A DNA stretch of 64,000 nt from assembly GCA_012960245.1 (NCBI GenBank), contig DUBO01000036.1, forward strand, positions 1-64,000, in the 5' to 3' direction. The notes below the pieces were generated by a model. The model did no database searches. It saw only the letters and a program-made list of their open reading frames with translations, and was not told where the DNA came from. This stretch comes from Candidatus Binatota bacterium. Lineage in GTDB: Bacteria; Desulfobacterota; Binatia; UBA1149. Both the position numbers and the translations under genes were made by a program. Positions 1-64,000 of this stretch are shown one piece after another (positions within the stretch are counted from its first letter, which is position 1; each line of letters starts with the position of its first letter).

Positions 1-370
<370 letters not shown>

Positions 371-544
371 CTTTTTTTGTTGATCAGCCGCTGTAACGAG
401 CAGTAAGCTCGCTTGATATAAAATGCGCTTTGTCGCGCTGTCTGTGTCGCGGATTGTCTCCGCGCCGGTCGTCTGATGACGACCCTGTCTCCAGGGATTC
501 ACCTCCCGAGGGACTTGGTCTTTGAGGAAACCGGCGCGGTAGTT

Positions 545-660
545 TTCCGGTGGCTATAGCGGAGGGGTCTCACCCGTTTCCATCCCGAACACGGAAGTTA
601 AGCCCTCCTGCGCCGATGGTACTGCACTGCGCGTGTGGGAGAGTAGGACGCTGCCGGAAT
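545..660 (+). rRNA. rrf: 5S rRNA
   Basis: This ~116-base gene has the canonical 5S internal sequence (CCCGTTTCCATCCCGAACACGG, split here as CCATCCCGAACACGG near 580-594, and GGGAGAGTAGGACGCTGCC near its end). Its two ends pair: TTCCGG at 545-550 with CCGGAA at 654-659. It lies downstream of the 23S gene and directly upstream of an intrinsic terminator, so it closes an rRNA operon. Confidence 0.97.
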
Positions 661-667
661 TTACTTG

Positions 668-704
668 AGGCCCGGGTGTCATCTTCGACGCCCGGGCCTT
701 TTTG
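668..704 (+). terminator. Intrinsic terminator of the rRNA operon
   Basis: A 13-base-pair stem (668-680 with 687-699, one G-T pair) encloses a six-base loop. It is followed by a run of T from 699 to 703. It sits 8 bases after the 5S gene and is a textbook rho-independent terminator. Confidence 0.93.
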
Positions 705-790
705 CGTCTAGCATTTCATTCCCGGCCACTTTAATTCTCTTGATGCCCACCCATTCGGGGGGGTATTGGGCGCGGTAAGTGAGTTTTCTC

Positions 791-820
791 TTGACGAGAG
801 CATGGCTGAATTTCTATAGT
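791..820 (+). promoter_or_regulatory. Predicted sigma-70-type promoter for the Cys-rich secreted protein
   Basis: TTGACG (791-796) and TATAGT (815-820) are separated by 18 bases and lie about 60 bases upstream of the ATG at 883. The 160 bases between the rRNA terminator and this promoter hold nothing else I can identify. A GGGGAG ribosome binding site lies just before the ATG. Confidence 0.55.
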
Positions 821-882
821 AGCCGGAGCAGTCTGCCTGCGGGCAGTTCGGCCAGGGGCCTGTTGGCCCGGGGAGAAAAGTC

Positions 883-2649
883 ATGCCGTCAATAATTCGA
901 ATAGCTTGTGCCCTTTTGGTCTCGACTTCGGTCATCGCTTTGCCGGTGCAAGCCCAGAACGGCCCTTACGATCTCCCGGACAACTATCTCTGCTACAAGA
1001 GCAAGGTTTCCAAGTTCAACCCCTCGGTGAAAAAAACCGGGCTCACTACAGCCCTCGTCGACCAGTTCGATAACTCTGATTATGGTGTGCTCAAAGAGCG
1101 CGGGCTCTGTCTGCCGGCCAGCGTTGACGGTGTTGCTGCTGAAGACGCGGTTACTCACCTGACCCCTTACCAGGTCAAAACCACCAAGGGCGCGGCCAAG
1201 CATAATAAGCAGACAGGGGTGGTGGTCGTTTCCGAATTCGGAACTGTGACGTTGGACACCAAAAAGGAAGACCGACTGCTGATACCTGCCGCGTTGAATC
1301 CTTCGGGTGGGGCGCTGCCCGCCCCGCTTTTTGGACTGCACGGCGTTGACCACTACAAGTGTTACAAGGCCAAGGAGACCAAGGGTACTCCGAACTTTTC
1401 GCCGGCGGCGGCCGCGGTGTCGGATCAATTCGAGAGCTCACGCAACTTTGGGATGAAAAAAGTGAAGTTGCTGTGCCTGGCCGTGGACAAAGATGGGGCC
1501 GGAGTGAAATCAGCTGACGGCCATTTGCTCTGCCTGCAAGCCAAGCCCGATAAGGGCGAACCCAAGCACACCAAGCGGATCTTTGTTTATACCAATGACT
1601 CGCTGATCGGGCACTTCCAGGATACCAAGAAAGAAGATATTCTCTGCGTGCCAGCCTTGGTTAATCCACCTGCCGAGTTCTGTGGCGACGGCTCCGTAAA
1701 TCAAGCCGAGACTTGCGAGGCCGACGTCGACTGCGTTGGTGCCGGGGAGGTGTGCGTGGCTTGCGCGTGCAGCCAGTGTGGCAATGGCGTAGTCGATATT
1801 GGCGAGACCTGCGAGACAGATGGTGACTGCGCCATCAACGAGGAGTGCTCCGGTTGTAATTGCGCGGCGCGAGCAGCGCTGGGAACGAGGGTTTTTTCGC
1901 TCGGACCCGCTGGTGGTATGTACTCTTCGCTGGCTGGTGGAGCCAAGTTTTCTACCCCGACTGGATCGCTGACGCTTGAGGGCGGGCTTATGGACGGGGT
2001 GGGTGATGTTGCCTTGTCGTTGGCCGCGGGTGCACCGTATTTTTCCACGGTCTACGTACAACCCATCGATGAGACTCTTTGCACCGAGTACAGTTCCTGT
2101 TCCGGGACGCTCCACTGCGGTGGTGGTGTAAACGTCGATATCATAGTTGGACTCGATAGCCTCGCTCCCGCCGCAGGTGCTTGTGTGCAGGACGGCAGCG
2201 GCAACTGCCCTGGTGGTCCGGGCGACGTGTGTTGCAGTAACGCGTGTGAAGGCGTTGGTGTTGGCAGCGGAAACAGCGAGGTGGTCACAACCGGAGTCAA
2301 CGTCAGCGACAGTGGCGTGGGAGCCGCTTTGCTCAGCTGCACTGCCAGGGTGACTACCGTGGCCGGCGACGGTGTAGATTGCTCGGCCGCCGACTACTCA
2401 AGTGAGGCGATCACCACACAGGTGTTTACCACTGGGGCAGCGACCACCCAGATAACCAACCACTGCGCCGGAACCGCAGCGCCGGCGGATTCAGTACCCG
2501 AATTTGCGAAACCGGGTGAGGTTTTCGATTGCTCAAACTTTAATCTCGAGGACCACGTAGGGGCGCTTGCCACGGTCCAGACAGCCGAGGAGCCCTCGGG
2601 AATTATAACGGGAGATGGGGCCCAGGCCATAGTTCTTGATGACGACTGA
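883..2649 (+). CDS. Secreted cysteine-rich repeat protein with an internal duplication
   Basis: I do not recognise a named function. An N-terminal signal peptide ends near residue 25 (hydrophobic run, then PVQAQ). Two ~110-residue copies of one module follow (about 33-135 and 156-265); each begins with a Y-x-CYK-x-K motif and ends with DTKKED-x-L and PA-x-x-NP. Next come two Cys-rich repeats starting CGDG and CGNG (about 267-330), of the kind called myxococcus cysteine-rich repeats. The last ~250 residues look beta-rich and contain several Cys pairs. The ATG has a GGGGAG ribosome binding site. It is probably extracytoplasmic, possibly an adhesin or surface protein, but that is a guess. It is transcribed alone from its own promoter. 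Confidence 0.85.
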   Translation: MPSIIRIACALLVSTSVIALPVQAQNGPYDLPDNYLCYKSKVSKFNPSVKKTGLTTALVDQFDNSDYGVLKERGLCLPASVDGVAAEDAVTHLTPYQVKTTKGAAKHNKQTGVVVVSEFGTVTLDTKKEDRLLIPAALNPSGGALPAPLFGLHGVDHYKCYKAKETKGTPNFSPAAAAVSDQFESSRNFGMKKVKLLCLAVDKDGAGVKSADGHLLCLQAKPDKGEPKHTKRIFVYTNDSLIGHFQDTKKEDILCVPALVNPPAEFCGDGSVNQAETCEADVDCVGAGEVCVACACSQCGNGVVDIGETCETDGDCAINEECSGCNCAARAALGTRVFSLGPAGGMYSSLAGGAKFSTPTGSLTLEGGLMDGVGDVALSLAAGAPYFSTVYVQPIDETLCTEYSSCSGTLHCGGGVNVDIIVGLDSLAPAAGACVQDGSGNCPGGPGDVCCSNACEGVGVGSGNSEVVTTGVNVSDSGVGAALLSCTARVTTVAGDGVDCSAADYSSEAITTQVFTTGAATTQITNHCAGTAAPADSVPEFAKPGEVFDCSNFNLEDHVGALATVQTAEEPSGIITGDGAQAIVLDDD

Positions 2650-2714
2650 GTTTCGGGGGCCGGACCTGACTTGTTGAGTCGGCCTGCGGCAGCTACCATG
2701 CCTGGATTGATGGT

Positions 2715-5021
2715 GTGGACGTGGCCGCGGAGAAAAAGGTTAAATGGAAGGACGCGCTTGCGGGGCGGCTCGACGCGGCCCTTGCCGACGAGATAGACGC
2801 GTTTGAGACCCAGCTTGAGCTGCGCCGGCAGGACAAGGTGGACGAGAAAGTCTTCGCCGAAACCCGCTTGCGTCGCGGCGTCTACGGCCAGCGCTATGAT
2901 AACGGACAACGCCATGACGGTGTGGCGGTTCGTGCCATCGAGTTTCCGTCGGCTTCCCTGACCAAGGGCCCCGACACCGCCTGGGATGCCCCAGGGATGC
3001 AGCGCATCAAGATTCCTTTCGGTGGAGTGACCCCCGAACAGCTCGAAGTGCTCGCCGATCTCGCCGAGGAATACTCGGATGGTATTCTGCACGTTACTAC
3101 GCGGCAGGATTTTCAGCTTCATTTTATTCACATAGAAGACACACCGGACCTGATGCGCAGGCTGGGTGCCGTCGGCATCACCAGCAGGGAAGCCTGCGGT
3201 AACACGGTGAGGAACATCACTGCCTGTCCCATTGCCGGCGTGTGCAGTGACGAGACCTTTGACGTTACTCCATACTCGTTGGCCATGGCCGATTTCCTCC
3301 TCGGTCACCCCGACGCCCAGGATTTTGGTCGTAAGTTCAAGGTCGCTTTCTCGGGATGCGCAGGCAAGGCCTGCGGCCTGGTTAACATGCATGACCTTGG
3401 CTTCATCGCCAGGGAACGGAGCGACGAGAATGGAACCCGACGTGGGTTTGAAGCGTGGGTCGGGGGTGGCCTCGGCACGATTCCCTACGACGCCAAGCTG
3501 TTCGAAGAGTTCGTTCCCGTCGAAGAGATTCTGCCGCTGTCGCAAGCCATCGTCAGGGTCTTTGCGCGGCTGGGCGAAAAACGTAACCGCGCCAGGGCTC
3601 GCATCAAGTTTCTAATAGCCAGGATTGGCCTCGAGGAGTTCAAGCGGCTCGTAGAAGAGGAGCGCGCTGTTCTTCGCGAGGATGAAAGCTGGTCCAACTG
3701 GGTAGATGGGGCGACCGCGGAGTTCGAAGCCGAGCCAGCTGGGCCCCGCGGCGAAGTCGGGGCGGTGACGGATGTCGGGGCCGTGACGGATGTCGGCGCG
3801 GAGTACGGACGCTGGGCGAGAGACAACGTGCAGGGCCAACGCCAGCACGGCTACAGCGTGGTGACCGTCATGCTGCCGCTGGGCGATATGACTTCGCGGC
3901 AGGCCCGCCAGCTGGCCGATCTCGGTAGCGAGTACGCGAATGGTCGATTGAGAACAACCGTGGAGCAGAACGTTGTCCTGCGCTGGGTACGAGATGACGA
4001 GCTGCCGGCCCTGTACCTCGGGCTGGTGGCGGCTGGCCTGGCGACAGCCGGGGCTGGGACCATAAGCGATATTACCGTTTGCCCGGGCACGGATACCTGC
4101 AAGCTGGGAATCGCTTCTTCTAGAGGCTTGACAGCTGAACTTTCACGGCGACTTCGCGAAGCCGATGACAAGCTCGACGAGTCGATCCGGGGCTTGCACA
4201 TAAAGGTCAGTGGCTGTTTCAACTCCTGCGGACAACACCACGTTGCCGATATCGGTTTCTACGGTGTCAGTCGCAAGGTGGCCGGTACCACGGTACCTCA
4301 CTTTCAGGTCGTACTGGGCGGCCAGTGGGAATCCAACGGGGGTTCTTACGGCCTCGCCGTCGGCGCCGTTCCTTCGCGGGCCATTCCCTTGGTGGTCGAG
4401 CGCTTGTCGGACGCCTATCTGGCCGAGCGGGACGGTGCCCGGACTTTCAACGAGTTCATAGAAAGCATCGGCAAGAAGAAGGCCCGCGGCTTGTTGGAAG
4501 ACCTCATGCCCGTACCTGCTTACGAGGACGGGCCGGAATTTTACTCGGACTGGGGCGATCCCCGGGAGTTTACGATGTCGGACCTGGGAGTCGGCGAGTG
4601 CGCCGGTGAGGTGGTCGCCCAGACTGATTTTGATCTCGCCGAGGCTGAGCGCCAGGTCTTTGATGCCCAGGTGTTGCTCGACGATAAGGACTTTGATGGC
4701 GCAGACCAGACGGCGCTGCGATCGATGCTCGAAGCCGCCAAGGGCCTCGTGCGTCTCGAGAACCCGGACCCGGGACAGGATCCCGACTCGATAGTGAGCG
4801 AGTTCCGTAGCAGGTTCTACGATACCGAGCTTTTCTTTGATCGGTTTGCTGGCGGCAAGTTCGCTCAGTATCTCTTTCACCGTTACGAGCAGGGCAGTGG
4901 TGATTCAACCGGCGAGCAAGCGCGTCGCGTGGTGGAAGAGGCCCGACTGTTTATCGAGGCTGCGCATGCCTGCCACGGTCGCATGCTCGAAAAGAAGGCG
5001 GCCGAAAGCCAGGCCAGCTGA
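2715..5021 (+). CDS. Nitrite/sulfite reductase, siroheme and [4Fe-4S] type, with C-terminal extension
   Basis: This enzyme should carry out the six-electron reduction of nitrite or sulfite in the cytoplasm. The protein has the usual two half-domains. The C-terminal half carries the cluster/siroheme cysteines in CPGTDTC (C456, C462) and SGCFNSC (C501, C505). The N-terminal half has a parallel set, CPIAGVC (C171, C177) and SGCAGKAC (C215, C220). The GTG at 2715 gives 768 residues, longer than the usual ~500-600. The last ~150 residues form a helical domain, reminiscent of HEPN-like folds, that I cannot name. The linker between the halves holds a tandem 18-base duplication. Nitrite versus sulfite cannot be settled from sequence. 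The 193-residue gene downstream follows after 11 bases. Confidence 0.88.
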   Translation: MDVAAEKKVKWKDALAGRLDAALADEIDAFETQLELRRQDKVDEKVFAETRLRRGVYGQRYDNGQRHDGVAVRAIEFPSASLTKGPDTAWDAPGMQRIKIPFGGVTPEQLEVLADLAEEYSDGILHVTTRQDFQLHFIHIEDTPDLMRRLGAVGITSREACGNTVRNITACPIAGVCSDETFDVTPYSLAMADFLLGHPDAQDFGRKFKVAFSGCAGKACGLVNMHDLGFIARERSDENGTRRGFEAWVGGGLGTIPYDAKLFEEFVPVEEILPLSQAIVRVFARLGEKRNRARARIKFLIARIGLEEFKRLVEEERAVLREDESWSNWVDGATAEFEAEPAGPRGEVGAVTDVGAVTDVGAEYGRWARDNVQGQRQHGYSVVTVMLPLGDMTSRQARQLADLGSEYANGRLRTTVEQNVVLRWVRDDELPALYLGLVAAGLATAGAGTISDITVCPGTDTCKLGIASSRGLTAELSRRLREADDKLDESIRGLHIKVSGCFNSCGQHHVADIGFYGVSRKVAGTTVPHFQVVLGGQWESNGGSYGLAVGAVPSRAIPLVVERLSDAYLAERDGARTFNEFIESIGKKKARGLLEDLMPVPAYEDGPEFYSDWGDPREFTMSDLGVGECAGEVVAQTDFDLAEAERQVFDAQVLLDDKDFDGADQTALRSMLEAAKGLVRLENPDPGQDPDSIVSEFRSRFYDTELFFDRFAGGKFAQYLFHRYEQGSGDSTGEQARRVVEEARLFIEAAHACHGRMLEKKAAESQAS
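3756..3791 (+). repeat. Tandem 18-base duplication in the reductase linker
   Basis: Two copies of an 18-base unit (3756-3773 and 3774-3791), differing at one base, encode a repeated VGAVTD segment between the two half-domains of the nitrite/sulfite reductase. It keeps the reading frame and probably only lengthens a flexible linker. Confidence 0.8.
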
Positions 5022-5032
5022 GCTATTTCGAC

Positions 5033-5614
5033 ATGCAGTCCCTCCAGAAAATCGCGATAAAGCTACACGCTCGTGCCGGGACCGAGTTTGCGCCGGCTGA
5101 GCTGATTCCGCTGCTGCACGGCTGGATCCAGAAACGAAGCGTCGAGGGTACTCTCATCGACGTCGCCGACTATTCGCACGTACCCGACGGTCCCGGCCTG
5201 ATGCTGATCGCCCACGAGGGAGTATATTCCTTTGAGGCCGGTAGTGGAGCCCCCGGGCTGGTTTACTCCAACAGCAGGGGATTGGAGGAGGGCGTCCTCG
5301 GCTCGCGCATCAAGGGCATCATGCGACTGGCGCTGGCGGCCTGCGAGCAGTACGGGCAGGACGCCGAGGCGTCTGACGGGGGAGTGTTTCCCGGCTCGTC
5401 TTGGGAGCTGATAGCCAACGATCGCTTGCTCGCCCCTGCGACCGACGCGACCTACGACGAACTCGAGCCTGTTTTGAGCAAGGTTTGCAAAGAGTTGTAC
5501 GGTGAGACGAAGTTTCGCTTTGCGCGACTGGGGGGCGGCCGTGAGCGTGCCGCCTTGCGCGTGGATGTGGACGAGCCCTTTTCACCCTCCCAGTTGCTTG
5601 CGAGACTTGCTTAA
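5033..5614 (+). CDS. Conserved hypothetical protein next to the nitrite/sulfite reductase
   Basis: This 193-residue soluble protein has no signal peptide or membrane segment and no motif I recognise. It begins 11 bases after the reductase stop codon, so the two are very likely co-transcribed. Its coding character looks real because it fills the gap exactly and has ordinary codon use. It may serve electron transfer, cofactor loading or regulation of the reductase, but no cysteine or nucleotide-binding pattern supports a specific role. Confidence 0.72.
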   Translation: MQSLQKIAIKLHARAGTEFAPAELIPLLHGWIQKRSVEGTLIDVADYSHVPDGPGLMLIAHEGVYSFEAGSGAPGLVYSNSRGLEEGVLGSRIKGIMRLALAACEQYGQDAEASDGGVFPGSSWELIANDRLLAPATDATYDELEPVLSKVCKELYGETKFRFARLGGGRERAALRVDVDEPFSPSQLLARLA

Positions 5615-5710
5615 ACTTAACCCGGCCCTTGTCTGGGCTCTTGAAGGCAGCGACAATGCGGCAGGCGTGCGATTCGATACGCCCAGGGGTTCCTGGCTGG
5701 TCCTTGAAGC

Positions 5711-6886
5711 ATGAAGATAACACTGGATGAAAAACAGTCGGCCTTGCGCGAAGAACTCAGGGAGTACTTTGCACGCCTGGTTGACGATGAGCTCATCGAC
5801 GAGATCTCGGTCGGCGAGGGCGGTGGCCCCCTCTACCGTAAGGCTCTCGAGCAAATGGGGTCTGATGGTTGGATCGGCATCGGTTGGCCCAGGGAGTACG
5901 GTGGCCAGGAGCGATCCCCACTCGACCAGTTCCTGTTCGCCGATGAATGCCAGAGAGCCGGGTTTCCGTTGCCGTTTCTTACTATCAATTCTGTCGGTCC
6001 TACCATCATGGAGTACGGTACCGAGAGTCAGAAAAAGGACTACCTCCCTCGCATTACAGCGGGTAAGATCCACTTCGCAATCGGCTATTCGGAGGCCGAC
6101 GCGGGCACCGACCTCGCCTCGCTTAAAACAAGTGCAGTGCGCGATGGTGACGAGTGGGTAATCAACGGGCAGAAAATGTGGACCAGCCTCGCCGATTATT
6201 CGGAGTACGTGTGGCTGGCTGCCCGAACAGACCCTGACGCCGAAAAGCACGCCGGCATTTCTATCTTCATCGTGGACGTACGCTCGCCGGGTTTCAGCAT
6301 TACCCCCATCGAGACCATAGGGAAGATCAAGACCAACGTGACTTACTATGACAACGTCAGGGTTCCAGCCGACGCGCTCGTGGGCGAGCCGGGTATGGGT
6401 TGGACCCTCATCGTCAACCAGCTTAACCACGAGAGAGTGTCGCTGTTTACCTCTGGAACCCCGGAGCGGATCTACCTTGAGACTCTGGAGTGGGCCAGGT
6501 CTACTCGGCGGCCTTCGGGTGGGCGGGTGGTTGATGTCCCCTGGGTCCAATCGACCCTGGCACGGGTGAAGTGTCGCGTTGATGTACTGAAACTTTTCAA
6601 CTGGAGACAGGCCTGGAACATGGGGCAGGGCACTTTTCGTTTCGACGAGGCGTCGACGGTAAAGGTTTACGGTAGTGAATCTTATATCCAGATTTACAGG
6701 GATCTCCTGCAGGTGACCGGCTTAACCGGCAGCTTGCCGGCGGGTAGCCCCGGCTTTATTCTTCGGGGGCGACTCGAGCGTATGTACCGAGCCATGCTCA
6801 TCCTGACCTTCGGGGGGGGCACCAACGAAGTGCAGCGGGACATCATAGCCATGGCGGGGCTGGGCATGCCGCGTAGCTTGCGCTGA
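5711..6886 (+). CDS. Acyl-CoA dehydrogenase family protein, first of a pair
   Basis: This 391-residue FAD enzyme should oxidise an acyl-CoA thioester to the 2,3-enoyl-CoA. The ACAD fold is shown by a GYSEADAGTDLASL segment (about 115-130), a WxSLADYSEYVW-like region after GQKMWTS, and FGGGTNEVQRD near the C terminus. The glutamate of the YEGT motif found in many short-chain ACADs is replaced by glycine here. A glutamate in NHERVSL may be the alternative catalytic base. A second ACAD begins 10 bases downstream. Adjacent unequal pairs of this kind often form hetero-oligomers in steroid or branched-acid degradation. The substrate cannot be predicted. Confidence 0.92.
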   Translation: MKITLDEKQSALREELREYFARLVDDELIDEISVGEGGGPLYRKALEQMGSDGWIGIGWPREYGGQERSPLDQFLFADECQRAGFPLPFLTINSVGPTIMEYGTESQKKDYLPRITAGKIHFAIGYSEADAGTDLASLKTSAVRDGDEWVINGQKMWTSLADYSEYVWLAARTDPDAEKHAGISIFIVDVRSPGFSITPIETIGKIKTNVTYYDNVRVPADALVGEPGMGWTLIVNQLNHERVSLFTSGTPERIYLETLEWARSTRRPSGGRVVDVPWVQSTLARVKCRVDVLKLFNWRQAWNMGQGTFRFDEASTVKVYGSESYIQIYRDLLQVTGLTGSLPAGSPGFILRGRLERMYRAMLILTFGGGTNEVQRDIIAMAGLGMPRSLR

Positions 6887-6896
6887 GAAGAACGCA

Positions 6897-8009
6897 GTGG
6901 ATTTTTCGCTAACAGAAGAACAACAGGCTGTCGAAAAGCTGGCGGAGGAGATATTTACCGATTTCTGCGAGCCCGAGAAGCTCAAGTTGCTCGAACAGCA
7001 GCGGTGTTGGTTTGACCAGGCTCTCTGGTCGGCACTGGCCGATGCCGGGCTGCTGGGCCTGGCTATCCCCGAAAAATACGGTGGCCAGGGCCTGGGAATA
7101 ATCGAAACCTGCGTGCTCCTGGAACGGCAGGGCTGGGCAGTGGCGCCAGTGCCCTTGCTCGACACCCTGGCATCGGGTGTCTTGACGCTGCTTGCGCACG
7201 CAGAAGAGGACGTGCTCGCTGATTTTCTCCCTGCTGTTGCCAAAGGCGAATTGGTGCTGAGCGCAGCCCTGTCGGAAACCTGCAGCGATGACCCCTGCGA
7301 TACAGGGGTTACGGCCATCAAGGATGGTAAAAACTGGAGGCTGGACGGCAACAAGCAGCTGGTAGGCGCCGGTCAGCACGCCGCGCGAATCCTGGTACCG
7401 GCCCGCGTTGACGGCCAGGGACTGGGCTTGTTCCTGCTTGACCCGGCCGGTAGCGGAGTGGTCCTGGGCGACCAGGAAGCCACCAGTGGCGAAATTCGCA
7501 GCAGCCTGGATCTCTCTGGTGCCGTGGTCGACAACCGGTCCGCACTCGGCCCTGCGGACGGCAAGGCGGTGGCCGACCTGGTCCGCTTCTCAATGGCGGG
7601 TCTCTGCGCTACCGAGGCGGGGGTGGTCGCGAGGGCAGTTCGTATGACGGCAGATTATACTTCCACACGCGAGCAGTTCGGTAAGCCGGTGGCCTCTTTC
7701 CAGGCCGTGGCACAGAGGGCAGCCGACGCGTTCGTGGACCTCGAGGCCATAAAGCTCGCGACCTGGTACGCTGTGGGTTGCCTGGACCGAGGCGAAGCAG
7801 CCGACGAGGCGCTGGCAGTGGCCAAGTACTGGGCTTCAGAGGGCGGACACAGCGCCGTCTACGCCTGCCAGCACCTGCACGGCGGTACTGGGGTAGACAA
7901 CGACTACCCGTTGCACCGCTACTACCTGTGGTCCAAGCAGATTGAGCTCACACTGGGTGGCGCCGAATTTCACCTGGCCTCGCTCGGAAAGATGCTGGCC
8001 GCGGGCTGA
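6897..8009 (+). CDS. Acyl-CoA dehydrogenase family protein, second of a pair
   Basis: The protein (370 residues, GTG start) opens with the typical ACAD N terminus (MDFSLTEEQQAVEKLAEE) and ends with LHGGTGVDNDYPLHRYYLW, characteristic of the partner subunit in paired ACADs. The 10-base spacing from the preceding ACAD indicates co-transcription. Its length matches the family. Inference: the two subunits form one heteromeric flavoenzyme in which only one may carry full catalytic residues. No other beta-oxidation gene is nearby to indicate the substrate. It ends 11 bases from the convergent sco gene. Confidence 0.9.
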   Translation: MDFSLTEEQQAVEKLAEEIFTDFCEPEKLKLLEQQRCWFDQALWSALADAGLLGLAIPEKYGGQGLGIIETCVLLERQGWAVAPVPLLDTLASGVLTLLAHAEEDVLADFLPAVAKGELVLSAALSETCSDDPCDTGVTAIKDGKNWRLDGNKQLVGAGQHAARILVPARVDGQGLGLFLLDPAGSGVVLGDQEATSGEIRSSLDLSGAVVDNRSALGPADGKAVADLVRFSMAGLCATEAGVVARAVRMTADYTSTREQFGKPVASFQAVAQRAADAFVDLEAIKLATWYAVGCLDRGEAADEALAVAKYWASEGGHSAVYACQHLHGGTGVDNDYPLHRYYLWSKQIELTLGGAEFHLASLGKMLAAG

Positions 8010-8020
8010 CCACCGAACGG

Positions 8021-8653
8021 TCAGTGATTGCGCAACAACAGCGGCACGTCTCCTTTTAAACGCCGCATGGCCGTTTCGTCGGTGGTGTCGTAGATTCCCC
8101 GCAGGCGTGAATCTCCGTCCACGAGAAATACGTGCAGGCTATGGGCGATCGGGCCCAGCAGGTCGACTTCGTCGTCATCGAGGTCGGTGATCTCGGTGGC
8201 TGCCTCCACGAGGAAGGCCTGGCGAATGAACGGGAAGAGGCCACTTTCGTCGGCTGTGAGCAGAGCCCAGCGACCAGTGTCGATGTCGTGGGCCGTTGCA
8301 TAATCGGACAGGACGCCAGGACTGTCGCGCGACGGGTCAACAGTGAAAGAAACAAAACGAAGCTGGTCGTGCTTTTTCCAGCTGTTCATCAACCTTCCCA
8401 GTTGGCCTACGAGACGTGGGCAGGGCCCGGGGCAGGTGGTGTAGAGCAGGCTTGCTAGCCAGACTTTACCCTCGAGCTCCGTGCTGCCATAGACGGCCCC
8501 GGCCTGGTCGGTGAATTCAAAAGCGGGCACCGCATTGATTACCGGAAGCTCGGGGGCGTCGGCGAGCTTGTTGCGGGCGATGAATACCAACAGGCCTAGC
8601 GCTACTAGCGCGATCAGCGTACGGCGAACTACGATAGAAGCACTCGTGGGCAT
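8021..8653 (-). CDS. Sco1/SenC-type copper chaperone for cytochrome oxidase
   Basis: SCO proteins deliver copper to the CuA site of cytochrome c oxidase in the periplasm. The 210-residue protein has one N-terminal membrane anchor (about 9-26), a thioredoxin fold, the copper-binding CPGPCP motif (C74, C78) and a conserved histidine in AHSLHVFLVD (H171 or H174). I chose the ATG at 8653 because it lies just 4 bases after the upstream permease stop; an in-frame start at 8692 would overlap that gene. It is the last gene of the ctaA-ctaB-ABC-permease unit, which fits the role. Confidence 0.92.
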   Translation of the reverse strand: MPTSASIVVRRTLIALVALGLLVFIARNKLADAPELPVINAVPAFEFTDQAGAVYGSTELEGKVWLASLLYTTCPGPCPRLVGQLGRLMNSWKKHDQLRFVSFTVDPSRDSPGVLSDYATAHDIDTGRWALLTADESGLFPFIRQAFLVEAATEITDLDDDEVDLLGPIAHSLHVFLVDGDSRLRGIYDTTDETAMRRLKGDVPLLLRNH

Positions 8654-8657
8654 GGAT

Positions 8658-9446
8658 TTAACTGTCAGGCCCCGCGGGGCGACGGTGGGCAAGGGCAGTA
8701 GCCAACGTTACGCTTCCCAGGGCGAAAAGCCCCAGGGCTGCAGCAGAGACAGGAAGCGAGGGCAGGTTGGCGAGAGCGGGGCTGCCGGGTTCGTAAAGAG
8801 CGTAACGGAAAGTAGCCAGTCCGTAAGTCAGTGGGTTCACGGCCAGCATCGCTGCGAGCCAGGAAGGGAGACCGTTGGCAGGAAAAAAGGCGCCCGAAAG
8901 AAACCACATGGGCATGAGGAAAGCCGTCATGATTGCGTGAAAGCCCTGCGTAGAACTCATGTTCCAGGCAATCGATATTCCAACACCGGTCAACGCAATG
9001 GCTATGAAAGCCAGTACCAGCATGGCGGCGACGACCTGGCCGAGGTCTAATGGGAGGCCTGCCAGGGGCGCCAGCGCCAGCATTATCCCGCCCTGCATGA
9101 GCGCCAGGATCGTAGTACCGACCACCTTACCGGCTACCACGCTGCCTATACCGACCGGGGCTACCAGCACACCTTGGAGAAAACCCTCATTGCGGTCCTC
9201 TATGATCGAGATCGTCGAGAAGATCGACGTGAACAGAAGTACCAGCACTACCGTGCCCGGGTAAAAGTACTCGTTGTAGCCCTGACCAGCCGAGACTCCA
9301 GGGGAAAAGGATGCGCTCAGGCCCGCTCCGAAAATAATCCAGAACAGTACAGGCTGTGCGAGCGCACCGAAGACCCTGTTCTTCTGCCTGACAAAACGAA
9401 CGACTTCGCGCAGCGCGAGGGTGTATACCGCCAACAATCGGTTCAC
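8658..9446 (-). CDS. ABC-2 type transporter permease
   Basis: This 262-residue membrane protein has about six hydrophobic segments and the ABC-2 permease pattern (central hydrophobic GxG-rich region, then a P-x-W-x-L-S-G-A-x-F-P segment). The GTG start at 9446 overlaps the stop codon of the ATPase gene as GTGA, so the two are translationally coupled. The pair sits between ctaB and sco in a cytochrome oxidase assembly cluster, so a role in respiratory maturation is possible. The substrate is unknown. Confidence 0.88.
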   Translation of the reverse strand: MNRLLAVYTLALREVVRFVRQKNRVFGALAQPVLFWIIFGAGLSASFSPGVSAGQGYNEYFYPGTVVLVLLFTSIFSTISIIEDRNEGFLQGVLVAPVGIGSVVAGKVVGTTILALMQGGIMLALAPLAGLPLDLGQVVAAMLVLAFIAIALTGVGISIAWNMSSTQGFHAIMTAFLMPMWFLSGAFFPANGLPSWLAAMLAVNPLTYGLATFRYALYEPGSPALANLPSLPVSAAALGLFALGSVTLATALAHRRPAGPDS

Positions 9447-10414
9447 GACGGGTCGACTCCCTGCTCAGACTTCCAGAAGGTGTGGCCGGTTTCGTGCACG
9501 AACACGTCGGCCAGGGTGGGCCGCTCCATGCTGAGGCCGAGTATCTTGTCGCCATGGTCCAGCAACAGGCGGGGGATCAGGGTTTCGGGCGAAATATTCT
9601 CAAGCCGCAACTGGCCCTCGACAATTAAGGGCTGCACCTTGTATTCGCGGGAGACCACTGCCGCGAAACTCTCAGGGTCCTCGCAGCGCAGCGAGAGTAT
9701 TCGTTCGCCGATTCTTGAGCGCAGGCCCTGAGGTGTGCCGATGGCCACGAAACGACCGTGGTCGATGATCGCCAATCGATCGCAGGATTCGGCTTCTTCC
9801 ATCAGGTGAGTCGTCAGGATCACGGTGGTTCCCTGTTCTTTTCTCAAGTCCTTGAGGTAGCGCCACAGGTCGAGACGGGCGCCTGGGTCCAGTCCGGTCG
9901 ACGGTTCGTCCAGTAGCAGCAGCGGCGGTTTGTTGAGCAAGCCCTTGGCGAGCTCAACCCGCCTTGCCAGACCACCCGACAGGGTGTCGACCCTGTCATT
10001 GGATCGCTCAGTAACCCCCAGGCGTTCCAGGGCAGACTCGCTGGCTTCGGCTAGTTTTGCCCCTCGCATGCCGAGCAGGTGACCGTGGTGTTTGAGGTTT
10101 TCCTTGACAGTGAGGTTGCGATCAAGGCTGGGGTTCTGGAAGACCACACCGAGGGCTGAGCGTGCAGCCAGGCTGTCCTCTTGTATGGACCTGCCCCTGA
10201 TGCAGGCGTCGCCGGTCTGTATGCGAAACAGCGTCGAGAGAATTTTAAACAGCGTCGTCTTACCGCCGCCGTTAGGCCCGAGCAGGCCGAATATCTCCCC
10301 CGGCTGTACGGTGAAGGATACATCGTCGAGGGCTACCGTGTCTCCGTATGAATAGGACAGGTTTTTAACTTCGAGCAACGGGTTTTCTTCAGTGTCGTGT
10401 GAAGGCGGCGTCAC
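9443..10414 (-). CDS. ABC transporter ATP-binding protein
   Basis: Walker A (GPNGGGKTT), the signature LSGG, Walker B (LLLLDEPSTGLD) and a switch histidine (ILTTHLMEEAE) are all present. The order is that of DrrA/CcmA-like exporters. The GTG at 10414 was chosen because it overlaps the ctaB stop codon as GTGA, the same arrangement seen at the ATPase/permease junction. Longer in-frame starts would run back into ctaB. The C-terminal ~90 residues form the extra domain common in ABC-2 ATPases. It works with the permease that follows; what they move is unknown. Confidence 0.93.
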   Translation of the reverse strand: MTPPSHDTEENPLLEVKNLSYSYGDTVALDDVSFTVQPGEIFGLLGPNGGGKTTLFKILSTLFRIQTGDACIRGRSIQEDSLAARSALGVVFQNPSLDRNLTVKENLKHHGHLLGMRGAKLAEASESALERLGVTERSNDRVDTLSGGLARRVELAKGLLNKPPLLLLDEPSTGLDPGARLDLWRYLKDLRKEQGTTVILTTHLMEEAESCDRLAIIDHGRFVAIGTPQGLRSRIGERILSLRCEDPESFAAVVSREYKVQPLIVEGQLRLENISPETLIPRLLLDHGDKILGLSMERPTLADVFVHETGHTFWKSEQGVDPS

Positions 10415-11319
10415 GTTGCTACCCTGTCTAACAGGTAGGACGCCAGCAGCAAGGGCAAGTAGGCCACCGAGCATAGAAGCAGGCGCCTGGCTTCCAGCTG
10501 GCTGGGGTTTTTTGCCGCGGACACCGAAGCCGCCAGGTAGGCCAGGCCGAAGACCAGGGCACAGATAAAGAAAACAGGCCCCGAGTAGCCAGCGCTTCCC
10601 ACTGCCAGCGTCACTGGCAGAAGGGCCGCGGAGTAAAGAACCATCTGCCGTCCCGATGCACTCCCGTCGCTGTCGATGCCCTGCAAGGTGGGAAACCCAG
10701 CGGCTCTGTAATCGTCTCGGTGGAGAAGTCCGATGGCAAGAAAGTGGGGAACTTGCCAGAGAAAAAGAATTGAAAAAAGAAGAAGGGATTCCCGACCCAG
10801 CGCGTCGCCCGCTGCTGCGCAGCCGATCACGGGCGGAAGCGCACCCGGGATCGCGCCGATCAGGGTCGACAGGCTCGAGGATTTTTTCAACGGCGTGTAG
10901 ATCGCGAGGTAAGAACCCAGGGTGATGGTGTTAACCAGTGCCGCTGCCGGGTTAACGAAGGCCAGCAGGTAACCCACGCCGACAATCGAGGTGACGAGGC
11001 CGAAAGCCATTCCGGATTTTTCGCTTATCAGCTGGGCGGGCAGTGGCCGAAAGCGGGTCCTCGCCATGAGCCCGTCACTGCTTCGCTCGAGGTACTGGTT
11101 GAGAGCGCCTGCGCCCGAGCAGGACAGACAGGTGCCGATAATTACGTGAAGCAGCGCGGCGATCTCGAAGTCGTGGAGTCCGGTGACCGCGAGGTAGCCG
11201 ACCAGCACGGTCAAAACCACCATCGTGACGATGCGAGGCTTGATCAGCTCAAGGTACACCGAACCGCGGCCGCGCTCGGGGCCGGCAGACGATCCTTCTA
11301 CGGCTGCTACGTTGGTCAT
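10411..11319 (-). CDS. ctaB: Protoheme IX farnesyltransferase (heme O synthase)
   Basis: CtaB is a polytopic UbiA-family enzyme that attaches a farnesyl group to heme B to make heme O. The conserved prenyl-diphosphate motif N-x-Y-x-x-R-x-x-D with DGLMARTRFRPLP is present at about residues 85-105. The length (302) and about eight or nine hydrophobic segments match the family. The ATG overlaps the ctaA stop codon as ATGA, so heme O and heme A synthesis are coupled. It precedes the ABC transporter genes. Confidence 0.96.
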   Translation of the reverse strand: MTNVAAVEGSSAGPERGRGSVYLELIKPRIVTMVVLTVLVGYLAVTGLHDFEIAALLHVIIGTCLSCSGAGALNQYLERSSDGLMARTRFRPLPAQLISEKSGMAFGLVTSIVGVGYLLAFVNPAAALVNTITLGSYLAIYTPLKKSSSLSTLIGAIPGALPPVIGCAAAGDALGRESLLLFSILFLWQVPHFLAIGLLHRDDYRAAGFPTLQGIDSDGSASGRQMVLYSAALLPVTLAVGSAGYSGPVFFICALVFGLAYLAASVSAAKNPSQLEARRLLLCSVAYLPLLLASYLLDRVAT

Positions 11320-12245
11320 CAGTTGATATCCGCCACCAGCCGCTCACCCCGCTGTAAAGGGAGCCTGTAGGCGTACAGCAGCCCGGTGACCGCCAGCCCC
11401 AGGGCGCCGGCACCTACCGCGACGTGCAAGGTTGGGAGCCACGAGAGTGCGAGCCCTGCGCTTCCTTGCTGACCGCCCAGCTGCAGCAGCGTGGCGGTAG
11501 CGAGACCGAGGCCAACCTGTAACCAGAGTAGCCCGCATAGTCGCCGGGTCGTTCGCCCAGCCGCTCCGCCTGTTTGGCTTGCCTGCTTGGCCAATCTGAA
11601 CGAAGCGAAGAGTACGCACAGACCGATAAGCAGGTGCAGGTAAAACAAAGGATGTGCCAGCACGCCCTCCGAACCGGGCATGTGGCGAAGAGAGACCCCG
11701 ATGGCCAACTGGAGGCCTATCAGGCTCAACATGATGATACCCGGAAGTTGCAGGGGGGTGTGGTCTTCCATCGCTTCATCGTTCACCCAGGAGGGGGAAG
11801 TGACCGTGACAATGGCAGCCAGAATTCCGAAGAAGGCCTGTCCAAACCAACCGTGAACCATGGCCAGGTCCAGTGACAGCCAGATTACTCTCAACCCTCC
11901 CATCAGCGCCTGGGCCAGTACGGCGGCTATGGCGGCCAGGCCGAGAATACGGGCGTATTTGCGCGTGTCGTTGCGGTACAGGGACATCCCGAGCAGGCAG
12001 GTCACGACGGCCACGGAGGCGGCAATCAAGCGATGCCCGTGCTCGGTGCGTACGTTGTCGATTTCGTACCAGCGGGGCGGGTTGACGCCGCCGTAGGAAA
12101 GCGGCCAGTCGGGCACGGCCAGGCCCGCGTCCCGGCTGGTTACCAGTCCACCCGCGACAACGAGAACAAAGGCCATCAGCAGGGCGGTTACCGCGAGTAC
12201 GCGAATTTTACGGTCGGGAAGGTTGCCTGTCGATAACTCGCTCAC
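11319..12245 (-). CDS. ctaA: Heme A synthase, COX15/CtaA family
   Basis: CtaA oxidises heme O to heme A in the membrane for cytochrome aa3-type oxidases. The 308-residue protein has about eight membrane segments and the expected histidines in EHGHRLIA, MVHGWFGQ, LHLLIGL and LHVAVGA, which bind heme. The N-terminal GGLVTSRDAGLAVPDWPL stretch is typical of the family. The start is GTG at 12245. The stop overlaps the ctaB ATG. A short membrane ORF lies 7 bases upstream and is probably part of the same transcript. Confidence 0.95.
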   Translation of the reverse strand: MSELSTGNLPDRKIRVLAVTALLMAFVLVVAGGLVTSRDAGLAVPDWPLSYGGVNPPRWYEIDNVRTEHGHRLIAASVAVVTCLLGMSLYRNDTRKYARILGLAAIAAVLAQALMGGLRVIWLSLDLAMVHGWFGQAFFGILAAIVTVTSPSWVNDEAMEDHTPLQLPGIIMLSLIGLQLAIGVSLRHMPGSEGVLAHPLFYLHLLIGLCVLFASFRLAKQASQTGGAAGRTTRRLCGLLWLQVGLGLATATLLQLGGQQGSAGLALSWLPTLHVAVGAGALGLAVTGLLYAYRLPLQRGERLVADIN

Positions 12246-12252
12246 CTTGGCC

Positions 12253-12420
12253 CTAACGCGCTTGGAACATCAGCGCGACGATGAGGACGATCAACACGGG
12301 GCTCAGTGTCCACGCTAGTTGCGATGGGATCTCGGGAGTGCCGGGCCTGAGTATCCGGGTCAGTATCGTGGCGGTGAGTAGCAGGAAAGCGACACAGCTG
12401 AGCGAAAAGACGGCGGTCAC
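12253..12420 (-). CDS. Small two-helix membrane protein, CoxB-like transmembrane segment
   Basis: An intact 55-codon reading frame (GTG at 12420, TAG at 12253-12255) encodes two hydrophobic segments, about residues 4-20 and 38-53. The second, with the order LAWTLSPVLIVLIVALM, resembles the second transmembrane helix of cytochrome c oxidase subunit II, which usually reads E-x-x-W-T-x-x-P-x-x-I-L. No CuA domain follows. It lies between the cupredoxin gene and ctaA on the same strand, with only 7 bases to the ctaA start. It may be a small assembly factor or oxidase subunit, or a remnant of coxB. The gene call is moderate because of the short length. Confidence 0.55.
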   Translation of the reverse strand: MTAVFSLSCVAFLLLTATILTRILRPGTPEIPSQLAWTLSPVLIVLIVALMFQAR

Positions 12421-12489
12421 TTCAGCCGGCCCCGATCCACCGCGCGGTAACCCGGGCCGACCGTGGGCCGGACCGGGCTACGAGCAGGG

Positions 12490-13212
12490 TCAGTTCGCCC
12501 TCGCGAAGCTGAAGTCCGAACCAGCGCTTCCGCCCTCGGAAACAGTGACGCTCGCAGTGCGGGTCCCAAATTTCTCGTGCCAGGCTTCGACGGTGTAGGT
12601 TCCAGCGGGTACGTTCGCGATGGTAAAAGTACCGTCGGCTGCAGAGATCGCGAAGAATGGGTGATCTAGTACGCCGACCCAGGCAGCCATCCACGGGTGC
12701 ACGTCGCACTTTACTCGCACCATGATCTCGGGCGCGGTAAATCTTTTCTTGATTTTCATCCCCTTGATCGGCATCGCGTTGTTGAACTGTTTGCTCTCTT
12801 TGGGCATTGAGTGAACGTTGTGGAGAGTCGAGTCGCTGTTGGTGATTTCGATCGTCTGCCCGACCATTGTTCCCACTATCCGCGGCGCGTACATGCAGCC
12901 ATTCTGGTCGATCTTGACCATTTCGGTGGGCTTTTCGAAGGTGCCGCTCACGCCTTCTTTCAGGTAGACGAAAACGTTCTGTAGCTTGCCGTCGGCAATC
13001 AGTATCGCATCGCCGAGTCGCCCGTCGGGGTTGGCAGCATCACAGGTGGGGTCAGCAGACATCCTGATAGGCCTTCTGGAGGGGGCGTCTCCTTCAAAGC
13101 TCACGGTGCCGGTAATCGAGCCCCCGGCATCGGCGATATGCACGCCCCCGGCCAACAGCATGGCTGTTGTCACGGCAGTCACGGCTATGCTCTTAAGCAG
13201 TAAATTCATCAT
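12490..13212 (-). CDS. Exported cupredoxin-like protein with a carboxypeptidase-regulatory-like tail
   Basis: The protein is probably a periplasmic type 1 copper protein. It has a signal peptide (about 1-29). Likely copper ligands are a histidine in LHNVHS (H131 or H134) and C169, H172 and M175 in KCDVHPWM, with C-x2-H-x2-M spacing as in amicyanin. A beta-sandwich tail (about 188-240, DGTFTIANVPAGTYTVEAWH) resembles carboxypeptidase regulatory-like domains. I chose the ATG at 13212 because it has an AGGAGAGG ribosome binding site and starts the signal peptide; upstream extension is not protein-like. It heads the heme A/Sco cluster, which suggests electron transfer or copper supply to an oxidase. 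Confidence 0.85.
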   Translation of the reverse strand: MMNLLLKSIAVTAVTTAMLLAGGVHIADAGGSITGTVSFEGDAPSRRPIRMSADPTCDAANPDGRLGDAILIADGKLQNVFVYLKEGVSGTFEKPTEMVKIDQNGCMYAPRIVGTMVGQTIEITNSDSTLHNVHSMPKESKQFNNAMPIKGMKIKKRFTAPEIMVRVKCDVHPWMAAWVGVLDHPFFAISAADGTFTIANVPAGTYTVEAWHEKFGTRTASVTVSEGGSAGSDFSFARAN

Positions 13213-13294
13213 CTTTTCCTCTCCTGGATACTGTGGATTGCGGTTTGCGTGCCTCGCCGGACATTGCAGGCGCGGATGGCTTGCCGCGGCACCC

Positions 13295-13322
13295 TGATTA
13301 GCAGTTGCGGCAGTATAATCAA
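13295..13322. promoter_or_regulatory. Candidate overlapping divergent promoters
   Basis: The 157 bases between the cupredoxin and glutamine synthetase starts hold a perfect TATAAT on the plus strand (13314-13319), without a convincing -35. On the minus strand a TTGATT/TAATCA pair (13322-13317 and 13300-13295) is spaced by 16 bases. The two would share DNA, so the genes could compete for polymerase. Sequence only; low certainty. Confidence 0.3.
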
Positions 13323-13369
13323 GCCGCTCGAGGGCTTGCAATCGCCGCGCTGACGGGCGAATAAGCCTT

Positions 13370-14779
13370 GTGGGCGAAACTGAAAAAGGCTGGTCAGTTG
13401 GCAGCGCTTTGAGCATAGAGACGCTTACGGGGCTCATAGAGAATGGTAGCGTAGACACGGTGCTCACGGTCTTTCCGGATATGTACGGAAGGCTGGTCGG
13501 CAAGCGCAATACCGGGCATTTTTTCCTCTCCGATATTCTCCAGGGAGGCCTTCATGCCTGCGATTACTTGTTTGCCTGTGACATGGAGATGGACCCCGTC
13601 GCGGGCTACGAGTGGTCGTCCTGGGACAAAGGGTACGGTGACGTTCACGCCACTGTGGACCTTTCGACCCTGAGGCTGGCCGCGTGGCAGGATCGCACGG
13701 CCCTGGTGTTGTGTGACCTCGCGAGTCCCGCCGACGAAGCGCCCGTGGAGATCTCGCCGCGCCGCATACTCTCAAGGCAGATAGGGCTCGCCCGCGAACT
13801 TGGCTATGACCCCCGTGCGGGTTCGGAGCTGGAGTTCTTTCTCTTGCGTGAAAGCTACGACGAGGCTGAGGCGCGGGACTTCGGTGAACCGCGTACTTCC
13901 GGCTGGTACGTGGAGGACTATCACACCATGCACGCTACCCGCGAGGAGCCGGTCATCGGAGCGATACGACGTGCAATGGACGCGTCCGGTGTGCCGGTCG
14001 AATCGAGCAAGGGGGAGTGGGGCCCGGGGCAGCACGAGATCAACCTTCGCTACACCGGTATGCTCGAAATGGCCGACAGGCACTCGATATTCAAACAAGC
14101 TGCCAAGGAAATCGCCGCATCGCAGGATGTCTCGGTTACTTTCATGGCCAAGCTCCACGAAAATCTCGCTGGCAACAGCATGCACCTGCATTCGAGCCTC
14201 TGGTCGGTCGACACTGGTGAGGCACTCTTCAGTGGTGATAACGAGTTGCCGGGAACACCGGCTCGTTGCTCCGACCTGTTCCGCTGGTATATCGGCGGCC
14301 TCGTGGCACACGCCCGCGAATGCGCGTTGTGGTACGCCCCTAACACCAACTCTTACCGTCGCTTCGTAGCGGGAACGTTTGCGCCGACCGGTGTTGGCTG
14401 GTCCTGGGATAACCGGACGGCTGGTTATCGCCTGGTGGGCAGTGGCGACGCGCTGCGCGTCGAGTGCCGGGTCCCGGGTGGAGATGCCAATCCCTACCTC
14501 GTGATGGCGGTGACCCTGGCCGCGGGCCTGGACGGCATCAGAAACCGTATCGAGCCGCCCTCGGCCCTCAGTGGGGACCTGTACCAGTCGGCCGACCACG
14601 CGACCCTGCCACTTTGCCTGGAGGATGCCATGAAAGAGTTTGCCGACAGTGCTTTTATCCTGTCTTCTTTCGGTGCGGAGGTCAGGGATCACTACCTTCG
14701 TTTTGCCGAGGTCGAACTTGAGAAGTCGAGGCCGGTGGTTCCTAACTGGGAGCGTCGCCGCTTCCTTGAACGCGGCTGA
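13370..14779 (+). CDS. Glutamine synthetase family protein (PuuA-like gamma-glutamyl ligase)
   Basis: The 469-residue protein has the GS fold motifs: ELEFFLL (metal ligands), EWGPGQHEINL, a HLHSSLW metal/ATP segment, NRTAGYR and RVPGGDANPYL. The divergence from GlnA (for example MYGRLVGKR near the N terminus and no typical adenylylation-site tyrosine context) places it with the gamma-glutamylamide ligases such as gamma-glutamylputrescine synthetase. It would ligate glutamate to an amine with ATP. The GTG start at 13370 is not certain, since no strong ribosome binding site is visible. An SDR gene follows after 17 bases, suggesting a small catabolic operon. The true substrate is unknown. Confidence 0.87.
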   Translation: MGETEKGWSVGSALSIETLTGLIENGSVDTVLTVFPDMYGRLVGKRNTGHFFLSDILQGGLHACDYLFACDMEMDPVAGYEWSSWDKGYGDVHATVDLSTLRLAAWQDRTALVLCDLASPADEAPVEISPRRILSRQIGLARELGYDPRAGSELEFFLLRESYDEAEARDFGEPRTSGWYVEDYHTMHATREEPVIGAIRRAMDASGVPVESSKGEWGPGQHEINLRYTGMLEMADRHSIFKQAAKEIAASQDVSVTFMAKLHENLAGNSMHLHSSLWSVDTGEALFSGDNELPGTPARCSDLFRWYIGGLVAHARECALWYAPNTNSYRRFVAGTFAPTGVGWSWDNRTAGYRLVGSGDALRVECRVPGGDANPYLVMAVTLAAGLDGIRNRIEPPSALSGDLYQSADHATLPLCLEDAMKEFADSAFILSSFGAEVRDHYLRFAEVELEKSRPVVPNWERRRFLERG

Positions 14780-14796
14780 CAAAAGGCAAAGAGAGT

Positions 14797-15573
14797 ATGC
14801 AACTGGAAGGCAAGGCTTGTGTCGTAACCGGTGCGGCGGGCGGTATCGGCCGCGAAACCGTGTTGGAGTTCTGCGCCCGTGGCGCAAGGGTGGTGGCTGC
14901 CGATCTGCGGCCCGATGGCCTCGAAGAAATCGTCGCGCTTGCCGTCGAAAAGGGAGGCACTGCGATTGCGAGCCAGTTGGACGTGACCGTGGCGGCACAG
15001 GTCAAAAACACCATAGACCTCTGCGAGCAGACCTGGGGCAGGGTGGATGTTGTTTTTAACAACGCCGGGATCTTCCCCGGCGACGATGGCTCGGTGCTTG
15101 AAACCAGCGAAGAGACCTGGGCCCACGTGATGGACGTCAACCTCAAGGGAGTTTTCCTGGGTTGCAGGTACGCGGTAGCGGCGATGCTGAGATGCGGCGG
15201 CGGATCGATCATTAACACCGCGTCGTTTGTTGCGCTGATGGGCGCAGCTACTTCGCAAAGCGCCTACACGGCAAGCAAGGGCGGGGTGCTTGCCCTGACG
15301 CGTGAGATTGCGGTTGAATATGCACGCAAGGGCATCAGGGCCAACGCCTTGTGCCCGGGGCCGGTCAACACGCCCCTGCTGGCTGAGCTGTTACGCGACC
15401 CCGAAGCGAGGCAACGCCGCCTGGTTCATATCCCGGCGGGTCGCTTGGCCGAACCTGGCGAAATAGCCAGGGCAGTTGTTTTCCTGGCTTCGGACGATTC
15501 GAGTTTTGTGACGGGTACCGAGTTCACCGTAGACGGCGGAATAACCGCCGCCTACGTGACTCCGGAGTCCTGA
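14797..15573 (+). CDS. Short-chain dehydrogenase/reductase
   Basis: This is a classical SDR of 258 residues with the TGAAGGIGRE cofactor motif near the N terminus, NNAG (about 85-88) and the SAYTASKGG active site (Y-x3-K). An aspartate after the second beta strand (VVAADLRPDG) suggests preference for NAD(H). It is 17 bases downstream of the GS-like gene, so the two may act in one pathway on an amine or alcohol. The substrate is not predictable. Confidence 0.92.
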   Translation: MQLEGKACVVTGAAGGIGRETVLEFCARGARVVAADLRPDGLEEIVALAVEKGGTAIASQLDVTVAAQVKNTIDLCEQTWGRVDVVFNNAGIFPGDDGSVLETSEETWAHVMDVNLKGVFLGCRYAVAAMLRCGGGSIINTASFVALMGAATSQSAYTASKGGVLALTREIAVEYARKGIRANALCPGPVNTPLLAELLRDPEARQRRLVHIPAGRLAEPGEIARAVVFLASDDSSFVTGTEFTVDGGITAAYVTPES

Positions 15574-15588
15574 CGAGCGCTGGGCCGG

Positions 15589-16200
15589 TCAGGCAGCCAG
15601 GTAACCTTTTTCTTCGAGGTAGGAGAGCAGGGCCTGGAGGCAGTCTTCCTCACTCTGCGAGGTCGTGTCGACGATCAACTCGGCTTTGTCAGGCTCTTCG
15701 TAAGGCGCTGAAATTCCAGTGAATTCCGGTATCTCCCCGGCGCGGGCCTTCTTGTACAGGCCCTTGGGATCGCGTTTCTCGCATTCGTCGAGGTCGCATT
15801 TAACGTACACTTCTACAAAATCACCGTCGGACATGATCTCGCGAACCTTGTCCCGGTCTCCTTTGTAGGGCGAAATGAAGGCGGTGACATTGATGATTCC
15901 GGCCTCGGTGAAGAGGGCGGCGACTTCGCCTATACGCCGGATGTTTTCTGCACGATCTTCGGGAGAAAAGCCCAGGTCCTTGTTCAAGCCGTGGCGGACG
16001 TTGTCGCCGTCGAGCACGTAGGCACGCGCTCCGCGCTCCCAGAGCGCTTTTTCGAGCAGGTTTGCAAGGGTGGACTTGCCGGAGCCCGACAGCCCGGTGA
16101 GCCAGACGGTACAACCGCGATGGCCCGAGATCTTTTCTCGCTCGGTTTTTGAGACTGTAGTTTCGTGCCAGACAATGTTCTCGGACTTAGGCTGCGTCAT
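15589..16200 (-). CDS. cysC: Adenylylsulfate kinase
   Basis: CysC phosphorylates adenylylsulfate (APS) to PAPS in sulfate activation. The P-loop GLSGSGKST (about 37-45), LDGDNVRHGLN, and DRAENIRRIGEVA and FISPYKGDR segments are all present. The length of 203 matches the stand-alone enzyme. The C-terminal end runs convergent to the SDR gene with 15 bases between stops. No sulfate adenylyltransferase (cysD/N) is nearby, so the pathway must be completed elsewhere; the nitrite/sulfite reductase near 3-5 kb could act in the same assimilation route. Confidence 0.96.
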   Translation of the reverse strand: MTQPKSENIVWHETTVSKTEREKISGHRGCTVWLTGLSGSGKSTLANLLEKALWERGARAYVLDGDNVRHGLNKDLGFSPEDRAENIRRIGEVAALFTEAGIINVTAFISPYKGDRDKVREIMSDGDFVEVYVKCDLDECEKRDPKGLYKKARAGEIPEFTGISAPYEEPDKAELIVDTTSQSEEDCLQALLSYLEEKGYLAA

Positions 16201-16321
16201 GCTTGTTTTTTATCTCCGGCGTTCCGATTTTTCGGCATCGCTCACTCTGTAAGACTGCCTGCGGCGAGGCGGTCAGTTTTTATTCGAAAATCCCGATAAA
16301 CGCCTGGCGGCGCTTCCGGGG

Positions 16322-16504
16322 CTACCTGGGACTCTCGATCTTGCGACCGAAGGTAACCTGTCCCTTATCGACCCGGATCGAGAAACCGCAGTCGGGGTTG
16401 ATGCAGACCCACGCCTTATACATGACAGACGCGCCTTCAGTTCCGTAGTCGGAGAGCGGGACGAGGAGTCCGTTCTCACACTTCTTACAACTGGGCAGTT
16501 CCAT
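16322..16504 (-). CDS. Small zinc-ribbon protein
   Basis: This 60-residue protein has two Cys pairs, CKKC near the N terminus and C-x4-C (CINPDC), as expected for a zinc ribbon. I chose the ATG at 16504, which has a GGAGAGG ribosome binding site; an in-frame start at 16576 would add 24 residues of low-confidence sequence. It may bind nucleic acid or protein, but no function can be assigned. It lies between rpsU and cysC on the same strand. Confidence 0.68.
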   Translation of the reverse strand: MELPSCKKCENGLLVPLSDYGTEGASVMYKAWVCINPDCGFSIRVDKGQVTFGRKIESPR

Positions 16505-16754
16505 CACCACATCCTCTCCGCTACCGCTGTCAGCTCCGAACATGGAACCAACTGCAGGGGTTTCGCCGAACAACAATGCCCGGCGTTTTCTCGCGTACCG
16601 TTTTCAGTCGATATTGCGCGTACTTAACGCATGTGAGCTGCCGGGTCAAGCGGTGCGGGCAGCAGGCCCGGGCAGGAGCGGGGGGCCTTTGCGGGAGGCA
16701 TTGGGGGGGCTGGAGCTGTACTGCGACGCGAGGTGCTGCGAGGACGGGGTACGA

Positions 16755-16952
16755 TCAGCGCCGAGTGCGTTGGGCGCGTCGCATGGCCTTGCGGCGCTTG
16801 CGCTCCGCTTCTTCGCGCTTTCTTTTTCGCTTGACGCTGGGCTTTTCGTAGAAAGAACGCAGCTTCATTTCCTTGAAGACACCTTCGGATGCCATCTTCT
16901 TCTTAAGGATCTTTATTGCTCGCTCCAGCGAGCCTTCGACTTGAACTTCCAT
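16755..16952 (-). CDS. rpsU: 30S ribosomal protein S21
   Basis: The 65-residue protein matches S21: an acidic/hydrophobic start (MEVQVEGSLERAIKILKKK), the FKEMKLRSFYEKPSVKRKRK core and a very basic C-terminal helix. S21 binds the 30S platform near the mRNA anti-Shine-Dalgarno region. The tRNA-Arg gene lies upstream on the same strand, about 120 bases away. The 250 bases after it, up to the zinc-ribbon start, are GC-rich and hold nothing else I can identify. Confidence 0.96.
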   Translation of the reverse strand: MEVQVEGSLERAIKILKKKMASEGVFKEMKLRSFYEKPSVKRKRKREEAERKRRKAMRRAQRTRR

Positions 16953-17071
16953 AATAAGCGCTGCCCTCCCGGCGCCAGAACAGTTGAGAGTAGTCTGGAA
17001 AGGGGGATCTTGTCAACTTTCGACCAACAGCGGCAGTCCCGGGGGGGCTGGTGTCCGGGGGGCCCGGTGAG

Positions 17072-17147
17072 TGGTGCCCTCGACAGGACTCGAACCTGTG
17101 CAACCGGCTTCGGAGGCCGGTGCTCTATCCACCTGAGCTACGAGGGC
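17072..17147 (-). tRNA. tRNA-Arg (anticodon CCG)
   Basis: The acceptor stem (17141-17147 with 17076-17082), D, anticodon and T arms are intact. The loop CTCCGAA gives anticodon CCG, which reads CGG. The CCA end is encoded (17072-17074). The gene lies 38 bases after the suhB stop on the same strand and may be read through from it. Confidence 0.95.
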
Positions 17148-17184
17148 GTTGGTCGCCTGGGGCCTGCTTTACAACGTCCGCCGG

Positions 17185-17970
17185 CTAACTGCCAGCAGCA
17201 ATTCTGCCCATATGGGCTATGAACTCCTGCTCGATCAGTCCGTTACTGGCCAGCACGCGTGGGCTCCACGGGTCATACGCGTCGCCGTTGAAGTCGGTTA
17301 CGGTACCTCCAGCTTCGGTAACAACAAGCCACCCGGCTGCCGTGTCCCAGGGTTGTAATTTCCATTCCCAGAAACCGTCAAAGCGGCCGCAGGCCAGGTA
17401 GCAGAGGTCCAGTGCGGCGGATCCGAAGCGCCTGACGTCCCTGGCATTGACCAGAAAGTGCTCGAAATAGGGCAGGTATAGACCCAGGTTTTCGCGACGG
17501 TCGTAGGGGAACCCGGTAACCAGCAGCGAGTCTTCCAGCGCTGCGGTGGGAGACACCGCTACGGGGCTGTCGTTGAGAAAGGCGCCCGCACCAGCCCGGG
17601 CATGGTACATCTCGTCTCTGAAAGGATCGTATACGGCCGACGCAACGGGTGCGCCCCGGTGCAGTAGCGCGATTGATACCGAGCAGTGTGGGATGCCGTG
17701 GACGTAGTTGATGGTGCCGTCGAGTGGGTCTACGTACCAGCACCAGTCATGGTCGGAGCGATCAAAGTGGTTTTCTTCCGCGACTATTGCGTGATCGGGA
17801 AAAGCCCGGGCTATGCCCTCGACGATGATTTTCTCGGCCTTGAGGTCAACGTTGGTAACCAGGTCCACGGCCGCTTTATGTGAGATTTCTTTTTTCAGGG
17901 GCAGCGAATCACGGATGATTTTTCCGGCTTCTCGCGCCAGCTGCCGCGCGAGTTCTGTCTGTTCAGGCAT
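17185..17970 (-). CDS. suhB: Inositol-1-monophosphatase family protein (SuhB-like)
   Basis: The 261-residue enzyme should hydrolyse inositol monophosphate using Mg2+. The metal-binding motifs are IVAEENHF, WYVDPLDGTINYVHG and WDTAAGWLVVTEAGG, all in family order. I prefer the ATG at 17970; an in-frame GTG at 17985 is also possible. SuhB-type proteins can also act on rRNA biogenesis complexes, which I cannot judge here. The gene is divergent from ispE with about 60 bases between the chosen starts. Confidence 0.92.
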   Translation of the reverse strand: MPEQTELARQLAREAGKIIRDSLPLKKEISHKAAVDLVTNVDLKAEKIIVEGIARAFPDHAIVAEENHFDRSDHDWCWYVDPLDGTINYVHGIPHCSVSIALLHRGAPVASAVYDPFRDEMYHARAGAGAFLNDSPVAVSPTAALEDSLLVTGFPYDRRENLGLYLPYFEHFLVNARDVRRFGSAALDLCYLACGRFDGFWEWKLQPWDTAAGWLVVTEAGGTVTDFNGDAYDPWSPRVLASNGLIEQEFIAHMGRIAAGS

Positions 17971-18032
17971 GGCGCTTGTTGTCACGGCGGCCCGAGGCGG
18001 TCAAGTTGGGGCTGGTGTCGGGGGAATCAGCA

Positions 18033-18905
18033 GTGAGCAGGGCGGTGAGGGCGCCTGCGAAGGTGAATCTCAGCCTGCGGGTGGTGGGCAGGCGCAGTGA
18101 CGGCTACCACGAGCTCGAGTCCCTCATGGTACCCGTGGCCATATACGACGACGTCCACGTTGAGGTGCGCCCGAGCGTAAACATCGAGGTTTGCTGTACG
18201 GTGAGCGGAGACCAGGGGGTGCCGGGGGGCGCTGCCAACATCGCGGCAAGAGCTGCACAAGCTGTGCTCGAGCACCTGGATGAAACAGCGGCGGTGAGTA
18301 TCCGGCTGGTAAAACGAATTCCCAGCCAGGCGGGGCTGGGCGGTGGAAGCAGTGATGCCGCTGCGGTCCTGCGGGTGTTGCCGGGGTTGCTGGGTAGGAA
18401 GTTGGCCGCGCCCACTGTAGCCCGGCTGGCGCTGGAACTGGGCGCTGACGTTCCGTTTTTTGTCTCCAGCCGGCCTGCGATGGCCAGGGGGGTGGGAGAG
18501 CGGCTCAGCTTCATAGACCTGCCTTACCGGGGCAGCCTGCTGGTGGTGGTTCCGCCGCTGGGAGTAGACACAGCGTGGGCCTTCTCCAACGCCGTGAAAA
18601 GCTTGACTTCAAGGGGGGCTGGAACTAGGCTCCTGCGTTCACTCAAGCGCGGTGCCGCGCTTGAGGGGCTGCTGGTTAATGACCTTCAAGAGGGAGTCTG
18701 CGACAGCTTTCCGGAGGTCTCCAGGTCCGTTGATTTGTTGATGGCGGTTGGCGCTTCGGCAGCGGTTATGTCGGGCTCAGGGTCAGCCGTGGTCGGCTTG
18801 TTCAGGGACGGCAGGGCCGCGCGGCGGGCCGCGTGTACTTTTGCTCGGCCTGTGAGGGTGTTTGTAACGAGGATCCTCAGACGTTCGCCGGGAGGACGTC
18901 CTTAG
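18033..18905 (+). CDS. ispE: 4-diphosphocytidyl-2-C-methyl-D-erythritol kinase
   Basis: IspE is a GHMP kinase that phosphorylates CDP-ME in the non-mevalonate isoprenoid pathway. The N-terminal RAPAKVNLSLRVVGRRSDG, the GLGGGSSDAA ATP loop and the C-terminal MSGSGSAVVGLF motif are all present. The GTG at 18033 gives the family's normal start; an in-frame TTG at 17976 would overlap the suhB start region. The stop codon TAG directly touches the 5' end of tRNA-Gln, with no spacer. Confidence 0.93.
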   Translation: MSRAVRAPAKVNLSLRVVGRRSDGYHELESLMVPVAIYDDVHVEVRPSVNIEVCCTVSGDQGVPGGAANIAARAAQAVLEHLDETAAVSIRLVKRIPSQAGLGGGSSDAAAVLRVLPGLLGRKLAAPTVARLALELGADVPFFVSSRPAMARGVGERLSFIDLPYRGSLLVVVPPLGVDTAWAFSNAVKSLTSRGAGTRLLRSLKRGAALEGLLVNDLQEGVCDSFPEVSRSVDLLMAVGASAAVMSGSGSAVVGLFRDGRAARRAACTFARPVRVFVTRILRRSPGGRP

Positions 18906-18979
18906 TGGGCGGTAGCCAAGCTGGTTAAGGCACCGGATTTTGGGTCCGGCATGCGAAGGTTCGAATCCTTCCCGCCCAG
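18906..18979 (+). tRNA. tRNA-Gln (anticodon TTG)
   Basis: The acceptor stem TGGGCGG pairs with CCGCCCA (18972-18978), and the anticodon loop TTTTGGG gives TTG, which reads CAA and probably CAG. The CCA end is not encoded after the discriminator base, so it must be added by the CCA enzyme. The gene begins at the base after the ispE stop codon. Confidence 0.94.
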
Positions 18980-19064
18980 CATTGTTTTTGACCGGACCGT
19001 TTCAGACTGGACCGTAGCGCCGCGAGGCGATGGATGGATGATTTGTTTATAGAGAGGAATACCA

Positions 19065-20021
19065 TTGGCTTCGCTGGCTAGAGACGAACTGCTTATTTTT
19101 TCTGGTAACGCCAGTCTTGGTCTGGCGTCGAGTGTTGCCGAGAAGCTGGGCACCCAGGTCGGGAACGCCGACGTGCGCCGTTTCAGCGACGGCGAAGTCC
19201 TCATCGAAATAAACGACAACGTTCGCGGTGGTGACGTCTTCGTCATCCAGTCTACCTCTACTCCCGGCAACGATCACATCATGGAGTTGCTGTTGATGCT
19301 GGACGCCTTGAAGCGCGCTTCGGCAAAGCGGGTTACGGCGGTTATCCCTTATTACGGCTACGCGAGGCAGGACCGCAAGGTTGCCCCGCGGGTACCCATA
19401 AGCGCCAAGCTCATAGCCGATCTCGTTGTCACGGCCGGGGCTTCACGTGTGATGACGATGGAGCTGCACGCCGGCCAGATACAGGGGTTTTTTGACGTCC
19501 CGGTGGACAACCTCTACGCCGCCCCGGTACTTCAGCCCGAGATCATGTCGCTGGTCGGCGACAGGCCAATCGTCGTGGTTTCTCCCGATGCCGGGGGCGT
19601 GGAGCGGGCCAGGGCTTTCGCCAAGCGCCTGGACGCTGGGCTTGCCATCATTGATAAACGCCGCGTGAGGGCCAACCAGGTCGAAGAAATGCGGCTGATC
19701 GGTGACGTTGAGGGCAGTGTGGCAGTGATCGTGGACGACATGATCGACACGGCTGGAACGGTCTGCAAAGCTGCCGACGCGATCAAGGAAGCTGGCGCTG
19801 TCGGTGTATTGGCTTGCTGTACTCACGGTGTGCTTTCGGGCGAGGCCGTGGAGAGAATTGCCTCGTCGGCACTCGAACAGCTGGTGACAACCGACACCAT
19901 AGCGGCGACCGAATCAGTGCAGGGGTGTGATCGAATACGGGTCGTGTCGGTAGCGGGCCTGATCGCCGAAGCTATCCGAAGAACCCACGACGAGGAATCT
20001 ATAAGCTCGCTTTTCGAGTAG
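19065..20021 (+). CDS. prs: Ribose-phosphate pyrophosphokinase
   Basis: Prs makes PRPP from ribose 5-phosphate and ATP. The [10 protein letters not shown] start, [11 protein letters not shown] flexible loop, and the PRPP-binding [11 protein letters not shown] motif are all present. The length of 318 is typical. The start is a TTG at 19065 with GAGAGGA upstream. The gene is followed after 12 bases by rplY, as is common in many bacteria (prs-rplY-pth), so the three probably form an operon. Confidence 0.97.
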
Positions 20022-20033
20022 ACAGGAGAGGAT

Positions 20034-20708
20034 ATGCGAACCGTACAATTGGAAGTTAAACGACGCGAGGGCTCCATAAAATCGCGGCTGCTTCGGCGCG
20101 ATGGCTTGATCCCAGCGGTTTTTTACGGCCAGGGCGAAAGCGAGATATCGGTGCAGGTCAACGCCAGGGAGTTCGACCGCAGCGGGCTGGCTTCGAAGGG
20201 GGCCCATCTAATCCGCTTCAACTCGGCGGACTCCAGCCTCAACGAGTCCATCGTGCTCATCAAGGAAAGTCAGCACCATCCGGTTACCGGTGAGACTTTG
20301 CACGTTGATTTTCTACGCGTTGATCTGGCTGCTCCGATCACTGCGAACGTGGCGCTGAGTTTTGCCGGCAAACCGGTTGGAGTCGTCAACGGGGGCATCC
20401 TGCAGCCGGTTGTCAGGGAAGTTGAGGTAAGGGCGTTGCCTGCAGTTCTTCCTGAATCTATAGAAGTCGACGTGAGCGCGCTGGACATTCACGACGTCCT
20501 GCACGCAGAGGACCTGGTTGTCGGCGAAGGCGTTGAGCTGCTTTTTACGGATAATTTCACCGTCGTGACCGTAAGTCCTCCCATTGCAGAAGAAGTGGTC
20601 GAAGAGGAAGCAGCGGAGCTCGGCGAAGGCGAGGGCGAAGGCGAGGGCGAAGCCGAGGGAGACGCGGCTGCCGCCGGCGAAGGCGGCGAGAAGGCCGACG
20701 ATTCCTGA
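20034..20708 (+). CDS. rplY: 50S ribosomal protein L25, long (Ctc) form, with acidic tail
   Basis: L25 binds 5S rRNA in the central protuberance. The 224-residue protein has the N-terminal L25 fold, SRLLRRDGLIPAVFYG, and the second TL5-like beta domain that defines the Ctc form. The last ~35 residues form an acidic, Gly/Glu/Ala-rich low-complexity tail (repeated GEGEGE). Many Ctc proteins have a tail, but this is a long one. It follows prs at 12 bases and precedes pth at 24 bases. Confidence 0.95.
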   Translation: MRTVQLEVKRREGSIKSRLLRRDGLIPAVFYGQGESEISVQVNAREFDRSGLASKGAHLIRFNSADSSLNESIVLIKESQHHPVTGETLHVDFLRVDLAAPITANVALSFAGKPVGVVNGGILQPVVREVEVRALPAVLPESIEVDVSALDIHDVLHAEDLVVGEGVELLFTDNFTVVTVSPPIAEEVVEEEAAELGEGEGEGEGEAEGDAAAAGEGGEKADDS

Positions 20709-20732
20709 GGCAGGACGGGTTGGTGACGGCAT

Positions 20733-21326
20733 ATGTACTGCATCGCTGGACTTGGCAACCCGGGAGAGGAATACAAGGACACAAGGCATAACCTGGGATT
20801 CCAGGTAGTCGACACGTTCGCAGAACGTTTGTCGGCGAGCATCCGGCGCCAAAGATACGAGGCGCTGACGGTTTCCGCGAAGTCGGGCCGTACCGAGGTG
20901 TTGATCATGAAGCCCCAGACCTTCATGAATCTCTGTGGCAGGAGCGTAAGCGCAGGCTGCCACGAACTCGGTATAGCTGAAGAAAACGTGGTGGTCGTTT
21001 ATGACGACGCGGACCTTCCGCTCGGCCGGTTACGGTTGCGTCAGGGAGGTGGCAGTGGTGGTCACCGGGGTGTGGAGTCGGTGATAGAGGAGCTGGGGAC
21101 GACGGATTTTGGCAGGGTTAAAGTAGGCGTTGGAAAACCGGGAGACAGCGAATTGAGCGATTACCTGCTGAGCGATTTTGACGAGAGCGAGAAGGCTCTT
21201 GTGAAAAAAATCGCGGGTGTTGCTGCTGATGCGCTGTCGGTTGCCCTCGGGGCGGGCTTTGTTGTCGCCATGAACCGTTTCAACAGCGTGGACCTGGGTG
21301 GTAAGGGGAGCGATACGGGCGATTGA
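20733..21326 (+). CDS. pth: Peptidyl-tRNA hydrolase
   Basis: Pth cleaves peptidyl-tRNA that has dropped off ribosomes. The IAGLGNPGEEYKDTRHN motif with the catalytic histidine (H20 region), the KPQTFMN segment and the D-x-D-L-P-L-G loop are present. Length 197 matches the family. It is in the prs-rplY-pth order and about 100 bases before the hppA gene. Confidence 0.96.
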   Translation: MYCIAGLGNPGEEYKDTRHNLGFQVVDTFAERLSASIRRQRYEALTVSAKSGRTEVLIMKPQTFMNLCGRSVSAGCHELGIAEENVVVVYDDADLPLGRLRLRQGGGSGGHRGVESVIEELGTTDFGRVKVGVGKPGDSELSDYLLSDFDESEKALVKKIAGVAADALSVALGAGFVVAMNRFNSVDLGGKGSDTGD

Positions 21327-21423
21327 AATCGGCCGTTGCAGTAGAAAGTCGAACGAGAGATCGCCGGGCCAAATACCGGTGGTACGGAGTTCGACGGGAA
21401 AATGACAGGAGGAAATACTGGTA

Positions 21424-23478
21424 ATGAATCTTTTGATTGATCTGGCATGGCTGGCGGGGGTACTGGGCCTTGGAGTGGCGGGCGTATTGTTTTTCGCCGT
21501 CAAGAAAGAAAGCCCCGGCAACGAAAAAATGGTTGAGATCGCCCAGGCGATCAAGGAAGGCTCGATCACCTTCATCAAGCGCGAATACCAGATCCTGGTT
21601 GTCTTTGAACTGGCTGTTTTTGCACTTCTATACTGGAAGCTCGGCCCCGACACGGCCTATGCCTTTGTTGCTGGCGCTGGCTGCTCGATGGTAGCGGGCC
21701 TGGCAGGAATGGCCTCGGCCACCAACGCTAACGTGCGTACGTCCCAGGCTGCCCGGGATGGCGGCCAGGACAAGGCACTGCTGGTAGCTTTTAATGGAGG
21801 GGCCGTCATGGGACTGGCTGTCGCTAGCCTGGGCCTGATAGGCGTCGGTGTGTTGTTCAGCTTCTACGGCAACCCTGAGAACGCAGCGGTGATCAACGGC
21901 TTCGCGATGGGCGCCAGTTCAATTGCGCTTTTTGCCCGGGTCGGAGGTGGCATTTACACCAAGGCAGCCGACGTAGGCAGCGACCTCGTAGGTAAGGTCG
22001 AAGCCGGTATTCCCGAAGACGACCCGCGCAACCCCGGTGTAATCGCCGATAATGTGGGTGACAACGTCGGAGACGTGGCGGGAATGGGGGCTGATATCTT
22101 TGAATCCTACGTTGGTTCGATGATAGCGACCCTGGCGATCGCGGCGACCCTATCCGCCGCCGGGGTGCTCGATATCGCTCGTGGCGCAGCCAGTGAAGAG
22201 GCCGCGAGGACTCATTTGATGATGTTTCCCCTTGCGCTGGCAGTGCTGGGACTGGCGGCTTCGGTGGTCGGTATCTTTTCGATGAGGGTGCTCAAGAGCA
22301 TCGGTCCGGCGGCGGCACTGCGCTACTCCACCTTCATATCGGCGGGCCTGCTGTTGCTGGGCGCTTTTATGCTCGTCAACAGCAGTAACATCGCCACCGG
22401 GGTCTGGCTTGCCGTCGTCGTTGGATCGGTAGGCGGTATCCTTATCGGCCTGATCACCGAGTACTACACCGCGGGCCCGCCAGTGCGGCGCATCGCCGAT
22501 GCGTCGAAAACCGGTGCGGCCACGAACATCATCAACGGCCTGGCGATCGGGCTGGAAAGCTGCGCTCTCCCCGTTGTGGTCATCTGCATCACCATTTATG
22601 TGGCCAACGATTTTGCCGGACTGTACGGTATCGGAATCGCGGCGGTAGGAATGTTGGCGACGGTTGGCGTGACCATGACCGTAGACGCTTACGGCCCGGT
22701 GGCTGATAATGCCGGCGGTATTTCGGAAATGGCCGGACTTGGCCCGGACGTACGAGCGATAACCGACAGCCTCGACGCCATAGGCAACACTACAGCTGCT
22801 ATCGGAAAAGGTTTTGCTATTGGTTCGGCTGCGCTTACGGCGTTGGCGCTGTTTTCGGCTTACTCGATGGCTGTCAACCACGTGAGGGCGGCCCAGGGCA
22901 TCGAGCCGATGTTGATCGTGATAACCGAGCCCACCGTGGTCATCGGTCTGTTCATCGGCGGTGTGCTGCCGTTCTTCGTTGCAGCCCTGACGATGACTTC
23001 GGTCGGCAAGGCGGCGGCGCAGATGGTTGAGGAGATTCGCCGTCAGTTTCGCGAAATCCCGGGCCTGCTTGAGGGCAAGGAAGGCGTCAAGCCCGACTCG
23101 GCCCGTTGTGTTGATATATCGACCCGCGCCGCGCTCAAGGAAATGGTCCTGCCGGGCGTTGTGGCGGTGGTTGCACCGGTCGCTGTGGGTTTTATCCTGG
23201 GGGCCGAGGCGCTGGGTGGAATGCTCGCCGGTGCCACTCTGGCAGGAGTGCTGTTGGCGCTGATGATGGCCAACGCCGGTGGTGCTTGGGACAACGCCAA
23301 GAAGGCAATTGAAACCGGTGCCATTGAAGGCGAACATAAAGGAACCCCCGCGCACCATGCGGCGGTCGTTGGAGATACTGTGGGCGACCCGTTTAAGGAC
23401 ACGTCGGGCCCGTCGATGAACATCCTCATCAAGTTGATGTCAATAGTGTCGTTGGTTATCGCACCACTGCTGGTGTGA
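21424..23478 (+). CDS. hppA: Membrane-bound, K+-dependent proton or sodium-translocating pyrophosphatase
   Basis: HppA couples PPi hydrolysis to ion pumping across the membrane, with about 16 helices and 684 residues. The catalytic [19 protein letters not shown] and DNVGDNVGD motifs are present. The K+-dependence signature reads [11 protein letters not shown] (A458, G461), with Ala and Gly at the positions that are Lys and Thr in K+-independent pumps. A GGAGG site lies 11 bases upstream of the ATG. Ion specificity (H+ or Na+) cannot be decided by eye. The gene is followed at 10 bases by rpsF. Confidence 0.96.
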
Positions 23479-23488
23479 GAGAGGAAGC

Positions 23489-24112
23489 ATGAGAGCCTAC
23501 GAAACCATGATCGTTATTTCTACCCTGCTCGGTGACGAGGCCACAGCCTTGCGCGAGCGCTTTGTTTCGGTTGTCAAGGACAACGGAGGCACCGTCGATA
23601 CGGAACTCGACTGGGGAGTGCGCAAGTTGGCCTACCCGATCCAGGACCAGACCGACGGCCGCTACCTGTTGCTCGAGTACCAGGCCGAACCGGCTGTGGT
23701 GGCTGAGTTGGAGCGCACCCTGCGTATTGCTGACGGCGTGCTGCGCTATATCAGCGTACAGCAGGATCACACAGGGCTGCCCAAGGAGAGACCGGCAGAA
23801 CCCCCCCGCGACCGGGATTACAGGGACGATCGCCGAGGCCGTGATGACAGGCGAAGCCCCCGCGGCGGTGATTCCTCCCCTCGTGGAGGTGAGGCTACAG
23901 CTTCAACTGCTGCCGCCCCCGAAAAAAAGAAAGCAGGGGGTGAGGCCGCCAGCAATGCTCCAGCGGCGCAGGCCGACCCTGCTCCAGCGGCGCAGGCCGA
24001 CCCTGCTCCAGCGGCGCAGGCCGACCCCGCTCCAGCGGCGCAGGCCGACCCTGCTCCAGCGGCCGATGGAGAAAACGTTGAAAGCGGCGATAAAGAAGTG
24101 AGAGGCGACTGA
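23489..24112 (+). CDS. rpsF: 30S ribosomal protein S6 with a long low-complexity C-terminal tail
   Basis: Residues 1-95 are a normal S6 core ([10 protein letters not shown]..., [19 protein letters not shown]). Residues 100-207 are an extension rich in Arg/Asp/Gly, then Ala/Lys, then four exact copies of an AQADPAPA unit. The DNA for those copies is a 24-base tandem repeat. S6 forms a heterodimer with S18, whose gene follows immediately and also has a long extension. The AGGAAG upstream of the ATG is weak; start unambiguous by homology. Confidence 0.95.
23957..24063 (+). repeat. 24-base tandem repeat inside rpsF
   Basis: Four near-identical 24-base units (23957-23980, 23981-24004, 24005-24028, 24029-24052), with one base change in the third, plus an 11-base partial copy. 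Each encodes an alanine/proline-rich octapeptide in the S6 tail. The arrangement could vary in number by strand slippage without breaking the frame. Confidence 0.95.
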
Positions 24113-24113
24113 A

Positions 24114-24692
24114 ATGTCAGACGAGAAAAAAGAAGAAGAAGCCAAAACAAGCCCTGCCGAAGGTTCCGCGCCGAAAGCCGCAGCGCCGAAAGCCGCAGCG
24201 CCGAAAGCCGCAGCGCCTGAAGCAGCAGCGCCTGAAGCAGCAGCTCCGCCCAAAGTAACTCAGTCTGAAAAAGCCTCGGCAGAATCTGCAAGCCCCGGAA
24301 GTGGGTCCTCGGGTGGAGATCGCTCGGGTGGAGATCGCTCGGGTGGAGATCGCTCGGGTGGAGACAGGCGCGGCGGTGACAGTCGTGGCGGTGACAGTCG
24401 TGGTGGCCCCCCTTCGCGTGGTGGACGTGCCAAGGGCAGGGGCGGAAGATTTCGAAGAGGACGGCGTCATTGTATTTTCTGCGCGGACAAGGAGCTGCAG
24501 ATTGATTACAAGTTCGTCGACGTACTCGAAGAGTTTGTCAGCGAAAGAGGCAAGATAGTGCCCCGACGTAGTACGGGCACCTGTGCCAAGCACCAGCGAC
24601 CATTGGCCCTGTCGATAAAGCGGGCGCGTAACGCGGCCCTGTTGTCGTACACCGGCTCGGGCCTTCAACAGCGTGGGGAGGGAGATCGCTAA
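24114..24692 (+). CDS. rpsR: 30S ribosomal protein S18 with a long N-terminal repeat extension
   Basis: The S18 core is at about residues 115-192. It keeps the zinc ligands C120, C123 (CIFC) and C157, H160 (CAKH), and ends with the KRARNAALL helix. The N-terminal ~115 residues are low-complexity: an acidic Lys-rich start, five A-P-K/E-A-A units, then RSGGD-type repeats and RGG-rich sequence. A bare S18 has about 75-90 residues. The ATG follows the rpsF stop by 1 base. The extension is basic and RGG-like toward the core, so it could contact RNA, but that is an inference. Confidence 0.94.
24168..24242 (+). repeat. 15-base tandem repeat in rpsR
   Basis: Five 15-base units (24168-24242) encode A-P-K/E-A-A. 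Three copies are identical and the last two carry changes that turn Lys to Glu. The unit is a multiple of three, so copy changes keep the frame. Confidence 0.93.
24309..24412 (+). repeat. Second 15-base tandem repeat in rpsR
   Basis: A 15-base unit encoding S-G-G-D-R is repeated three times exactly (24309-24353), with further diverged copies to about 24412 that code for R/S-GGD and RGG segments. The repeats abut the first rpsR repeat block. Confidence 0.9.
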
Positions 24693-25336
24693 TGGAAGTA
24701 ATCCTCAGAGAAGACGTGCCCCAGCTCGGGGTGATAGGCGACGTTGTCAAGGTAAAGGCAGGCTACGCCCGCAATTACTTGCTGCCTAAGGGTAAAGCCG
24801 TTACGGCGGACCGTCGCAGCCTGCGCAGCCTTGAGCACGAGAAGGCCCTCATCCAGCTCAAGAAAGAAAATGAGATGGGCGATGTCGACACCCGGCAGAA
24901 AGCTTTTGACGGTGTGGCGGTCGAAATCGAAGCCCGCGCTGCAAAGAGTGGCCACTTGTTCGGCTCGGTTACCGCTTCCGATGTGTCCCGGCTTCTCGAA
25001 GAGCGGGGCCTGGTCATAAACAAACACGATGTTCAGCTCGTCACCCCGATTAAGGAAGCAGGAACTCACGAGGTCCCGGTACACGTAGGCCATGGTGTCG
25101 TTGCAAACATCAAGGTCTCGGTGATTGCCATCGGCGGTGGCGAAGATGATGCAGGCGAGGAAGGCGCGGTGCCCGAAGAGGCGGTGGTCGATGAGCTTTC
25201 GGCCGCGACGGACGAAGTAGAAACAACATCTTCCGGGTCAGATGAGGATTCGGTAGATAGCGAATCGGTCGAAGAAGTAGCGGAGGGAGATTCTTCGGAA
25301 TCCACCGACGCCGACGAGGAAGAGCCCCAGGCGTGA
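24692..25336 (+). CDS. rplI: 50S ribosomal protein L9 with an acidic C-terminal tail
   Basis: The first ~149 residues are a full L9 ([13 protein letters not shown], then GYARNYLLPKGKA, and the C-terminal globular domain). The last ~65 residues are an added tail rich in Glu, Asp and Ser. L9 usually has about 150 residues. Its ATG overlaps the last base of the rpsR stop. The gene is the end of rpsF-rpsR-rplI. Its stop codon directly abuts the stop codon of the convergent AI-2E transporter gene. Confidence 0.95.
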   Translation: MEVILREDVPQLGVIGDVVKVKAGYARNYLLPKGKAVTADRRSLRSLEHEKALIQLKKENEMGDVDTRQKAFDGVAVEIEARAAKSGHLFGSVTASDVSRLLEERGLVINKHDVQLVTPIKEAGTHEVPVHVGHGVVANIKVSVIAIGGGEDDAGEEGAVPEEAVVDELSAATDEVETTSSGSDEDSVDSESVEEVAEGDSSESTDADEEEPQA

Positions 25337-26401
25337 TCAGCTGGGCGATTCGGCGTAGAGCTCGCGAAACGTACGCATCAGTTCGGCAAAAGTTGCCAGC
25401 AGGGCGGGGCCAAGAAACAGCCCTATGAAGCCGAAGGCTCTCAGGCCGCAGATGATTCCGAAAAACAGTAGCGGCGTTGACAACCGGGCCTGGCTGCTGA
25501 TCAGGTACGGACGCAGGAGGTTGTCTACAGACGAGACGACCAGCAGGCCCCAGGCGATGAGTGCGCCGGCGGCGACGAGCTGACTAGACAGTGCTAGCGC
25601 CACTGCTGCTGGTACCCAAACCAGGGCTGCGCCACCCACCGGCAGGAAGGCGCAAAGGCAGGCCACCGCACCCAGCAGCAGGCTGAATGGTACACCGACT
25701 GCCCACAGGGCCAGTCCGACCAGCACTCCCTGGGCCAGGGCGGTCAGCGTAAGGCCCTGCACGACCGCGAGCACGGTTCGTTTGAAACTGTCAAAAATTC
25801 TATCGCGGTCAGCAGCCATCATCGGGATACTGCGGCGAAGCGATTCGACGGTCGTCTCGCCATCGCGAAAAAGGAAGAACAGCGTGAAGGTCATGATCCC
25901 GGTCGCTATGGCAAACTCAAAAACGTTGCGCGCGATGGCCGTGGCCCTCGTCGCCGCAAACTCGCTTACCCACTTAACCCCTGAAAGAGCGAAACCGGTC
26001 GCGTCGACGTTGCCCGAAGCCATGCGCTCACGGAGCCATTGCCAGATAGGCTCAATGAACCACGCTTCGCTAAGGCGGTTGAGTACGGTCAGGTTACCCT
26101 CGGCTGCATAACTAGAGAGCGTGCGATAGCCTTCAACTGCTTCCCGTGCCAAGGCCCCGGTGAGTAACAAGCCGGGGACTACCGCGACGGCAAAGACCAG
26201 TATCGTCATCAGTCCGGCAGCCAGATTGTCCCAACGCCTCAGGGCGCGCCGTAGCAACTTGAACAGGGGAAAGAAGACCATGGCCAGTACAACTGCCCAC
26301 ATGACCGGCTCGAGGTAAGGCAGCAGTATCGAAAGCAGGACGTAGCCCAGGCCGCCCAGCGCGAGAAAAAGGAACAGGGTTATGATCTGCTGCCGTTTCA
26401 T
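25337..26401 (-). CDS. AI-2E family transporter
   Basis: The 354-residue protein has about eight hydrophobic helices in the pattern of AI-2 exporter / UPF0118-like membrane proteins, with a long cytosolic loop after helix 3 and a conserved PVGGAALVWVP segment. Substrates in this family range from quorum signals to cations, so the role is open. It is convergent with rplI: the two stop codons meet as TGATCA, leaving no room for a terminator between them. Confidence 0.88.
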   Translation of the reverse strand: MKRQQIITLFLFLALGGLGYVLLSILLPYLEPVMWAVVLAMVFFPLFKLLRRALRRWDNLAAGLMTILVFAVAVVPGLLLTGALAREAVEGYRTLSSYAAEGNLTVLNRLSEAWFIEPIWQWLRERMASGNVDATGFALSGVKWVSEFAATRATAIARNVFEFAIATGIMTFTLFFLFRDGETTVESLRRSIPMMAADRDRIFDSFKRTVLAVVQGLTLTALAQGVLVGLALWAVGVPFSLLLGAVACLCAFLPVGGAALVWVPAAVALALSSQLVAAGALIAWGLLVVSSVDNLLRPYLISSQARLSTPLLFFGIICGLRAFGFIGLFLGPALLATFAELMRTFRELYAESPS

Positions 26402-26586
26402 CCTGCCTTCATGCTACAAGCGGAGCAGCCGGTGGGCAATAAAACTGCGTGCTTCAATTTGGCGGAGCCGCTGGCGGAGGTCTGCAACGGCGCCCGGAGG
26501 GGCCGGCCGGGGAGGGCTGGCCGCCGGGAACGGGTTGACTGCTTCGCGTGAGATTGGTAGTTGGGACAGTTGCGCTACCACTACAG

Positions 26587-26661
26587 AGGCACGTAGCTCA
26601 GTGGAAGAGCACCTCCCTGACACGGAGGGGGTCGGCGGTTCGATCCCGCCCGTGCCTACCA
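26587..26661 (+). tRNA. tRNA-Val (anticodon GAC)
   Basis: The acceptor stem AGGCACG pairs with CGTGCCT (26651-26657), and CCA is encoded at 26659-26661. The loop CTGACAC gives anticodon GAC for the codons GUC and GUU. It lies alone upstream of thrS, with about 80 bases in between. Confidence 0.95.
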
Positions 26662-26739
26662 GTGTAGCTGCAAGAAGGTAGTTCAGAGAGTTGAGAAGGA
26701 GGACCGGGTAAGCGTAAAAATCAGTCGAGCGGGGTTAAA

Positions 26740-28707
26740 ATGCCGAGGCTTCCCGCCGATAATGAGCGCACGAGACGGATAGAACAGCAGGTGCCTGATA
26801 ATATCACCGTAACGGTGGGACGAGGGGAGCCCCTTACGATCGAAAAAGGATCGATGGCTCGCGAGGTCCTGCCGAGCCGAGTAGCAGAACGTGCTGTCTG
26901 TGTACTCGTGGAAGGGGTCGCGACCGATCTTTCGTCGCCGCTGCTCAATGACTGCTCGTTAGAGCCCGTCATGGCCGAGTCCGGTCCCGGTCTGGAAGTA
27001 CTTCGACACAGCACCGCCCACCTCCTTGCCCACGCGGTGAAACGCCTTTATCCCTCTGCCCAGGTAACCATCGGCCCCGTCATCGAGGATGGGTTTTACT
27101 ACGACTTTGCTTACCCCGCCGGTTTCGGACCCGAAGACCTCGAGAAGATAGAGGCAGAGATGTCCCGTATCATCGCCGAGGACCATCCAGTCTCACGCGA
27201 GGAACTGCATCAAGACAGCGCCCGGGCGCTCTTTGCCGATAAGGGGGAGGAGTACAAGGCCGAGATCATCGACGACCTCGACGAGCCCACTGTCAGCTTG
27301 TATCGTCAGGGTGATTTCGTAGATCTGTGTCGTGGCCCGCACGTCCCATCTACCGGCCAGCTGGGAGTCTTCAAGCTCACCCACGTGGCCGGCGCCTACT
27401 GGAGAGGTGACGAGAAGCGTCCGATGCTGCAGCGGATCTACGGGACCGCCTTCGCGAAAAAGAAAGAGCTGTCTTCTCACCTCGCCCGAATAGAAGAAGC
27501 CAGGAAACGCGACCATCGTAAGATTGGCAAGGATCTCGGCCTTTTCAGCTTTCACCCCGAAGCCCCGGCGTCACCGTTTTTTCACCCCGACGGAGCTGCC
27601 CTCTACAACCAGCTGGTGAGCTACATTCGCGGCCTGTACACCGAGTACGGGTACGAAGAGGTCATCACTCCGCAGATCCTGGACGTGGACCTGTGGCACC
27701 GTTCGGGTCACTACGACAACTACGTCGACAACATGTACTTCACGACCGTCGACGACAAGGAATTTGCGGTTAAGCCCATGAATTGCCCGACTCACTGCCT
27801 GATGTTCAGCGAGGGCAAAAAGTCATACAGGGATTTGCCGATCAGGATGGCGGATTTCGGCCGTCTGCACCGTTACGAACGCTCGGGTGTCGTACACGGC
27901 CTGGCCCGGGTGCGCTCCTTCTGCCAGGACGACGCCCATATCTTCTGTCGCCCTGAAGACATCGAATCTGAAATATCAGCTGTCCTGCATATGATAAACC
28001 GTACGCACAGGGCTTTTGGCTTCGAAGAATCAAAGGTCTATCTGTCCACGCGCCCGGCCAAGTCCATCGGGAGTGCCCAGATGTGGGAGCAGGCCGAGGC
28101 CACGCTCCGCGCTGTTCTCGAAAAGGAAGCACCAGGCTTCATCGAAAACCCCGGCGACGGGGCCTTCTACGGGCCCAAGATAGATTTTGCGGTAATCGAC
28201 GCGATGAAGCGGGAGTGGCAGCTTAGTACCGTCCAGCTCGACTTTTCGATGCCTGAGCGTTTTTCGCTGGGCTACGTTGACAGCGATGGCGGCGAACGCT
28301 GTCCGGTGATGATTCATCGGGCTGTGCTTGGCTCGCTTGAGCGCTTCATGGCAATCCTGCTTGAGCACACCGGCGGCGCGCTGCCCTTGTGGCTCGCGCC
28401 CTGCCAGGTGCGCTTCGTGACAGTGACCGACCGCCAGAACGAATACGCAGCGGCGTCGGTAGAAAAGCTCAAGGCCGCGGGCATCAGGGCCCGGGCCGAC
28501 CTTCGTAACGAGAAGCTTGGGTTTAAGATAAGGGAAGCCCAGAAACAGAAGGTGCCGGTGATTGCCGTGGTCGGAGATCGAGAGGTCGAAGACGGGACGG
28601 TTGCGCCCCGACTCCACGGAGACAGCCAGCTCGAAGCAATGAGTCTCGCGGATTTCAGCGCGTGGCTTATCGAACGTAATGACCCGGAACACGGAGGTGC
28701 GTCATAG
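26740..28707 (+). CDS. thrS: Threonine-tRNA ligase
   Basis: ThrS charges tRNA-Thr. In order it has an N-terminal TGS domain (about 20-80), the editing domain with the HSTAHLLAHAV motif, the class II core with MNCPTH and the motif 3 region (GGALPLWLAP), and the C-terminal anticodon-binding domain. The length of 655 is normal. An ATG at 26740 is assumed, though a GTG at 26791 is also possible since the TGS domain starts just after it. The stop codon TAG (28705-28707) overlaps the apparent AUA start of infC. Confidence 0.97.
   Translation: MPRLPADNERTRRIEQQVPDNITVTVGRGEPLTIEKGSMAREVLPSRVAERAVCVLVEGVATDLSSPLLNDCSLEPVMAESGPGLEVLRHSTAHLLAHAVKRLYPSAQVTIGPVIEDGFYYDFAYPAGFGPEDLEKIEAEMSRIIAEDHPVSREELHQDSARALFADKGEEYKAEIIDDLDEPTVSLYRQGDFVDLCRGPHVPSTGQLGVFKLTHVAGAYWRGDEKRPMLQRIYGTAFAKKKELSSHLARIEEARKRDHRKIGKDLGLFSFHPEAPASPFFHPDGAALYNQLVSYIRGLYTEYGYEEVITPQILDVDLWHRSGHYDNYVDNMYFTTVDDKEFAVKPMNCPTHCLMFSEGKKSYRDLPIRMADFGRLHRYERSGVVHGLARVRSFCQDDAHIFCRPEDIESEISAVLHMINRTHRAFGFEESKVYLSTRPAKSIGSAQMWEQAEATLRAVLEKEAPGFIENPGDGAFYGPKIDFAVIDAMKREWQLSTVQLDFSMPERFSLGYVDSDGGERCPVMIHRAVLGSLERFMAILLEHTGGALPLWLAPCQVRFVTVTDRQNEYAAASVEKLKAAGIRARADLRNEKLGFKIREAQKQKVPVIAVVGDREVEDGTVAPRLHGDSQLEAMSLADFSAWLIERNDPEHGGAS
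28693..28697 (+). promoter_or_regulatory. Ribosome binding site that decides the infC start
   Basis: GGAGG sits inside the end of thrS, 6 bases ahead of an ATA codon at 28704-28706. This is ideal spacing and no ATG, GTG or TTG occurs in frame between it and the conserved IF-3 N terminus. The site marks ATA as the start codon of infC. Confidence 0.7.
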
Positions 28708-29225
28708 CGAAAAACGAAGAAACAACAAGGATCAACAAGGCGATACGAGCGAGAGAATTGCGATTGATCGATAGCGACGGGGGCCAGCTCGGTATCGTCA
28801 CTCTCGACAAGGCCAGGCGTGTGGCCGAGGAGAGAGGGCTCGATCTCGTAGAGGTGGCAGGCACCGCGGACCCGCCGGTCTGTCGGATAATGGATTTTCA
28901 CAAGTATCGCTACGAGCAGAAGAAGCGAACCCAGGAGACCAAGAAGAAATCGGTGGCCTCGGCGATGAAAGAGGTAAAAATCCGGTCGCGAACCGAAGCC
29001 CACGACATCGAGTTCAAGAAGGGCCACATACTCAGGTTTCTCCAGAAGGGGCATCGGGTGAAGATTTCGGTGTTTTTCAAGGGGCGGGAGATAACGAGGC
29101 CGGATCTCGGGAGAAACACTTTGGATAAGATGCTTGAATCAATAGCGGAGCACGCAACCCCGGAGGGGGATCCGCGGATGGAGGGACGCCACATGTCGGT
29201 CGTGGTTGTTCCAGTCAAAAACTGA
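28704..29225 (+). CDS. infC: Translation initiation factor IF-3, apparently starting at ATA
   Basis: IF-3 binds the 30S subunit and favours correct start codons. The conserved N terminus TRINKAIRARELRLIDSDGG lies upstream of the first TTG (28758), so the gene must begin earlier. Reading back in frame, the only codon at a proper distance from the GGAGG site is ATA at 28704, giving 173 residues, close to the usual ~175-180. Non-AUG starts (AUU or AUC) for infC allow autoregulation in other bacteria. This start overlaps the thrS TAG stop as ATAG. The C-terminal HMSVVVVPVKN end is intact. Confidence 0.93.
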   Translation: MAKNEETTRINKAIRARELRLIDSDGGQLGIVTLDKARRVAEERGLDLVEVAGTADPPVCRIMDFHKYRYEQKKRTQETKKKSVASAMKEVKIRSRTEAHDIEFKKGHILRFLQKGHRVKISVFFKGREITRPDLGRNTLDKMLESIAEHATPEGDPRMEGRHMSVVVVPVKN

Positions 29226-29241
29226 GGAGCGGTAGAGAAAA

Positions 29242-29439
29242 ATGCCTAAGGTAAAAACAAGACGTGGTGCGGCGAAGCGCTTCCGGTTCACCGGTAGCGG
29301 CAAAATACGAAGGAACAAGGCGTATCTTCGTCACATACTTGCTCACAAATCAGCGACACAGAAACGCAACCTACGAAAAGCGGGAACTGTTTCGAGTGCG
29401 GATGAAAAATCGGTCAGGCGGCTGCTGCCCAACGGGTAG
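29242..29439 (+). CDS. rpmI: 50S ribosomal protein L35
   Basis: The 65-residue protein has the L35 signature KVKTRRGAAKRFRFTGSGK and the basic C-terminal segment with AHKSATQKRNLRK. It lies 16 bases after infC and 60 bases before rplT, the usual infC-rpmI-rplT order. The 60-base gap holds a small GC-rich inverted segment that may bear on L20 control, but I cannot confirm it. Confidence 0.96.
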   Translation: MPKVKTRRGAAKRFRFTGSGKIRRNKAYLRHILAHKSATQKRNLRKAGTVSSADEKSVRRLLPNG

Positions 29440-29499
29440 TGCCCCTGCGGCGTTCGGCCCCGACGGGCACGAAGCTGCAGACTACGGAGGAAAACAGGA

Positions 29500-29856
29500 A
29501 TGTCGAGGGTAACAAAGGGAGTTAAGGGCAGGCGGCGGCGCAACCGCATACTTGCACGAACCAAGGGCTACACGGGCGGCCGCAAGCTGTACCGGCAGGG
29601 GCGCGAGACGGTCGAAAAAGGGTTGGTTTACGCGTACCGCGATCGCAAGGTCCGCAAGCGTGAATTCAGACGGCTGTGGATTATCCGCATCAACGCCGCG
29701 TGCAAGGAGCTGGGTTTGAGCTATTCACAGCTGATCCACGGGCTGAAGCTGGCCGGCGTTGAAGTTGATCGTAAATCGCTCGCCGAAATGGCGGTCAACG
29801 AGAAGGAGGCTTTCGCGGCCGTGGTGAGTGCTGCAAAGGCCGAGTCGGCGGTGTGA
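29500..29856 (+). CDS. rplT: 50S ribosomal protein L20
   Basis: The 118-residue protein matches L20 throughout: SRVTKGVKGRRRRNRIL, AKGYTGGRKLYR-like basic helix, and RRLWIIRINAACKELGLSYSQLIHGLK. L20 is an early assembly protein that often represses its own operon through the rpmI leader. The stop codon TGA overlaps the pheS GTG start. Confidence 0.97.
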   Translation: MSRVTKGVKGRRRRNRILARTKGYTGGRKLYRQGRETVEKGLVYAYRDRKVRKREFRRLWIIRINAACKELGLSYSQLIHGLKLAGVEVDRKSLAEMAVNEKEAFAAVVSAAKAESAV

Positions 29857-30911
29857 CCGACGAGATCCCAGGCGGGCTGGAAGACAGCCTCCTGGCGCTG
29901 GAGCGTGACGCTTCGGGGCTCGTGGATAAGGCAGGTGATAAAGCGGAGCTCGAAACCGCTCGCGTTGCCCTGTTCGGCCGCCGCGGTTCAGTAACGGCCC
30001 TGGGTAAACAACTCGCCGGGCTTAGTGCCGATCAGAAGCGAGCAGCGGGTAAGCGCATCAACAGTCTTAGGTCTTCGTTGACGGAGCAACTGCAGAATCG
30101 CAGTGACTCGCTGGATGCGCAGGCCCAGGCCCGCGAACTCGAAGGACCCGCGCTTGACTACACTTTGCCCGCCTATGCTTCGGAGCCCGGGCATCCGCAT
30201 CCTCTGGCGAGTTCGATGGAGGAAGTGCGTTCGATTCTGGAATCGATGGGTTTCGCCACAGCGGAGGGGCCCCAGGTCGAGGATGAGTACCATAATTTCG
30301 AAGCGCTGAATATTCCCGCTGATCATCCCGCCCGGGATATGCAGGATACTTTTTTTACCAAGGACGGCCACCTGCTGCGCACGCATACGTCGCCGGTTCA
30401 GATTCGCATCATGGAAAAATCGTCCCCCCCCGTTGCTGTCATAGCGCCGGGCGCGGTTTATCGTCAGGACGATGACATTACCCACTCGCCGATGTTTCAC
30501 CAGGTCGAAGGCCTGCTCGTGGATAAGGGCGTACACTTTGGTCATCTGAAGGGCGTGCTCACCGAGTTCCTACGGGCGTTATTCGACGAAGACCTTGGCG
30601 TGCGTTTCCGTCCGAGTTATTTTCCCTTCACCGAACCGAGTGCCGAGGTCGATATTTCCTGTGTCATCTGCTCGGGGAGTGGGGCAGTGGACAACAGTCG
30701 ATGCCGAGTGTGTTCGGGTACTGCCTGGGTTGAAATTCTCGGCGCGGGAATGGTGCACCCGGCGGTGTTCGAAGCGGTCGGCTACGACCCCGGAGTATTC
30801 AGTGGCTTTGCCTTCGGCGTGGGGATCGAGAGAGTAGCGATGCTTCGCTTCGGGATTGCGGACATCCGCCATTTTTACTCGCAGGACCTTCGGTTTCTTC
30901 AACAGTTCTGA
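29853..30911 (+). CDS. pheS: Phenylalanine-tRNA ligase alpha subunit
   Basis: PheS is the catalytic alpha chain of the (alpha-beta)2 enzyme. It has the N-terminal coiled coil (about 20-100), then the class II motifs, including HPLASSMEEVRSIL, and the FFPFTEPSAEV-like motif and GFAFGVGIERVAML. A CSGSG/CRVC Cys pair lies between the last two motifs. The GTG start overlaps the rplT stop as GTGA, so translation is coupled. pheT follows after 9 bases. Confidence 0.97.
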   Translation: MTDEIPGGLEDSLLALERDASGLVDKAGDKAELETARVALFGRRGSVTALGKQLAGLSADQKRAAGKRINSLRSSLTEQLQNRSDSLDAQAQARELEGPALDYTLPAYASEPGHPHPLASSMEEVRSILESMGFATAEGPQVEDEYHNFEALNIPADHPARDMQDTFFTKDGHLLRTHTSPVQIRIMEKSSPPVAVIAPGAVYRQDDDITHSPMFHQVEGLLVDKGVHFGHLKGVLTEFLRALFDEDLGVRFRPSYFPFTEPSAEVDISCVICSGSGAVDNSRCRVCSGTAWVEILGAGMVHPAVFEAVGYDPGVFSGFAFGVGIERVAMLRFGIADIRHFYSQDLRFLQQF

Positions 30912-30920
30912 GGACCATAG

Positions 30921-33350
30921 ATGCTTATTCCCTATAGCTGGCTGGCCGAATACATTGGCAACCTGCCCGACGCTGCCCAACTTGCAGACAGCTTCACCAT
31001 GGGCGGACTCGAGGTAGAAGGGCTTGCTGCACCGGCTCCCGGGCTGGCGGGACAGCTTGTTGTTGCGCGGATTGATTCTATCGAGCGGCATCCTGACGCC
31101 GACCGGCTCGTGGTCTGCCGGCTTGACGACGGAGACACTGGGCGTGAGGTCGTGTGCGGGGCCAGTAACATGCGGGCCGGTGACCTGGTGATACTGGCCC
31201 TGCCCGGTGCCCGCTTGCCGGGTGGCCTTAAGATTAAGAAATCCCGTATCAGGGGTAAGGAGTCTGCCGGCATGCTCTGCGCGGCAAACGAGCTTGGGCT
31301 CGCTGAGGCTGGCGACGGCATAATCGTGTTGGCTGCTGACACCGCCGTGGAAGGGGTGGTATCCCCGGGCGACGACGCTGCCGCGCTGCTCGGTCTCGAT
31401 GACCCGGTGTTTGAGCTTTCGATTACCCCTAATCGCGGCGATTGCCTGAGCGTGAACGGTCTTGTTCGAGAGCTGGGCGTGCTCCTGGGAGTGCCTGTGG
31501 TGGGGCCGGGAACTAAGCTACGCCTACCTGAGGGATTCGACCCAACGGCCGATGTCCCTGTTGTCGTTGACCATGGCGATGCCTCTTTCTGTCCAGCCTA
31601 CAGGGCCCTGCAGCTCGCCGACCTGACCGTTGGTCCTTCACCTGACTATATCAGGCAGCGCCTGGCCGCCTGCGGTTACAGGTCGGTCAACAACATTGTC
31701 GATATAACGAACTACGTGATGCTCGAATTGGGCCAGCCCATGCACGCTTTTGACCGAGATCTTCTCCATGGCTCAACAATCACTGTTGGAGAGATCACGA
31801 CAGCCGAGGAGTTGGAAACACTCGATGGCAACACGAACCAGCTCGAAGCGGGTGACCTCGTAATTCGAGATGAGCGGGGAGTTGTAGCACTGGCGGGTGT
31901 CATGGGTGGGCAGCGCAGCGCGATCAGTGACGGCAGTACCCGGGTGCTGCTCGAGAGCGCATTGTTTGATCCCTCGCGCGTACGGCGCACCGCTCGACGC
32001 TTAGGCCTCGGGTCGGAATCGTCGTATCGCTTTGAACGCGGGGTCGATGCGGGGCAGGTCGAGGCCGCGCTCTTGCGGGCCGCCAGCCTGCTGGTCAAGC
32101 ACGCAGGCGCCAGGGTAGAGGGAGGCATGGCAACTTCGGGCGAACTGCCGGCCGAGGGGCGCAGCATCGCTTTGAGCGTCGCTGGCGTCGCGAGCTTGCT
32201 GGGCCGAGACGTAGCCGCGGTTCGCTGTCGAGAAATCCTCAAGGCCATAGGGTGCACGGTCACGGGTAGGGGCGATAAACTCAAGGTCGATTCACCGGTC
32301 TATCGCAGCGACATAAGCCGAGACGTTGACCTCGTGGAGGAGATCGCACGGGTGGAGGGCTACGACCTCGTGCCGGCGTCCCTTCCTGTTATGGAGATGA
32401 ACAGCCGGGGCTTCTCGACGCTGGCTGATTTTGAGGGCCGCTCGCGCACGGTGCTGCGCGCGATGGGGTTCACCGAATCGGTGGCGCTTGCGTTTGCCGG
32501 AAGTGAAGCGAACCAATCTTTCAGGGGCTTGTTTGGCCGTGAGGGTGCTGCGGTAGAGTTGTTGAACCCGCTGCGCGCGACCGAAACCGAGCTGCGGCGG
32601 AGCCTGTTACCGGGCTTGCTCGACGGCTGGCTGGTCAACCATCGAAACGGTTTCGACAGGATAGATCTTTTTTCTATCGGCCGCTGTTTTCAGCTCCTAG
32701 ATGGGCAGCCGGAGGAATTAGATATCGTCGCGGGAATGCTTTCGGGGCCCCGCCGTGCACGCGGTCCGGGGGATGCGGGACCGCCCACATTGTGGGATGC
32801 TAAGGCTGCGGTTGTGGCCCTGGCAGACCTGGTCGGCTGCGCGGATGAAATAAGCTGGACGGCTGTCGAGGACGCGGCGGGTGCGTTGCATCCGAGGGCC
32901 AGTGCCAGGGCTTGGATTGGGGACAAGGCGTTGGGCGTCATCACGTCTCTGCATCCCGAACAAAAACGCCGTCGTGAAATAACCTCCGAAATTTGGCTTT
33001 TTGAGATTGACAGCCGTGTGCTGGTTGAGTATCGTCCCAGTGCGACAGGGGTTCTTCCGCTGGCTCGGTTTCCATCGTCGGCTCGGGACCTTTCCCTGCT
33101 GGTGCCGATGGATTTGCTTGCGGGAGAAGTCGTTCGTGCGGCCGGAGAGCTGGGCGAGCCCCTGCTCAACGGAGTGAGTGTGTTTGATGACTACAGAGGC
33201 AAGGGCGTGAAAGAAGGCTACAAGGCTTTGGCGTTTTCCTTTGAGTATCGCTCACCCGATCGGACGCTCACCGATGAAGAGGTTGCCGCCCTTCACTCGC
33301 GCGTCGTAGAAATGCTCCTGGCGATGCCAGGTGTTGAACTCAGGGCATGA
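30921..33350 (+). CDS. pheT: Phenylalanine-tRNA ligase beta subunit
   Basis: PheT (809 residues) contains the tRNA-binding EMAP-like domain (about 40-150), the B3/B4 editing core (SYRFERGVDAGQ), the B5 domain, and the C-terminal anticodon-binding (FDX-ACB) domain with the conserved LTDEEV segment. It assembles with PheS. The ihfA gene follows. Confidence 0.97.
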   Translation: MLIPYSWLAEYIGNLPDAAQLADSFTMGGLEVEGLAAPAPGLAGQLVVARIDSIERHPDADRLVVCRLDDGDTGREVVCGASNMRAGDLVILALPGARLPGGLKIKKSRIRGKESAGMLCAANELGLAEAGDGIIVLAADTAVEGVVSPGDDAAALLGLDDPVFELSITPNRGDCLSVNGLVRELGVLLGVPVVGPGTKLRLPEGFDPTADVPVVVDHGDASFCPAYRALQLADLTVGPSPDYIRQRLAACGYRSVNNIVDITNYVMLELGQPMHAFDRDLLHGSTITVGEITTAEELETLDGNTNQLEAGDLVIRDERGVVALAGVMGGQRSAISDGSTRVLLESALFDPSRVRRTARRLGLGSESSYRFERGVDAGQVEAALLRAASLLVKHAGARVEGGMATSGELPAEGRSIALSVAGVASLLGRDVAAVRCREILKAIGCTVTGRGDKLKVDSPVYRSDISRDVDLVEEIARVEGYDLVPASLPVMEMNSRGFSTLADFEGRSRTVLRAMGFTESVALAFAGSEANQSFRGLFGREGAAVELLNPLRATETELRRSLLPGLLDGWLVNHRNGFDRIDLFSIGRCFQLLDGQPEELDIVAGMLSGPRRARGPGDAGPPTLWDAKAAVVALADLVGCADEISWTAVEDAAGALHPRASARAWIGDKALGVITSLHPEQKRRREITSEIWLFEIDSRVLVEYRPSATGVLPLARFPSSARDLSLLVPMDLLAGEVVRAAGELGEPLLNGVSVFDDYRGKGVKEGYKALAFSFEYRSPDRTLTDEEVAALHSRVVEMLLAMPGVELRA

Positions 33351-33378
33351 ATATTTTCGAAAGGGAGACCGTGCGCAT

Positions 33379-33669
33379 ATGACCATGACCAAGGCGGATA
33401 TTATCGAACGCATTCATGAAAGGGTTGGGTTTTCAAAGAAAGAGGCATCCGAGGTTGTCGAGTCGGTGTTCGAGGTCATGAAGAATAGGCTTGAAGACGG
33501 TGATACCGTCAAGCTTTCGGGCTTCGGCAAGTTTGTCATCAACGATAAAGTCCCGCGCAAGGGACGCAATCCGCAATCGGGCGAAGAGATCGTGATCACC
33601 GGACGCCGCGTGCTGAGTTTCAAGCCGAGCCAGGTTCTCAAGAAAACAATCAATTCGGCTTGGCGGTGA
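33379..33669 (+). CDS. ihfA: Integration host factor alpha / HU family DNA-binding protein
   Basis: The 96-residue protein has the HU/IHF fold: TKADIIERIHERVGFSKKEA, then the GFGKFVINDKVPRKGRNPQSGEEI beta arm. The NPQSGEEI segment and position downstream of pheT match IhfA rather than HU. It bends DNA at specific sites. The ATG at 33379 has a GGGAG site; the ATG at 33385 is also possible. A merR-like gene follows after 18 bases. Confidence 0.95.
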   Translation: MTMTKADIIERIHERVGFSKKEASEVVESVFEVMKNRLEDGDTVKLSGFGKFVINDKVPRKGRNPQSGEEIVITGRRVLSFKPSQVLKKTINSAWR

Positions 33670-33687
33670 CCGTAGCGCGGGTGACTG

Positions 33688-34062
33688 GTGTCGACCGTGA
33701 TCGATGACCAACAACCGGCAGACGGGATTCCCTCGGACAAACTCTATTTTCGAATCGGCGAAGTCGCGCGCATCGTCGGAGTCAAACCTTATGTTCTCCG
33801 CTATTGGGAGTCCGAGTTCTCAGGAGTCCGGCCAGGCAAGTCACGTTCCAACCAGAGGCTCTATCGACGCAAGGACGTAGAGAAGCTGCTCAAGATAAAG
33901 GACCTGTTGCACACGCGGCGCTACACGATGGAAGGTGCCCGGCAATACCTCAAGGTCCAGGAAGAACCCGGTGACGAAGAGTTACTGTCCCCGAGGCAAC
34001 TCAAACGCTTGAGACAGGTGCGCGAGACTCTTGTTGATCTGAAGAAGAAGCTCGAATCTTGA
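33688..34062 (+). CDS. MerR-family transcriptional regulator
   Basis: The 124-residue protein has the MerR winged helix-turn-helix (about 20-85), with YFRIGEVARIVGVKPYVLRY and SNQRLYRRKDVEKLLKIK, and a short C-terminal coiled coil. There is no effector-binding domain or metal-binding Cys set. The order pheS-pheT-ihfA-merR is common in Deltaproteobacteria, where the regulator's target is not well known. Start GTG at 33688. Its last 62 bases overlap a convergent gene on the other strand. Confidence 0.93.
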   Translation: MSTVIDDQQPADGIPSDKLYFRIGEVARIVGVKPYVLRYWESEFSGVRPGKSRSNQRLYRRKDVEKLLKIKDLLHTRRYTMEGARQYLKVQEEPGDEELLSPRQLKRLRQVRETLVDLKKKLES

Positions 34063-34393
34063 TCGCTGGTTTTTTCGGGGCCTGTTTTACCAACAGCAGC
34101 TGTTCTCGTAACCAGGCGTAGCCGAATCCCAGCTGATCACAGACATTCACGAACGAGAACGGCGAATCCGTGTCGGTGGACATGATCCAGAACTCGGCCT
34201 GTCGCTGCAGTATGTGGGGGTTTGCGCGGTCGTGCTGGGGGGCTGCAAGATAGCAGCGTACCCCGTCCATCAATACCGCTTCGAGCAGGGGAATCTCGGT
34301 GGCGGCGAATGAACGGGCCGCCGAACCGGGGTCTACGTCGCCGCAATGTCCCTCCAGGTTTTCGTTTATCGTCCCAGGTTTCTGTGTAGGCAT
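34001..34393 (-). CDS. Small conserved protein, convergent with and overlapping merR
   Basis: This 130-residue frame has a conserved-looking core: EIPLLEAVLMDGVRCYL, then AEFWIMSTDTDSPFSFVNVCDQLGF and AWLREQLLL. I recall similar small proteins (WI-x-SFE-x-C-x-x-LG-x-x-x-x-x-R-x-x-L) in deltaproteobacterial genomes, where they have no assigned role; a helix-turn-helix is possible in the last part. The stop codon at 34001 lies inside merR, so the two transcripts would overlap by 62 bases. The evidence is pattern-based and the start uncertain. Confidence 0.6.
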   Translation of the reverse strand: MPTQKPGTINENLEGHCGDVDPGSAARSFAATEIPLLEAVLMDGVRCYLAAPQHDRANPHILQRQAEFWIMSTDTDSPFSFVNVCDQLGFGYAWLREQLLLVKQAPKKPAIKIRASSSDQQESRAPVSSV

Positions 34394-34621
34394 GCGGTGT
34401 CAGCAGCAACGGCCGTGCCAGTCTTGAAACCCGCAGCGGGGGCCTCGTCGAGGCCCTGAGGCAGGCCCCGGGCGGCGGAATTTTGTTGATAAGCAGGCTG
34501 AATATTGCCACTCCCAGCCTGCTGCCGCCGCGCATGCCTTGCCTTGTGCTGTAATCCGGGCAAGAAAACAGGCCATGTTGTGTCAGCGTTGCATCAAGGC
34601 GACGCAAAAAAGGGGTGGCCT

Positions 34622-35902
34622 GTGTTGAAAATTATACTCTCTCTGTTCGTGGTCCTGCTGCTCCCGGAAACGGCGAGGGCTGAAATCAATTCCGGCGACA
34701 CGGCGTGGATGCTCACGTCGTCGGCCCTTGTGCTGCTCATGACCCCCGGCCTCGCACTTTTTTACGGCGGCATGGTTCGATCGAAGAACGTGCTCTCTAC
34801 CCTCATGCATAGTTTTTTTGCGATGGGTATTATGAGTATCCAGTGGGTAGTCATCGGTTACTCACTGTCGTTTGCCGAGGGCAATTCTTTCATCGGCGGT
34901 CTCGACTACGTGTTGCTCAACGGCGTTGATTCCAGCCCCGGGCCCTACGCCGACAATATCCCCCACAACGTTTTTATGATTTTCCAGATGATGTTTGCCA
35001 TCATCACCCCCGCTCTTATCTCGGGTGCGTTCGCGGAGCGCATCAAGTTCAGTGGCTACGTTTTGTTCTCTCTTCTGTGGGCCACCCTGGTCTACGATCC
35101 TGTTTGCCATTGGGTCTGGGGTAGCGGTGGTTGGCTGGGCGGCCTCGGCGCGCTGGATTTTGCTGGTGGTACGGTGGTGCACATAAACTCGGGAGTGGCC
35201 GCGCTGGCCGTCGTGCTGGTGCTCGGACGCCGGGTGGGCTACCCGCAACAGGCGATGAAACCCCACAACCTCGGGTTGACGGTGCTTGGCGCCGGCATGC
35301 TCTGGTTTGGCTGGTTTGGTTTTAACGGGGGCAGCGCCCTTGCCGCCGACGGCTCAGCCGCCAACGCTTTCGTGGTAACCCATATCGCGGCCGCTGTTGC
35401 CGCGGTCACCTGGGCGCTGATCGAATCGATGCAGAAGGGCAAAGCCAGTGCGCTTGGTGTCGCCTCCGGCGCAGTGGCTGGCCTGGTTGCCATAACTCCA
35501 GCCTGCGGTTTCGTTGGCGTCGGCGGCGCGATTCTCATCGGTGTTGGGGCGGGCGGCCTCTGCTACGCCGCCATCATGGCGAAGTCTCGTTTTGGATACG
35601 ACGATTCGCTCGACGTTCTCGGTGTTCACGGAATTGGCGGTGCCTGGGGTGCCCTGGCCACCGGCGTTTTTGCCGTGGCCGCGATAGGCGGGACAGCGGG
35701 CCTGCTGGAGAGCGGAAATCTCGGGCAGCTGGGCATACAGGCCACCAGCGTACTGGCCACGGCTGTGTACTCTTTCGTTGTTACTTTTCTCATAGCTCGT
35801 TTTGTTGATGCGACGGTGGGCTTGAGAGTGAATGAAGAACAGGAAATGACCGGCCTGGATCTGAGCGAACACGGGGAAGTCGGCTACCACTTTTCGGATT
35901 GA
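34622..35902 (+). CDS. amtB: Ammonium transporter, Amt family, with signal peptide
   Basis: The protein (426 residues) has a predicted N-terminal signal peptide ([19 protein letters not shown]) and then the Amt core with 11 helices: GDTAWML start, [15 protein letters not shown], and the twin histidines in [10 protein letters not shown] and [11 protein letters not shown]. The GTG at 34622 is preferred because it begins the signal peptide and has AAGGGG upstream; longer in-frame starts are not protein-like. No glnK (PII) gene is next to it, unlike most amtB loci. A tRNA-Pro follows. Confidence 0.93.
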
Positions 35903-35929
35903 TCATGGGTTGGCCTGCCCACGGGCTGG

Positions 35930-35958
35930 TTGCCTTGCTGACCGGGCGTGGGTATCTT
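35930..35958 (+). promoter_or_regulatory. Candidate promoter of tRNA-Pro
   Basis: TTGCCT (35930-35935) and TATCTT (35953-35958) are separated by 17 bases, and the -10 ends 12 bases before the tRNA 5' end, where a tRNA promoter would be expected. Both boxes are partial matches. Confidence 0.4.
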
Positions 35959-35970
35959 TGCCGTTGTTGA

Positions 35971-36047
35971 CGGGGCGTGGCGCAGCCTGGTAGCGCACTC
36001 GCTTGGGGTGTGAGAGGTCGCTGGTTCAAATCCAGTCGCCCCGACCA
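35971..36047 (+). tRNA. tRNA-Pro (anticodon GGG)
   Basis: The acceptor stem CGGGGCG pairs with CGCCCCG (36037-36043), and CCA is encoded at 36045-36047. The loop TTGGGGT gives anticodon GGG, which reads CCC and CCU. It lies between amtB and surE, with its own likely promoter. Confidence 0.95.
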
Positions 36048-36054
36048 TTGTCAG

Positions 36055-36079
36055 CCGGGGGTGCGATGGTCACCCCCGG
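36055..36079 (+). terminator. Hairpin after tRNA-Pro, possible terminator
   Basis: A perfect 9-base-pair stem (36055-36063 with 36071-36079) with a seven-base loop lies 8 bases after the tRNA. It has no T run, so it would be a weak intrinsic terminator at best, or a processing stop. Confidence 0.45.
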
Positions 36080-36121
36080 TCTGGCAACCGGTGTATCGGA
36101 GCAAAACCCTGACGGGCGGTC

Positions 36122-36868
36122 ATGATACTTGTCTGCAATGACGACGGCGTGCACGCGCCCGGCCTGGCTGCTCTGGCCGCTGCACTCGCTCCGCTCGACC
36201 GTGTCTTCGTGGTCGCTCCGGATCGAGAACAATCTGCGGCTGGCCACGCGATCACTCTTTCGCGCCCGCTAAGAGCCGAGCTGCTACGGGAAGGGTGGAT
36301 GGCCGTGGACGGTACGCCTACCGATTGCGTCAACCTTGCGGTGAACGGGTTGCTCGACGAGCGTCCGTGGTTGGTTGTATCGGGCATAAACCGCGGCGCG
36401 AATCTTGGCGACGACATAACTTATTCGGGTACAGTTTCGGCTGCGATGGAGGCCGTGCTCCTGGGAATTCCAGCTATTGCTGTTTCCCAGGCGGGGAAAT
36501 CGAACTTTGATTACGGCGCGGCAGCCTGCTTTACCGCAAATCTCTGCCGGGTGGTCAAGCATTCAGGCCTGCCGGATGATACACTGCTGAATGTGAACGT
36601 GCCTGAGAATCGCAAGCGTGAGGGCTTCGTTGTGACGCGGCAGGGCCGCCGCCGCTACGGTGACGCCATTGTTGAGAAGACGGATCCGCGTGGCCGAAAG
36701 TACTACTGGATCGGCGGCGACGACCTGGGGTTCGATGACGAACCCGGTACAGATCTCGCCGCGGTACATGCCGGGCTGGTTTCGGTGACACCCTTGCATC
36801 TCGACCTTACCAATCACGGCTCGCTCGGTTTTCTCGACGACATCCAGAAGACCTGGGCACCGGACTGA
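36122..36868 (+). CDS. surE: 5'/3'-nucleotidase SurE
   Basis: SurE is a metal-dependent nucleotidase for 5' and 3' nucleoside monophosphates. The N-terminal MILVCNDDGVHAPGL and APDREQSAAGHAITL motifs hold the metal-binding Asp and Ser residues, and NRGANLGDDITYSGTVSAA follows. Length 248 is typical. It precedes a small membrane protein and an NlpD-like gene, an order related to surE-pcm-nlpD. Confidence 0.96.
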   Translation: MILVCNDDGVHAPGLAALAAALAPLDRVFVVAPDREQSAAGHAITLSRPLRAELLREGWMAVDGTPTDCVNLAVNGLLDERPWLVVSGINRGANLGDDITYSGTVSAAMEAVLLGIPAIAVSQAGKSNFDYGAAACFTANLCRVVKHSGLPDDTLLNVNVPENRKREGFVVTRQGRRRYGDAIVEKTDPRGRKYYWIGGDDLGFDDEPGTDLAAVHAGLVSVTPLHLDLTNHGSLGFLDDIQKTWAPD

Positions 36869-36904
36869 TCGCAGCGACATCTCGCCAAAACGTTCCACCT
36901 GCAA

Positions 36905-37390
36905 ATGCTTACCCAGCTCGCACTACTGGTTGCCATCACTTTTGTTCCCGCCCTGGAGCTGCGTGCGTCTATCCCTTATGGCTACCTCGAATCATCGATG
37001 CCCTTCGGTCTCGCGGTAGCTGTCTGCTTGCTTGCCAACGTGGCACTGGCGCCGGTAGTTTGGATTTTTCTGGATCGTGCGGTTCACCTGCTGCTGCGCT
37101 TTGACTGGATACGCGTGATCTACGAAAAAATGGTCGTCCGTACCCAGCGCAACGTGGAGCCTTGGGTCAACAAGTGGGGGGTGCTCGGGCTCGGCCTGTT
37201 CATCGGCATACCGTTGCCGGGGTCGGGAGTTTACTCGGGTGCGTTGGGCGCCTACCTGCTGGGGTTTCGATTCAGGGACTTCATGGCGGCTTCTGTAATA
37301 GGAGTGCTGATGGCCGGAGGCATTGTCAGCCTGGTCATGGTGTCGGGTAGCAGTGCTTTTGACCTGCTCCTGGCAAGGGGTGCGCGGTGA
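36905..37390 (+). CDS. Small membrane protein, COG2426 / small multidrug export family
   Basis: The 161-residue protein has four to five hydrophobic helices, and the family's conserved start (ELRASIPYGYL) and LGLGLFIGIPLPGSGVYSGAL motif near the middle. The family is annotated as a putative drug-export protein, but the evidence is weak. The stop codon overlaps the GTG start of the LysM/M23 gene, which suggests they are co-transcribed. Confidence 0.88.
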   Translation: MLTQLALLVAITFVPALELRASIPYGYLESSMPFGLAVAVCLLANVALAPVVWIFLDRAVHLLLRFDWIRVIYEKMVVRTQRNVEPWVNKWGVLGLGLFIGIPLPGSGVYSGALGAYLLGFRFRDFMAASVIGVLMAGGIVSLVMVSGSSAFDLLLARGAR

Positions 37391-38208
37391 ACAAGGCAAG
37401 AGTGCTGGCTCCCGTCGTCGCGACGCTCGTCGCTTCGTTGGCCATTGGGTGTTCGACCGGTGTTATTCACACGGTGCGAACCGGCGAGAACCTGTACCGC
37501 ATCGGCAAGGCCTACGGGGTTCCGTACCTTCAGTTGGGTAAGGTTAATGGGCTGGACAAGCCTTTTACTCTGCAGCCGGGAGACAGGATTTTTGTGCCCG
37601 AGGCCTCTCGGGTTCTACCGGTCGGGGTTATCACGCCGCGTTCTATTCGCAGTTCTCCGCCAAGGACCGTGAGCCCGCGACCGGCGCGAAAAACGCCGGT
37701 CGCTCGAACGACAGTCAAGAAAAGTGGAGGAGCCCAGGCTGCCGCCAGGATTAAAGAACCGGCCCCGGCTGAAACGGCAGCTGTCAAGAAACCCTCGACT
37801 GCTTCGGGACTGTTCGGCTGGCCGACGGAAGGCAAACTGACTTCGAGTTTCGGACCCCGGGGGGCATCTCATCATGATGGGATCGATATTGCCGGTGAAG
37901 CTGGCAGCGCCGTGATTGCGGCGCGAGCCGGCAAGGTCATATTCAGCGACCAGCTGCCAGGCTACGGTTGGATGATAATACTGGAACACGACAGGGGCTT
38001 CAGTACGCTCTACGCTCACAACAGTAGCAACCGGGTAGCAGTGCGCGACCAGGTATCCCGAGGGCAGCGCATTGCCGACCTCGGTTCATCGGGCCGTACG
38101 GCCAAGCCGCACCTTCACTTTGAAATCCGTCGGCGAAATGTGGTACGGGACCCCATGTACTACCTTTCAGAATCCGGGCAGCAAAGATTAGCCGGTCGCA
38201 GTAACTGA
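37387..38208 (+). CDS. LysM/M23 peptidase lipoprotein, NlpD-like
   Basis: The 273-residue protein has a lipoprotein signal with lipobox LAIGC (about 18-22), a LysM domain (about 30-75), a Lys/Pro/Ala-rich linker and an M23 domain (about 160-262). The M23 motifs HHDGIDIAGE and HLHFEIR are both present, so zinc could be bound, unlike some inactive NlpD. It should act on or regulate septal peptidoglycan. The GTG start overlaps the preceding stop as GTGA. Confidence 0.93.
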   Translation: MNKARVLAPVVATLVASLAIGCSTGVIHTVRTGENLYRIGKAYGVPYLQLGKVNGLDKPFTLQPGDRIFVPEASRVLPVGVITPRSIRSSPPRTVSPRPARKTPVARTTVKKSGGAQAAARIKEPAPAETAAVKKPSTASGLFGWPTEGKLTSSFGPRGASHHDGIDIAGEAGSAVIAARAGKVIFSDQLPGYGWMIILEHDRGFSTLYAHNSSNRVAVRDQVSRGQRIADLGSSGRTAKPHLHFEIRRRNVVRDPMYYLSESGQQRLAGRSN

Positions 38209-38209
38209 A

Positions 38210-38725
38210 GTGGATCTCCGGGAACTCGTCCGCACGATACACGACTTTCCCAAACCTGGTATAGCGTACCGGGACATCACCCCGCTGCTTTCTGACGCGG
38301 CCGCTCTTCGCGCCGTGGTCGATAGCATCGCCGATCGCTTTCGCGGCGAGGTAGACACGGTCGTGGGTATCGAATCGAGGGGCTTTATCATCGGCGCGCC
38401 GGTGGCCTACGCCCTTGGGACGGGCCTGACCCTGGTTCGAAAGGCTGGCAAGTTGCCGTCGAAGATCGTGTCCGAGGACTACGAACTTGAGTACGGCAGC
38501 GATTCTCTGGAGATCCACAGCGATGCCCTGGCCACGGGGGTACGCACGCTCCTGGTCGACGATCTCCTTGCTACCGGGGGCACTGCCGCGGCGACTGGGA
38601 AGCTGGTAGAAGGACTCGGCGCAAAGGTGATCGCATGCGCCTTCGTCATAGAGCTCGAGGCGCTGGGGGGGCGCGCGCGGCTTGCCCCTCACTCCACTTT
38701 TTCCCTTATCCAGTACAGCGATTGA
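38210..38725 (+). CDS. apt: Adenine phosphoribosyltransferase
   Basis: Apt makes AMP from adenine and PRPP. The PRPP-binding motif VRTLLVDDLLATGGTA (about 107-122), DFPKPGIAYRDITPLL near the N terminus and GIESRGFIIGAPVAYALG are all typical. Length 171 matches. The GTG start is 1 base after the NlpD-like stop. It is the last gene before fumarase. Confidence 0.95.
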   Translation: MDLRELVRTIHDFPKPGIAYRDITPLLSDAAALRAVVDSIADRFRGEVDTVVGIESRGFIIGAPVAYALGTGLTLVRKAGKLPSKIVSEDYELEYGSDSLEIHSDALATGVRTLLVDDLLATGGTAAATGKLVEGLGAKVIACAFVIELEALGGRARLAPHSTFSLIQYSD

Positions 38726-38780
38726 TGGCGCTTGCGTTGATACACATTACAAAGCGCGATATGGCTGCGTTCAAGTAGTC

Positions 38781-39662
38781 ATGAGCGATCCATTAACAGA
38801 TCTCTACGAGCCCCTGCTCGAACTCATACGGCGGACGTCTACTGACCTGCCGCGGGATATCGACGAGGCCATGACCGCCGCCCGCGAAAAGGAAGAACCC
38901 GGTTCGGCAGGGGAGAACGTTTTTAATATTCTCCTGCAGAACATCGAGATGTCACGTGCCGGTACCAGTCCGCTTTGCCAGGACACCGGCATGATTTCTT
39001 TCTACGTCCAACACCCCTGCGGAATGTCGCAGTTGGCGTTCAAGCGGGTCGCCGAACGGGCGGTTGCAGCTGCTACCGCGGAGAACCGTTTGCGTCCCAA
39101 TTCGGTCGATTCACTGAGCGGCGAGAGCGTGGCCGACAACCTTGGCGCGGGGATGCCGGTTTTTCACTTCGAAGAGTGGGAGAGCGACGAGATAGACGTT
39201 CACCTGCTGCTCAAGGGAGGTGGCTGCGAAAACGTTGGTGCTCAATTCTCGCTTCCCGACGTGGGGCTGGGTGCGGACAGGGATCTCGCGGGTGTAAAGA
39301 GATGCGTTCTTGAGGCCGTTCACCTCGCTCAGGGGCGCGGCTGCGCGCCGGGTATCCTCGGTGTCGGAATTGGCGGAGACCGCATGGGATCCTACGAGTT
39401 GGCCAAGGTGCAACTGCTGCGCTCGCTCACCGATACCAACCCGGACAGAGTGTTGGCTGATTTTGAAGAAGAAATGTTCGAGCGCTGCAACGAACTGGGC
39501 ATCGGGCCCATGGGTTTCGGTGGCAAGACGACGTTACTTGGCATCAAGGCTGGTGTTCGTAACCGCATACCCGCCTCCTACTTCGTGTCAGTGGCTTATG
39601 CCTGCTGGGCCCACCGGCATCGTCGCCTGGTTGTTTCGAAGGGCAAGACGGAAATCATCTGA
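38781..39662 (+). CDS. Fumarate hydratase class I, alpha subunit
   Basis: The 293-residue subunit is the N-terminal half of a class I, oxygen-labile [4Fe-4S] fumarase (or tartrate dehydratase). The cluster cysteines appear to be C66 (CQDTG), C188 (GRGCAPGI) and C275 (ACWAHRH). The GGGCEN segment has Cys where the family usually has Ser. The ATG at 38781 is preferred to an in-frame upstream start that overlaps apt. The beta subunit follows after 17 bases. Fumarate versus tartrate cannot be distinguished by eye, but fumarase is the usual reading. Confidence 0.92.
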   Translation: MSDPLTDLYEPLLELIRRTSTDLPRDIDEAMTAAREKEEPGSAGENVFNILLQNIEMSRAGTSPLCQDTGMISFYVQHPCGMSQLAFKRVAERAVAAATAENRLRPNSVDSLSGESVADNLGAGMPVFHFEEWESDEIDVHLLLKGGGCENVGAQFSLPDVGLGADRDLAGVKRCVLEAVHLAQGRGCAPGILGVGIGGDRMGSYELAKVQLLRSLTDTNPDRVLADFEEEMFERCNELGIGPMGFGGKTTLLGIKAGVRNRIPASYFVSVAYACWAHRHRRLVVSKGKTEII

Positions 39663-39679
39663 AGGGGAGGTGGACAATC

Positions 39680-40330
39680 ATGATAAACCTCCAGGTACCC
39701 ATTGATGAGAAAATGGTCAGGTCGCTGCGGGTCGGTGACCAGGTTTCGCTGTCCGGAGGCGTGATCACCGCCCGCGACCGCGCGCACAAGTACCTCGTTG
39801 AGGAGTTCGTTGAGGCTTCGCGGCCCAAAGAGGATGAACGCGAGAACCTACTCCGAATCGAGCAGCGATTGAAGGATGGGGTCATCTACCATTGTGGCCC
39901 CGTCGTTAAAGAGCACGCTGACGGACGTGTAGAATTTGTCTCGGCTGGCCCTACTACGAGCATCAGGGAAGAAGGTGTCGAGGCCGAGGTCATCGAGCGT
40001 TTTGGAGTAAGGGCAGTTATCGGCAAGGGCGGCATGGGTGCGAGAACGCTTTCGGCGCTCAAGGAGCACGGCGCTGTTTATCTCCACGCCATCGGTGGAG
40101 CGGCAACCTTTCTCGCTCGTAACGTGGAGCGGGTGGATGGGGTGGTCCATCGCGATTTCGGTGTCCCCGAGGCCATGTGGGAAATCGAGTTGAAAGACTT
40201 CGTTGCCGTGGTAACGATGGATTCGCACGGGGGGAGTCTCCACGACGAGGTTCGCGAGGCGTCGGCTTCGAACCTGTCGGGGGTGCTGGCTTCGATGGGG
40301 CAGGCGCCGGTCGATAAGCGGCAGCGTTAG
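39680..40330 (+). CDS. Fumarate hydratase class I, beta subunit
   Basis: The 216-residue protein is the C-terminal half of class I fumarase, forming an alpha-beta enzyme with the preceding gene. It has LRVGDQVSLSGGVITARDRAHKYL, the VIGKGGMG substrate loop and the AIGGAATFLARNV segment with catalytic residues. A ribosome binding site AAGGGGAGG is 8 bases upstream of the ATG. An iron-sulfur flavoprotein gene follows after 21 bases. Confidence 0.93.
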   Translation: MINLQVPIDEKMVRSLRVGDQVSLSGGVITARDRAHKYLVEEFVEASRPKEDERENLLRIEQRLKDGVIYHCGPVVKEHADGRVEFVSAGPTTSIREEGVEAEVIERFGVRAVIGKGGMGARTLSALKEHGAVYLHAIGGAATFLARNVERVDGVVHRDFGVPEAMWEIELKDFVAVVTMDSHGGSLHDEVREASASNLSGVLASMGQAPVDKRQR

Positions 40331-40351
40331 CTCCCCAGCGCTCCGGGTAAG

Positions 40352-41533
40352 ATGCACAGCTTCAAGGACATGATGAACGACGTGGTGAACTACGGGTCTT
40401 GCTGCGAGTGTGGAACCTGCGTCCTGGTCTGTCCACACAACATCATCGAATATATCGATGGCAAGCCCAAGCAGACGGCCAAGGCTTCTGCCGCCCACGA
40501 CTTCTGCGGCATCAGCGAGGGCATCGGCTGTGATGTTTGCGCGCAGGTCTGCCCACGAATAGGGGACAGGGAGTTTCACCTGCACGACAGCGTGTTTGCT
40601 GAGCAGAAAGCTCAGACCTTTGACGGTGGTTTCGGTAAGTACCAGGAGATCTTCGTCGCTCGTGCGGTTGACCAGGCTGTGCTCGACATCGGCCAGGACG
40701 GTGGAGTGGTGACGACGATCCTGCTGCACTGCCTTGAGCAAGGGCTCATCGACGGGGCGGTCGTGTCGGCACCCGATCCCGAAAAACCCTGTTCGCCGAA
40801 ACCCGTATGCGCTACGACGGCCGACGAGATACGCGACGCTGCCGGTTCCTGGTACACGTACTGTCCCAACGGCCTTGCGATGGAACAGGCGGCGGAAAAG
40901 GAATGCGAAAGCGTGGCCTTCGTTGGCGTCCCTTGCCAGGTGACTCCTCTTCGAAAAGCGGAGCTGTTTGATCCCGGCCTGCTTGTCAACGAGCGCAAGA
41001 AACCCAAGCATCTCGAGCGACAGGCGGCGAGTATCAAGGGGCCTGCCGACCGGGTAACGCTCAGTATCGGGTTGCTCTGTTCCGAGGTGTTCGATTTTGC
41101 AGGCTTGATGGAGGGCAAGATACAGGGCGAGCTTGGTATTCCCCTGTCGACGGTCCGCAAGTTCAATGTAAAGGGCAAGGTCCTGGTCTACCCCGAAGAG
41201 GGCGAGGTCGTCGAGATCGAGCTGAAGGATGCGCAGCAATATGCTCGCGAGGCCTGTGAACACTGCGGTGATTTCTCGGCGGAGCTCGCCGACATCTCCT
41301 GTGGCGGCGTGGGCGCCATGGACTGGACCATAACTGTTGTGCGAACTGACCGAGGCCGCGAAATCATGGACGGGGTCGTGGCGGCAGGTTTGGTTGAAAG
41401 GCGTCCGATTGAAGAGTTCGAGGGCTCGTTGAAAACTATGTTGCGGCTTGCTCGCCGTCAGCACCAACGAGTACCGGCGGAAATAGTTCTACCTGCGGCT
41501 GTTCATCCGCCCCATTTTTCTAAGCCTGGCTGA
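40352..41533 (+). CDS. FrhB-like iron-sulfur flavoprotein (coenzyme F420 hydrogenase/dehydrogenase beta family)
   Basis: The 393-residue protein has an N-terminal ferredoxin domain with C17-x2-C20-x2-C23-x3-C27-P and a second, less regular set C52, C60, C63, C67. The FrhB N and C domains follow, with GIGCDVCAQVCPRIG and the CEHCGDFSAELADISCGG motif near residue 300. Family members are electron-transfer subunits that reduce F420, ferredoxin or other cofactors. Use of F420 cannot be inferred from this sequence alone. The gene lies 21 bases after fumarase beta and ends in a tandem hairpin region. Confidence 0.87.
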   Translation: MHSFKDMMNDVVNYGSCCECGTCVLVCPHNIIEYIDGKPKQTAKASAAHDFCGISEGIGCDVCAQVCPRIGDREFHLHDSVFAEQKAQTFDGGFGKYQEIFVARAVDQAVLDIGQDGGVVTTILLHCLEQGLIDGAVVSAPDPEKPCSPKPVCATTADEIRDAAGSWYTYCPNGLAMEQAAEKECESVAFVGVPCQVTPLRKAELFDPGLLVNERKKPKHLERQAASIKGPADRVTLSIGLLCSEVFDFAGLMEGKIQGELGIPLSTVRKFNVKGKVLVYPEEGEVVEIELKDAQQYAREACEHCGDFSAELADISCGGVGAMDWTITVVRTDRGREIMDGVVAAGLVERRPIEEFEGSLKTMLRLARRQHQRVPAEIVLPAAVHPPHFSKPG

Positions 41534-41569
41534 GGCTTAAGAGTGCACTGCCCCCCCGAGCGGGGGGCA
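41521..41569 (+). terminator. Tandem hairpins downstream of the FrhB-like gene
   Basis: The first hairpin (41521-41539) has a 7-base-pair stem TAAGCCT/AGGCTTA whose loop contains the stop codon. The second (41549-41569) has an 8-base-pair stem, TGCCCCCC/GGGGGGCA. Neither is followed by a clear T run. They probably form a transcription stop or mRNA end before the next promoter. Confidence 0.5.
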
Positions 41570-41576
41570 ATTACCC

Positions 41577-41606
41577 TTGACACTCGTGGGTCTACGGTTC
41601 TATTGT
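41577..41606 (+). promoter_or_regulatory. Predicted sigma-70-type promoter for the PHP-type secreted protein
   Basis: A perfect TTGACA (41577-41582) is followed after 18 bases by TATTGT (41601-41606). The ATG lies 80 bases downstream with a strong CAGGAGG ribosome binding site. The stretch between holds no other feature that I can see. Confidence 0.55.
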
Positions 41607-41686
41607 CACAGGGTTCACCCTCGACCTCAGGAACCCCATTTTTTCTGCGGTCACTTTACGGTGTCCCGTTTGTACCAGGAGGTACC

Positions 41687-44600
41687 ATGAAAGATTTTCT
41701 CCGGCTTGTCGTATCCCGTCTCTCTGTGATGCTCTTCCTCGCGTTCCTGGGCCTTGCGGCCAGTGGCCAAGTGGCTGATGCGGCTTGCATAGGCGCCGGC
41801 GTTGTCGACGACATCAACGACTGCGTCGCCGTCAACAAGGGTAGCAAGGACTGCCTGCTTGGCTTTTCGATTGACGGTGACGGACTGGGTAATCCGCCCA
41901 TCGACCCGAAAAAGGGTGTGCCGGCCACCAAGATAGACTGCGAGGATGGGGCGGCCTGCGACCGTGACGGGCACGTCAACGGGCGCTGCACCTTTCACGT
42001 GGGAATGTGTATCAACATGGGCAGCTGCTCGAGCTCACTCGGCACGCTGACCGTGAAGAAGCCATCGGCCAAGGACGCCAAGGACGCGATAAAAAAGGAG
42101 GCCGAATATTCACAACGCCTGCTGCTGGTGGACGGCATAGGCAGCATGCTTCCCGATACGGCTGAGGTCTGCACCGAGTCTGACCTGGAGTTCGTGGTGC
42201 ACCTGAAAAGCAAGGGTGGCTTCTGCGCCAGTCCGTCGGGACAGAAATGCAGCAACGACCAGGACTGTGATGACTACTGCGTGCGGACTTACAAGAAAGG
42301 CAAGGGTAAAGTGAAGGCGCAGGTTGACGATGGCGGATCGGAAAAGGATGCCGACGCCCTCAAGTTCACCTGCTTGCCGGGGACGCCGGGATCGGCTGCG
42401 GGCGCCGAGGGCCTACAGGTTGCCGACGCGGCCGACCTCATTGGCGGACCGCTTGCCATGGGTCGCACTGGCGACTGGTTGTTGCGCAACAGCGATGTGA
42501 GGGTGGTGGTGCGCGATTCGGGACGCTTGCACTCGTTTATGTTGACCCAGGGTGGGCACATTATCGACGCGGACCTCGTCAGGGACGATCCCTCCGAAGA
42601 CCGAGACAACTTTCAGGGCATGCAGGCACTGATCAACCTCGAGGCTACCCAGGCCACCACTGCAGTGTCTGTGCTCAACGACGGTACGGACGGGAACCCG
42701 GCTATAATTCGCACCACCGGGCCCGATGACCTTCTTGACGTGATCACCCCCCACCTCGCGATATTCCAGGCGGGCAACACGCTGACCGTGGGGCCGGAAA
42801 CCATAGACACCGATTTGCCGCTGGCCCTGCAGACCGACTACATTCTGCGCGCCGACAGCAATTACGTTCAGATTGCCACCACAGTTGAGAACCTGGGAGC
42901 CACCGACCTGAGAATCCCAATGGGTGATTATCTGAACGGCGGTGGCGCACTTGAAATGTTTGCTCCCGGGCTCGGTTACGGGGAGGCCTTGCTGCGCCTC
43001 GGCGGCGACGGCGGGTCGGTCGCTCCCCAGGGCCTGGACTACATCGCCTACCAGGGCGCGGGTGTGGGCCTGGGCGTTACCTACGGGGTAGTTTTCCCAC
43101 GATCGCTAGCGACCGTGGGGATCAACAAGTACAAGGACGGCACTTTTTATACCGGCGCTTTTATCCAGTCAGGAGTCGGCGCGTGGATTCACAGGCAGAA
43201 CCTCGTCGGCTATCTCAATGGCCCCTACCTGACTAAGCCCGAAGCGCCGTTCGAGGTACTGGCCGGTGGTACCAACACCCTCAGGCGCTGGTTTGTCGTT
43301 GGCGAGACCGTGGCCGACGTGACAAGGGCCAGGGAAGAACTGTTCGGCAACGCGCTGGGTGCCATACAGGGAACAATTTCGGTAAACGGAGTACCGGTCG
43401 CTAACGCTCGCGTGGCCTTCACCAAGTTGCCTGGCAACAGATGCGGATTTGCGGCGCCCGGCCTCAACTGCGCCAACGTTTATTCTGCTACCCTGACCGA
43501 CGAGAACGGTTTCTACCGGGCATACGTCGTGCCTGATAACTACGATGTGCAGGTACGCGTCGACGGCGTCCCCTACGAGGCTAGTGCCAGCGAACCGGCG
43601 GCCCATCCGGTTACGGTCAAAAAGAAGAAAACGGAGGTGGTCGACATCGACTTTCCCCAGTCTTCTGCGATACAGGTCAACGTGGTCGACCAGAACGGAT
43701 CCCCGCTGGCGGCCAAGGTCAGCATCGTGGGGTTCGAGGCCAGCCCCGACCCACTTAACATGGACAGCGTAGCTGGGCTGATCGAGAACCCGGGCCGCTA
43801 TTTTGGAGAGCCCTACGAGGACAAGGACGCAGACATCTACGGGATAGTAGACGTCCTTTTTGCCGGTATTACCGGCACCTTGCCCACGACTGCCCTTGAG
43901 CCGGGCAACTACCACGTGGTGGTTTCTCACGGTGGCGAATACGACGTGTATGATCAGGCCGTGACCCTGGTCGCCGGCGCCACTACTGTTGTAAACGCGA
44001 CCGTGAACCGCGTGGTCGACACGACTGGTTTCGTTTCAATAGACACCCACGTGCACATGATCAACAGCGCCGACAGCGCCATGAGCCGGGAGAGGAGAAT
44101 TCTCTCCATGTTGGCCGAGGGCGTGGATTTTTTCTCCAATACCGACCATGACTTCGTGCACGACCTCAGCGCCGAAGTTTCAAGTATGGGGGCTGACGCC
44201 CTGGTGAAAACGGCACCCGGCGACGAGGTGACGAGCTTCGTTTATGGTCACTTCAATACCTGGCCGCTGGTCGTCGACACGGGCTCGCCCATTGGCGGTG
44301 CTTTTGACTGGGGTAGGGCCGGCACCGTTCCGGGCGCGGGGTATCCTTCGGTAGGCAGTTACGACCTGTTGCCCTCGGAGATAATGGCCGGATTCAATCC
44401 CGCCACTCAGGTCATCCAGATCAATCACTTCAACAGCCTGGGGCTAGGTTATTTCAATAACCTGGGAATCGACACTGAAGCCGTGCCTCCAGTGAGTAGC
44501 TCGTTGGTGTACGTTTGTACGGCCGGCTGGCGAATGGGTTTGCCATGTGAGCCCGAGATCTGTCGCGGCGGTGCCAACGACGGTCTTGATTGCGTCGACA

Positions 44601-45598
44601 ACACGGATTGTCCAGACGGTGTCTGTAACGAGCAGGGGTTAGGTCGCGATTGCCCAGCTGGCGGGGGTGTCTGCGCACCATCGCCCGACAACCTGTCCTC
44701 CTTCATTCGCCTGGATCCGGCGGTGGCCAACTTGTACGACGACGGTTACACGGCTCTCGAGGTCTGGATCGAAGGTGGACGTTCGCAGACCAATCTCATG
44801 CGACACGATAACATGGGCGACTGGGCGGGCCTCTTGAACCAGGGCGCTTTCAAGACCGGCATTGCCGATTCGGATACTCATCACGCGGCAGTTGTACCAG
44901 CCGGTTCACCTCGCACCTTTGTTGCGTCTTCCACCGACGATCCGGGTCTCATCAACCCTTCCGAGCTCGCTCTCAACGTGAACGCCGGTCGTGCCATGGG
45001 CTCGAATGGACTGTTCTTGCGGGTAGGCCTGGTAGGGGACGCGGCTGCTACAGCCGGGCACGGTCTGGCCGATTCGTTGACGGTACCTGCCACCGGCGGG
45101 AGCGGTTCGATCGAGGTCCACGTGGAAGCACCGACCTGGGCCGAGTTCGATACCATCGATGTATACATGAACACGGCTCCGGAATGTGAGACCGGGATCA
45201 CCTTCATGGGTGTGGCCGACCGGCGTTGCGACGCGACACCGACAGCCACTTATAACGCTGGCGTCGATTTCACGATCAACACCACTGTTGGGGTGAGCGG
45301 TTCGGGTCAGCGGCTTGAGACTGACTTGAGCATTCCGGTTACCGTGAGCGAAGATACCTGGGTCATAATCGTTGCCAGGGCCACCGACGGAGTGTCGAAG
45401 CCCCTGTTTCCCGTGATCCCTGTGGACCTCCAGCACACGACCTTTGTGAACGCGACCCTCGGGCAGCTCACCGATTCGGCGAGTTCGCCGCCCTGGAACC
45501 TGGGTGAAGAGGGTGTGCTGGCCACCGCGTTCAGCAACCCGTTGTTCTTTGATTTTGAGAACGACAGTTTGTGCAACGGCGGCAGTAGCTGCCCCTGA
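41687..45598 (+). CDS. Exported PHP-domain (CehA/McbA-type) protein with Ig-like and Cys-rich segments
   Basis: The 1303-residue protein has a signal peptide (about 1-32, ending VADAAC) and a Cys-rich N-terminal region (C-x-S-D, C-x-N-x-x-DC) to about 240. A large beta-rich domain and carboxypeptidase-regulatory-like beta repeats (about 570-760) follow. A PHP-type metallohydrolase region then starts at H788-V-H790, with NTDHD (820-822), INHF and SDTHH further on. These match the metal-binding pattern of the CehA/McbA family. A Cys-rich insert (about 955-990) interrupts it. The ATG at 41687 has a perfect GGAGG site. The substrate is unknown. The HEAT and DUF1329 genes follow. Confidence 0.8.
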   Translation: MKDFLRLVVSRLSVMLFLAFLGLAASGQVADAACIGAGVVDDINDCVAVNKGSKDCLLGFSIDGDGLGNPPIDPKKGVPATKIDCEDGAACDRDGHVNGRCTFHVGMCINMGSCSSSLGTLTVKKPSAKDAKDAIKKEAEYSQRLLLVDGIGSMLPDTAEVCTESDLEFVVHLKSKGGFCASPSGQKCSNDQDCDDYCVRTYKKGKGKVKAQVDDGGSEKDADALKFTCLPGTPGSAAGAEGLQVADAADLIGGPLAMGRTGDWLLRNSDVRVVVRDSGRLHSFMLTQGGHIIDADLVRDDPSEDRDNFQGMQALINLEATQATTAVSVLNDGTDGNPAIIRTTGPDDLLDVITPHLAIFQAGNTLTVGPETIDTDLPLALQTDYILRADSNYVQIATTVENLGATDLRIPMGDYLNGGGALEMFAPGLGYGEALLRLGGDGGSVAPQGLDYIAYQGAGVGLGVTYGVVFPRSLATVGINKYKDGTFYTGAFIQSGVGAWIHRQNLVGYLNGPYLTKPEAPFEVLAGGTNTLRRWFVVGETVADVTRAREELFGNALGAIQGTISVNGVPVANARVAFTKLPGNRCGFAAPGLNCANVYSATLTDENGFYRAYVVPDNYDVQVRVDGVPYEASASEPAAHPVTVKKKKTEVVDIDFPQSSAIQVNVVDQNGSPLAAKVSIVGFEASPDPLNMDSVAGLIENPGRYFGEPYEDKDADIYGIVDVLFAGITGTLPTTALEPGNYHVVVSHGGEYDVYDQAVTLVAGATTVVNATVNRVVDTTGFVSIDTHVHMINSADSAMSRERRILSMLAEGVDFFSNTDHDFVHDLSAEVSSMGADALVKTAPGDEVTSFVYGHFNTWPLVVDTGSPIGGAFDWGRAGTVPGAGYPSVGSYDLLPSEIMAGFNPATQVIQINHFNSLGLGYFNNLGIDTEAVPPVSSSLVYVCTAGWRMGLPCEPEICRGGANDGLDCVDNTDCPDGVCNEQGLGRDCPAGGGVCAPSPDNLSSFIRLDPAVANLYDDGYTALEVWIEGGRSQTNLMRHDNMGDWAGLLNQGAFKTGIADSDTHHAAVVPAGSPRTFVASSTDDPGLINPSELALNVNAGRAMGSNGLFLRVGLVGDAAATAGHGLADSLTVPATGGSGSIEVHVEAPTWAEFDTIDVYMNTAPECETGITFMGVADRRCDATPTATYNAGVDFTINTTVGVSGSGQRLETDLSIPVTVSEDTWVIIVARATDGVSKPLFPVIPVDLQHTTFVNATLGQLTDSASSPPWNLGEEGVLATAFSNPLFFDFENDSLCNGGSSCP

Positions 45599-45614
45599 TT
45601 GTAAGGGTTTCTAC

Positions 45615-45634
45615 CGGTCGATTTCGCTCGACCG
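45615..45634 (+). terminator. Small hairpin after the PHP-type gene
   Basis: A 7-base-pair stem CGGTCGA/TCGACCG (45615-45621 with 45628-45634) lies 17 bases after the stop codon, before the main terminator. It may protect the mRNA end. Confidence 0.5.
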
Positions 45635-45651
45635 TTCAGCTTGATAGAATG

Positions 45652-45680
45652 ACGGGTCCCGTAAGGGGCCCGTTTTTTTT
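45652..45680 (+). terminator. Intrinsic terminator
   Basis: A 9-base-pair stem (45652-45660 with 45665-45673, one G-T pair) closes a GTAA loop and is followed by eight T. It stops transcription of the PHP-type gene before the HEAT-repeat gene, so these two are not one simple operon. Confidence 0.88.
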
Positions 45681-45722
45681 CGTGAGATTTTGACCTGTTT
45701 CTGTAGAATACCAGGGGAATTA

Positions 45723-47021
45723 ATGTTGATAAGCAGTCGAAAATTGGCCGCGTTACTGTTCTTTGTCGCGCTGGGGACCGGCGCCTTGGCGACCGTCGCC
45801 CAGGCGGCGGAGCCGAAGACCTTTTTTGACCATTTAGAATCTTCCTGGGCCGTGGGGCGGATTCAACTCAGCGATCCACTGATTTTCCGGGATGGCATGC
45901 TGTTGGCTTTTCCGGGGCAGATAAAAGAGCTCGTTCACTCCAGGCAGGGTAAGCCGCGTTCTATCCTGCTCGTTTTTGAGATTCGCGACGTCGACGGATC
46001 GGTTCCCTTTGCTTCCGGAGACGAGCTTTTCGGGCCTATTTCACTGGTGCCTCGTTACACCTACTGGCGTGATAACCTTCCCCATGGCCCACACCACCAA
46101 GTGCCTGGCGGGCGACGCTACATTTTTACGGGAGGCGACATCGCCCCCGCGATGGTAGCTGCGCGGTCCTACGCCGCGGCGATGAAACTCGACATGCCGG
46201 AACGCGCGCGGCTGAAAATTTCTTCGTTGGTGACGGCGCTCGATAGTAGCCTGGACGTGATCGCCTCGGATGCTGCCAGGGAGTTGACGGCTTATCCGGT
46301 TCTGGAACGAGACCTCGACGAAGAAAGCCAGGAAGCACTCGGCGCGTGGTTGGATTCGGATGCCGATATCGATCGCCGCGCGAGACTTATCAGTGCGCTG
46401 GGCGCGCGCTCGGTCAACAAGATGGCCGCGGCTCTCGAATCTCTCTCGACCAGGGATGACGACACCGGTGCGGCCTCATTGCTTGCGCTCGACACCATGG
46501 CCAGGCCCCGGACTACGGCGCTGCTGCTGGGCCTGCTCGACGCGAAAGCGGAGTCGGTAAGGGCTTTCGCCGCCGGTAGCCTCGGGCTGAGGGCCAGGAC
46601 GGACGCCGCGGCCAAGAAAAGTGCCTTGGCGCTGCTCAGGTCCGACCAGTCGGCCGTGGTTCGTTCGTCGGCGGCGCTCGGGCTTGGTGCGGCCGGGGAG
46701 ACCGACAGCCTCGATGGCCTGCAGGCTATGCTGATGGCCGGAGACGAGGCCAGTCGTGCGGCCGCAAAGGCTCTTGCGAACCTGGGCGGCGAAAAAGCCA
46801 TCGCTGCTCTCAAGGAAGCCATTACAGGCGGGCCGAACGAGGCCATGGTGGGTGGCGTGCTGGCCATCGTTGAAACGGATGAGTGTTCGGACTGCATGGA
46901 GTTTCTGCTGTATCAGCATGAAAACCACCCAGAGAAGGCTGTCCGTGACCTTGTCGGTGTTTTACTCGAAATTGATCAGGGGGGACATGGTCACGACAAC
47001 GATCAGAGCACTTTTCACTGA
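45723..47021 (+). CDS. Exported HEAT-repeat protein
   Basis: The 432-residue protein has a signal peptide (about 1-27, ending VAQAA). The next ~130 residues include a conserved-looking SPxxxSHH-poor region with EIRDVDGSVPFASGDELFG. The rest is a series of five or six HEAT-like helical pairs (about 170-420), such as AVVRSSAALGLGAAGE. The C terminus is rich in His and Asp (QGGHGHDNDQ). HEAT repeats act as protein-binding scaffolds. The ATG at 45723 has AGGGGA upstream. It overlaps the DUF1329 gene if that gene starts at 46987. Confidence 0.8.
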   Translation: MLISSRKLAALLFFVALGTGALATVAQAAEPKTFFDHLESSWAVGRIQLSDPLIFRDGMLLAFPGQIKELVHSRQGKPRSILLVFEIRDVDGSVPFASGDELFGPISLVPRYTYWRDNLPHGPHHQVPGGRRYIFTGGDIAPAMVAARSYAAAMKLDMPERARLKISSLVTALDSSLDVIASDAARELTAYPVLERDLDEESQEALGAWLDSDADIDRRARLISALGARSVNKMAAALESLSTRDDDTGAASLLALDTMARPRTTALLLGLLDAKAESVRAFAAGSLGLRARTDAAAKKSALALLRSDQSAVVRSSAALGLGAAGETDSLDGLQAMLMAGDEASRAAAKALANLGGEKAIAALKEAITGGPNEAMVGGVLAIVETDECSDCMEFLLYQHENHPEKAVRDLVGVLLEIDQGGHGHDNDQSTFH

Positions 47022-48351
47022 TCCGCAGGGAGTTCCCACGCGCGTCGCACCGGCGATGATGGTCCTTCCGGCTGCCGCGGGGCGAGGCTGCCTGTTCGCG
47101 CTGTTCGCGCTGTTCGTAGCCGTGCTCTGGCTTCCATTACGACCAGCGAGCGCCGACGTTGCGGCAGGCGACCTGGTAGACAAGGACAACATAGAGGAGG
47201 CGATAGAGTTTCTGCACCCCGGGCTCGAGTGGTGCGTAAGGCGCGGGCTGGTGATGGAGATCGTCGAGACCGGCAACAATAGCTATCCAGCGGTCTACGA
47301 TAAAGCGACGGAGAAATACCAGGCCCAGGTCGAGATGGCCGCCGATGGCCGCACCTTGATCAATTACGTCGCCGGCCAGCCCTTCCCGTTACTCGACCCC
47401 AATGATCCCGAGATAGCTCGCAAGATCATGTGGAACTACTACTACAACCCCTTTCTGACCGACGATTTTACCATCAAGTACTTTGACGCCGACACCGGGC
47501 CCATCACGCCGCGCGGCATGGTGATAGAGCGGCATTTTGTCATCGAACAACTGCGCAGGCTCATGTACAACGGTCGTGTACACGTCGACCCGAAGCCCGA
47601 GTTCCTGCCCAACCTCGAGAAGTACCGTCACCAGGAATCCCTGCACCCCATCATTGAACCATTCGACCTCAAGGGCATCGGTTCGTCGACAGCGCGCTAT
47701 ATGAATCCGGATCGTTCGGACGACACCTGGTTGTACATACCGCAACTGCGCAGGGTCAGGCGCTTGTCGTCTGCCCAGCGCAGCGACGCGCTGTTCGGGC
47801 AGGACATCGACATGGACAGTTACGGGGGCTACTCGGGAAACCCGGCCTGGTTTGACTGGCGGTTTCTCGGCGAAAAAACGATCCTGGGCGCGGTGCACGG
47901 CAAGCGTTGGCCGGCCCACTGGTGCGAAGGCGGCGGCGATTTCGTTTTCTGTGACACCTGGGAAAAGCGAGACGTCTGGGTCATAGAGGGGCGTGCCCAC
48001 ATGCCGACCTACGCTTACGGCAAGCGCGTACTTTTTGTCGACAAATTCGCGTTCTACACGCCGTCCACCGACATCTACGACAGGGGCTTACAGCTCTGGA
48101 AAATCTGGATCAACGGCATTAACGTGGGCAGGCGCCCGTTTCCGGAGGCCAAGGTTTCTGTGTACGATTACGACACGGGCTTTATACCGAATATCACCAT
48201 GGTGGACATGCAGCTCGAGCACGCCACCAGGGCGGCACTGCCCAGCCACCAGTTTCCCGAAGAGGAAGGCTGGTACTGGAACATGGGGCCTAAGGTCGGC
48301 CTGCATCCTGATTTTTTTACCGTGGCCGAACTCATCCGCACAGGGCGCTAA
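46987..48351 (+). CDS. DUF1329 family protein, exported outer-membrane-lipid-type
   Basis: The 454-residue protein belongs to DUF1329, a LolB/VioE-like beta-barrel group often found with lipid export systems in steroid or hydrocarbon degraders. Conserved stretches include SYPAVYDKATEKYQAQ, STARYMNPDRSDDTWLYIPQLRRVRRLSSAQRSD and ALFGQDIDMDSYGGYSG. The first ~55 residues hold a signal peptide ending ASA|D. The ATG at 46987 has a G-rich site but gives a 23-residue pre-signal; the ATG at 47056 would start the signal peptide directly. No MMPL exporter or DUF1302 gene is near. Confidence 0.82.
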   Translation: MVTTTIRALFTDPQGVPTRVAPAMMVLPAAAGRGCLFALFALFVAVLWLPLRPASADVAAGDLVDKDNIEEAIEFLHPGLEWCVRRGLVMEIVETGNNSYPAVYDKATEKYQAQVEMAADGRTLINYVAGQPFPLLDPNDPEIARKIMWNYYYNPFLTDDFTIKYFDADTGPITPRGMVIERHFVIEQLRRLMYNGRVHVDPKPEFLPNLEKYRHQESLHPIIEPFDLKGIGSSTARYMNPDRSDDTWLYIPQLRRVRRLSSAQRSDALFGQDIDMDSYGGYSGNPAWFDWRFLGEKTILGAVHGKRWPAHWCEGGGDFVFCDTWEKRDVWVIEGRAHMPTYAYGKRVLFVDKFAFYTPSTDIYDRGLQLWKIWINGINVGRRPFPEAKVSVYDYDTGFIPNITMVDMQLEHATRAALPSHQFPEEEGWYWNMGPKVGLHPDFFTVAELIRTGR

Positions 48352-48355
48352 GAGT

Positions 48356-49084
48356 ATGGCCGCAACCGCTCGCAGCCGGCGGTATTCTCCGGAAGAAATG
48401 ATTCGCCTCGAGCGGTTACTCTGGGACACGGGCTACTGCCACGTGGCGGGGGTGGACGAAGTCGGGGTAGGGCCGCTGGCCGGTCCCCTGGTGGCCGCCG
48501 CCGTGGTCTACCCGCCGGGTAGTGAACCGCTTGCGGTAGCCGATTCCAAGGTGTTGAGCGCCGCGCGGCGGGTGGAGCTCGATGGGCAGATCCGTGCCGG
48601 TGCTGAGAGCATTGGGATAGGCCGGGTCGAAGAGGCTCGTCTCGATGAAATTGGTGTGTACCAGGCAGGGCTGGAAGCAATGCGGCTTGCAGTGGAACAA
48701 CTACTCCCGCTGGCCGACTACCTGCTCGTGGACGCCCGCAGGATACCCGGTGTTGAGCAGGGGCAGTCGGCTTACAAGAAGGGGGATACGTTTATCTATT
48801 CGGTGGCCTCGGCCTCTATCGTAGCCAAGGTATACCGTGACGCACTGATGCTCGATGCCGGGAAGCGATTCCCCGGGTACGGATTTGAGCGTCACATGGG
48901 TTATGGAACCGCCGAGCACATGACGGCGCTCGGTGAATTGGGGCCTTGCAGCATTCATCGTCGTTCGTTCGAGCCGGTGAGGAAAGCCCTCGCTAGCATG
49001 GCTACGGTCGCTGATTCTTCACCTGTCGAGGCCGGTTGCTTGGGAACTACTGACATTTCCGAGCCCAACGAGGAAGCGCTATGA
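48356..49084 (+). CDS. rnhB: Ribonuclease HII with a GVG motif in place of GRG
   Basis: RNase HII removes ribonucleotides from DNA. The catalytic acids D34, E35, D126 and D162 are all present, in VDEVG, LLVDARRI and KVYRDALM. The GRG motif after DEVG, which contacts the RNA-DNA junction, reads G37-V38-G39, so the Arg is missing. An ATG at 48356, 4 bases after the DUF1329 stop, gives 242 residues with an extended C terminus (~40 residues). It overlaps the next gene as ATGA. The activity may be altered, but the rest of the core looks intact. Confidence 0.91.
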   Translation: MAATARSRRYSPEEMIRLERLLWDTGYCHVAGVDEVGVGPLAGPLVAAAVVYPPGSEPLAVADSKVLSAARRVELDGQIRAGAESIGIGRVEEARLDEIGVYQAGLEAMRLAVEQLLPLADYLLVDARRIPGVEQGQSAYKKGDTFIYSVASASIVAKVYRDALMLDAGKRFPGYGFERHMGYGTAEHMTALGELGPCSIHRRSFEPVRKALASMATVADSSPVEAGCLGTTDISEPNEEAL

Positions 49085-50295
49085 AAGAAAAATACCTGCT
49101 ACCGGCTATGGCGGTCGGTGTGTTTGTGGGGACGGCCTGGGGCTGGGTAGGTGGCGAGGCTGCGCTCTCTACCGCGTGGATCGGGGATCTCTTTCTCGAC
49201 CTGCTCCGGGTGCTGGTTCTACCGTTGATCTTCTGTTCGATGGTCGACGCCGTGGCCGGACTGTACCGCATGGGCAGCTTCAATCGTATCGTCGGGCTGA
49301 CTTTTTCCTGGTACTTGGCGACCACCGTGATCGCGGTTACTACGGGCCTGGTGGTCGTGAGTATCTTTGAACCCGGTGTCGGTGTCTCGTTGGGAAGCAG
49401 TTCGGCTCCGAGCGTTCAGGCCACGAGTGTGCAGAATATAGTCGGTAGTCTTTTCACAGACAACCTTTTCGAAGCCGCCGTGTCGTTCAAAGTTCTACCG
49501 GTGATGCTGTTTGCGCTGGTCTTCGGCCTGGCACTGTCTTCGGCGGGAGAGCGTGCGGAGTCCGTGAGGAACTTTTTCGGCGCCAGTACCGCGGCCCTGC
49601 TGCGCATGGTTCACTGGCTGATGTTTGTCGCTCCGCTGGGTATTGCCGCCCTGCTGGCCGCGCACCTGGGCAAGGCGGGTGGCGGCGCTGCTTTTTTTGC
49701 CGAGGTGGCAGCCATCGGCAAGTATTGTTTCTGCGTAGTGCTGGGACTGGGAATACATGGCTTCATCGTATTGCCGGTTCTACTCAAGCTGCTAACCGGG
49801 AGATCCCCTTTTCGCTACGCCTATAACCTGGGCGAAGCGCTGCTGACGGCTTTCTCGACAGCCTCGAGCTCGGCAACCCTGGCGCTGACAATGGACCTCT
49901 CCGAAAAACGAAATAGCATCCGTTCTGATACGGCCAGCTTCGTTCTGCCGCTGGGCGCGACCGTCAACATGGACGGAACCGCTCTCTACGAGGCAGTTGC
50001 CGTGATGTTCATCGCCCAGGCCACGGGCATCGAGGTGTCTTTTGGAGGACAGGTGCTGATCGTTGTCACGGCGACGCTGGCATCGGTCGGCGCGGCGGGT
50101 ATTCCGCAGGCAGGGTTGGTGACCATGGTGCTTGTACTGGAGGCCGTGGGGCTGCCGGCGGACGGGATATCCGCAATTTTGGCTGTTGATTGGCTGCTTG
50201 ACCGATTTCGGACAACGGTTAACGTCTGGGGAGACGCCGTCGGAGCGGGGGTGGTTGACGCCCAATCAGAGGGTGTTTTGCACGGCCCCGTGTAA
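49081..50295 (+). CDS. Dicarboxylate/amino acid:cation symporter
   Basis: The 404-residue protein fits the DAACS (GltP/DctA) family. It has several N-terminal helices, then the serine-rich re-entrant loop TAFSTASSSATLALTM, and the substrate loop region with LPLGATVNMDGTALYE. The last helices contain a second re-entrant segment with SVGAAGIPQAGLVTMVLVL. It would import C4-dicarboxylates or glutamate with Na+ or H+. It is translationally coupled to rnhB (ATGA). Confidence 0.94.
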   Translation: MKEKYLLPAMAVGVFVGTAWGWVGGEAALSTAWIGDLFLDLLRVLVLPLIFCSMVDAVAGLYRMGSFNRIVGLTFSWYLATTVIAVTTGLVVVSIFEPGVGVSLGSSSAPSVQATSVQNIVGSLFTDNLFEAAVSFKVLPVMLFALVFGLALSSAGERAESVRNFFGASTAALLRMVHWLMFVAPLGIAALLAAHLGKAGGGAAFFAEVAAIGKYCFCVVLGLGIHGFIVLPVLLKLLTGRSPFRYAYNLGEALLTAFSTASSSATLALTMDLSEKRNSIRSDTASFVLPLGATVNMDGTALYEAVAVMFIAQATGIEVSFGGQVLIVVTATLASVGAAGIPQAGLVTMVLVLEAVGLPADGISAILAVDWLLDRFRTTVNVWGDAVGAGVVDAQSEGVLHGPV

Positions 50296-50332
50296 TGGGG
50301 TAGCTTCCCGGGTTGAGGTAAAGAAAAGCTCC

Positions 50333-50938
50333 ATGACACTTTATGACCATCCCAACTGCCCGTTCGCACAAAAAGTGCGGATTGTACTGGCAGAAAAAGA
50401 ACTTTCTTACGAGACCGAGACCGTGGACCTTGCTGCGGGTGCCCAGCGCAGCCCTGAGTTCAGGCGTTTGAATCCCTTCGGGCAGGTTCCAGTCCTGGTC
50501 GACGAGGAGGTCGTTGTCTATGAGTCCAGCCTCATAAACGAGTACCTCAACGACGAGTACCCTTTTCCTAATCTCCTGCCCGAGGATTCGGCCGACAGGG
50601 CCAAGGCCCGCATGCTCGAAGATTACGCAGACAAGGTTTTTACCCTTCCGGGTATGTCCCTGAGGTGGGAGCTCACGGTAGCGGCTGGGGATCGTAACGA
50701 GAAGAAGTGTGACACGGCCCGCAACGCAATCAGGTCCGGCCTGGCCATGCTCAACGGGATGCTCAAAGACAAGGAATACATAGTCGGTTATTTCTCGATC
50801 GCTGACGTGTCGTTTGCGCCACTGGTCCTGGACCTGGCTTCCCTTGAAATGGAACTTGATCTCAAGCCACCGGTAGCCGAGTGGATAGCCCGCCTCAAGA
50901 GCCGCCGCAGTGTAGAGTCGCTGCGCCTGGTGGCCTGA
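50333..50938 (+). CDS. Glutathione S-transferase family protein
   Basis: The 201-residue protein has a thioredoxin-like N-terminal domain with CPFAQKVRIVLAEK (active C9 or S region) and VYESSLINEYL, and an all-helical C-terminal domain with DVSFAPLVLDLASLE. The order and length match GST or stringent-starvation-type proteins. The ATG at 50333 was chosen over a longer frame that overlaps the symporter. Substrate unknown. Confidence 0.89.
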   Translation: MTLYDHPNCPFAQKVRIVLAEKELSYETETVDLAAGAQRSPEFRRLNPFGQVPVLVDEEVVVYESSLINEYLNDEYPFPNLLPEDSADRAKARMLEDYADKVFTLPGMSLRWELTVAAGDRNEKKCDTARNAIRSGLAMLNGMLKDKEYIVGYFSIADVSFAPLVLDLASLEMELDLKPPVAEWIARLKSRRSVESLRLVA

Positions 50939-50987
50939 ATTATCTACCCTGGTCTCGATCACGACGTCAGGGGAGTTGGAGATCTGA

Positions 50988-51581
50988 ATGCGTAGACCTG
51001 AGGAGCTCGGGTTTCGGGAGCGAATCTATCTTCCCGCCATCGTCGGGGGCCTGTTCGTCACCGGCAGGCGCTTCTGGCGCAACCTGCTGGGGCACGTCCT
51101 CCAGCAGCTGGGCCTTCATGGCGGCTCACCCTCGGTTACAATTCAGTATCCCGATGCCCAGCTAAATTACGGGGAGGGGTATCGCGGTGCCCACCGACTT
51201 ACCCTCAAAGATGACGGTGCGGTTAACTGCACGGCTTGCTTTCTCTGCGCCACCGCCTGTCCCGCTCGTTGCATTAATATCGAAGCTGGGGAACACCCGG
51301 ACAACGCCGTTGAGAAATATCCAGTGCGATATGAGATCGACACTTTGCGCTGTATCTACTGCGGTTACTGCGTAGAGGCTTGTCCCTGCGATGCTATACG
51401 AATGGATACCGCCGTTCACCCGGGAGTGCCCGGTTACAGCAGGGTCGATTTCATCGAAGACAAGGGCCAGCTGATGGGCCGATCCCGGGTTATTGAGAAC
51501 GAAGGCCGAGCGGCCCTGATGAAAGAACATGCCGAGCAATCCGCGGGTGACCAGCCCCGCAGTGCTTCGTATTCAAGCTGA
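50988..51581 (+). CDS. nuoI: NADH-quinone oxidoreductase subunit I
   Basis: NuoI carries the two [4Fe-4S] clusters N6a and N6b in complex I. The 197-residue protein has two CxxCxxCxxxCP motifs, CTACFLCATACP and CIYCGYCVEACP, and the family's N-terminal RRFWRNLLGH segment and C-terminal tail. The GGAG site precedes the ATG by about 8 bases. It is isolated from the other nuo genes here, which lie 5 kb away. Confidence 0.93.
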   Translation: MRRPEELGFRERIYLPAIVGGLFVTGRRFWRNLLGHVLQQLGLHGGSPSVTIQYPDAQLNYGEGYRGAHRLTLKDDGAVNCTACFLCATACPARCINIEAGEHPDNAVEKYPVRYEIDTLRCIYCGYCVEACPCDAIRMDTAVHPGVPGYSRVDFIEDKGQLMGRSRVIENEGRAALMKEHAEQSAGDQPRSASYSS

Positions 51582-51712
51582 GCCCGAGTCCAGCCTTCGT
51601 ACGGCCGCCCCTCCGCTTTTGTCCTTTAACCGGTCAAACTACCAACTAACGCTGGTTCGAGCTAAACTGGCCGCTCGACCGAGCCGCGCCGCCGCGGTCT
51701 GGAGGAACCGAC

Positions 51713-52912
51713 ATGGCCAGTACCTACGATGAAATCCTAGCTGACGCGCGCCGCGAAATACCCGAGGTCACCGCGGATGAAGCCGAAAAACTGCTGGCTG
51801 CCGCGGACGGCCACGTCGCGGTCGACGTGCGCGAAAAAGAAGAATTTCGCGAAGGCCATGTCCCCGGCGCCTTGAGCCTGCCCCGGGGGTTTCTCGAAAT
51901 GCAGGTCGAAACCAAGGTTGCCGATCACGACACTCCGCTGGTTGTTTACTGCCAGAGTGGGGTGCGGTCCATGCTGGCGGCTCGTCAACTCAAAACCATG
52001 GGTTACAGCAGTGTCTGCTCGATGGCCGGGGGCTACGGGGCCTGGAAGGGCGCCGGGCACGAGTGGGAGAAGGATTTCGCTTTCACACCCGAACAACTCG
52101 AGAGGTATAGCCGCCATTTTCTCCTGCCCGAGGTCGGCGAGGAAGGGCAGGCCAAGCTGCTCAAGGCCAGGGTGCTTTGCCTTGGCGCGGGCGGTCTCGG
52201 CTCGCCGGCGGCTTATTACCTCGCGGCTGCGGGCGTAGGCACCATAGGCATAGTCGATGATGATGTCGTCGATATGTCCAACCTTCAACGACAGATATTG
52301 CACGCCAACGACAGGGTGGGCATGGCCAAGACCGAGTCGGCGGCTATCACCCTCAACGGGCTGAACCCGGACATCAACGTCGTGCAGCACCGCATGAGAC
52401 TCGACTCGAGCAACATCATGGATATTCTCAAGGATTACGATCTCGTGGTCGATGGCTGCGATAATTTTCCTACCCGTTACCTGGTCAACGATGCCTGCGT
52501 GATGACCGGCACACCCAACGTGCACGGCAGTATCTTCCAGTTCGAGGGGCAGGCGACCGTTTTTCATCCCGGTGAAGGGCCCTGCTACCGCTGCCTTTTT
52601 CCCGAGCCGCCGCCACCGGGCATGGCTCCGAGTTGCCAGGAAGCAGGCGTACTGGGCGTGTTGCCGGGACTGGTCGGATGCATACAGGCGCTGGAGGCCA
52701 TGAAGTTGATCCTGGGTGCGGGCAAGCCCCTCATCGGCAGACTCGCCCACATAGAAACGTTGGGCATGGAGATCCGCCTGATGAAGCTGCGCCGTGACCC
52801 CGCCTGCCCGATGTGCGGCGACAATCCCTCGATAAGCGAGCTTATCGACTACGAGGAGTTCTGCAGCCTGGCGGGTGGAGGCGAGGCCGACAGCAGCGCT
52901 GATGCCGCCTGA
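51713..52912 (+). CDS. Rhodanese-ThiF/MoeB fusion adenylyltransferase
   Basis: The 399-residue protein has an N-terminal rhodanese domain (about 18-115, active-site loop YCQSGVRS) and a C-terminal E1-like ThiF/MoeB domain (about 125-385) with the GAGGLGSPA nucleotide-binding motif, DVVDMSNLQRQILH, and the CQEAGVLG Cys segment. Zinc cysteines CYRC and CPMC are also present. MoeZ-type proteins usually have the reverse order. It would activate and thiolate a small carrier such as MoaD or ThiS. A GGAGG site precedes the ATG. Confidence 0.9.
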   Translation: MASTYDEILADARREIPEVTADEAEKLLAAADGHVAVDVREKEEFREGHVPGALSLPRGFLEMQVETKVADHDTPLVVYCQSGVRSMLAARQLKTMGYSSVCSMAGGYGAWKGAGHEWEKDFAFTPEQLERYSRHFLLPEVGEEGQAKLLKARVLCLGAGGLGSPAAYYLAAAGVGTIGIVDDDVVDMSNLQRQILHANDRVGMAKTESAAITLNGLNPDINVVQHRMRLDSSNIMDILKDYDLVVDGCDNFPTRYLVNDACVMTGTPNVHGSIFQFEGQATVFHPGEGPCYRCLFPEPPPPGMAPSCQEAGVLGVLPGLVGCIQALEAMKLILGAGKPLIGRLAHIETLGMEIRLMKLRRDPACPMCGDNPSISELIDYEEFCSLAGGGEADSSADAA

Positions 52913-53549
52913 AGCTACGGAGCACGCCTCGGTGCTGCTCATGCGGCACGGCGAGACCGATTGGAATATCCAGCGGCGGATAATGGGGCAGGCAGCCGTA
53001 CCGCTCAACGCCAAGGGCGTTGAGCAGGCTCGCGTCGCGGCCGGGGCGTTGGCGCAATTGGGAGTAGAATCCATCATAGCGAGTCCGCTTCTGCGCGCCG
53101 TACAAACAGCCGACATAGTGGCTGAAGAAAGCGGCGCACGGGTTGTGACCGACGCCCGCCTCGGCGAGGTGAAGTTCGGCCGCTGGCAGGGGATGACCTT
53201 TGAGGAGATCCGCGAAGACCCCGATTACGCGGCCTTTCTCGAAGACCCGATCCGTCGCCCGACTCCCGGTGGCGAAACAATCGAAATGGTGCAACTGCGG
53301 GCACTTGCCGTGGTCGAAGAATTGCCTCCCGGGAGTAGAGCCCTGCTCATTTCGCACGGAGACATCCTGCGTTCTACCCTTTGCCATTACCTGGGCCTCG
53401 CGCTCGAGGAATTCAGGCGTATCCGCGTGGATAATTGTGCAATCAGTTTGATAGGCAAAGGCTTTAGGGGGCCGGAGGTCAAATTTGTGAATGTTGTCGT
53501 GGACGAGGGCAGGGCCTGGAATTCCAGCCACTGGCAGCAGCCAACCTGA
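52902..53549 (+). CDS. Histidine phosphatase (phosphoglycerate mutase-like)
   Basis: The 215-residue protein has the RHGET motif (LLMRHGETDWN) with the catalytic histidine near residue 16, and a second histidine in LISHGDILRSTL. Members include phosphoglycerate mutase, alpha-ribazole phosphatase and phosphatases; the sequence is too general to choose. The ATG at 52902 lies inside the end of the preceding gene (overlap of 11 bases). It is followed at 3 bases by the transketolase region. Confidence 0.88.
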   Translation: MPPEATEHASVLLMRHGETDWNIQRRIMGQAAVPLNAKGVEQARVAAGALAQLGVESIIASPLLRAVQTADIVAEESGARVVTDARLGEVKFGRWQGMTFEEIREDPDYAAFLEDPIRRPTPGGETIEMVQLRALAVVEELPPGSRALLISHGDILRSTLCHYLGLALEEFRRIRVDNCAISLIGKGFRGPEVKFVNVVVDEGRAWNSSHWQQPT

Positions 53550-53603
53550 GCCGTGCGCGCGGCGCCGTGGCTGTTGACACCCCGGCTTTTCAAGGGCAAC
53601 TTC

Positions 53604-54446
53604 GTGGGCGTGTTGTCTACAGAAGAACTCTCAGGTCTGGCGCAGGAATTGCGTGCGGATAGCCTGAAAATGATTGCCACCGCCGTTTCCGGACACCCCG
53701 GCGGCTCTCTTTCGGCGGCAGAAATAATGGCCACCCTTTATTTCAAGGAGCTGGCCTTTCGCGCCCAGGAACCGTCATGGCCGGGACGTGACCGCTTCAT
53801 CCTGTCCAAGGGCCACGCGGTGCCGGTGCTCTACGCGGCACTGTGCCGGGCAGGTTGCATAGAGGAAGAAGAACTCTCGACCCTGCGCAGTATTGACAGC
53901 CGCCTGCAGGGGCATCCTGACCACGTGCGCCTGCCCTGGATAGAGGCCGCGACCGGGTCCCTCGGGCAGGGCTTGTCGGTATCGGTGGGTATGGCGCTGG
54001 CCGAAAAACTCGACAATGAAAACAACTTTCGTACTTACTGCCTGATGGGTGACGGCGAGATACAGGCGGGGCAGGTTTGGGAAGCGGCTATGTCTGCCGG
54101 AAAGTTCGGGCTGGCCAAGCTCACGGGTATAGTCGACTACAATAAAGTCCAACTCGATGGTCGGGTTGCCAATATCATGGACCTCGAGCCGCTGGCTGAT
54201 AAGTGGCAGGCTTTTGGTTGGGACGTGGTCGACGTGGATGGACACGACGTAGACTCGTTGCTTGCAGCTTACGACAGCGCCAGGGCGAACGATCAAAAAC
54301 CCACTGTGATTATTGCCCAGACCATCAAGGGTAAGGGCGTGTCTTTCATGGAAGATACACACGCGTGGCATGGCAAGGCCCCCGACGACAATGAGCTCGA
54401 GCAAGCGCTGCTGGAACTCGGTGTTGGCGCCGCGAAGGATAACTGA
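53604..54446 (+). CDS. Transketolase, N-terminal (TPP-binding) subunit
   Basis: The 280-residue protein is the N-terminal half of transketolase. It has the SGHPGGSLSAAEI segment, the TPP motif GDGEIQAGQVWEAA and the DYNKVQLDG loop. The GTG at 53604 gives a clean start with AAGGG upstream; an in-frame GTG at 53553 would add 17 residues. Split transketolase is common in Archaea and in some Deltaproteobacteria and Firmicutes. The C-terminal half begins 1 base after this stop. Confidence 0.93.
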   Translation: MGVLSTEELSGLAQELRADSLKMIATAVSGHPGGSLSAAEIMATLYFKELAFRAQEPSWPGRDRFILSKGHAVPVLYAALCRAGCIEEEELSTLRSIDSRLQGHPDHVRLPWIEAATGSLGQGLSVSVGMALAEKLDNENNFRTYCLMGDGEIQAGQVWEAAMSAGKFGLAKLTGIVDYNKVQLDGRVANIMDLEPLADKWQAFGWDVVDVDGHDVDSLLAAYDSARANDQKPTVIIAQTIKGKGVSFMEDTHAWHGKAPDDNELEQALLELGVGAAKDN

Positions 54447-54447
54447 A

Positions 54448-55395
54448 ATGGCAAAAGCTACCAGGGTTGCTTTCGGAGAAGCGTTGGCGCGCTTGGGCGC
54501 GACACACGAAAACGTGGTCGTGGTCGATGGTGACCTTTCGTGTTCGACTAACACGAGGAAGTTCTCGGAACAGTTTCCCGACCGCTTCATCCAGCTGGGT
54601 ATCGCCGAGGGCAACATGGTCGGCGTGGCGGCCGGGCTGGCGATGGCCGGCAAAGTGCCTTTCGTTTCCAGTTTCGCGTGTTTTCTCGCTGGTCGCTTCG
54701 AGCAGATTCGTATGTCGGTGGGTTACAACAACGCCAACGTGCGGCTCGTGGGTACCCACGCGGGCGTGGGCCCCGGTGAAGACGGTTACAGCCAGATGGG
54801 GCTCGAGGACGTGGCCCTCATGCGTTCGCTGCCCAACATGGTCGTGCTGCAGCCAGCCGACGCGGTAGAAGCCGAGCGCGCGACCGAGTTCCTGGCCGAT
54901 TACGTGGGGCCCGCTTATCTGCGCCTCACCAGGCAGGCGCTACCCGATATCTTTGACGCGGATTACAGCTTCGAGTTTGGAAAAGGCATACGGCTGCGCG
55001 AGGGCAAGGACCTGGTGCTGGTTGCTTCCGGCGGCGTGGTCGCAAACTGCCTCGAAGCCGCGGAGCTGCTCGCTGCTGACGGCGTGGAAACGGGCGTAGT
55101 CAACATTCACACCATAAAGCCGCTGGACGAACAGCTCCTCAGAGAAGTCGCTTCGAACAGTAGCCGGGTATTGACGGTAGAAGATCACGGCGTGGTCGGC
55201 GGTCTCGGCAGCGCCGTAGTTGAGGCCCTGTCGGAGATGCCAGACGTAGTCGTACGCAGGCACGGAGTGCTGGGCTACGGTGAATCCGGTACTCAGGTTG
55301 ATCTCTACGCCCGCCACATGCTCGATGCGGCCGGCATCGCAGAGGCCGCACGACGTTTCCTGGCCCCCGAGATCGAAGCAGTGGCCACCGGCTGA
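54448..55395 (+). CDS. Transketolase, C-terminal subunit
   Basis: The 315-residue protein has the Pyr-binding domain with DGDLSCSTNTRKF, the IQLGIAEGNMVGVAAGLA region with the catalytic Glu, and the C-terminal domain with VLTVEDHGVVGGLGSAV. It pairs with the preceding subunit to make an active transketolase of the pentose phosphate pathway, and follows it by 1 base. The gene is convergent with trmB. Confidence 0.93.
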   Translation: MAKATRVAFGEALARLGATHENVVVVDGDLSCSTNTRKFSEQFPDRFIQLGIAEGNMVGVAAGLAMAGKVPFVSSFACFLAGRFEQIRMSVGYNNANVRLVGTHAGVGPGEDGYSQMGLEDVALMRSLPNMVVLQPADAVEAERATEFLADYVGPAYLRLTRQALPDIFDADYSFEFGKGIRLREGKDLVLVASGGVVANCLEAAELLAADGVETGVVNIHTIKPLDEQLLREVASNSSRVLTVEDHGVVGGLGSAVVEALSEMPDVVVRRHGVLGYGESGTQVDLYARHMLDAAGIAEAARRFLAPEIEAVATG

Positions 55396-55413
55396 TCGAG
55401 CTCGCGTCGCTTC

Positions 55414-56022
55414 TCAAGCAACGCCGCCACGAACAAAGACAGTCTCGTGCAGCTCGCGCCCCTGCCTGCGGTATTTTGTTTCGTAGGCCGAGCAGGTCGG
55501 CTCGGCGGATTTTTCAGCAGGACCTGCTGACCGGCGTCTACCGGGACGCTGCACCAAGCCCGCTTCCAGCAATCCATCCAGCGCGCTCTCGTACATCACT
55601 CGCACGTCGGTAACGAGCCTCAGCTCGCCGCCGGCGTTGAGGCTTCGTGCGACTCCGCGACAGAACTCGCCGGTGAATAAGCGGCGCTTGTGGTGGCGCT
55701 TCTTCCACCAGGGATCGGGGAAGTAAACATGGAAGGTGTCGATGCTTTCGGGCGCAAGTAGACAGGAAGTAACCCAACGTCCATCCAGCCCGTAGAGCAG
55801 CGCGTTGGGCGGCCGATCGGCTGTCGCTTCAAACGCTTTTACGAGGCCGACGCGAATCTCGAAGCCTGCGTACAGTGTTGAAGGGGTGCGGCGGGCGGCC
55901 TCCAATAGGAAGCCGCAGGAGCCAGCTCCGATCTCGAGCTCTACCCGCTCAACTGAGGGCGCTTGTTCGAGCCACCAGCTGCGTGGTAGGGGAGAGTCGG
56001 GGTCGAAAAGGGCGAAATTCAC
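55414..56022 (-). CDS. trmB: tRNA (guanine-N7-)-methyltransferase
   Basis: TrmB methylates G46 in tRNA. The 202-residue protein has the SAM motif VELEIGAGSCGFLL and the family motifs YFPDPWWKKRHHKRRL and TKYRRQGRELHE. Its size is normal. It lies 15 bases from the small membrane gene on the same strand. Confidence 0.93.
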   Translation of the reverse strand: MNFALFDPDSPLPRSWWLEQAPSVERVELEIGAGSCGFLLEAARRTPSTLYAGFEIRVGLVKAFEATADRPPNALLYGLDGRWVTSCLLAPESIDTFHVYFPDPWWKKRHHKRRLFTGEFCRGVARSLNAGGELRLVTDVRVMYESALDGLLEAGLVQRPGRRRSAGPAEKSAEPTCSAYETKYRRQGRELHETVFVRGGVA

Positions 56023-56037
56023 CGTCCGAGGTCAGTG

Positions 56038-56520
56038 CTACGCGGACGTCATGTGCAGGGCCACCCACAGCGTGTAAGCGGTTGCGATGATAGTCATCCA
56101 TAAGCCGACCGTGATTCTCATCAGAAGCTTGTCCAGTGCCGGGTCGGTGACTGGCAGGCCTCCCTGTTCGGCCCTGACCATGCGCAGGCCCATACCGATG
56201 GCGACCCAGGTAGCCAGCATGATGACCAGGAAGGCCATCGTCAGTTTCCAGGCCAGGGCAGCGCCGACAAGTTCGAAGTAGTCACTCCCGAGGTTCTGCT
56301 TGTAGGAGGTCACCTGGTAGGCGCCGGTGATCAACACGACCCCCAGGGAGCCGATCGACAGGGGGCCGTAGACCTTGAGCAACACCACGTAACGCGATCG
56401 CCGTCTCACCGCGTCGGCGGTTCCTGTTGCTGCCGAGGGCAGGAGCAAGGCCATGAAAACCGAGGTCCCCAGGAAGATGGATGAGGCCAGGAGATGAACA
56501 AACGGCAACAGATCGGGCAT
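56038..56520 (-). CDS. Four-helix membrane protein, CopD/DUF2269-like
   Basis: The 160-residue protein has four hydrophobic segments, with His in helix 1 (FVHLLASSIFLG) and a charged loop (MRMVRAEQGG-like) between helices 3 and 4. This topology recalls CopD or DUF2269-type proteins, which may bind heme or copper. I cannot assign a function. It lies 15 bases upstream of trmB on the same strand. Confidence 0.65.
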   Translation of the reverse strand: MPDLLPFVHLLASSIFLGTSVFMALLLPSAATGTADAVRRRSRYVVLLKVYGPLSIGSLGVVLITGAYQVTSYKQNLGSDYFELVGAALAWKLTMAFLVIMLATWVAIGMGLRMVRAEQGGLPVTDPALDKLLMRITVGLWMTIIATAYTLWVALHMTSA

Positions 56521-56600
56521 GGGCCGCGCTTGTAACGAGCGGTGCGTGTGATTGCAACAAACGTTGTTTTTTCGCCCTCCAGCCGCTACCTATAATTTAA

Positions 56601-57149
56601 GTGGCTAGGCCCCTCCAGACTGATGACAACAGGCTTCCTACCCTGGCCGGTACCCGGGGTGACGAGGCCGTGCTCGCTGAAACTGCAGTCCTGACGTCGC
56701 TTGACGCGGCCCTGGGCTGGGCGCGCAAATACTCGATATTTCCGTACCCCTTCGCTACCGCCTGCTGCGCCATGGAGTACATGTCACTGTCCATGGCTCC
56801 ATACGATATCGACCGCTTCGGAGCCCTGCTTCCCCGGTTTACACCGAGGCAGGCCGATCTGCTCATGGTCATCGGTACCGTTACTTGTCGCCAGGCACCG
56901 ATCCTGAAGCGGGTGTATGAGCAGATGGCAGAGCCGCGCTGGGTAATGGCCTTCGGCGCCTGCGCGTCGACCGGCGGCTTCTATGACAATTACACTACCG
57001 TCCCTGGTATCGATCGCGTAATACCGGTGGACGTGTACGTCCCCGGCTGTCCCCCCAGGCCCGAGGGTGTTCTCGATGGCCTGATGGCGCTGCAGCGAAA
57101 GATCCAGGGACAGAAACAGCGCAGCGCGTTTTCGGGCGCGGTCAGCTGA
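56601..57149 (+). CDS. nuoB: NADH-quinone oxidoreductase subunit B
   Basis: NuoB holds cluster N2 next to the quinone site. The 182-residue protein has the conserved ACCAMEYM segment (two Cys), VIGTVTCRQAP, and the VPGCPPRPEGVLDGL motif. The GTG at 56601 is preferred. nuoF starts 18 bases later, so nuoC, nuoD and nuoE are absent from between them. Confidence 0.95.
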   Translation: MARPLQTDDNRLPTLAGTRGDEAVLAETAVLTSLDAALGWARKYSIFPYPFATACCAMEYMSLSMAPYDIDRFGALLPRFTPRQADLLMVIGTVTCRQAPILKRVYEQMAEPRWVMAFGACASTGGFYDNYTTVPGIDRVIPVDVYVPGCPPRPEGVLDGLMALQRKIQGQKQRSAFSGAVS

Positions 57150-57167
57150 AGCCCCCAGGCTATCCCT

Positions 57168-58442
57168 ATGACAGAGAGCGCGAACCCCGAACGAGTGCTG
57201 CTTCACTACCTGGACCAGGGAAGTGACCTCTGCGAGATAGAGAATTACGTGGCCGACGGAGGCTACGCTACTGCCAGGCGAGTCCTGGGCGAGATGAGCC
57301 CTGTCGAGGTAATCGATACCGTCAAGGAATCGGGATTGCGGGGCAGGGGCGGCGCTGGTTTTCCGACCGGGATGAAGTGGGGCTTCGTGGCCCGGGACAC
57401 GGGCAAGCCGGTGTATCTTCTGTGCAACGCCGACGAGAGCGAGCCCGGCACTTTCAAAGATCGCCAGCTTATTGAAAACGACCCCCACCAGCTCATAGAG
57501 GGGATGATCCTGTCGGCCTACGCGATCGGAAGCGAGAGCGCGTTTATTTATATCCGCGGAGAGTTCCGCAAGGGCTACGATATACTCTGTCGCGCGGTGG
57601 AAGCAGCCCGGGCCCGGGGTTTTCTCGGCGAGAAAATATTCGCTACCGGTCACACGTTGGACATTGTCGTGCACCTGGGCGCCGGAGCCTATATCTGCGG
57701 CGAAGAGACCGGTCTCATCGAGTCTCTGGAAGGCAAGCGAGCGCATCCGAGAATCAAACCGCCTTTTCCGGCCGTGCAGGGGTTGTTCGGCTGCCCGACA
57801 ATCGTCAACAACGTCGAGACCCTTGCCTGCGTACGTCACGTAATGGAAAAGGGACCCGCTTGGTTCAAGGGTATCGGTCCCGGGAAGAGTCCCGGCCCCA
57901 AGTTGTTCTGCGTCAGTGGGCACGTCAACAATCCCGGAGTCTTCGAGCTTCCCATGGGCACCTCGTTGCGCGAACTCATCGAAGTTCACGCAGGTGGTGT
58001 GGCCAATGGCCGCGCCCTCAAGGCCGTTATCCCCGGTGGGTCTTCCGTGCCGATCCTGCGGGCCGACGAAATCGACCTCGCCATGGATTTTGACTCGGTG
58101 GCTGCGGCCGGGTCGATGCTGGGTTCGGCCGGTGTGATCGTGATGGACGAAGATACCGACATGGTGGCCACGTTGAGGACTATAGCCCACTTTTATCACC
58201 ACGAGTCGTGTGGACAGTGTACGCCCTGCAGGGAGGGGACAGGCTGGCTTGAGACCATCCTGTTGCGTCTTGAGTCGGGGGAGGGCACCGAGGCCGATAT
58301 CGACACTCTCTACTCGGTTGCGGGCGGGATGCTTGGCACGACCATCTGCGTCCTTTCAGACGCAGCGGCCATGCCGGTGCGCAGCTTCCTGGATAAGTTT
58401 CGAGATGATTTTCTGGGCAGCCTGGCGCCAGAGGAAGGCTGA
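57168..58442 (+). CDS. nuoF: NADH-quinone oxidoreductase subunit F
   Basis: NuoF binds NADH, FMN and cluster N3. The 424-residue protein has GLRGRGGAGFPTGMKWGFV, the NADH-binding GAGAYICGEETGLIESLEG motif, and the cluster motif SCGQCTPCREGTGWL. Its length is typical. nuoE, which normally precedes nuoF, is not in the window. nuoG follows after 9 bases. Confidence 0.97.
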   Translation: MTESANPERVLLHYLDQGSDLCEIENYVADGGYATARRVLGEMSPVEVIDTVKESGLRGRGGAGFPTGMKWGFVARDTGKPVYLLCNADESEPGTFKDRQLIENDPHQLIEGMILSAYAIGSESAFIYIRGEFRKGYDILCRAVEAARARGFLGEKIFATGHTLDIVVHLGAGAYICGEETGLIESLEGKRAHPRIKPPFPAVQGLFGCPTIVNNVETLACVRHVMEKGPAWFKGIGPGKSPGPKLFCVSGHVNNPGVFELPMGTSLRELIEVHAGGVANGRALKAVIPGGSSVPILRADEIDLAMDFDSVAAAGSMLGSAGVIVMDEDTDMVATLRTIAHFYHHESCGQCTPCREGTGWLETILLRLESGEGTEADIDTLYSVAGGMLGTTICVLSDAAAMPVRSFLDKFRDDFLGSLAPEEG

Positions 58443-58451
58443 GGTAACAAG

Positions 58452-59948
58452 GTGCCCCGGGTAACATTCAACGGAATCGACGTCGAGGTCGAAGCGGGCA
58501 GCAACCTCATCGACGCCGCCGAGGCGGCCGGTCACGAGATCCCGCACTACTGTTATCACCCCGGCCTGCCCGTGGCAGGTAACTGCAGGATGTGCCTCGT
58601 CGAGATCAAGGCCCTGTCCGACAAGCAGGACAAGCCGCTGCCCAAGCTGCAGATAGCATGTAACACCGTGGTGCAGGACGGGATGATAGCCGAGTCTAAC
58701 AATGACCGCGTCGCCGAAGCCGGGCGCTCGGTGTTGGAGTTTTTGCTCATCAACCACCCGATCGATTGCCCGATCTGCGACCAGGCCGGCGAATGTAAGC
58801 TGCAGGAATATTACATGGAGTACGGCGGCTACGAGAGTCGCGTCAATCTCGATGAGAAAGTCCTCAAGGCGAAGGCTACCCCCATCGGTCCGGACGTCAT
58901 GCTTGACCAGGAACGGTGCATCCTCTGCACCCGTTGCGTGCGTTTTCTTGATGAAGTGACCGGTACCCACGAGCTCACGATCAACGAACGCGGCGATCAC
59001 AGCGTCCTCAGCCTCACCGAGGGGGCGGTGCTGGATAATCCCTACGCGACCAACGTTGTCGATATCTGCCCGGTGGGTGCACTCACGAGCCGGGAGTTCA
59101 GGTTCCAGTCGAGGGTCTGGTACCTGTCGAGCGACGATTCCATATGCCCTGGTTGCGCAACCGGTTGCAGTATCGAGGTTCACAGCCGCGGCAGCGAAAT
59201 CTTCAGGGTGAAACCGCGTAATAATCCAGAGGTCAACGGTTATTGGATGTGCGATCACGGCCGCCGGGTGCCCTCGTTGCTGCAGGGGGGGGAACGACTT
59301 TCTGCCCACCTCAAACGCGAGCAGGGTCGCTTCTTGACGCGGCCGGTGAGGACCGCGGTGCAGTACGCGGCCAGCCTTATGAAAAGCGCGGGGCCCGTAG
59401 CTGTCATTGTCTCACCGGAACTCAGCCAGGAAGAAGCCGAGTTGCTCAAGCAGGTCGCCGGCCTGTTGGGGAGCGAGGGCTGCCTGGTCTTTCGTTGTGA
59501 GAAACCAGCCTTCGATGACGATGAGTTGCTTATAAGCTCAGACCGCTTTCCTAACCAGCAAGGCTTGCAGGTCCTCGGGATGCGTCCTGCAGACGGGCCA
59601 CCGATTGATTGTGCGGCTGCTATCGTCGCCGGATGTGACCCAGCCGCAGCGGGCCCGCAGTGGACCGACTGGCTCGAGGGCCTCGACGGGCTACTGGTGC
59701 TCGATAGCCATAAGACAGTGACCGCCGCCTACGCCGACTGCTTGCTGGCCACCGCTACCCATTTTGAGAGCGGCGGGACCTTCATCAACAAGGACGGCCT
59801 GCGACAGTCCTTCGAGGCGGCCATATCACCTCCAGGTGACGCAGTTGAGGGTCGCGTGGTGCTGGGGTGGCTAGTGGAGGAGTTGGGCTCGGCAGCTGGC
59901 ATTTCTGCCCCGCCCCCGGCCCTCGAATCCAAACTGGCCGGCGTTTGA
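58452..59948 (+). CDS. nuoG: NADH-quinone oxidoreductase subunit G, short form
   Basis: The 498-residue protein has the N-terminal [2Fe-2S] set C34, C45, C48, C70, the His/Cys region with HPIDCPICDQAGEC, and the CILCTRCVRF and VDICPVGAL clusters. A CPGCATGC motif (about 234) starts the molybdopterin-like domain. The protein ends in that domain, whereas NuoG proteins generally have 650-900 residues. It is a real short form or a truncated gene; there is no frameshift visible at its end. The GTG at 58452 starts 9 bases after nuoF. Confidence 0.91.
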   Translation: MPRVTFNGIDVEVEAGSNLIDAAEAAGHEIPHYCYHPGLPVAGNCRMCLVEIKALSDKQDKPLPKLQIACNTVVQDGMIAESNNDRVAEAGRSVLEFLLINHPIDCPICDQAGECKLQEYYMEYGGYESRVNLDEKVLKAKATPIGPDVMLDQERCILCTRCVRFLDEVTGTHELTINERGDHSVLSLTEGAVLDNPYATNVVDICPVGALTSREFRFQSRVWYLSSDDSICPGCATGCSIEVHSRGSEIFRVKPRNNPEVNGYWMCDHGRRVPSLLQGGERLSAHLKREQGRFLTRPVRTAVQYAASLMKSAGPVAVIVSPELSQEEAELLKQVAGLLGSEGCLVFRCEKPAFDDDELLISSDRFPNQQGLQVLGMRPADGPPIDCAAAIVAGCDPAAAGPQWTDWLEGLDGLLVLDSHKTVTAAYADCLLATATHFESGGTFINKDGLRQSFEAAISPPGDAVEGRVVLGWLVEELGSAAGISAPPPALESKLAGV

Positions 59949-59992
59949 GAGCCATCAGGCGCGCAAAAAGAAAGCTGGCTTGAACGAGGTCC

Positions 59993-60027
59993 TTGTCAAT
60001 TCAGGGCAGGGCGTGTATCTTTTACAC
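59993..60027 (+). promoter_or_regulatory. Candidate ilvB promoter with an overlapping inverted repeat
   Basis: TTGTCA (59993-59998) and TATCTT (60016-60021) are 17 bases apart. The -10 lies inside an inverted repeat GTGTA-N5-TACAC (60013-60027), a possible operator. The ilvB ATG lies about 105 bases downstream. There is no leader peptide or T-box that I can recognise in that stretch. Confidence 0.4.
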
Positions 60028-60129
60028 TTGGCGCGAGCGGGAACTCCCCCGAATGCGCCATTAGACCGGGCCGAGGTAACCAATCCTGCGGGTCCAACGG
60101 GAGGCCGGCTACACCAGCCGGAGAGAGAT

Positions 60130-61923
60130 ATGACAGAATCAGCAGCAGCCGAAAAGGCGCGCCTGGGCCGCAATGCGGACTCCGACGACGCGTCTGCCCC
60201 AGCACTCATCGAGGAATTAAGCGGTCGTCAATTGACCGGCGCGCAGATTATCCTCGAATGCCTTATCGCCGAGGGCGTGGACACCGTTTTTGGCTATCCC
60301 GGGGGCACCATACTGCCCACCTACGACAGCCTCTATGATTCAGCTCTCAACCACATTCTGGTCCGGCATGAACAGGGCGCCGTCCACATGGCCGAAGGTT
60401 ACGCCCGGCTGTCGGGCAAGCCTGGCGTCGTAGTTGTCACCTCGGGGCCGGGTGCCACCAACACGGTTACCGGTATAGCCGATGCCAACATGGACTCTAT
60501 ACCGCTGGTCGTGCTTTGCGGACAGGTTCCCACGTCGATGATCGGCAACGACGCTTTCCAGGAAGCCGACATCGTTGGAATTACGCGTCCCTGTACCAAG
60601 CACAACATCCTGGTGCAGGACGTCCGCGATCTCCCTCGGGTCATACACGAAGCGTTTTTTATAGCGGGTACCGGGCGGCCGGGACCTGTTCTGATCGACC
60701 TGCCCAAGGATGTCCAGCAGGCGATCTGCGAGTACCGACCTGTCAAAGAGCTCGGCATTCGCGGCTACCGGCCAACCGTAAAGGGAAACCGGCGGCAGGT
60801 TTCACGTGCACTGGACATACTTGAGAAGGCCGAACGCCCCTTGCTCTACGTCGGTGGGGGGGTCCAGTGGGGCGACGCGTCCGACGAATTGCGCCTGTTT
60901 GCAGAAAAACTGCAGGCGCCGGTCACCACGACGCTGATGGGCCTGGGTACTTTTCCGGCTTCCGACCCCCTGGCCATCGGCATGCTGGGTATGCACGGTG
61001 GGTACTGGGTCAACATGGCGGTGCAGAACTGCGATGCATTGTTCTGTATAGCAGCGCGTTTTGATGACAGGGTTACTGGCGACACGGAGCGTTTTGCCTG
61101 CGAGGCGCGTGGGCGCATTATCCACGCGGATATCGACCCTTCTTCTATTTCGAAGAACGTCCGCTGCGATGTTCCCATCGTGGGCGACGTAGGCAACATC
61201 CTGTCGATGTTCAATGAACAGGCTGCCGACCATCCGGGTCTTAACGGATCCAAGCGTATAGCCGCCTGGAGAGATCAGATAGCCGACTGGAAGGCGGAGC
61301 GCCCGCTGGGGTACGAGAAGACGCGGGATGGACGCATACTACCGCTGGCGGTGTTCGACGAGCTACATGATCTTACCAAAGGCAACGCGATTATTTCGAC
61401 CGACGTAGGGCAACACCAGATGTGGACTGCCCAGTTGTACGGATTTGATAAACCGAGGTCGCTGTTGACCTCGGGCGGCCTCGGTACGATGGGCATAGGA
61501 CTGCCCGCAGCCATAGGCGCAGCCTTCGTTGAAAAAGATCGTCCGGTAGTCGTAATCAGCGGCGACGGCAGCATACAGATGAACATACAGGAACTTTCTA
61601 CCGCGGTGCAGTACAAGGTGCCCGTCAAGATAATAGTGCTCAACAACGGCCACCTGGGCATGGTCAGGCAGTGGCAGGACATGTTCTACGAGAAACGTTT
61701 CTCGCAGGTTTATTTCGAGGCGTTGCCTAATTTTCCGGCCCTGGCGGAGGCCTACGGGGCCAAGGGAATGCATGTCGAAAAAATCGAGGAGCTGAGGCCC
61801 GCCCTGCAGGAAATGCTAGACCACGACGGCCCGGTATTGCTCAACGTGACCATCCCCAGCGAGGAGGGAGTCTTTCCCATGGTTCCCGCCGGCATGGCCG
61901 TGGACGAGATGCTTTTCGCCTGA
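60130..61923 (+). CDS. ilvB: Acetolactate synthase large subunit
   Basis: IlvB makes acetolactate or acetohydroxybutyrate for branched-chain amino acid synthesis using TPP and FAD. The 597-residue protein has the RHEQGAVHMAEGYAR Glu motif, GFGYPGG-type start, and the TPP motif SGDGSIQMN. The ATG at 60130 has a GGAGAGAG site. The ~35-residue N-terminal extension before the catalytic core (at TGAQIILECL) is unusual but modest. ilvH, the regulatory subunit, does not follow; the next gene is on the other strand. Confidence 0.96.
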   Translation: MTESAAAEKARLGRNADSDDASAPALIEELSGRQLTGAQIILECLIAEGVDTVFGYPGGTILPTYDSLYDSALNHILVRHEQGAVHMAEGYARLSGKPGVVVVTSGPGATNTVTGIADANMDSIPLVVLCGQVPTSMIGNDAFQEADIVGITRPCTKHNILVQDVRDLPRVIHEAFFIAGTGRPGPVLIDLPKDVQQAICEYRPVKELGIRGYRPTVKGNRRQVSRALDILEKAERPLLYVGGGVQWGDASDELRLFAEKLQAPVTTTLMGLGTFPASDPLAIGMLGMHGGYWVNMAVQNCDALFCIAARFDDRVTGDTERFACEARGRIIHADIDPSSISKNVRCDVPIVGDVGNILSMFNEQAADHPGLNGSKRIAAWRDQIADWKAERPLGYEKTRDGRILPLAVFDELHDLTKGNAIISTDVGQHQMWTAQLYGFDKPRSLLTSGGLGTMGIGLPAAIGAAFVEKDRPVVVISGDGSIQMNIQELSTAVQYKVPVKIIVLNNGHLGMVRQWQDMFYEKRFSQVYFEALPNFPALAEAYGAKGMHVEKIEELRPALQEMLDHDGPVLLNVTIPSEEGVFPMVPAGMAVDEMLFA

Positions 61924-61955
61924 CAGGTTAAGCTCGGTAATTCCGCGGGTTGGAC

Positions 61956-62777
61956 TTACAGCGGTATGCCGGTTCTGAACAGCAGCCAGTGACTGGCGAT
62001 TTCTCCCACTGCGGCGCTCAGGGCCGCGATGTAGAACAAACCGGTCGCCGCCATGGTGTGGGGGATCGCCAGGGTCTTTTCTATAAGAATAAAAAGGCCC
62101 CCGGTCAGTACCCAGCAGAATACTCTCGCGAACACTAGCCAGGGATAAGTGGCGAGTACCTGGACGGCACCGTTCGCACCGTTGCCGTCCAGCAGGCTGA
62201 CAACTGCGGTGCTGAGGCAGGCCGTAACGACGGCTGCCAGCAGGCAACCTTTGCACCATTTCAGAATCTGCTTGAAAGGCGCCAGGTCCATTCCCGTGTC
62301 AATCAAGTACCAGTGCCCCAACAGCATGCCGCTCAGGGTCGCACCCACGATGAGGCTTCCCGAAAACAAGGCGGCGGAAAAAACCAGTCCGGTCAACGGC
62401 CCACCGTTCTGCGAGGCAAAGACCCAGGCGCTTGAAGATACAGCCAGCACGCTGGACAGCAGCAGCAGCGGGAAAACCCTTGCACGAATAAGCGCCAAAT
62501 CCGTGAAAAGTGTAATGAAATAGGCAATGAAAACAGCACAGAAGAAGCACCAGGCGGCCACTTCGAGCAACGAAGGGATGCTATGACCGGGGTAGTTGAG
62601 AAGCAGGTACAGCTGCCCGGCTGCCATGCACATGGCGCAGCCAGCAAAGACTGCGGTTGTCGATTTGTAGTAGCCGCGTTCGAGTAAAGCGAAGTTGGGA
62701 ACGGCCAGGGCGATCGCACCACCGACTGCCAGCTTGCCGAATATCAAGATGTAGCTGTGAGCAAAAAGTGTTTCCAT
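61956..62777 (-). CDS. Polytopic membrane protein of unknown function
   Basis: The 273-residue protein has about seven or eight hydrophobic helices and no charge-rich domain. A small conserved-looking motif, MLLGHWYLIDTGMDL, contains a His and an Asp inside the membrane region. I do not recognise the family. It is convergent with ilvB and divergent from dnaA. The ATG at 62777 gives a first helix at once. Confidence 0.72.
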   Translation of the reverse strand: METLFAHSYILIFGKLAVGGAIALAVPNFALLERGYYKSTTAVFAGCAMCMAAGQLYLLLNYPGHSIPSLLEVAAWCFFCAVFIAYFITLFTDLALIRARVFPLLLLSSVLAVSSSAWVFASQNGGPLTGLVFSAALFSGSLIVGATLSGMLLGHWYLIDTGMDLAPFKQILKWCKGCLLAAVVTACLSTAVVSLLDGNGANGAVQVLATYPWLVFARVFCWVLTGGLFILIEKTLAIPHTMAATGLFYIAALSAAVGEIASHWLLFRTGIPL

Positions 62778-63184
62778 TCTCTCAATTTTCTTAAACTCTG
62801 TTCGTAGTCCGGCGCGATGCTAGGCGGGTATCACTCGGCATGCAACACGAGGTAGCCCGTCGCCGGGGGTGAGAGAAATTGAGTCACGAAAAACATCAAC
62901 AATAACACCGGGAAAGGCGACACCATCGGACCGCGTTCAGCCGCTGCCCGTTCGGGTATTAATAAAACGCAATGATTTCGCTGCTTGGTCTCCAGCTTGT
63001 TGCAAACTGCATGGCTGCAACGTAAACGATGCTCGTCGCGTGTTACCGCCCGCGTCGTTTTTTGGCCGGAAAATATCGCGAGCATGACTTGGATTATAGA
63101 AAAGGAATCAACGTCGATTTTCGTTGCAGAGGATTGGGTCACCAGCTTAGCGCCGGCGATTGACACCGGCCGGGGTCGCGGTTG
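62778..63184. other. Intergenic region upstream of dnaA
   Basis: This 407-base stretch separates the divergent membrane gene from dnaA. I found no good match to the DnaA box consensus (TTATNCACA), and no rnpA or rpmH on the left side. It contains an inverted repeat GTTGCA-N11-TGCAAC (62999-63021) and a near-palindrome (63162-63177, GACaCCGG/CCGGgGTC) about 8 bases before the dnaA ATG. An AT-rich ATTATAGA patch lies at 63093-63100. It may include regulatory sites, but none is certain. Confidence 0.5.
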
Positions 63185-64000
63185 ATGACAGTTCCCAGGC
63201 GAGCTGCCGACCGTCTCTGGAATCATGCTTGCTCTCGTATTGAGCAAGAGCTCTCGCAGAAAGATTTTCAAACGTGGATCCTGGAGCTGACCCCCCGGTC
63301 GTTCGAGGACGGACTGATGACCGTGGAGGCGCCTTTCGGGCTGTACCGTGACCGAATCAGGCAGGTGTACCTGCCTGCGCTGGAACGTGCGGTATCTGAG
63401 GCTGCAGACCACAGCTGTCGTGTGGAGGTGGTGGTGGGTTCGTCCGCGGGGACGCGGCCTGCGAACCGACGCTGGTCGCCCCCCGCGGGCGGACAACAGA
63501 ACGCCCGTAAGGTCACGAGCTCACCGCTCAAGAGCTTCGGTAATTTCATAGTTGGAGAGTCCAATCGCATGGCCTGCGACGCCGCGCGAGCGCTGGCTTC
63601 CGCCGAAGCGGGCGCGGGCAATCCGTTGTTCCTCTATGGTGGAGTAGGCCTGGGCAAGACTCACTTACTTCTCGCCATCGCCAGCGAACTGAGATCAAGA
63701 GCGCGTAAAGTTCTCTACTACCAAGGCGAAGACTTCACGAGAAAAATGGTCGATGCTCTCCGCAATGACCGGATGGATTCTTTTCGTCGCGAGTTTCGTT
63801 TTGCCGACGCACTACTCATCGATGATGTACAGTTCATAGCGGGCAAGAAGCGTACGCAGCAGGAGTTCTACCACGCGTTCAACCTCCTGCACGGCGCTGG
63901 AAAGCCGATCGCGCTCGCGTCGGATCGCGGACCACTGGAACTCGAGAAGCTGGAGAACGGATTGCGCAGCCGTTTTCAGGGTGGCCTGCTCGCCGACCTC
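63185..64000 (+). CDS. dnaA: Chromosomal replication initiator DnaA (3' end beyond the window)
   Basis: DnaA opens the replication origin. The first 272 residues are seen. Domain I is at about 10-75, a linker at 85-115, then the AAA+ domain with FGNFIVGESNRMA, the Walker A GGVGLGKTHLL (152-162), the Walker B LLIDDVQFI (210-218), a sensor region ASDRGP and the RSRF arginine finger. The ATG at 63185 is the first after an in-frame TGA at 63161; no strong ribosome binding site is visible. The C-terminal DNA-binding domain lies outside the window. Confidence 0.96.
   Translation, partial: MTVPRRAADRLWNHACSRIEQELSQKDFQTWILELTPRSFEDGLMTVEAPFGLYRDRIRQVYLPALERAVSEAADHSCRVEVVVGSSAGTRPANRRWSPPAGGQQNARKVTSSPLKSFGNFIVGESNRMACDAARALASAEAGAGNPLFLYGGVGLGKTHLLLAIASELRSRARKVLYYQGEDFTRKMVDALRNDRMDSFRREFRFADALLIDDVQFIAGKKRTQQEFYHAFNLLHGAGKPIALASDRGPLELEKLENGLRSRFQGGLLADL

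Follow-up and report, generated by a model that had tools for sequence, protein, structure and literature searches.

A stand-alone CoxB-type transmembrane hairpin encoded in an oxidase-assembly operon of Binatia

Subunit II of cytochrome c oxidase (CoxB) is normally a single chain that joins a membrane anchor to a CuA domain, and the transmembrane hairpin of that anchor normally packs on CoxA. Departures from this plan are known. Split mitochondrial cox2 genes occur in chlorophycean algae, alveolates and scoliid wasps; there COX2A carries both subunit II helices on a separate protein and, together with a CuA-bearing COX2B, replaces subunit II (PMC5374615). Subunit IIa of the ba3-type oxidases is a tiny stand-alone membrane peptide, of one helix in the opposite orientation, that replaces a subunit II helix and, according to its authors, lacks sequence similarity to the helices of subunit II (PMC3128077, PMC8251803). 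CtaM (DUF420) is an integral membrane protein of four or five helices whose gene lies, in some bacteria, next to one for a heme synthase, and the published account consulted here reports no link to CoxB in its description (PMC9145763).

The window, a stretch of 64,000 nucleotides from a Candidatus Binatota bacterium, contains a 55-codon open frame whose product, MTAVFSLSCVAFLLLTATILTRILRPGTPEIPSQLAWTLSPVLIVLIVALMFQAR, we refer to as the hairpin. Like complete CoxB, the hairpin family has two helices, a short charged loop and an E-x-x-W-T pattern opening helix 2; it differs in lacking both the CuA domain and the N-terminal periplasmic segment, and in being a separate gene of an assembly operon that coexists with a complete CoxB. 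It shares with COX2A the placing of both helices on a protein of their own, but it has no CuA half paired with it and coxB is intact. Whereas subunit IIa is one helix, its gene immediately preceding that of subunit II in a ba3 operon, the hairpin has two helices, resembles the Pfam family COX2_TM and lies outside the coxA/coxB operon. With CtaM it has in common a membrane protein gene beside a heme synthase gene, but not the number of helices or the absence of a reported CoxB likeness. A description of the arrangement was not found in print among open-licence PMC papers, which is a weak negative.

The frame lies with a cupredoxin gene on one side and ctaA on the other (Table 1). Its TAG stop overlaps an AGGG stretch resembling a ribosome-binding site, and the GTG start of ctaA follows 7 nt past that stop. 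The length of the frame is uninformative on its own, as 89 ORFs of 40 aa or more overlap the 10 kb in which it lies. G001 and G002, the other members of the genus, carry the ORF at the identical place, with the same GTG start and the same length. Third codon positions hold 8 of 13, 14 of 18 and 11 of 16 of the differences between the three alleles, the dN/dS values are ~0.16, ~0.09 and ~0.11 (0.18 for the adjoining ctaA), and purifying selection acts on the hairpin in 3/3 genomes. Because it is conserved in the genus, the ORF is more than a chance frame, an explanation that this conservation and the codon-position pattern together rule out. The hairpin ORF is thus almost certainly a real gene under selection.

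Table 1. Genes of the operon in the window.
Feature	Coordinates	Strand	Description
Cupredoxin gene	12490..13209 (from ATG)	(-)	signal peptide; amicyanin-like domain within transthyretin/CarboxypepD_reg-like domain
Hairpin ORF	12253..12420	(-)	55 aa, stand-alone COX2_TM-like two-helix protein (very probable assignment); GTG start, TAG stop
ctaA	11319..12245	(-)	heme A synthase, COX15-CtaA; GTG start
ctaB	10411..11319	(-)	heme O synthase, UbiA family
ABC transporter ATPase	9443..10474	(-)	member of conserved operon
ABC-2 type permease	8658..9446	(-)	member of conserved operon
SCO1/SenC copper chaperone	8021..8692	(-)	last gene of operon

Taken by itself, the window hairpin gives no telling match in Pfam (E<=1) or NCBIfam (E<=0.01); COX2_TM (PF02790) is not matched at E<=1, nor is it matched in any of nine order relatives scanned against Pfam. 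The likeness to CoxB comes from family profiles. When a profile of the 11 proteins of this order was run against all PDB sequences, each of the 20 matches at E<=10, the best at E 0.0041, was a cytochrome c oxidase subunit 2 whose alignment ran across the transmembrane hairpin. The profile of a second hairpin family, designated f8, returned 24 PDB matches. Of these, 22 are subunit II from cytochrome or quinol oxidases (best E 0.00042), and the remaining two, at the bottom of the list, are bacteriorhodopsin-like (E 3.5 and 5.2). COX2_TM was the top Pfam match in all seven f8 hairpins scanned, and two of these, at 26.9 and 26.6 bits, exceed the gathering cut-off of 22.8 bits. As a control we used the fetched loci, whose 11,210 ORFs include 50 CoxB recognized by motif and 1,435 ORFs with a helix-like segment. 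With both profiles the ten best non-hairpin matches in this set were CoxB, no other protein fell below E 0.1 with either, and 60 column permutations per profile never brought a CoxB below E 0.1. The fetched loci are enriched in CoxB, and it is for this reason that the PDB test matters. A Foldseek search with the AlphaFold2 model (helices at residues 2-24 and 32-54, mean pLDDT 70) yielded nothing below E 4.8, the model being very small.

Certain features of the aligned hairpins point the same way as the profiles. In the pattern that opens helix 2, the Trp is present in 20/20 hairpins and the Glu three residues before it in 16/20; the window hairpin has Gln there. In Rhodobacter, E101 of the oxidase lies at the entrance of the K-channel (PMC9687966), and by our own reading of the alignment the hairpin Glu may correspond to it. 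Lys and Arg are more numerous in the loop than at the N-terminus in 18/20 hairpins and tied in 2/20, a charge pattern that predicts both ends outside, as in the topology of CoxB. The frame ends past helix 2, and the CuA domain (COX2, PF00116; C-x3-C-x3-H-x2-M) is absent. We therefore regard the hairpin, with high confidence, as a stand-alone CoxB transmembrane hairpin of the COX2_TM type without a CuA domain. That the likeness arose by chance in an unrelated two-helix protein is scarcely credible: the hairpin is indeed short, hydrophobic and of low identity, and the window protein by itself does not match COX2_TM, but the PDB matches to subunit II and the f8 matches to COX2_TM speak against chance, and the permutation control comes close to refuting it. 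The original prediction, made from the letters alone, had described an intact frame on the correct strand between the cupredoxin gene and ctaA, with a helix resembling a transmembrane helix of subunit II. The frame is open and kept in the genus, and the resemblance is borne out by the PDB searches, the f8 Pfam matches and the permutations.

With the 55-aa protein as query, convincing matches are confined to the genus. Upstream of ctaA, a small hydrophobic ORF is present in 8/9 of the other order genomes with a ctaA match; these ORFs measure 62-79 aa, apart from one of 124 aa as counted from its first start codon. A class-wide profile search brought out the second set, f8, and a census with a 20-row profile found the hairpin in 22/148 Binatia genomes at E <=1.1e-9, namely in 11/13 genomes of this order and in 11 of f8 (11 among the 14 f8 genomes in the matches listed). 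In all 22 genomes the matches run without an internal stop to the ORF's own end. The original prediction had staked the frame on its conservation in relatives, and it is conserved not only in G001 and G002 but, in the same slot, in other Binatia. Conservation of sequence is low, with identities to the window hairpin of 11-27% among order members outside the genus and a single Trp as the only invariant residue among the order hairpins. Of the two order genomes without it, G011 has the cupredoxin and ctaA with no hairpin ORF between them, and in G012 ctaA is unmatched and the cupredoxin is not followed by a hairpin; in G076, an f8 genome without a hairpin match, the contig stops just past the cupredoxin. 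The remaining census matches listed have E values of at least 1.7e-8 and lie in frames of at least 219 aa, with the exception of one in a 99-aa frame of G036 (E 6.1e-4). The CuA motif was present in 20/20 CoxB genes read, 19 of which are among these further matches. In other phyla (50 genomes, of 72 loci) the hairpin profile found two matches, both in frames of at least 232 aa.

The operon of the order runs cupredoxin, hairpin, ctaA, ctaB, ABC ATPase, ABC permease and SCO (the ABC genes being unlabelled in G003). That of f8 has the same layout minus ctaA, and faces the cox operon where both lie in the stretch. The hairpin gene is directly upstream of ctaA in the order and of ctaB in f8, and its stop overlaps or nearly abuts the start of the next gene.

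The presence of the cupredoxin gene next to the hairpin had led to the proposal that the pair is a split subunit II, one gene supplying the membrane anchor and the other the copper domain. A complete coxB without linkage to the two genes had been named beforehand as the finding that would tell against this, and such a gene was found. A single coxA and a single PF00116 match occur in the genome. The PF00116 match is a separate, complete coxB encoding a protein of 256 aa with two helices and the CuA motif CAQLCGLGHYRM; this coxB lies in a coxA-coxC-ctaF-(small ORF)-coxB operon on a different contig from the hairpin. The small ORF between ctaF and coxB (L022 8184-8600) resembles an ORF after ctaF in L189 (E 4.5e-5). 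PF00116 is present in 13/13 order genomes, and a complete coxB stands beside the f8 operon in 5/10 of the f8 loci fetched, the other five being cut or having no cox genes in the stretch. A split subunit II is recognized by the lack of an intact coxB and by a complementary CuA half elsewhere; neither was found for the hairpin. The intact coxB with its CuA motif rules out the pair as the only subunit II of the oxidase. What stands of the proposal is the pairing itself, since the cupredoxin gene adjoins the hairpin gene upstream in 22/22 hairpin genomes. As a complete subunit II is also present in the cell, the hairpin is probably an accessory protein and not a substitute for it.

Nor does the cupredoxin resemble a CuA domain. 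Its loop, KCDVHPWM, contains a single Cys, and for this reason it has no CuA centre. In sequence its matches include a purple cupredoxin at E 0.00058 (5fc9) and a weaker one to amicyanin, with plastocyanin also matched; in fold it matches amicyanin (Z ~10, rmsd 2.2 over 77 residues), engineered CuA domains appearing lower down the Foldseek list at E ~0.013. The other half of this two-domain protein aligns with carboxypeptidase regulatory domains. In each test run the cupredoxin looks mononuclear and blue-copper-like. The genome encodes another cupredoxin of this family as well (G000:C2:30654-31280), on a contig other than those of the oxidase genes.

A weaker form of the split could still be envisaged, in which the hairpin would anchor this blue-copper-like protein at the oxidase as an alternative donor of electrons or copper beside CoxB. 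The pair is retained in all 22 genomes, including f8 where the operon has no ctaA, and a precedent exists in the fusion of subunit IIa to halocyanin in some haloarchaea (PMC3128077). We nevertheless consider such an auxiliary role unlikely, given the single loop Cys, the presence of the cupredoxin family in 137/148 Binatia genomes, mostly without a hairpin, and the behaviour of the lipid anchor. A lipobox-like motif occurs in 2/11 and 1/10 of the hairpin-associated cupredoxins as compared with 2/9 from hairpin-less Binatia; the loss of the lipobox does not track the hairpin, and a hairpin that replaces the lipid anchor of the cupredoxin is unsupported within Binatia. Among cupredoxin relatives in ctaA loci of other phyla, 20/24 have a lipobox-like motif by pattern. 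A further extension, in which one CoxA core would accept either of two second subunits, the CoxB that bears CuA or a split blue-copper form serving assembly or another electron donor, strikes us as a long shot.

The origin of the hairpin was approached through 20 Binatia regions that have no hairpin and were selected on CoxB, cupredoxin or ctaA matches. In 19 of these, coxB is followed by coxA (the contig of the twentieth ends), and then come ctaA in 14 and ctaB in 4; the cupredoxin gene is directly upstream of coxB in 6/20. Most hairpin-less Binatia oxidase clusters also have two coxC-like frames in tandem (L257-L275). The best-scoring CoxB for the hairpin is that of the Binatia coxB-coxA-ctaA-ctaB cluster: the f8 profile gives a median of 39 bits for this type, 10 for the caa3 type and ~2 for the resident type, and the order profile 17 bits for the cluster CoxB and ~2 for the resident type. 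With such scores, a duplicate of the resident CoxB is unsupported as the source. Certain f8 hairpins extend beyond helix 2, and the extension aligns with the CoxB linker before the stop. Because the hairpin occupies the slot of CoxB and is nearest to that CoxB type in sequence, it probably derives from a full CoxB by truncation, and a deletion in place, from a hairpin-less Binatia cluster, is a candidate route that would fit its position. In a ctaB tree, however, the 17 rows from hairpin-less genomes (G011 excepted) form a supported clade of their own, the hairpin operon is not nested in the hairpin-less one, and the order, f8 and Acidobacteria are not separated. G011 itself nests within the order, which points to loss of the hairpin in that genome. 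A 53-row tree divides 20 hairpins from 33 complete CoxBs at 100/99; built on 83 columns, with an unsettled bootstrap and long branches that meet, it is compatible with a single hairpin origin.

These observations also bear on whether the hairpin might be a decaying coxB N-terminus, kept mainly for translational coupling to ctaA or ctaB. The close spacing of its stop and the next start, the fast divergence between families, the correspondence of its slot to that of full CoxB in hairpin-less relatives, and its absence from G011 with ctaA retained would all suit a relic or leader of this kind. We think it improbable all the same, in view of the genus dN/dS of ~0.09-0.16, the retention across 20 proteins of both helices, the Trp and, mostly, the Glu, and the frames free of internal stops in 22 genomes.

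The reading to which we incline, tentatively and as somewhat less than probable, is that the hairpin serves as an oxidase-assembly adaptor, docking on CoxA in the manner of CoxB's anchor. The suggestion of an adaptor or place-holder arises because its operon also encodes the two heme synthases (A and O), SCO and a copper protein, and a docking target exists since the genome holds, elsewhere, a single coxA and a complete coxB. In this scheme, the hairpin would be a product of the oxidase-assembly operon (cupredoxin, hairpin, ctaA, ctaB, ABC transporter and SCO) and would insert in the membrane with both ends outside, like CoxB. It may then fill the groove in which nascent CoxA receives the CoxB anchor, at the time when heme A and copper are supplied by the other proteins of the operon, and finally would yield its place to the complete CoxB, an exchange that we infer. 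Counted in favour of this adaptor were also the selection in the genus, the slot kept in both families, the likeness to CoxB with its charge pattern, the close spacing to the next gene and the lack of both CuB assembly families in the genome. The low identity within the order, the Gln of the window protein, its lack of a COX2_TM match and of a useful Foldseek match, the absence of the hairpin from 2/13 order genomes and the distribution of CuB factors described below were counted against this adaptor.

The position of the gene directly upstream of ctaA in the order and of ctaB in f8 suggests another partner, in that a hairpin borrowed from CoxB might bind CtaA or CtaB rather than CoxA and present the heme synthases to the oxidase. 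This is distinctly less probable than the adaptor, for the similarity to CoxB indicates CoxA as the native partner and the adjoining heme synthase is not the same in the two families. The copper centre of CoxA was considered as well. Two families of CuB assembly factors, PF04442 and PF09678, are named in the literature (PMC9145763), and the genome of the window (G000) matches neither despite having coxA; CuB insertion there would thus proceed without a recognized factor. Caa3_CtaG (PF09678) is present in 11/11 f8 hairpin genomes, in one with a score under the cut-off, and both families are missing from many Binatia that have no hairpin. Since f8 has Caa3_CtaG and so many hairpin-less Binatia lack both, the hairpin is no simple substitute for a CuB factor, and a replacement of Cox11 or Caa3_CtaG was rejected for want of a clean pattern.

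Small genes of this type are easily hidden: the link to COX2_TM became visible only via the more conserved f8 relatives. If the assembly adaptor is correct, the hairpin would offer a handle on how CoxA is held during the insertion of heme A and CuB in a genome that gave no match to either of the known CuB assembly families. More generally, a conserved separate anchor beside a complete CoxB would mean that the anchor part of subunit II is useful in itself.
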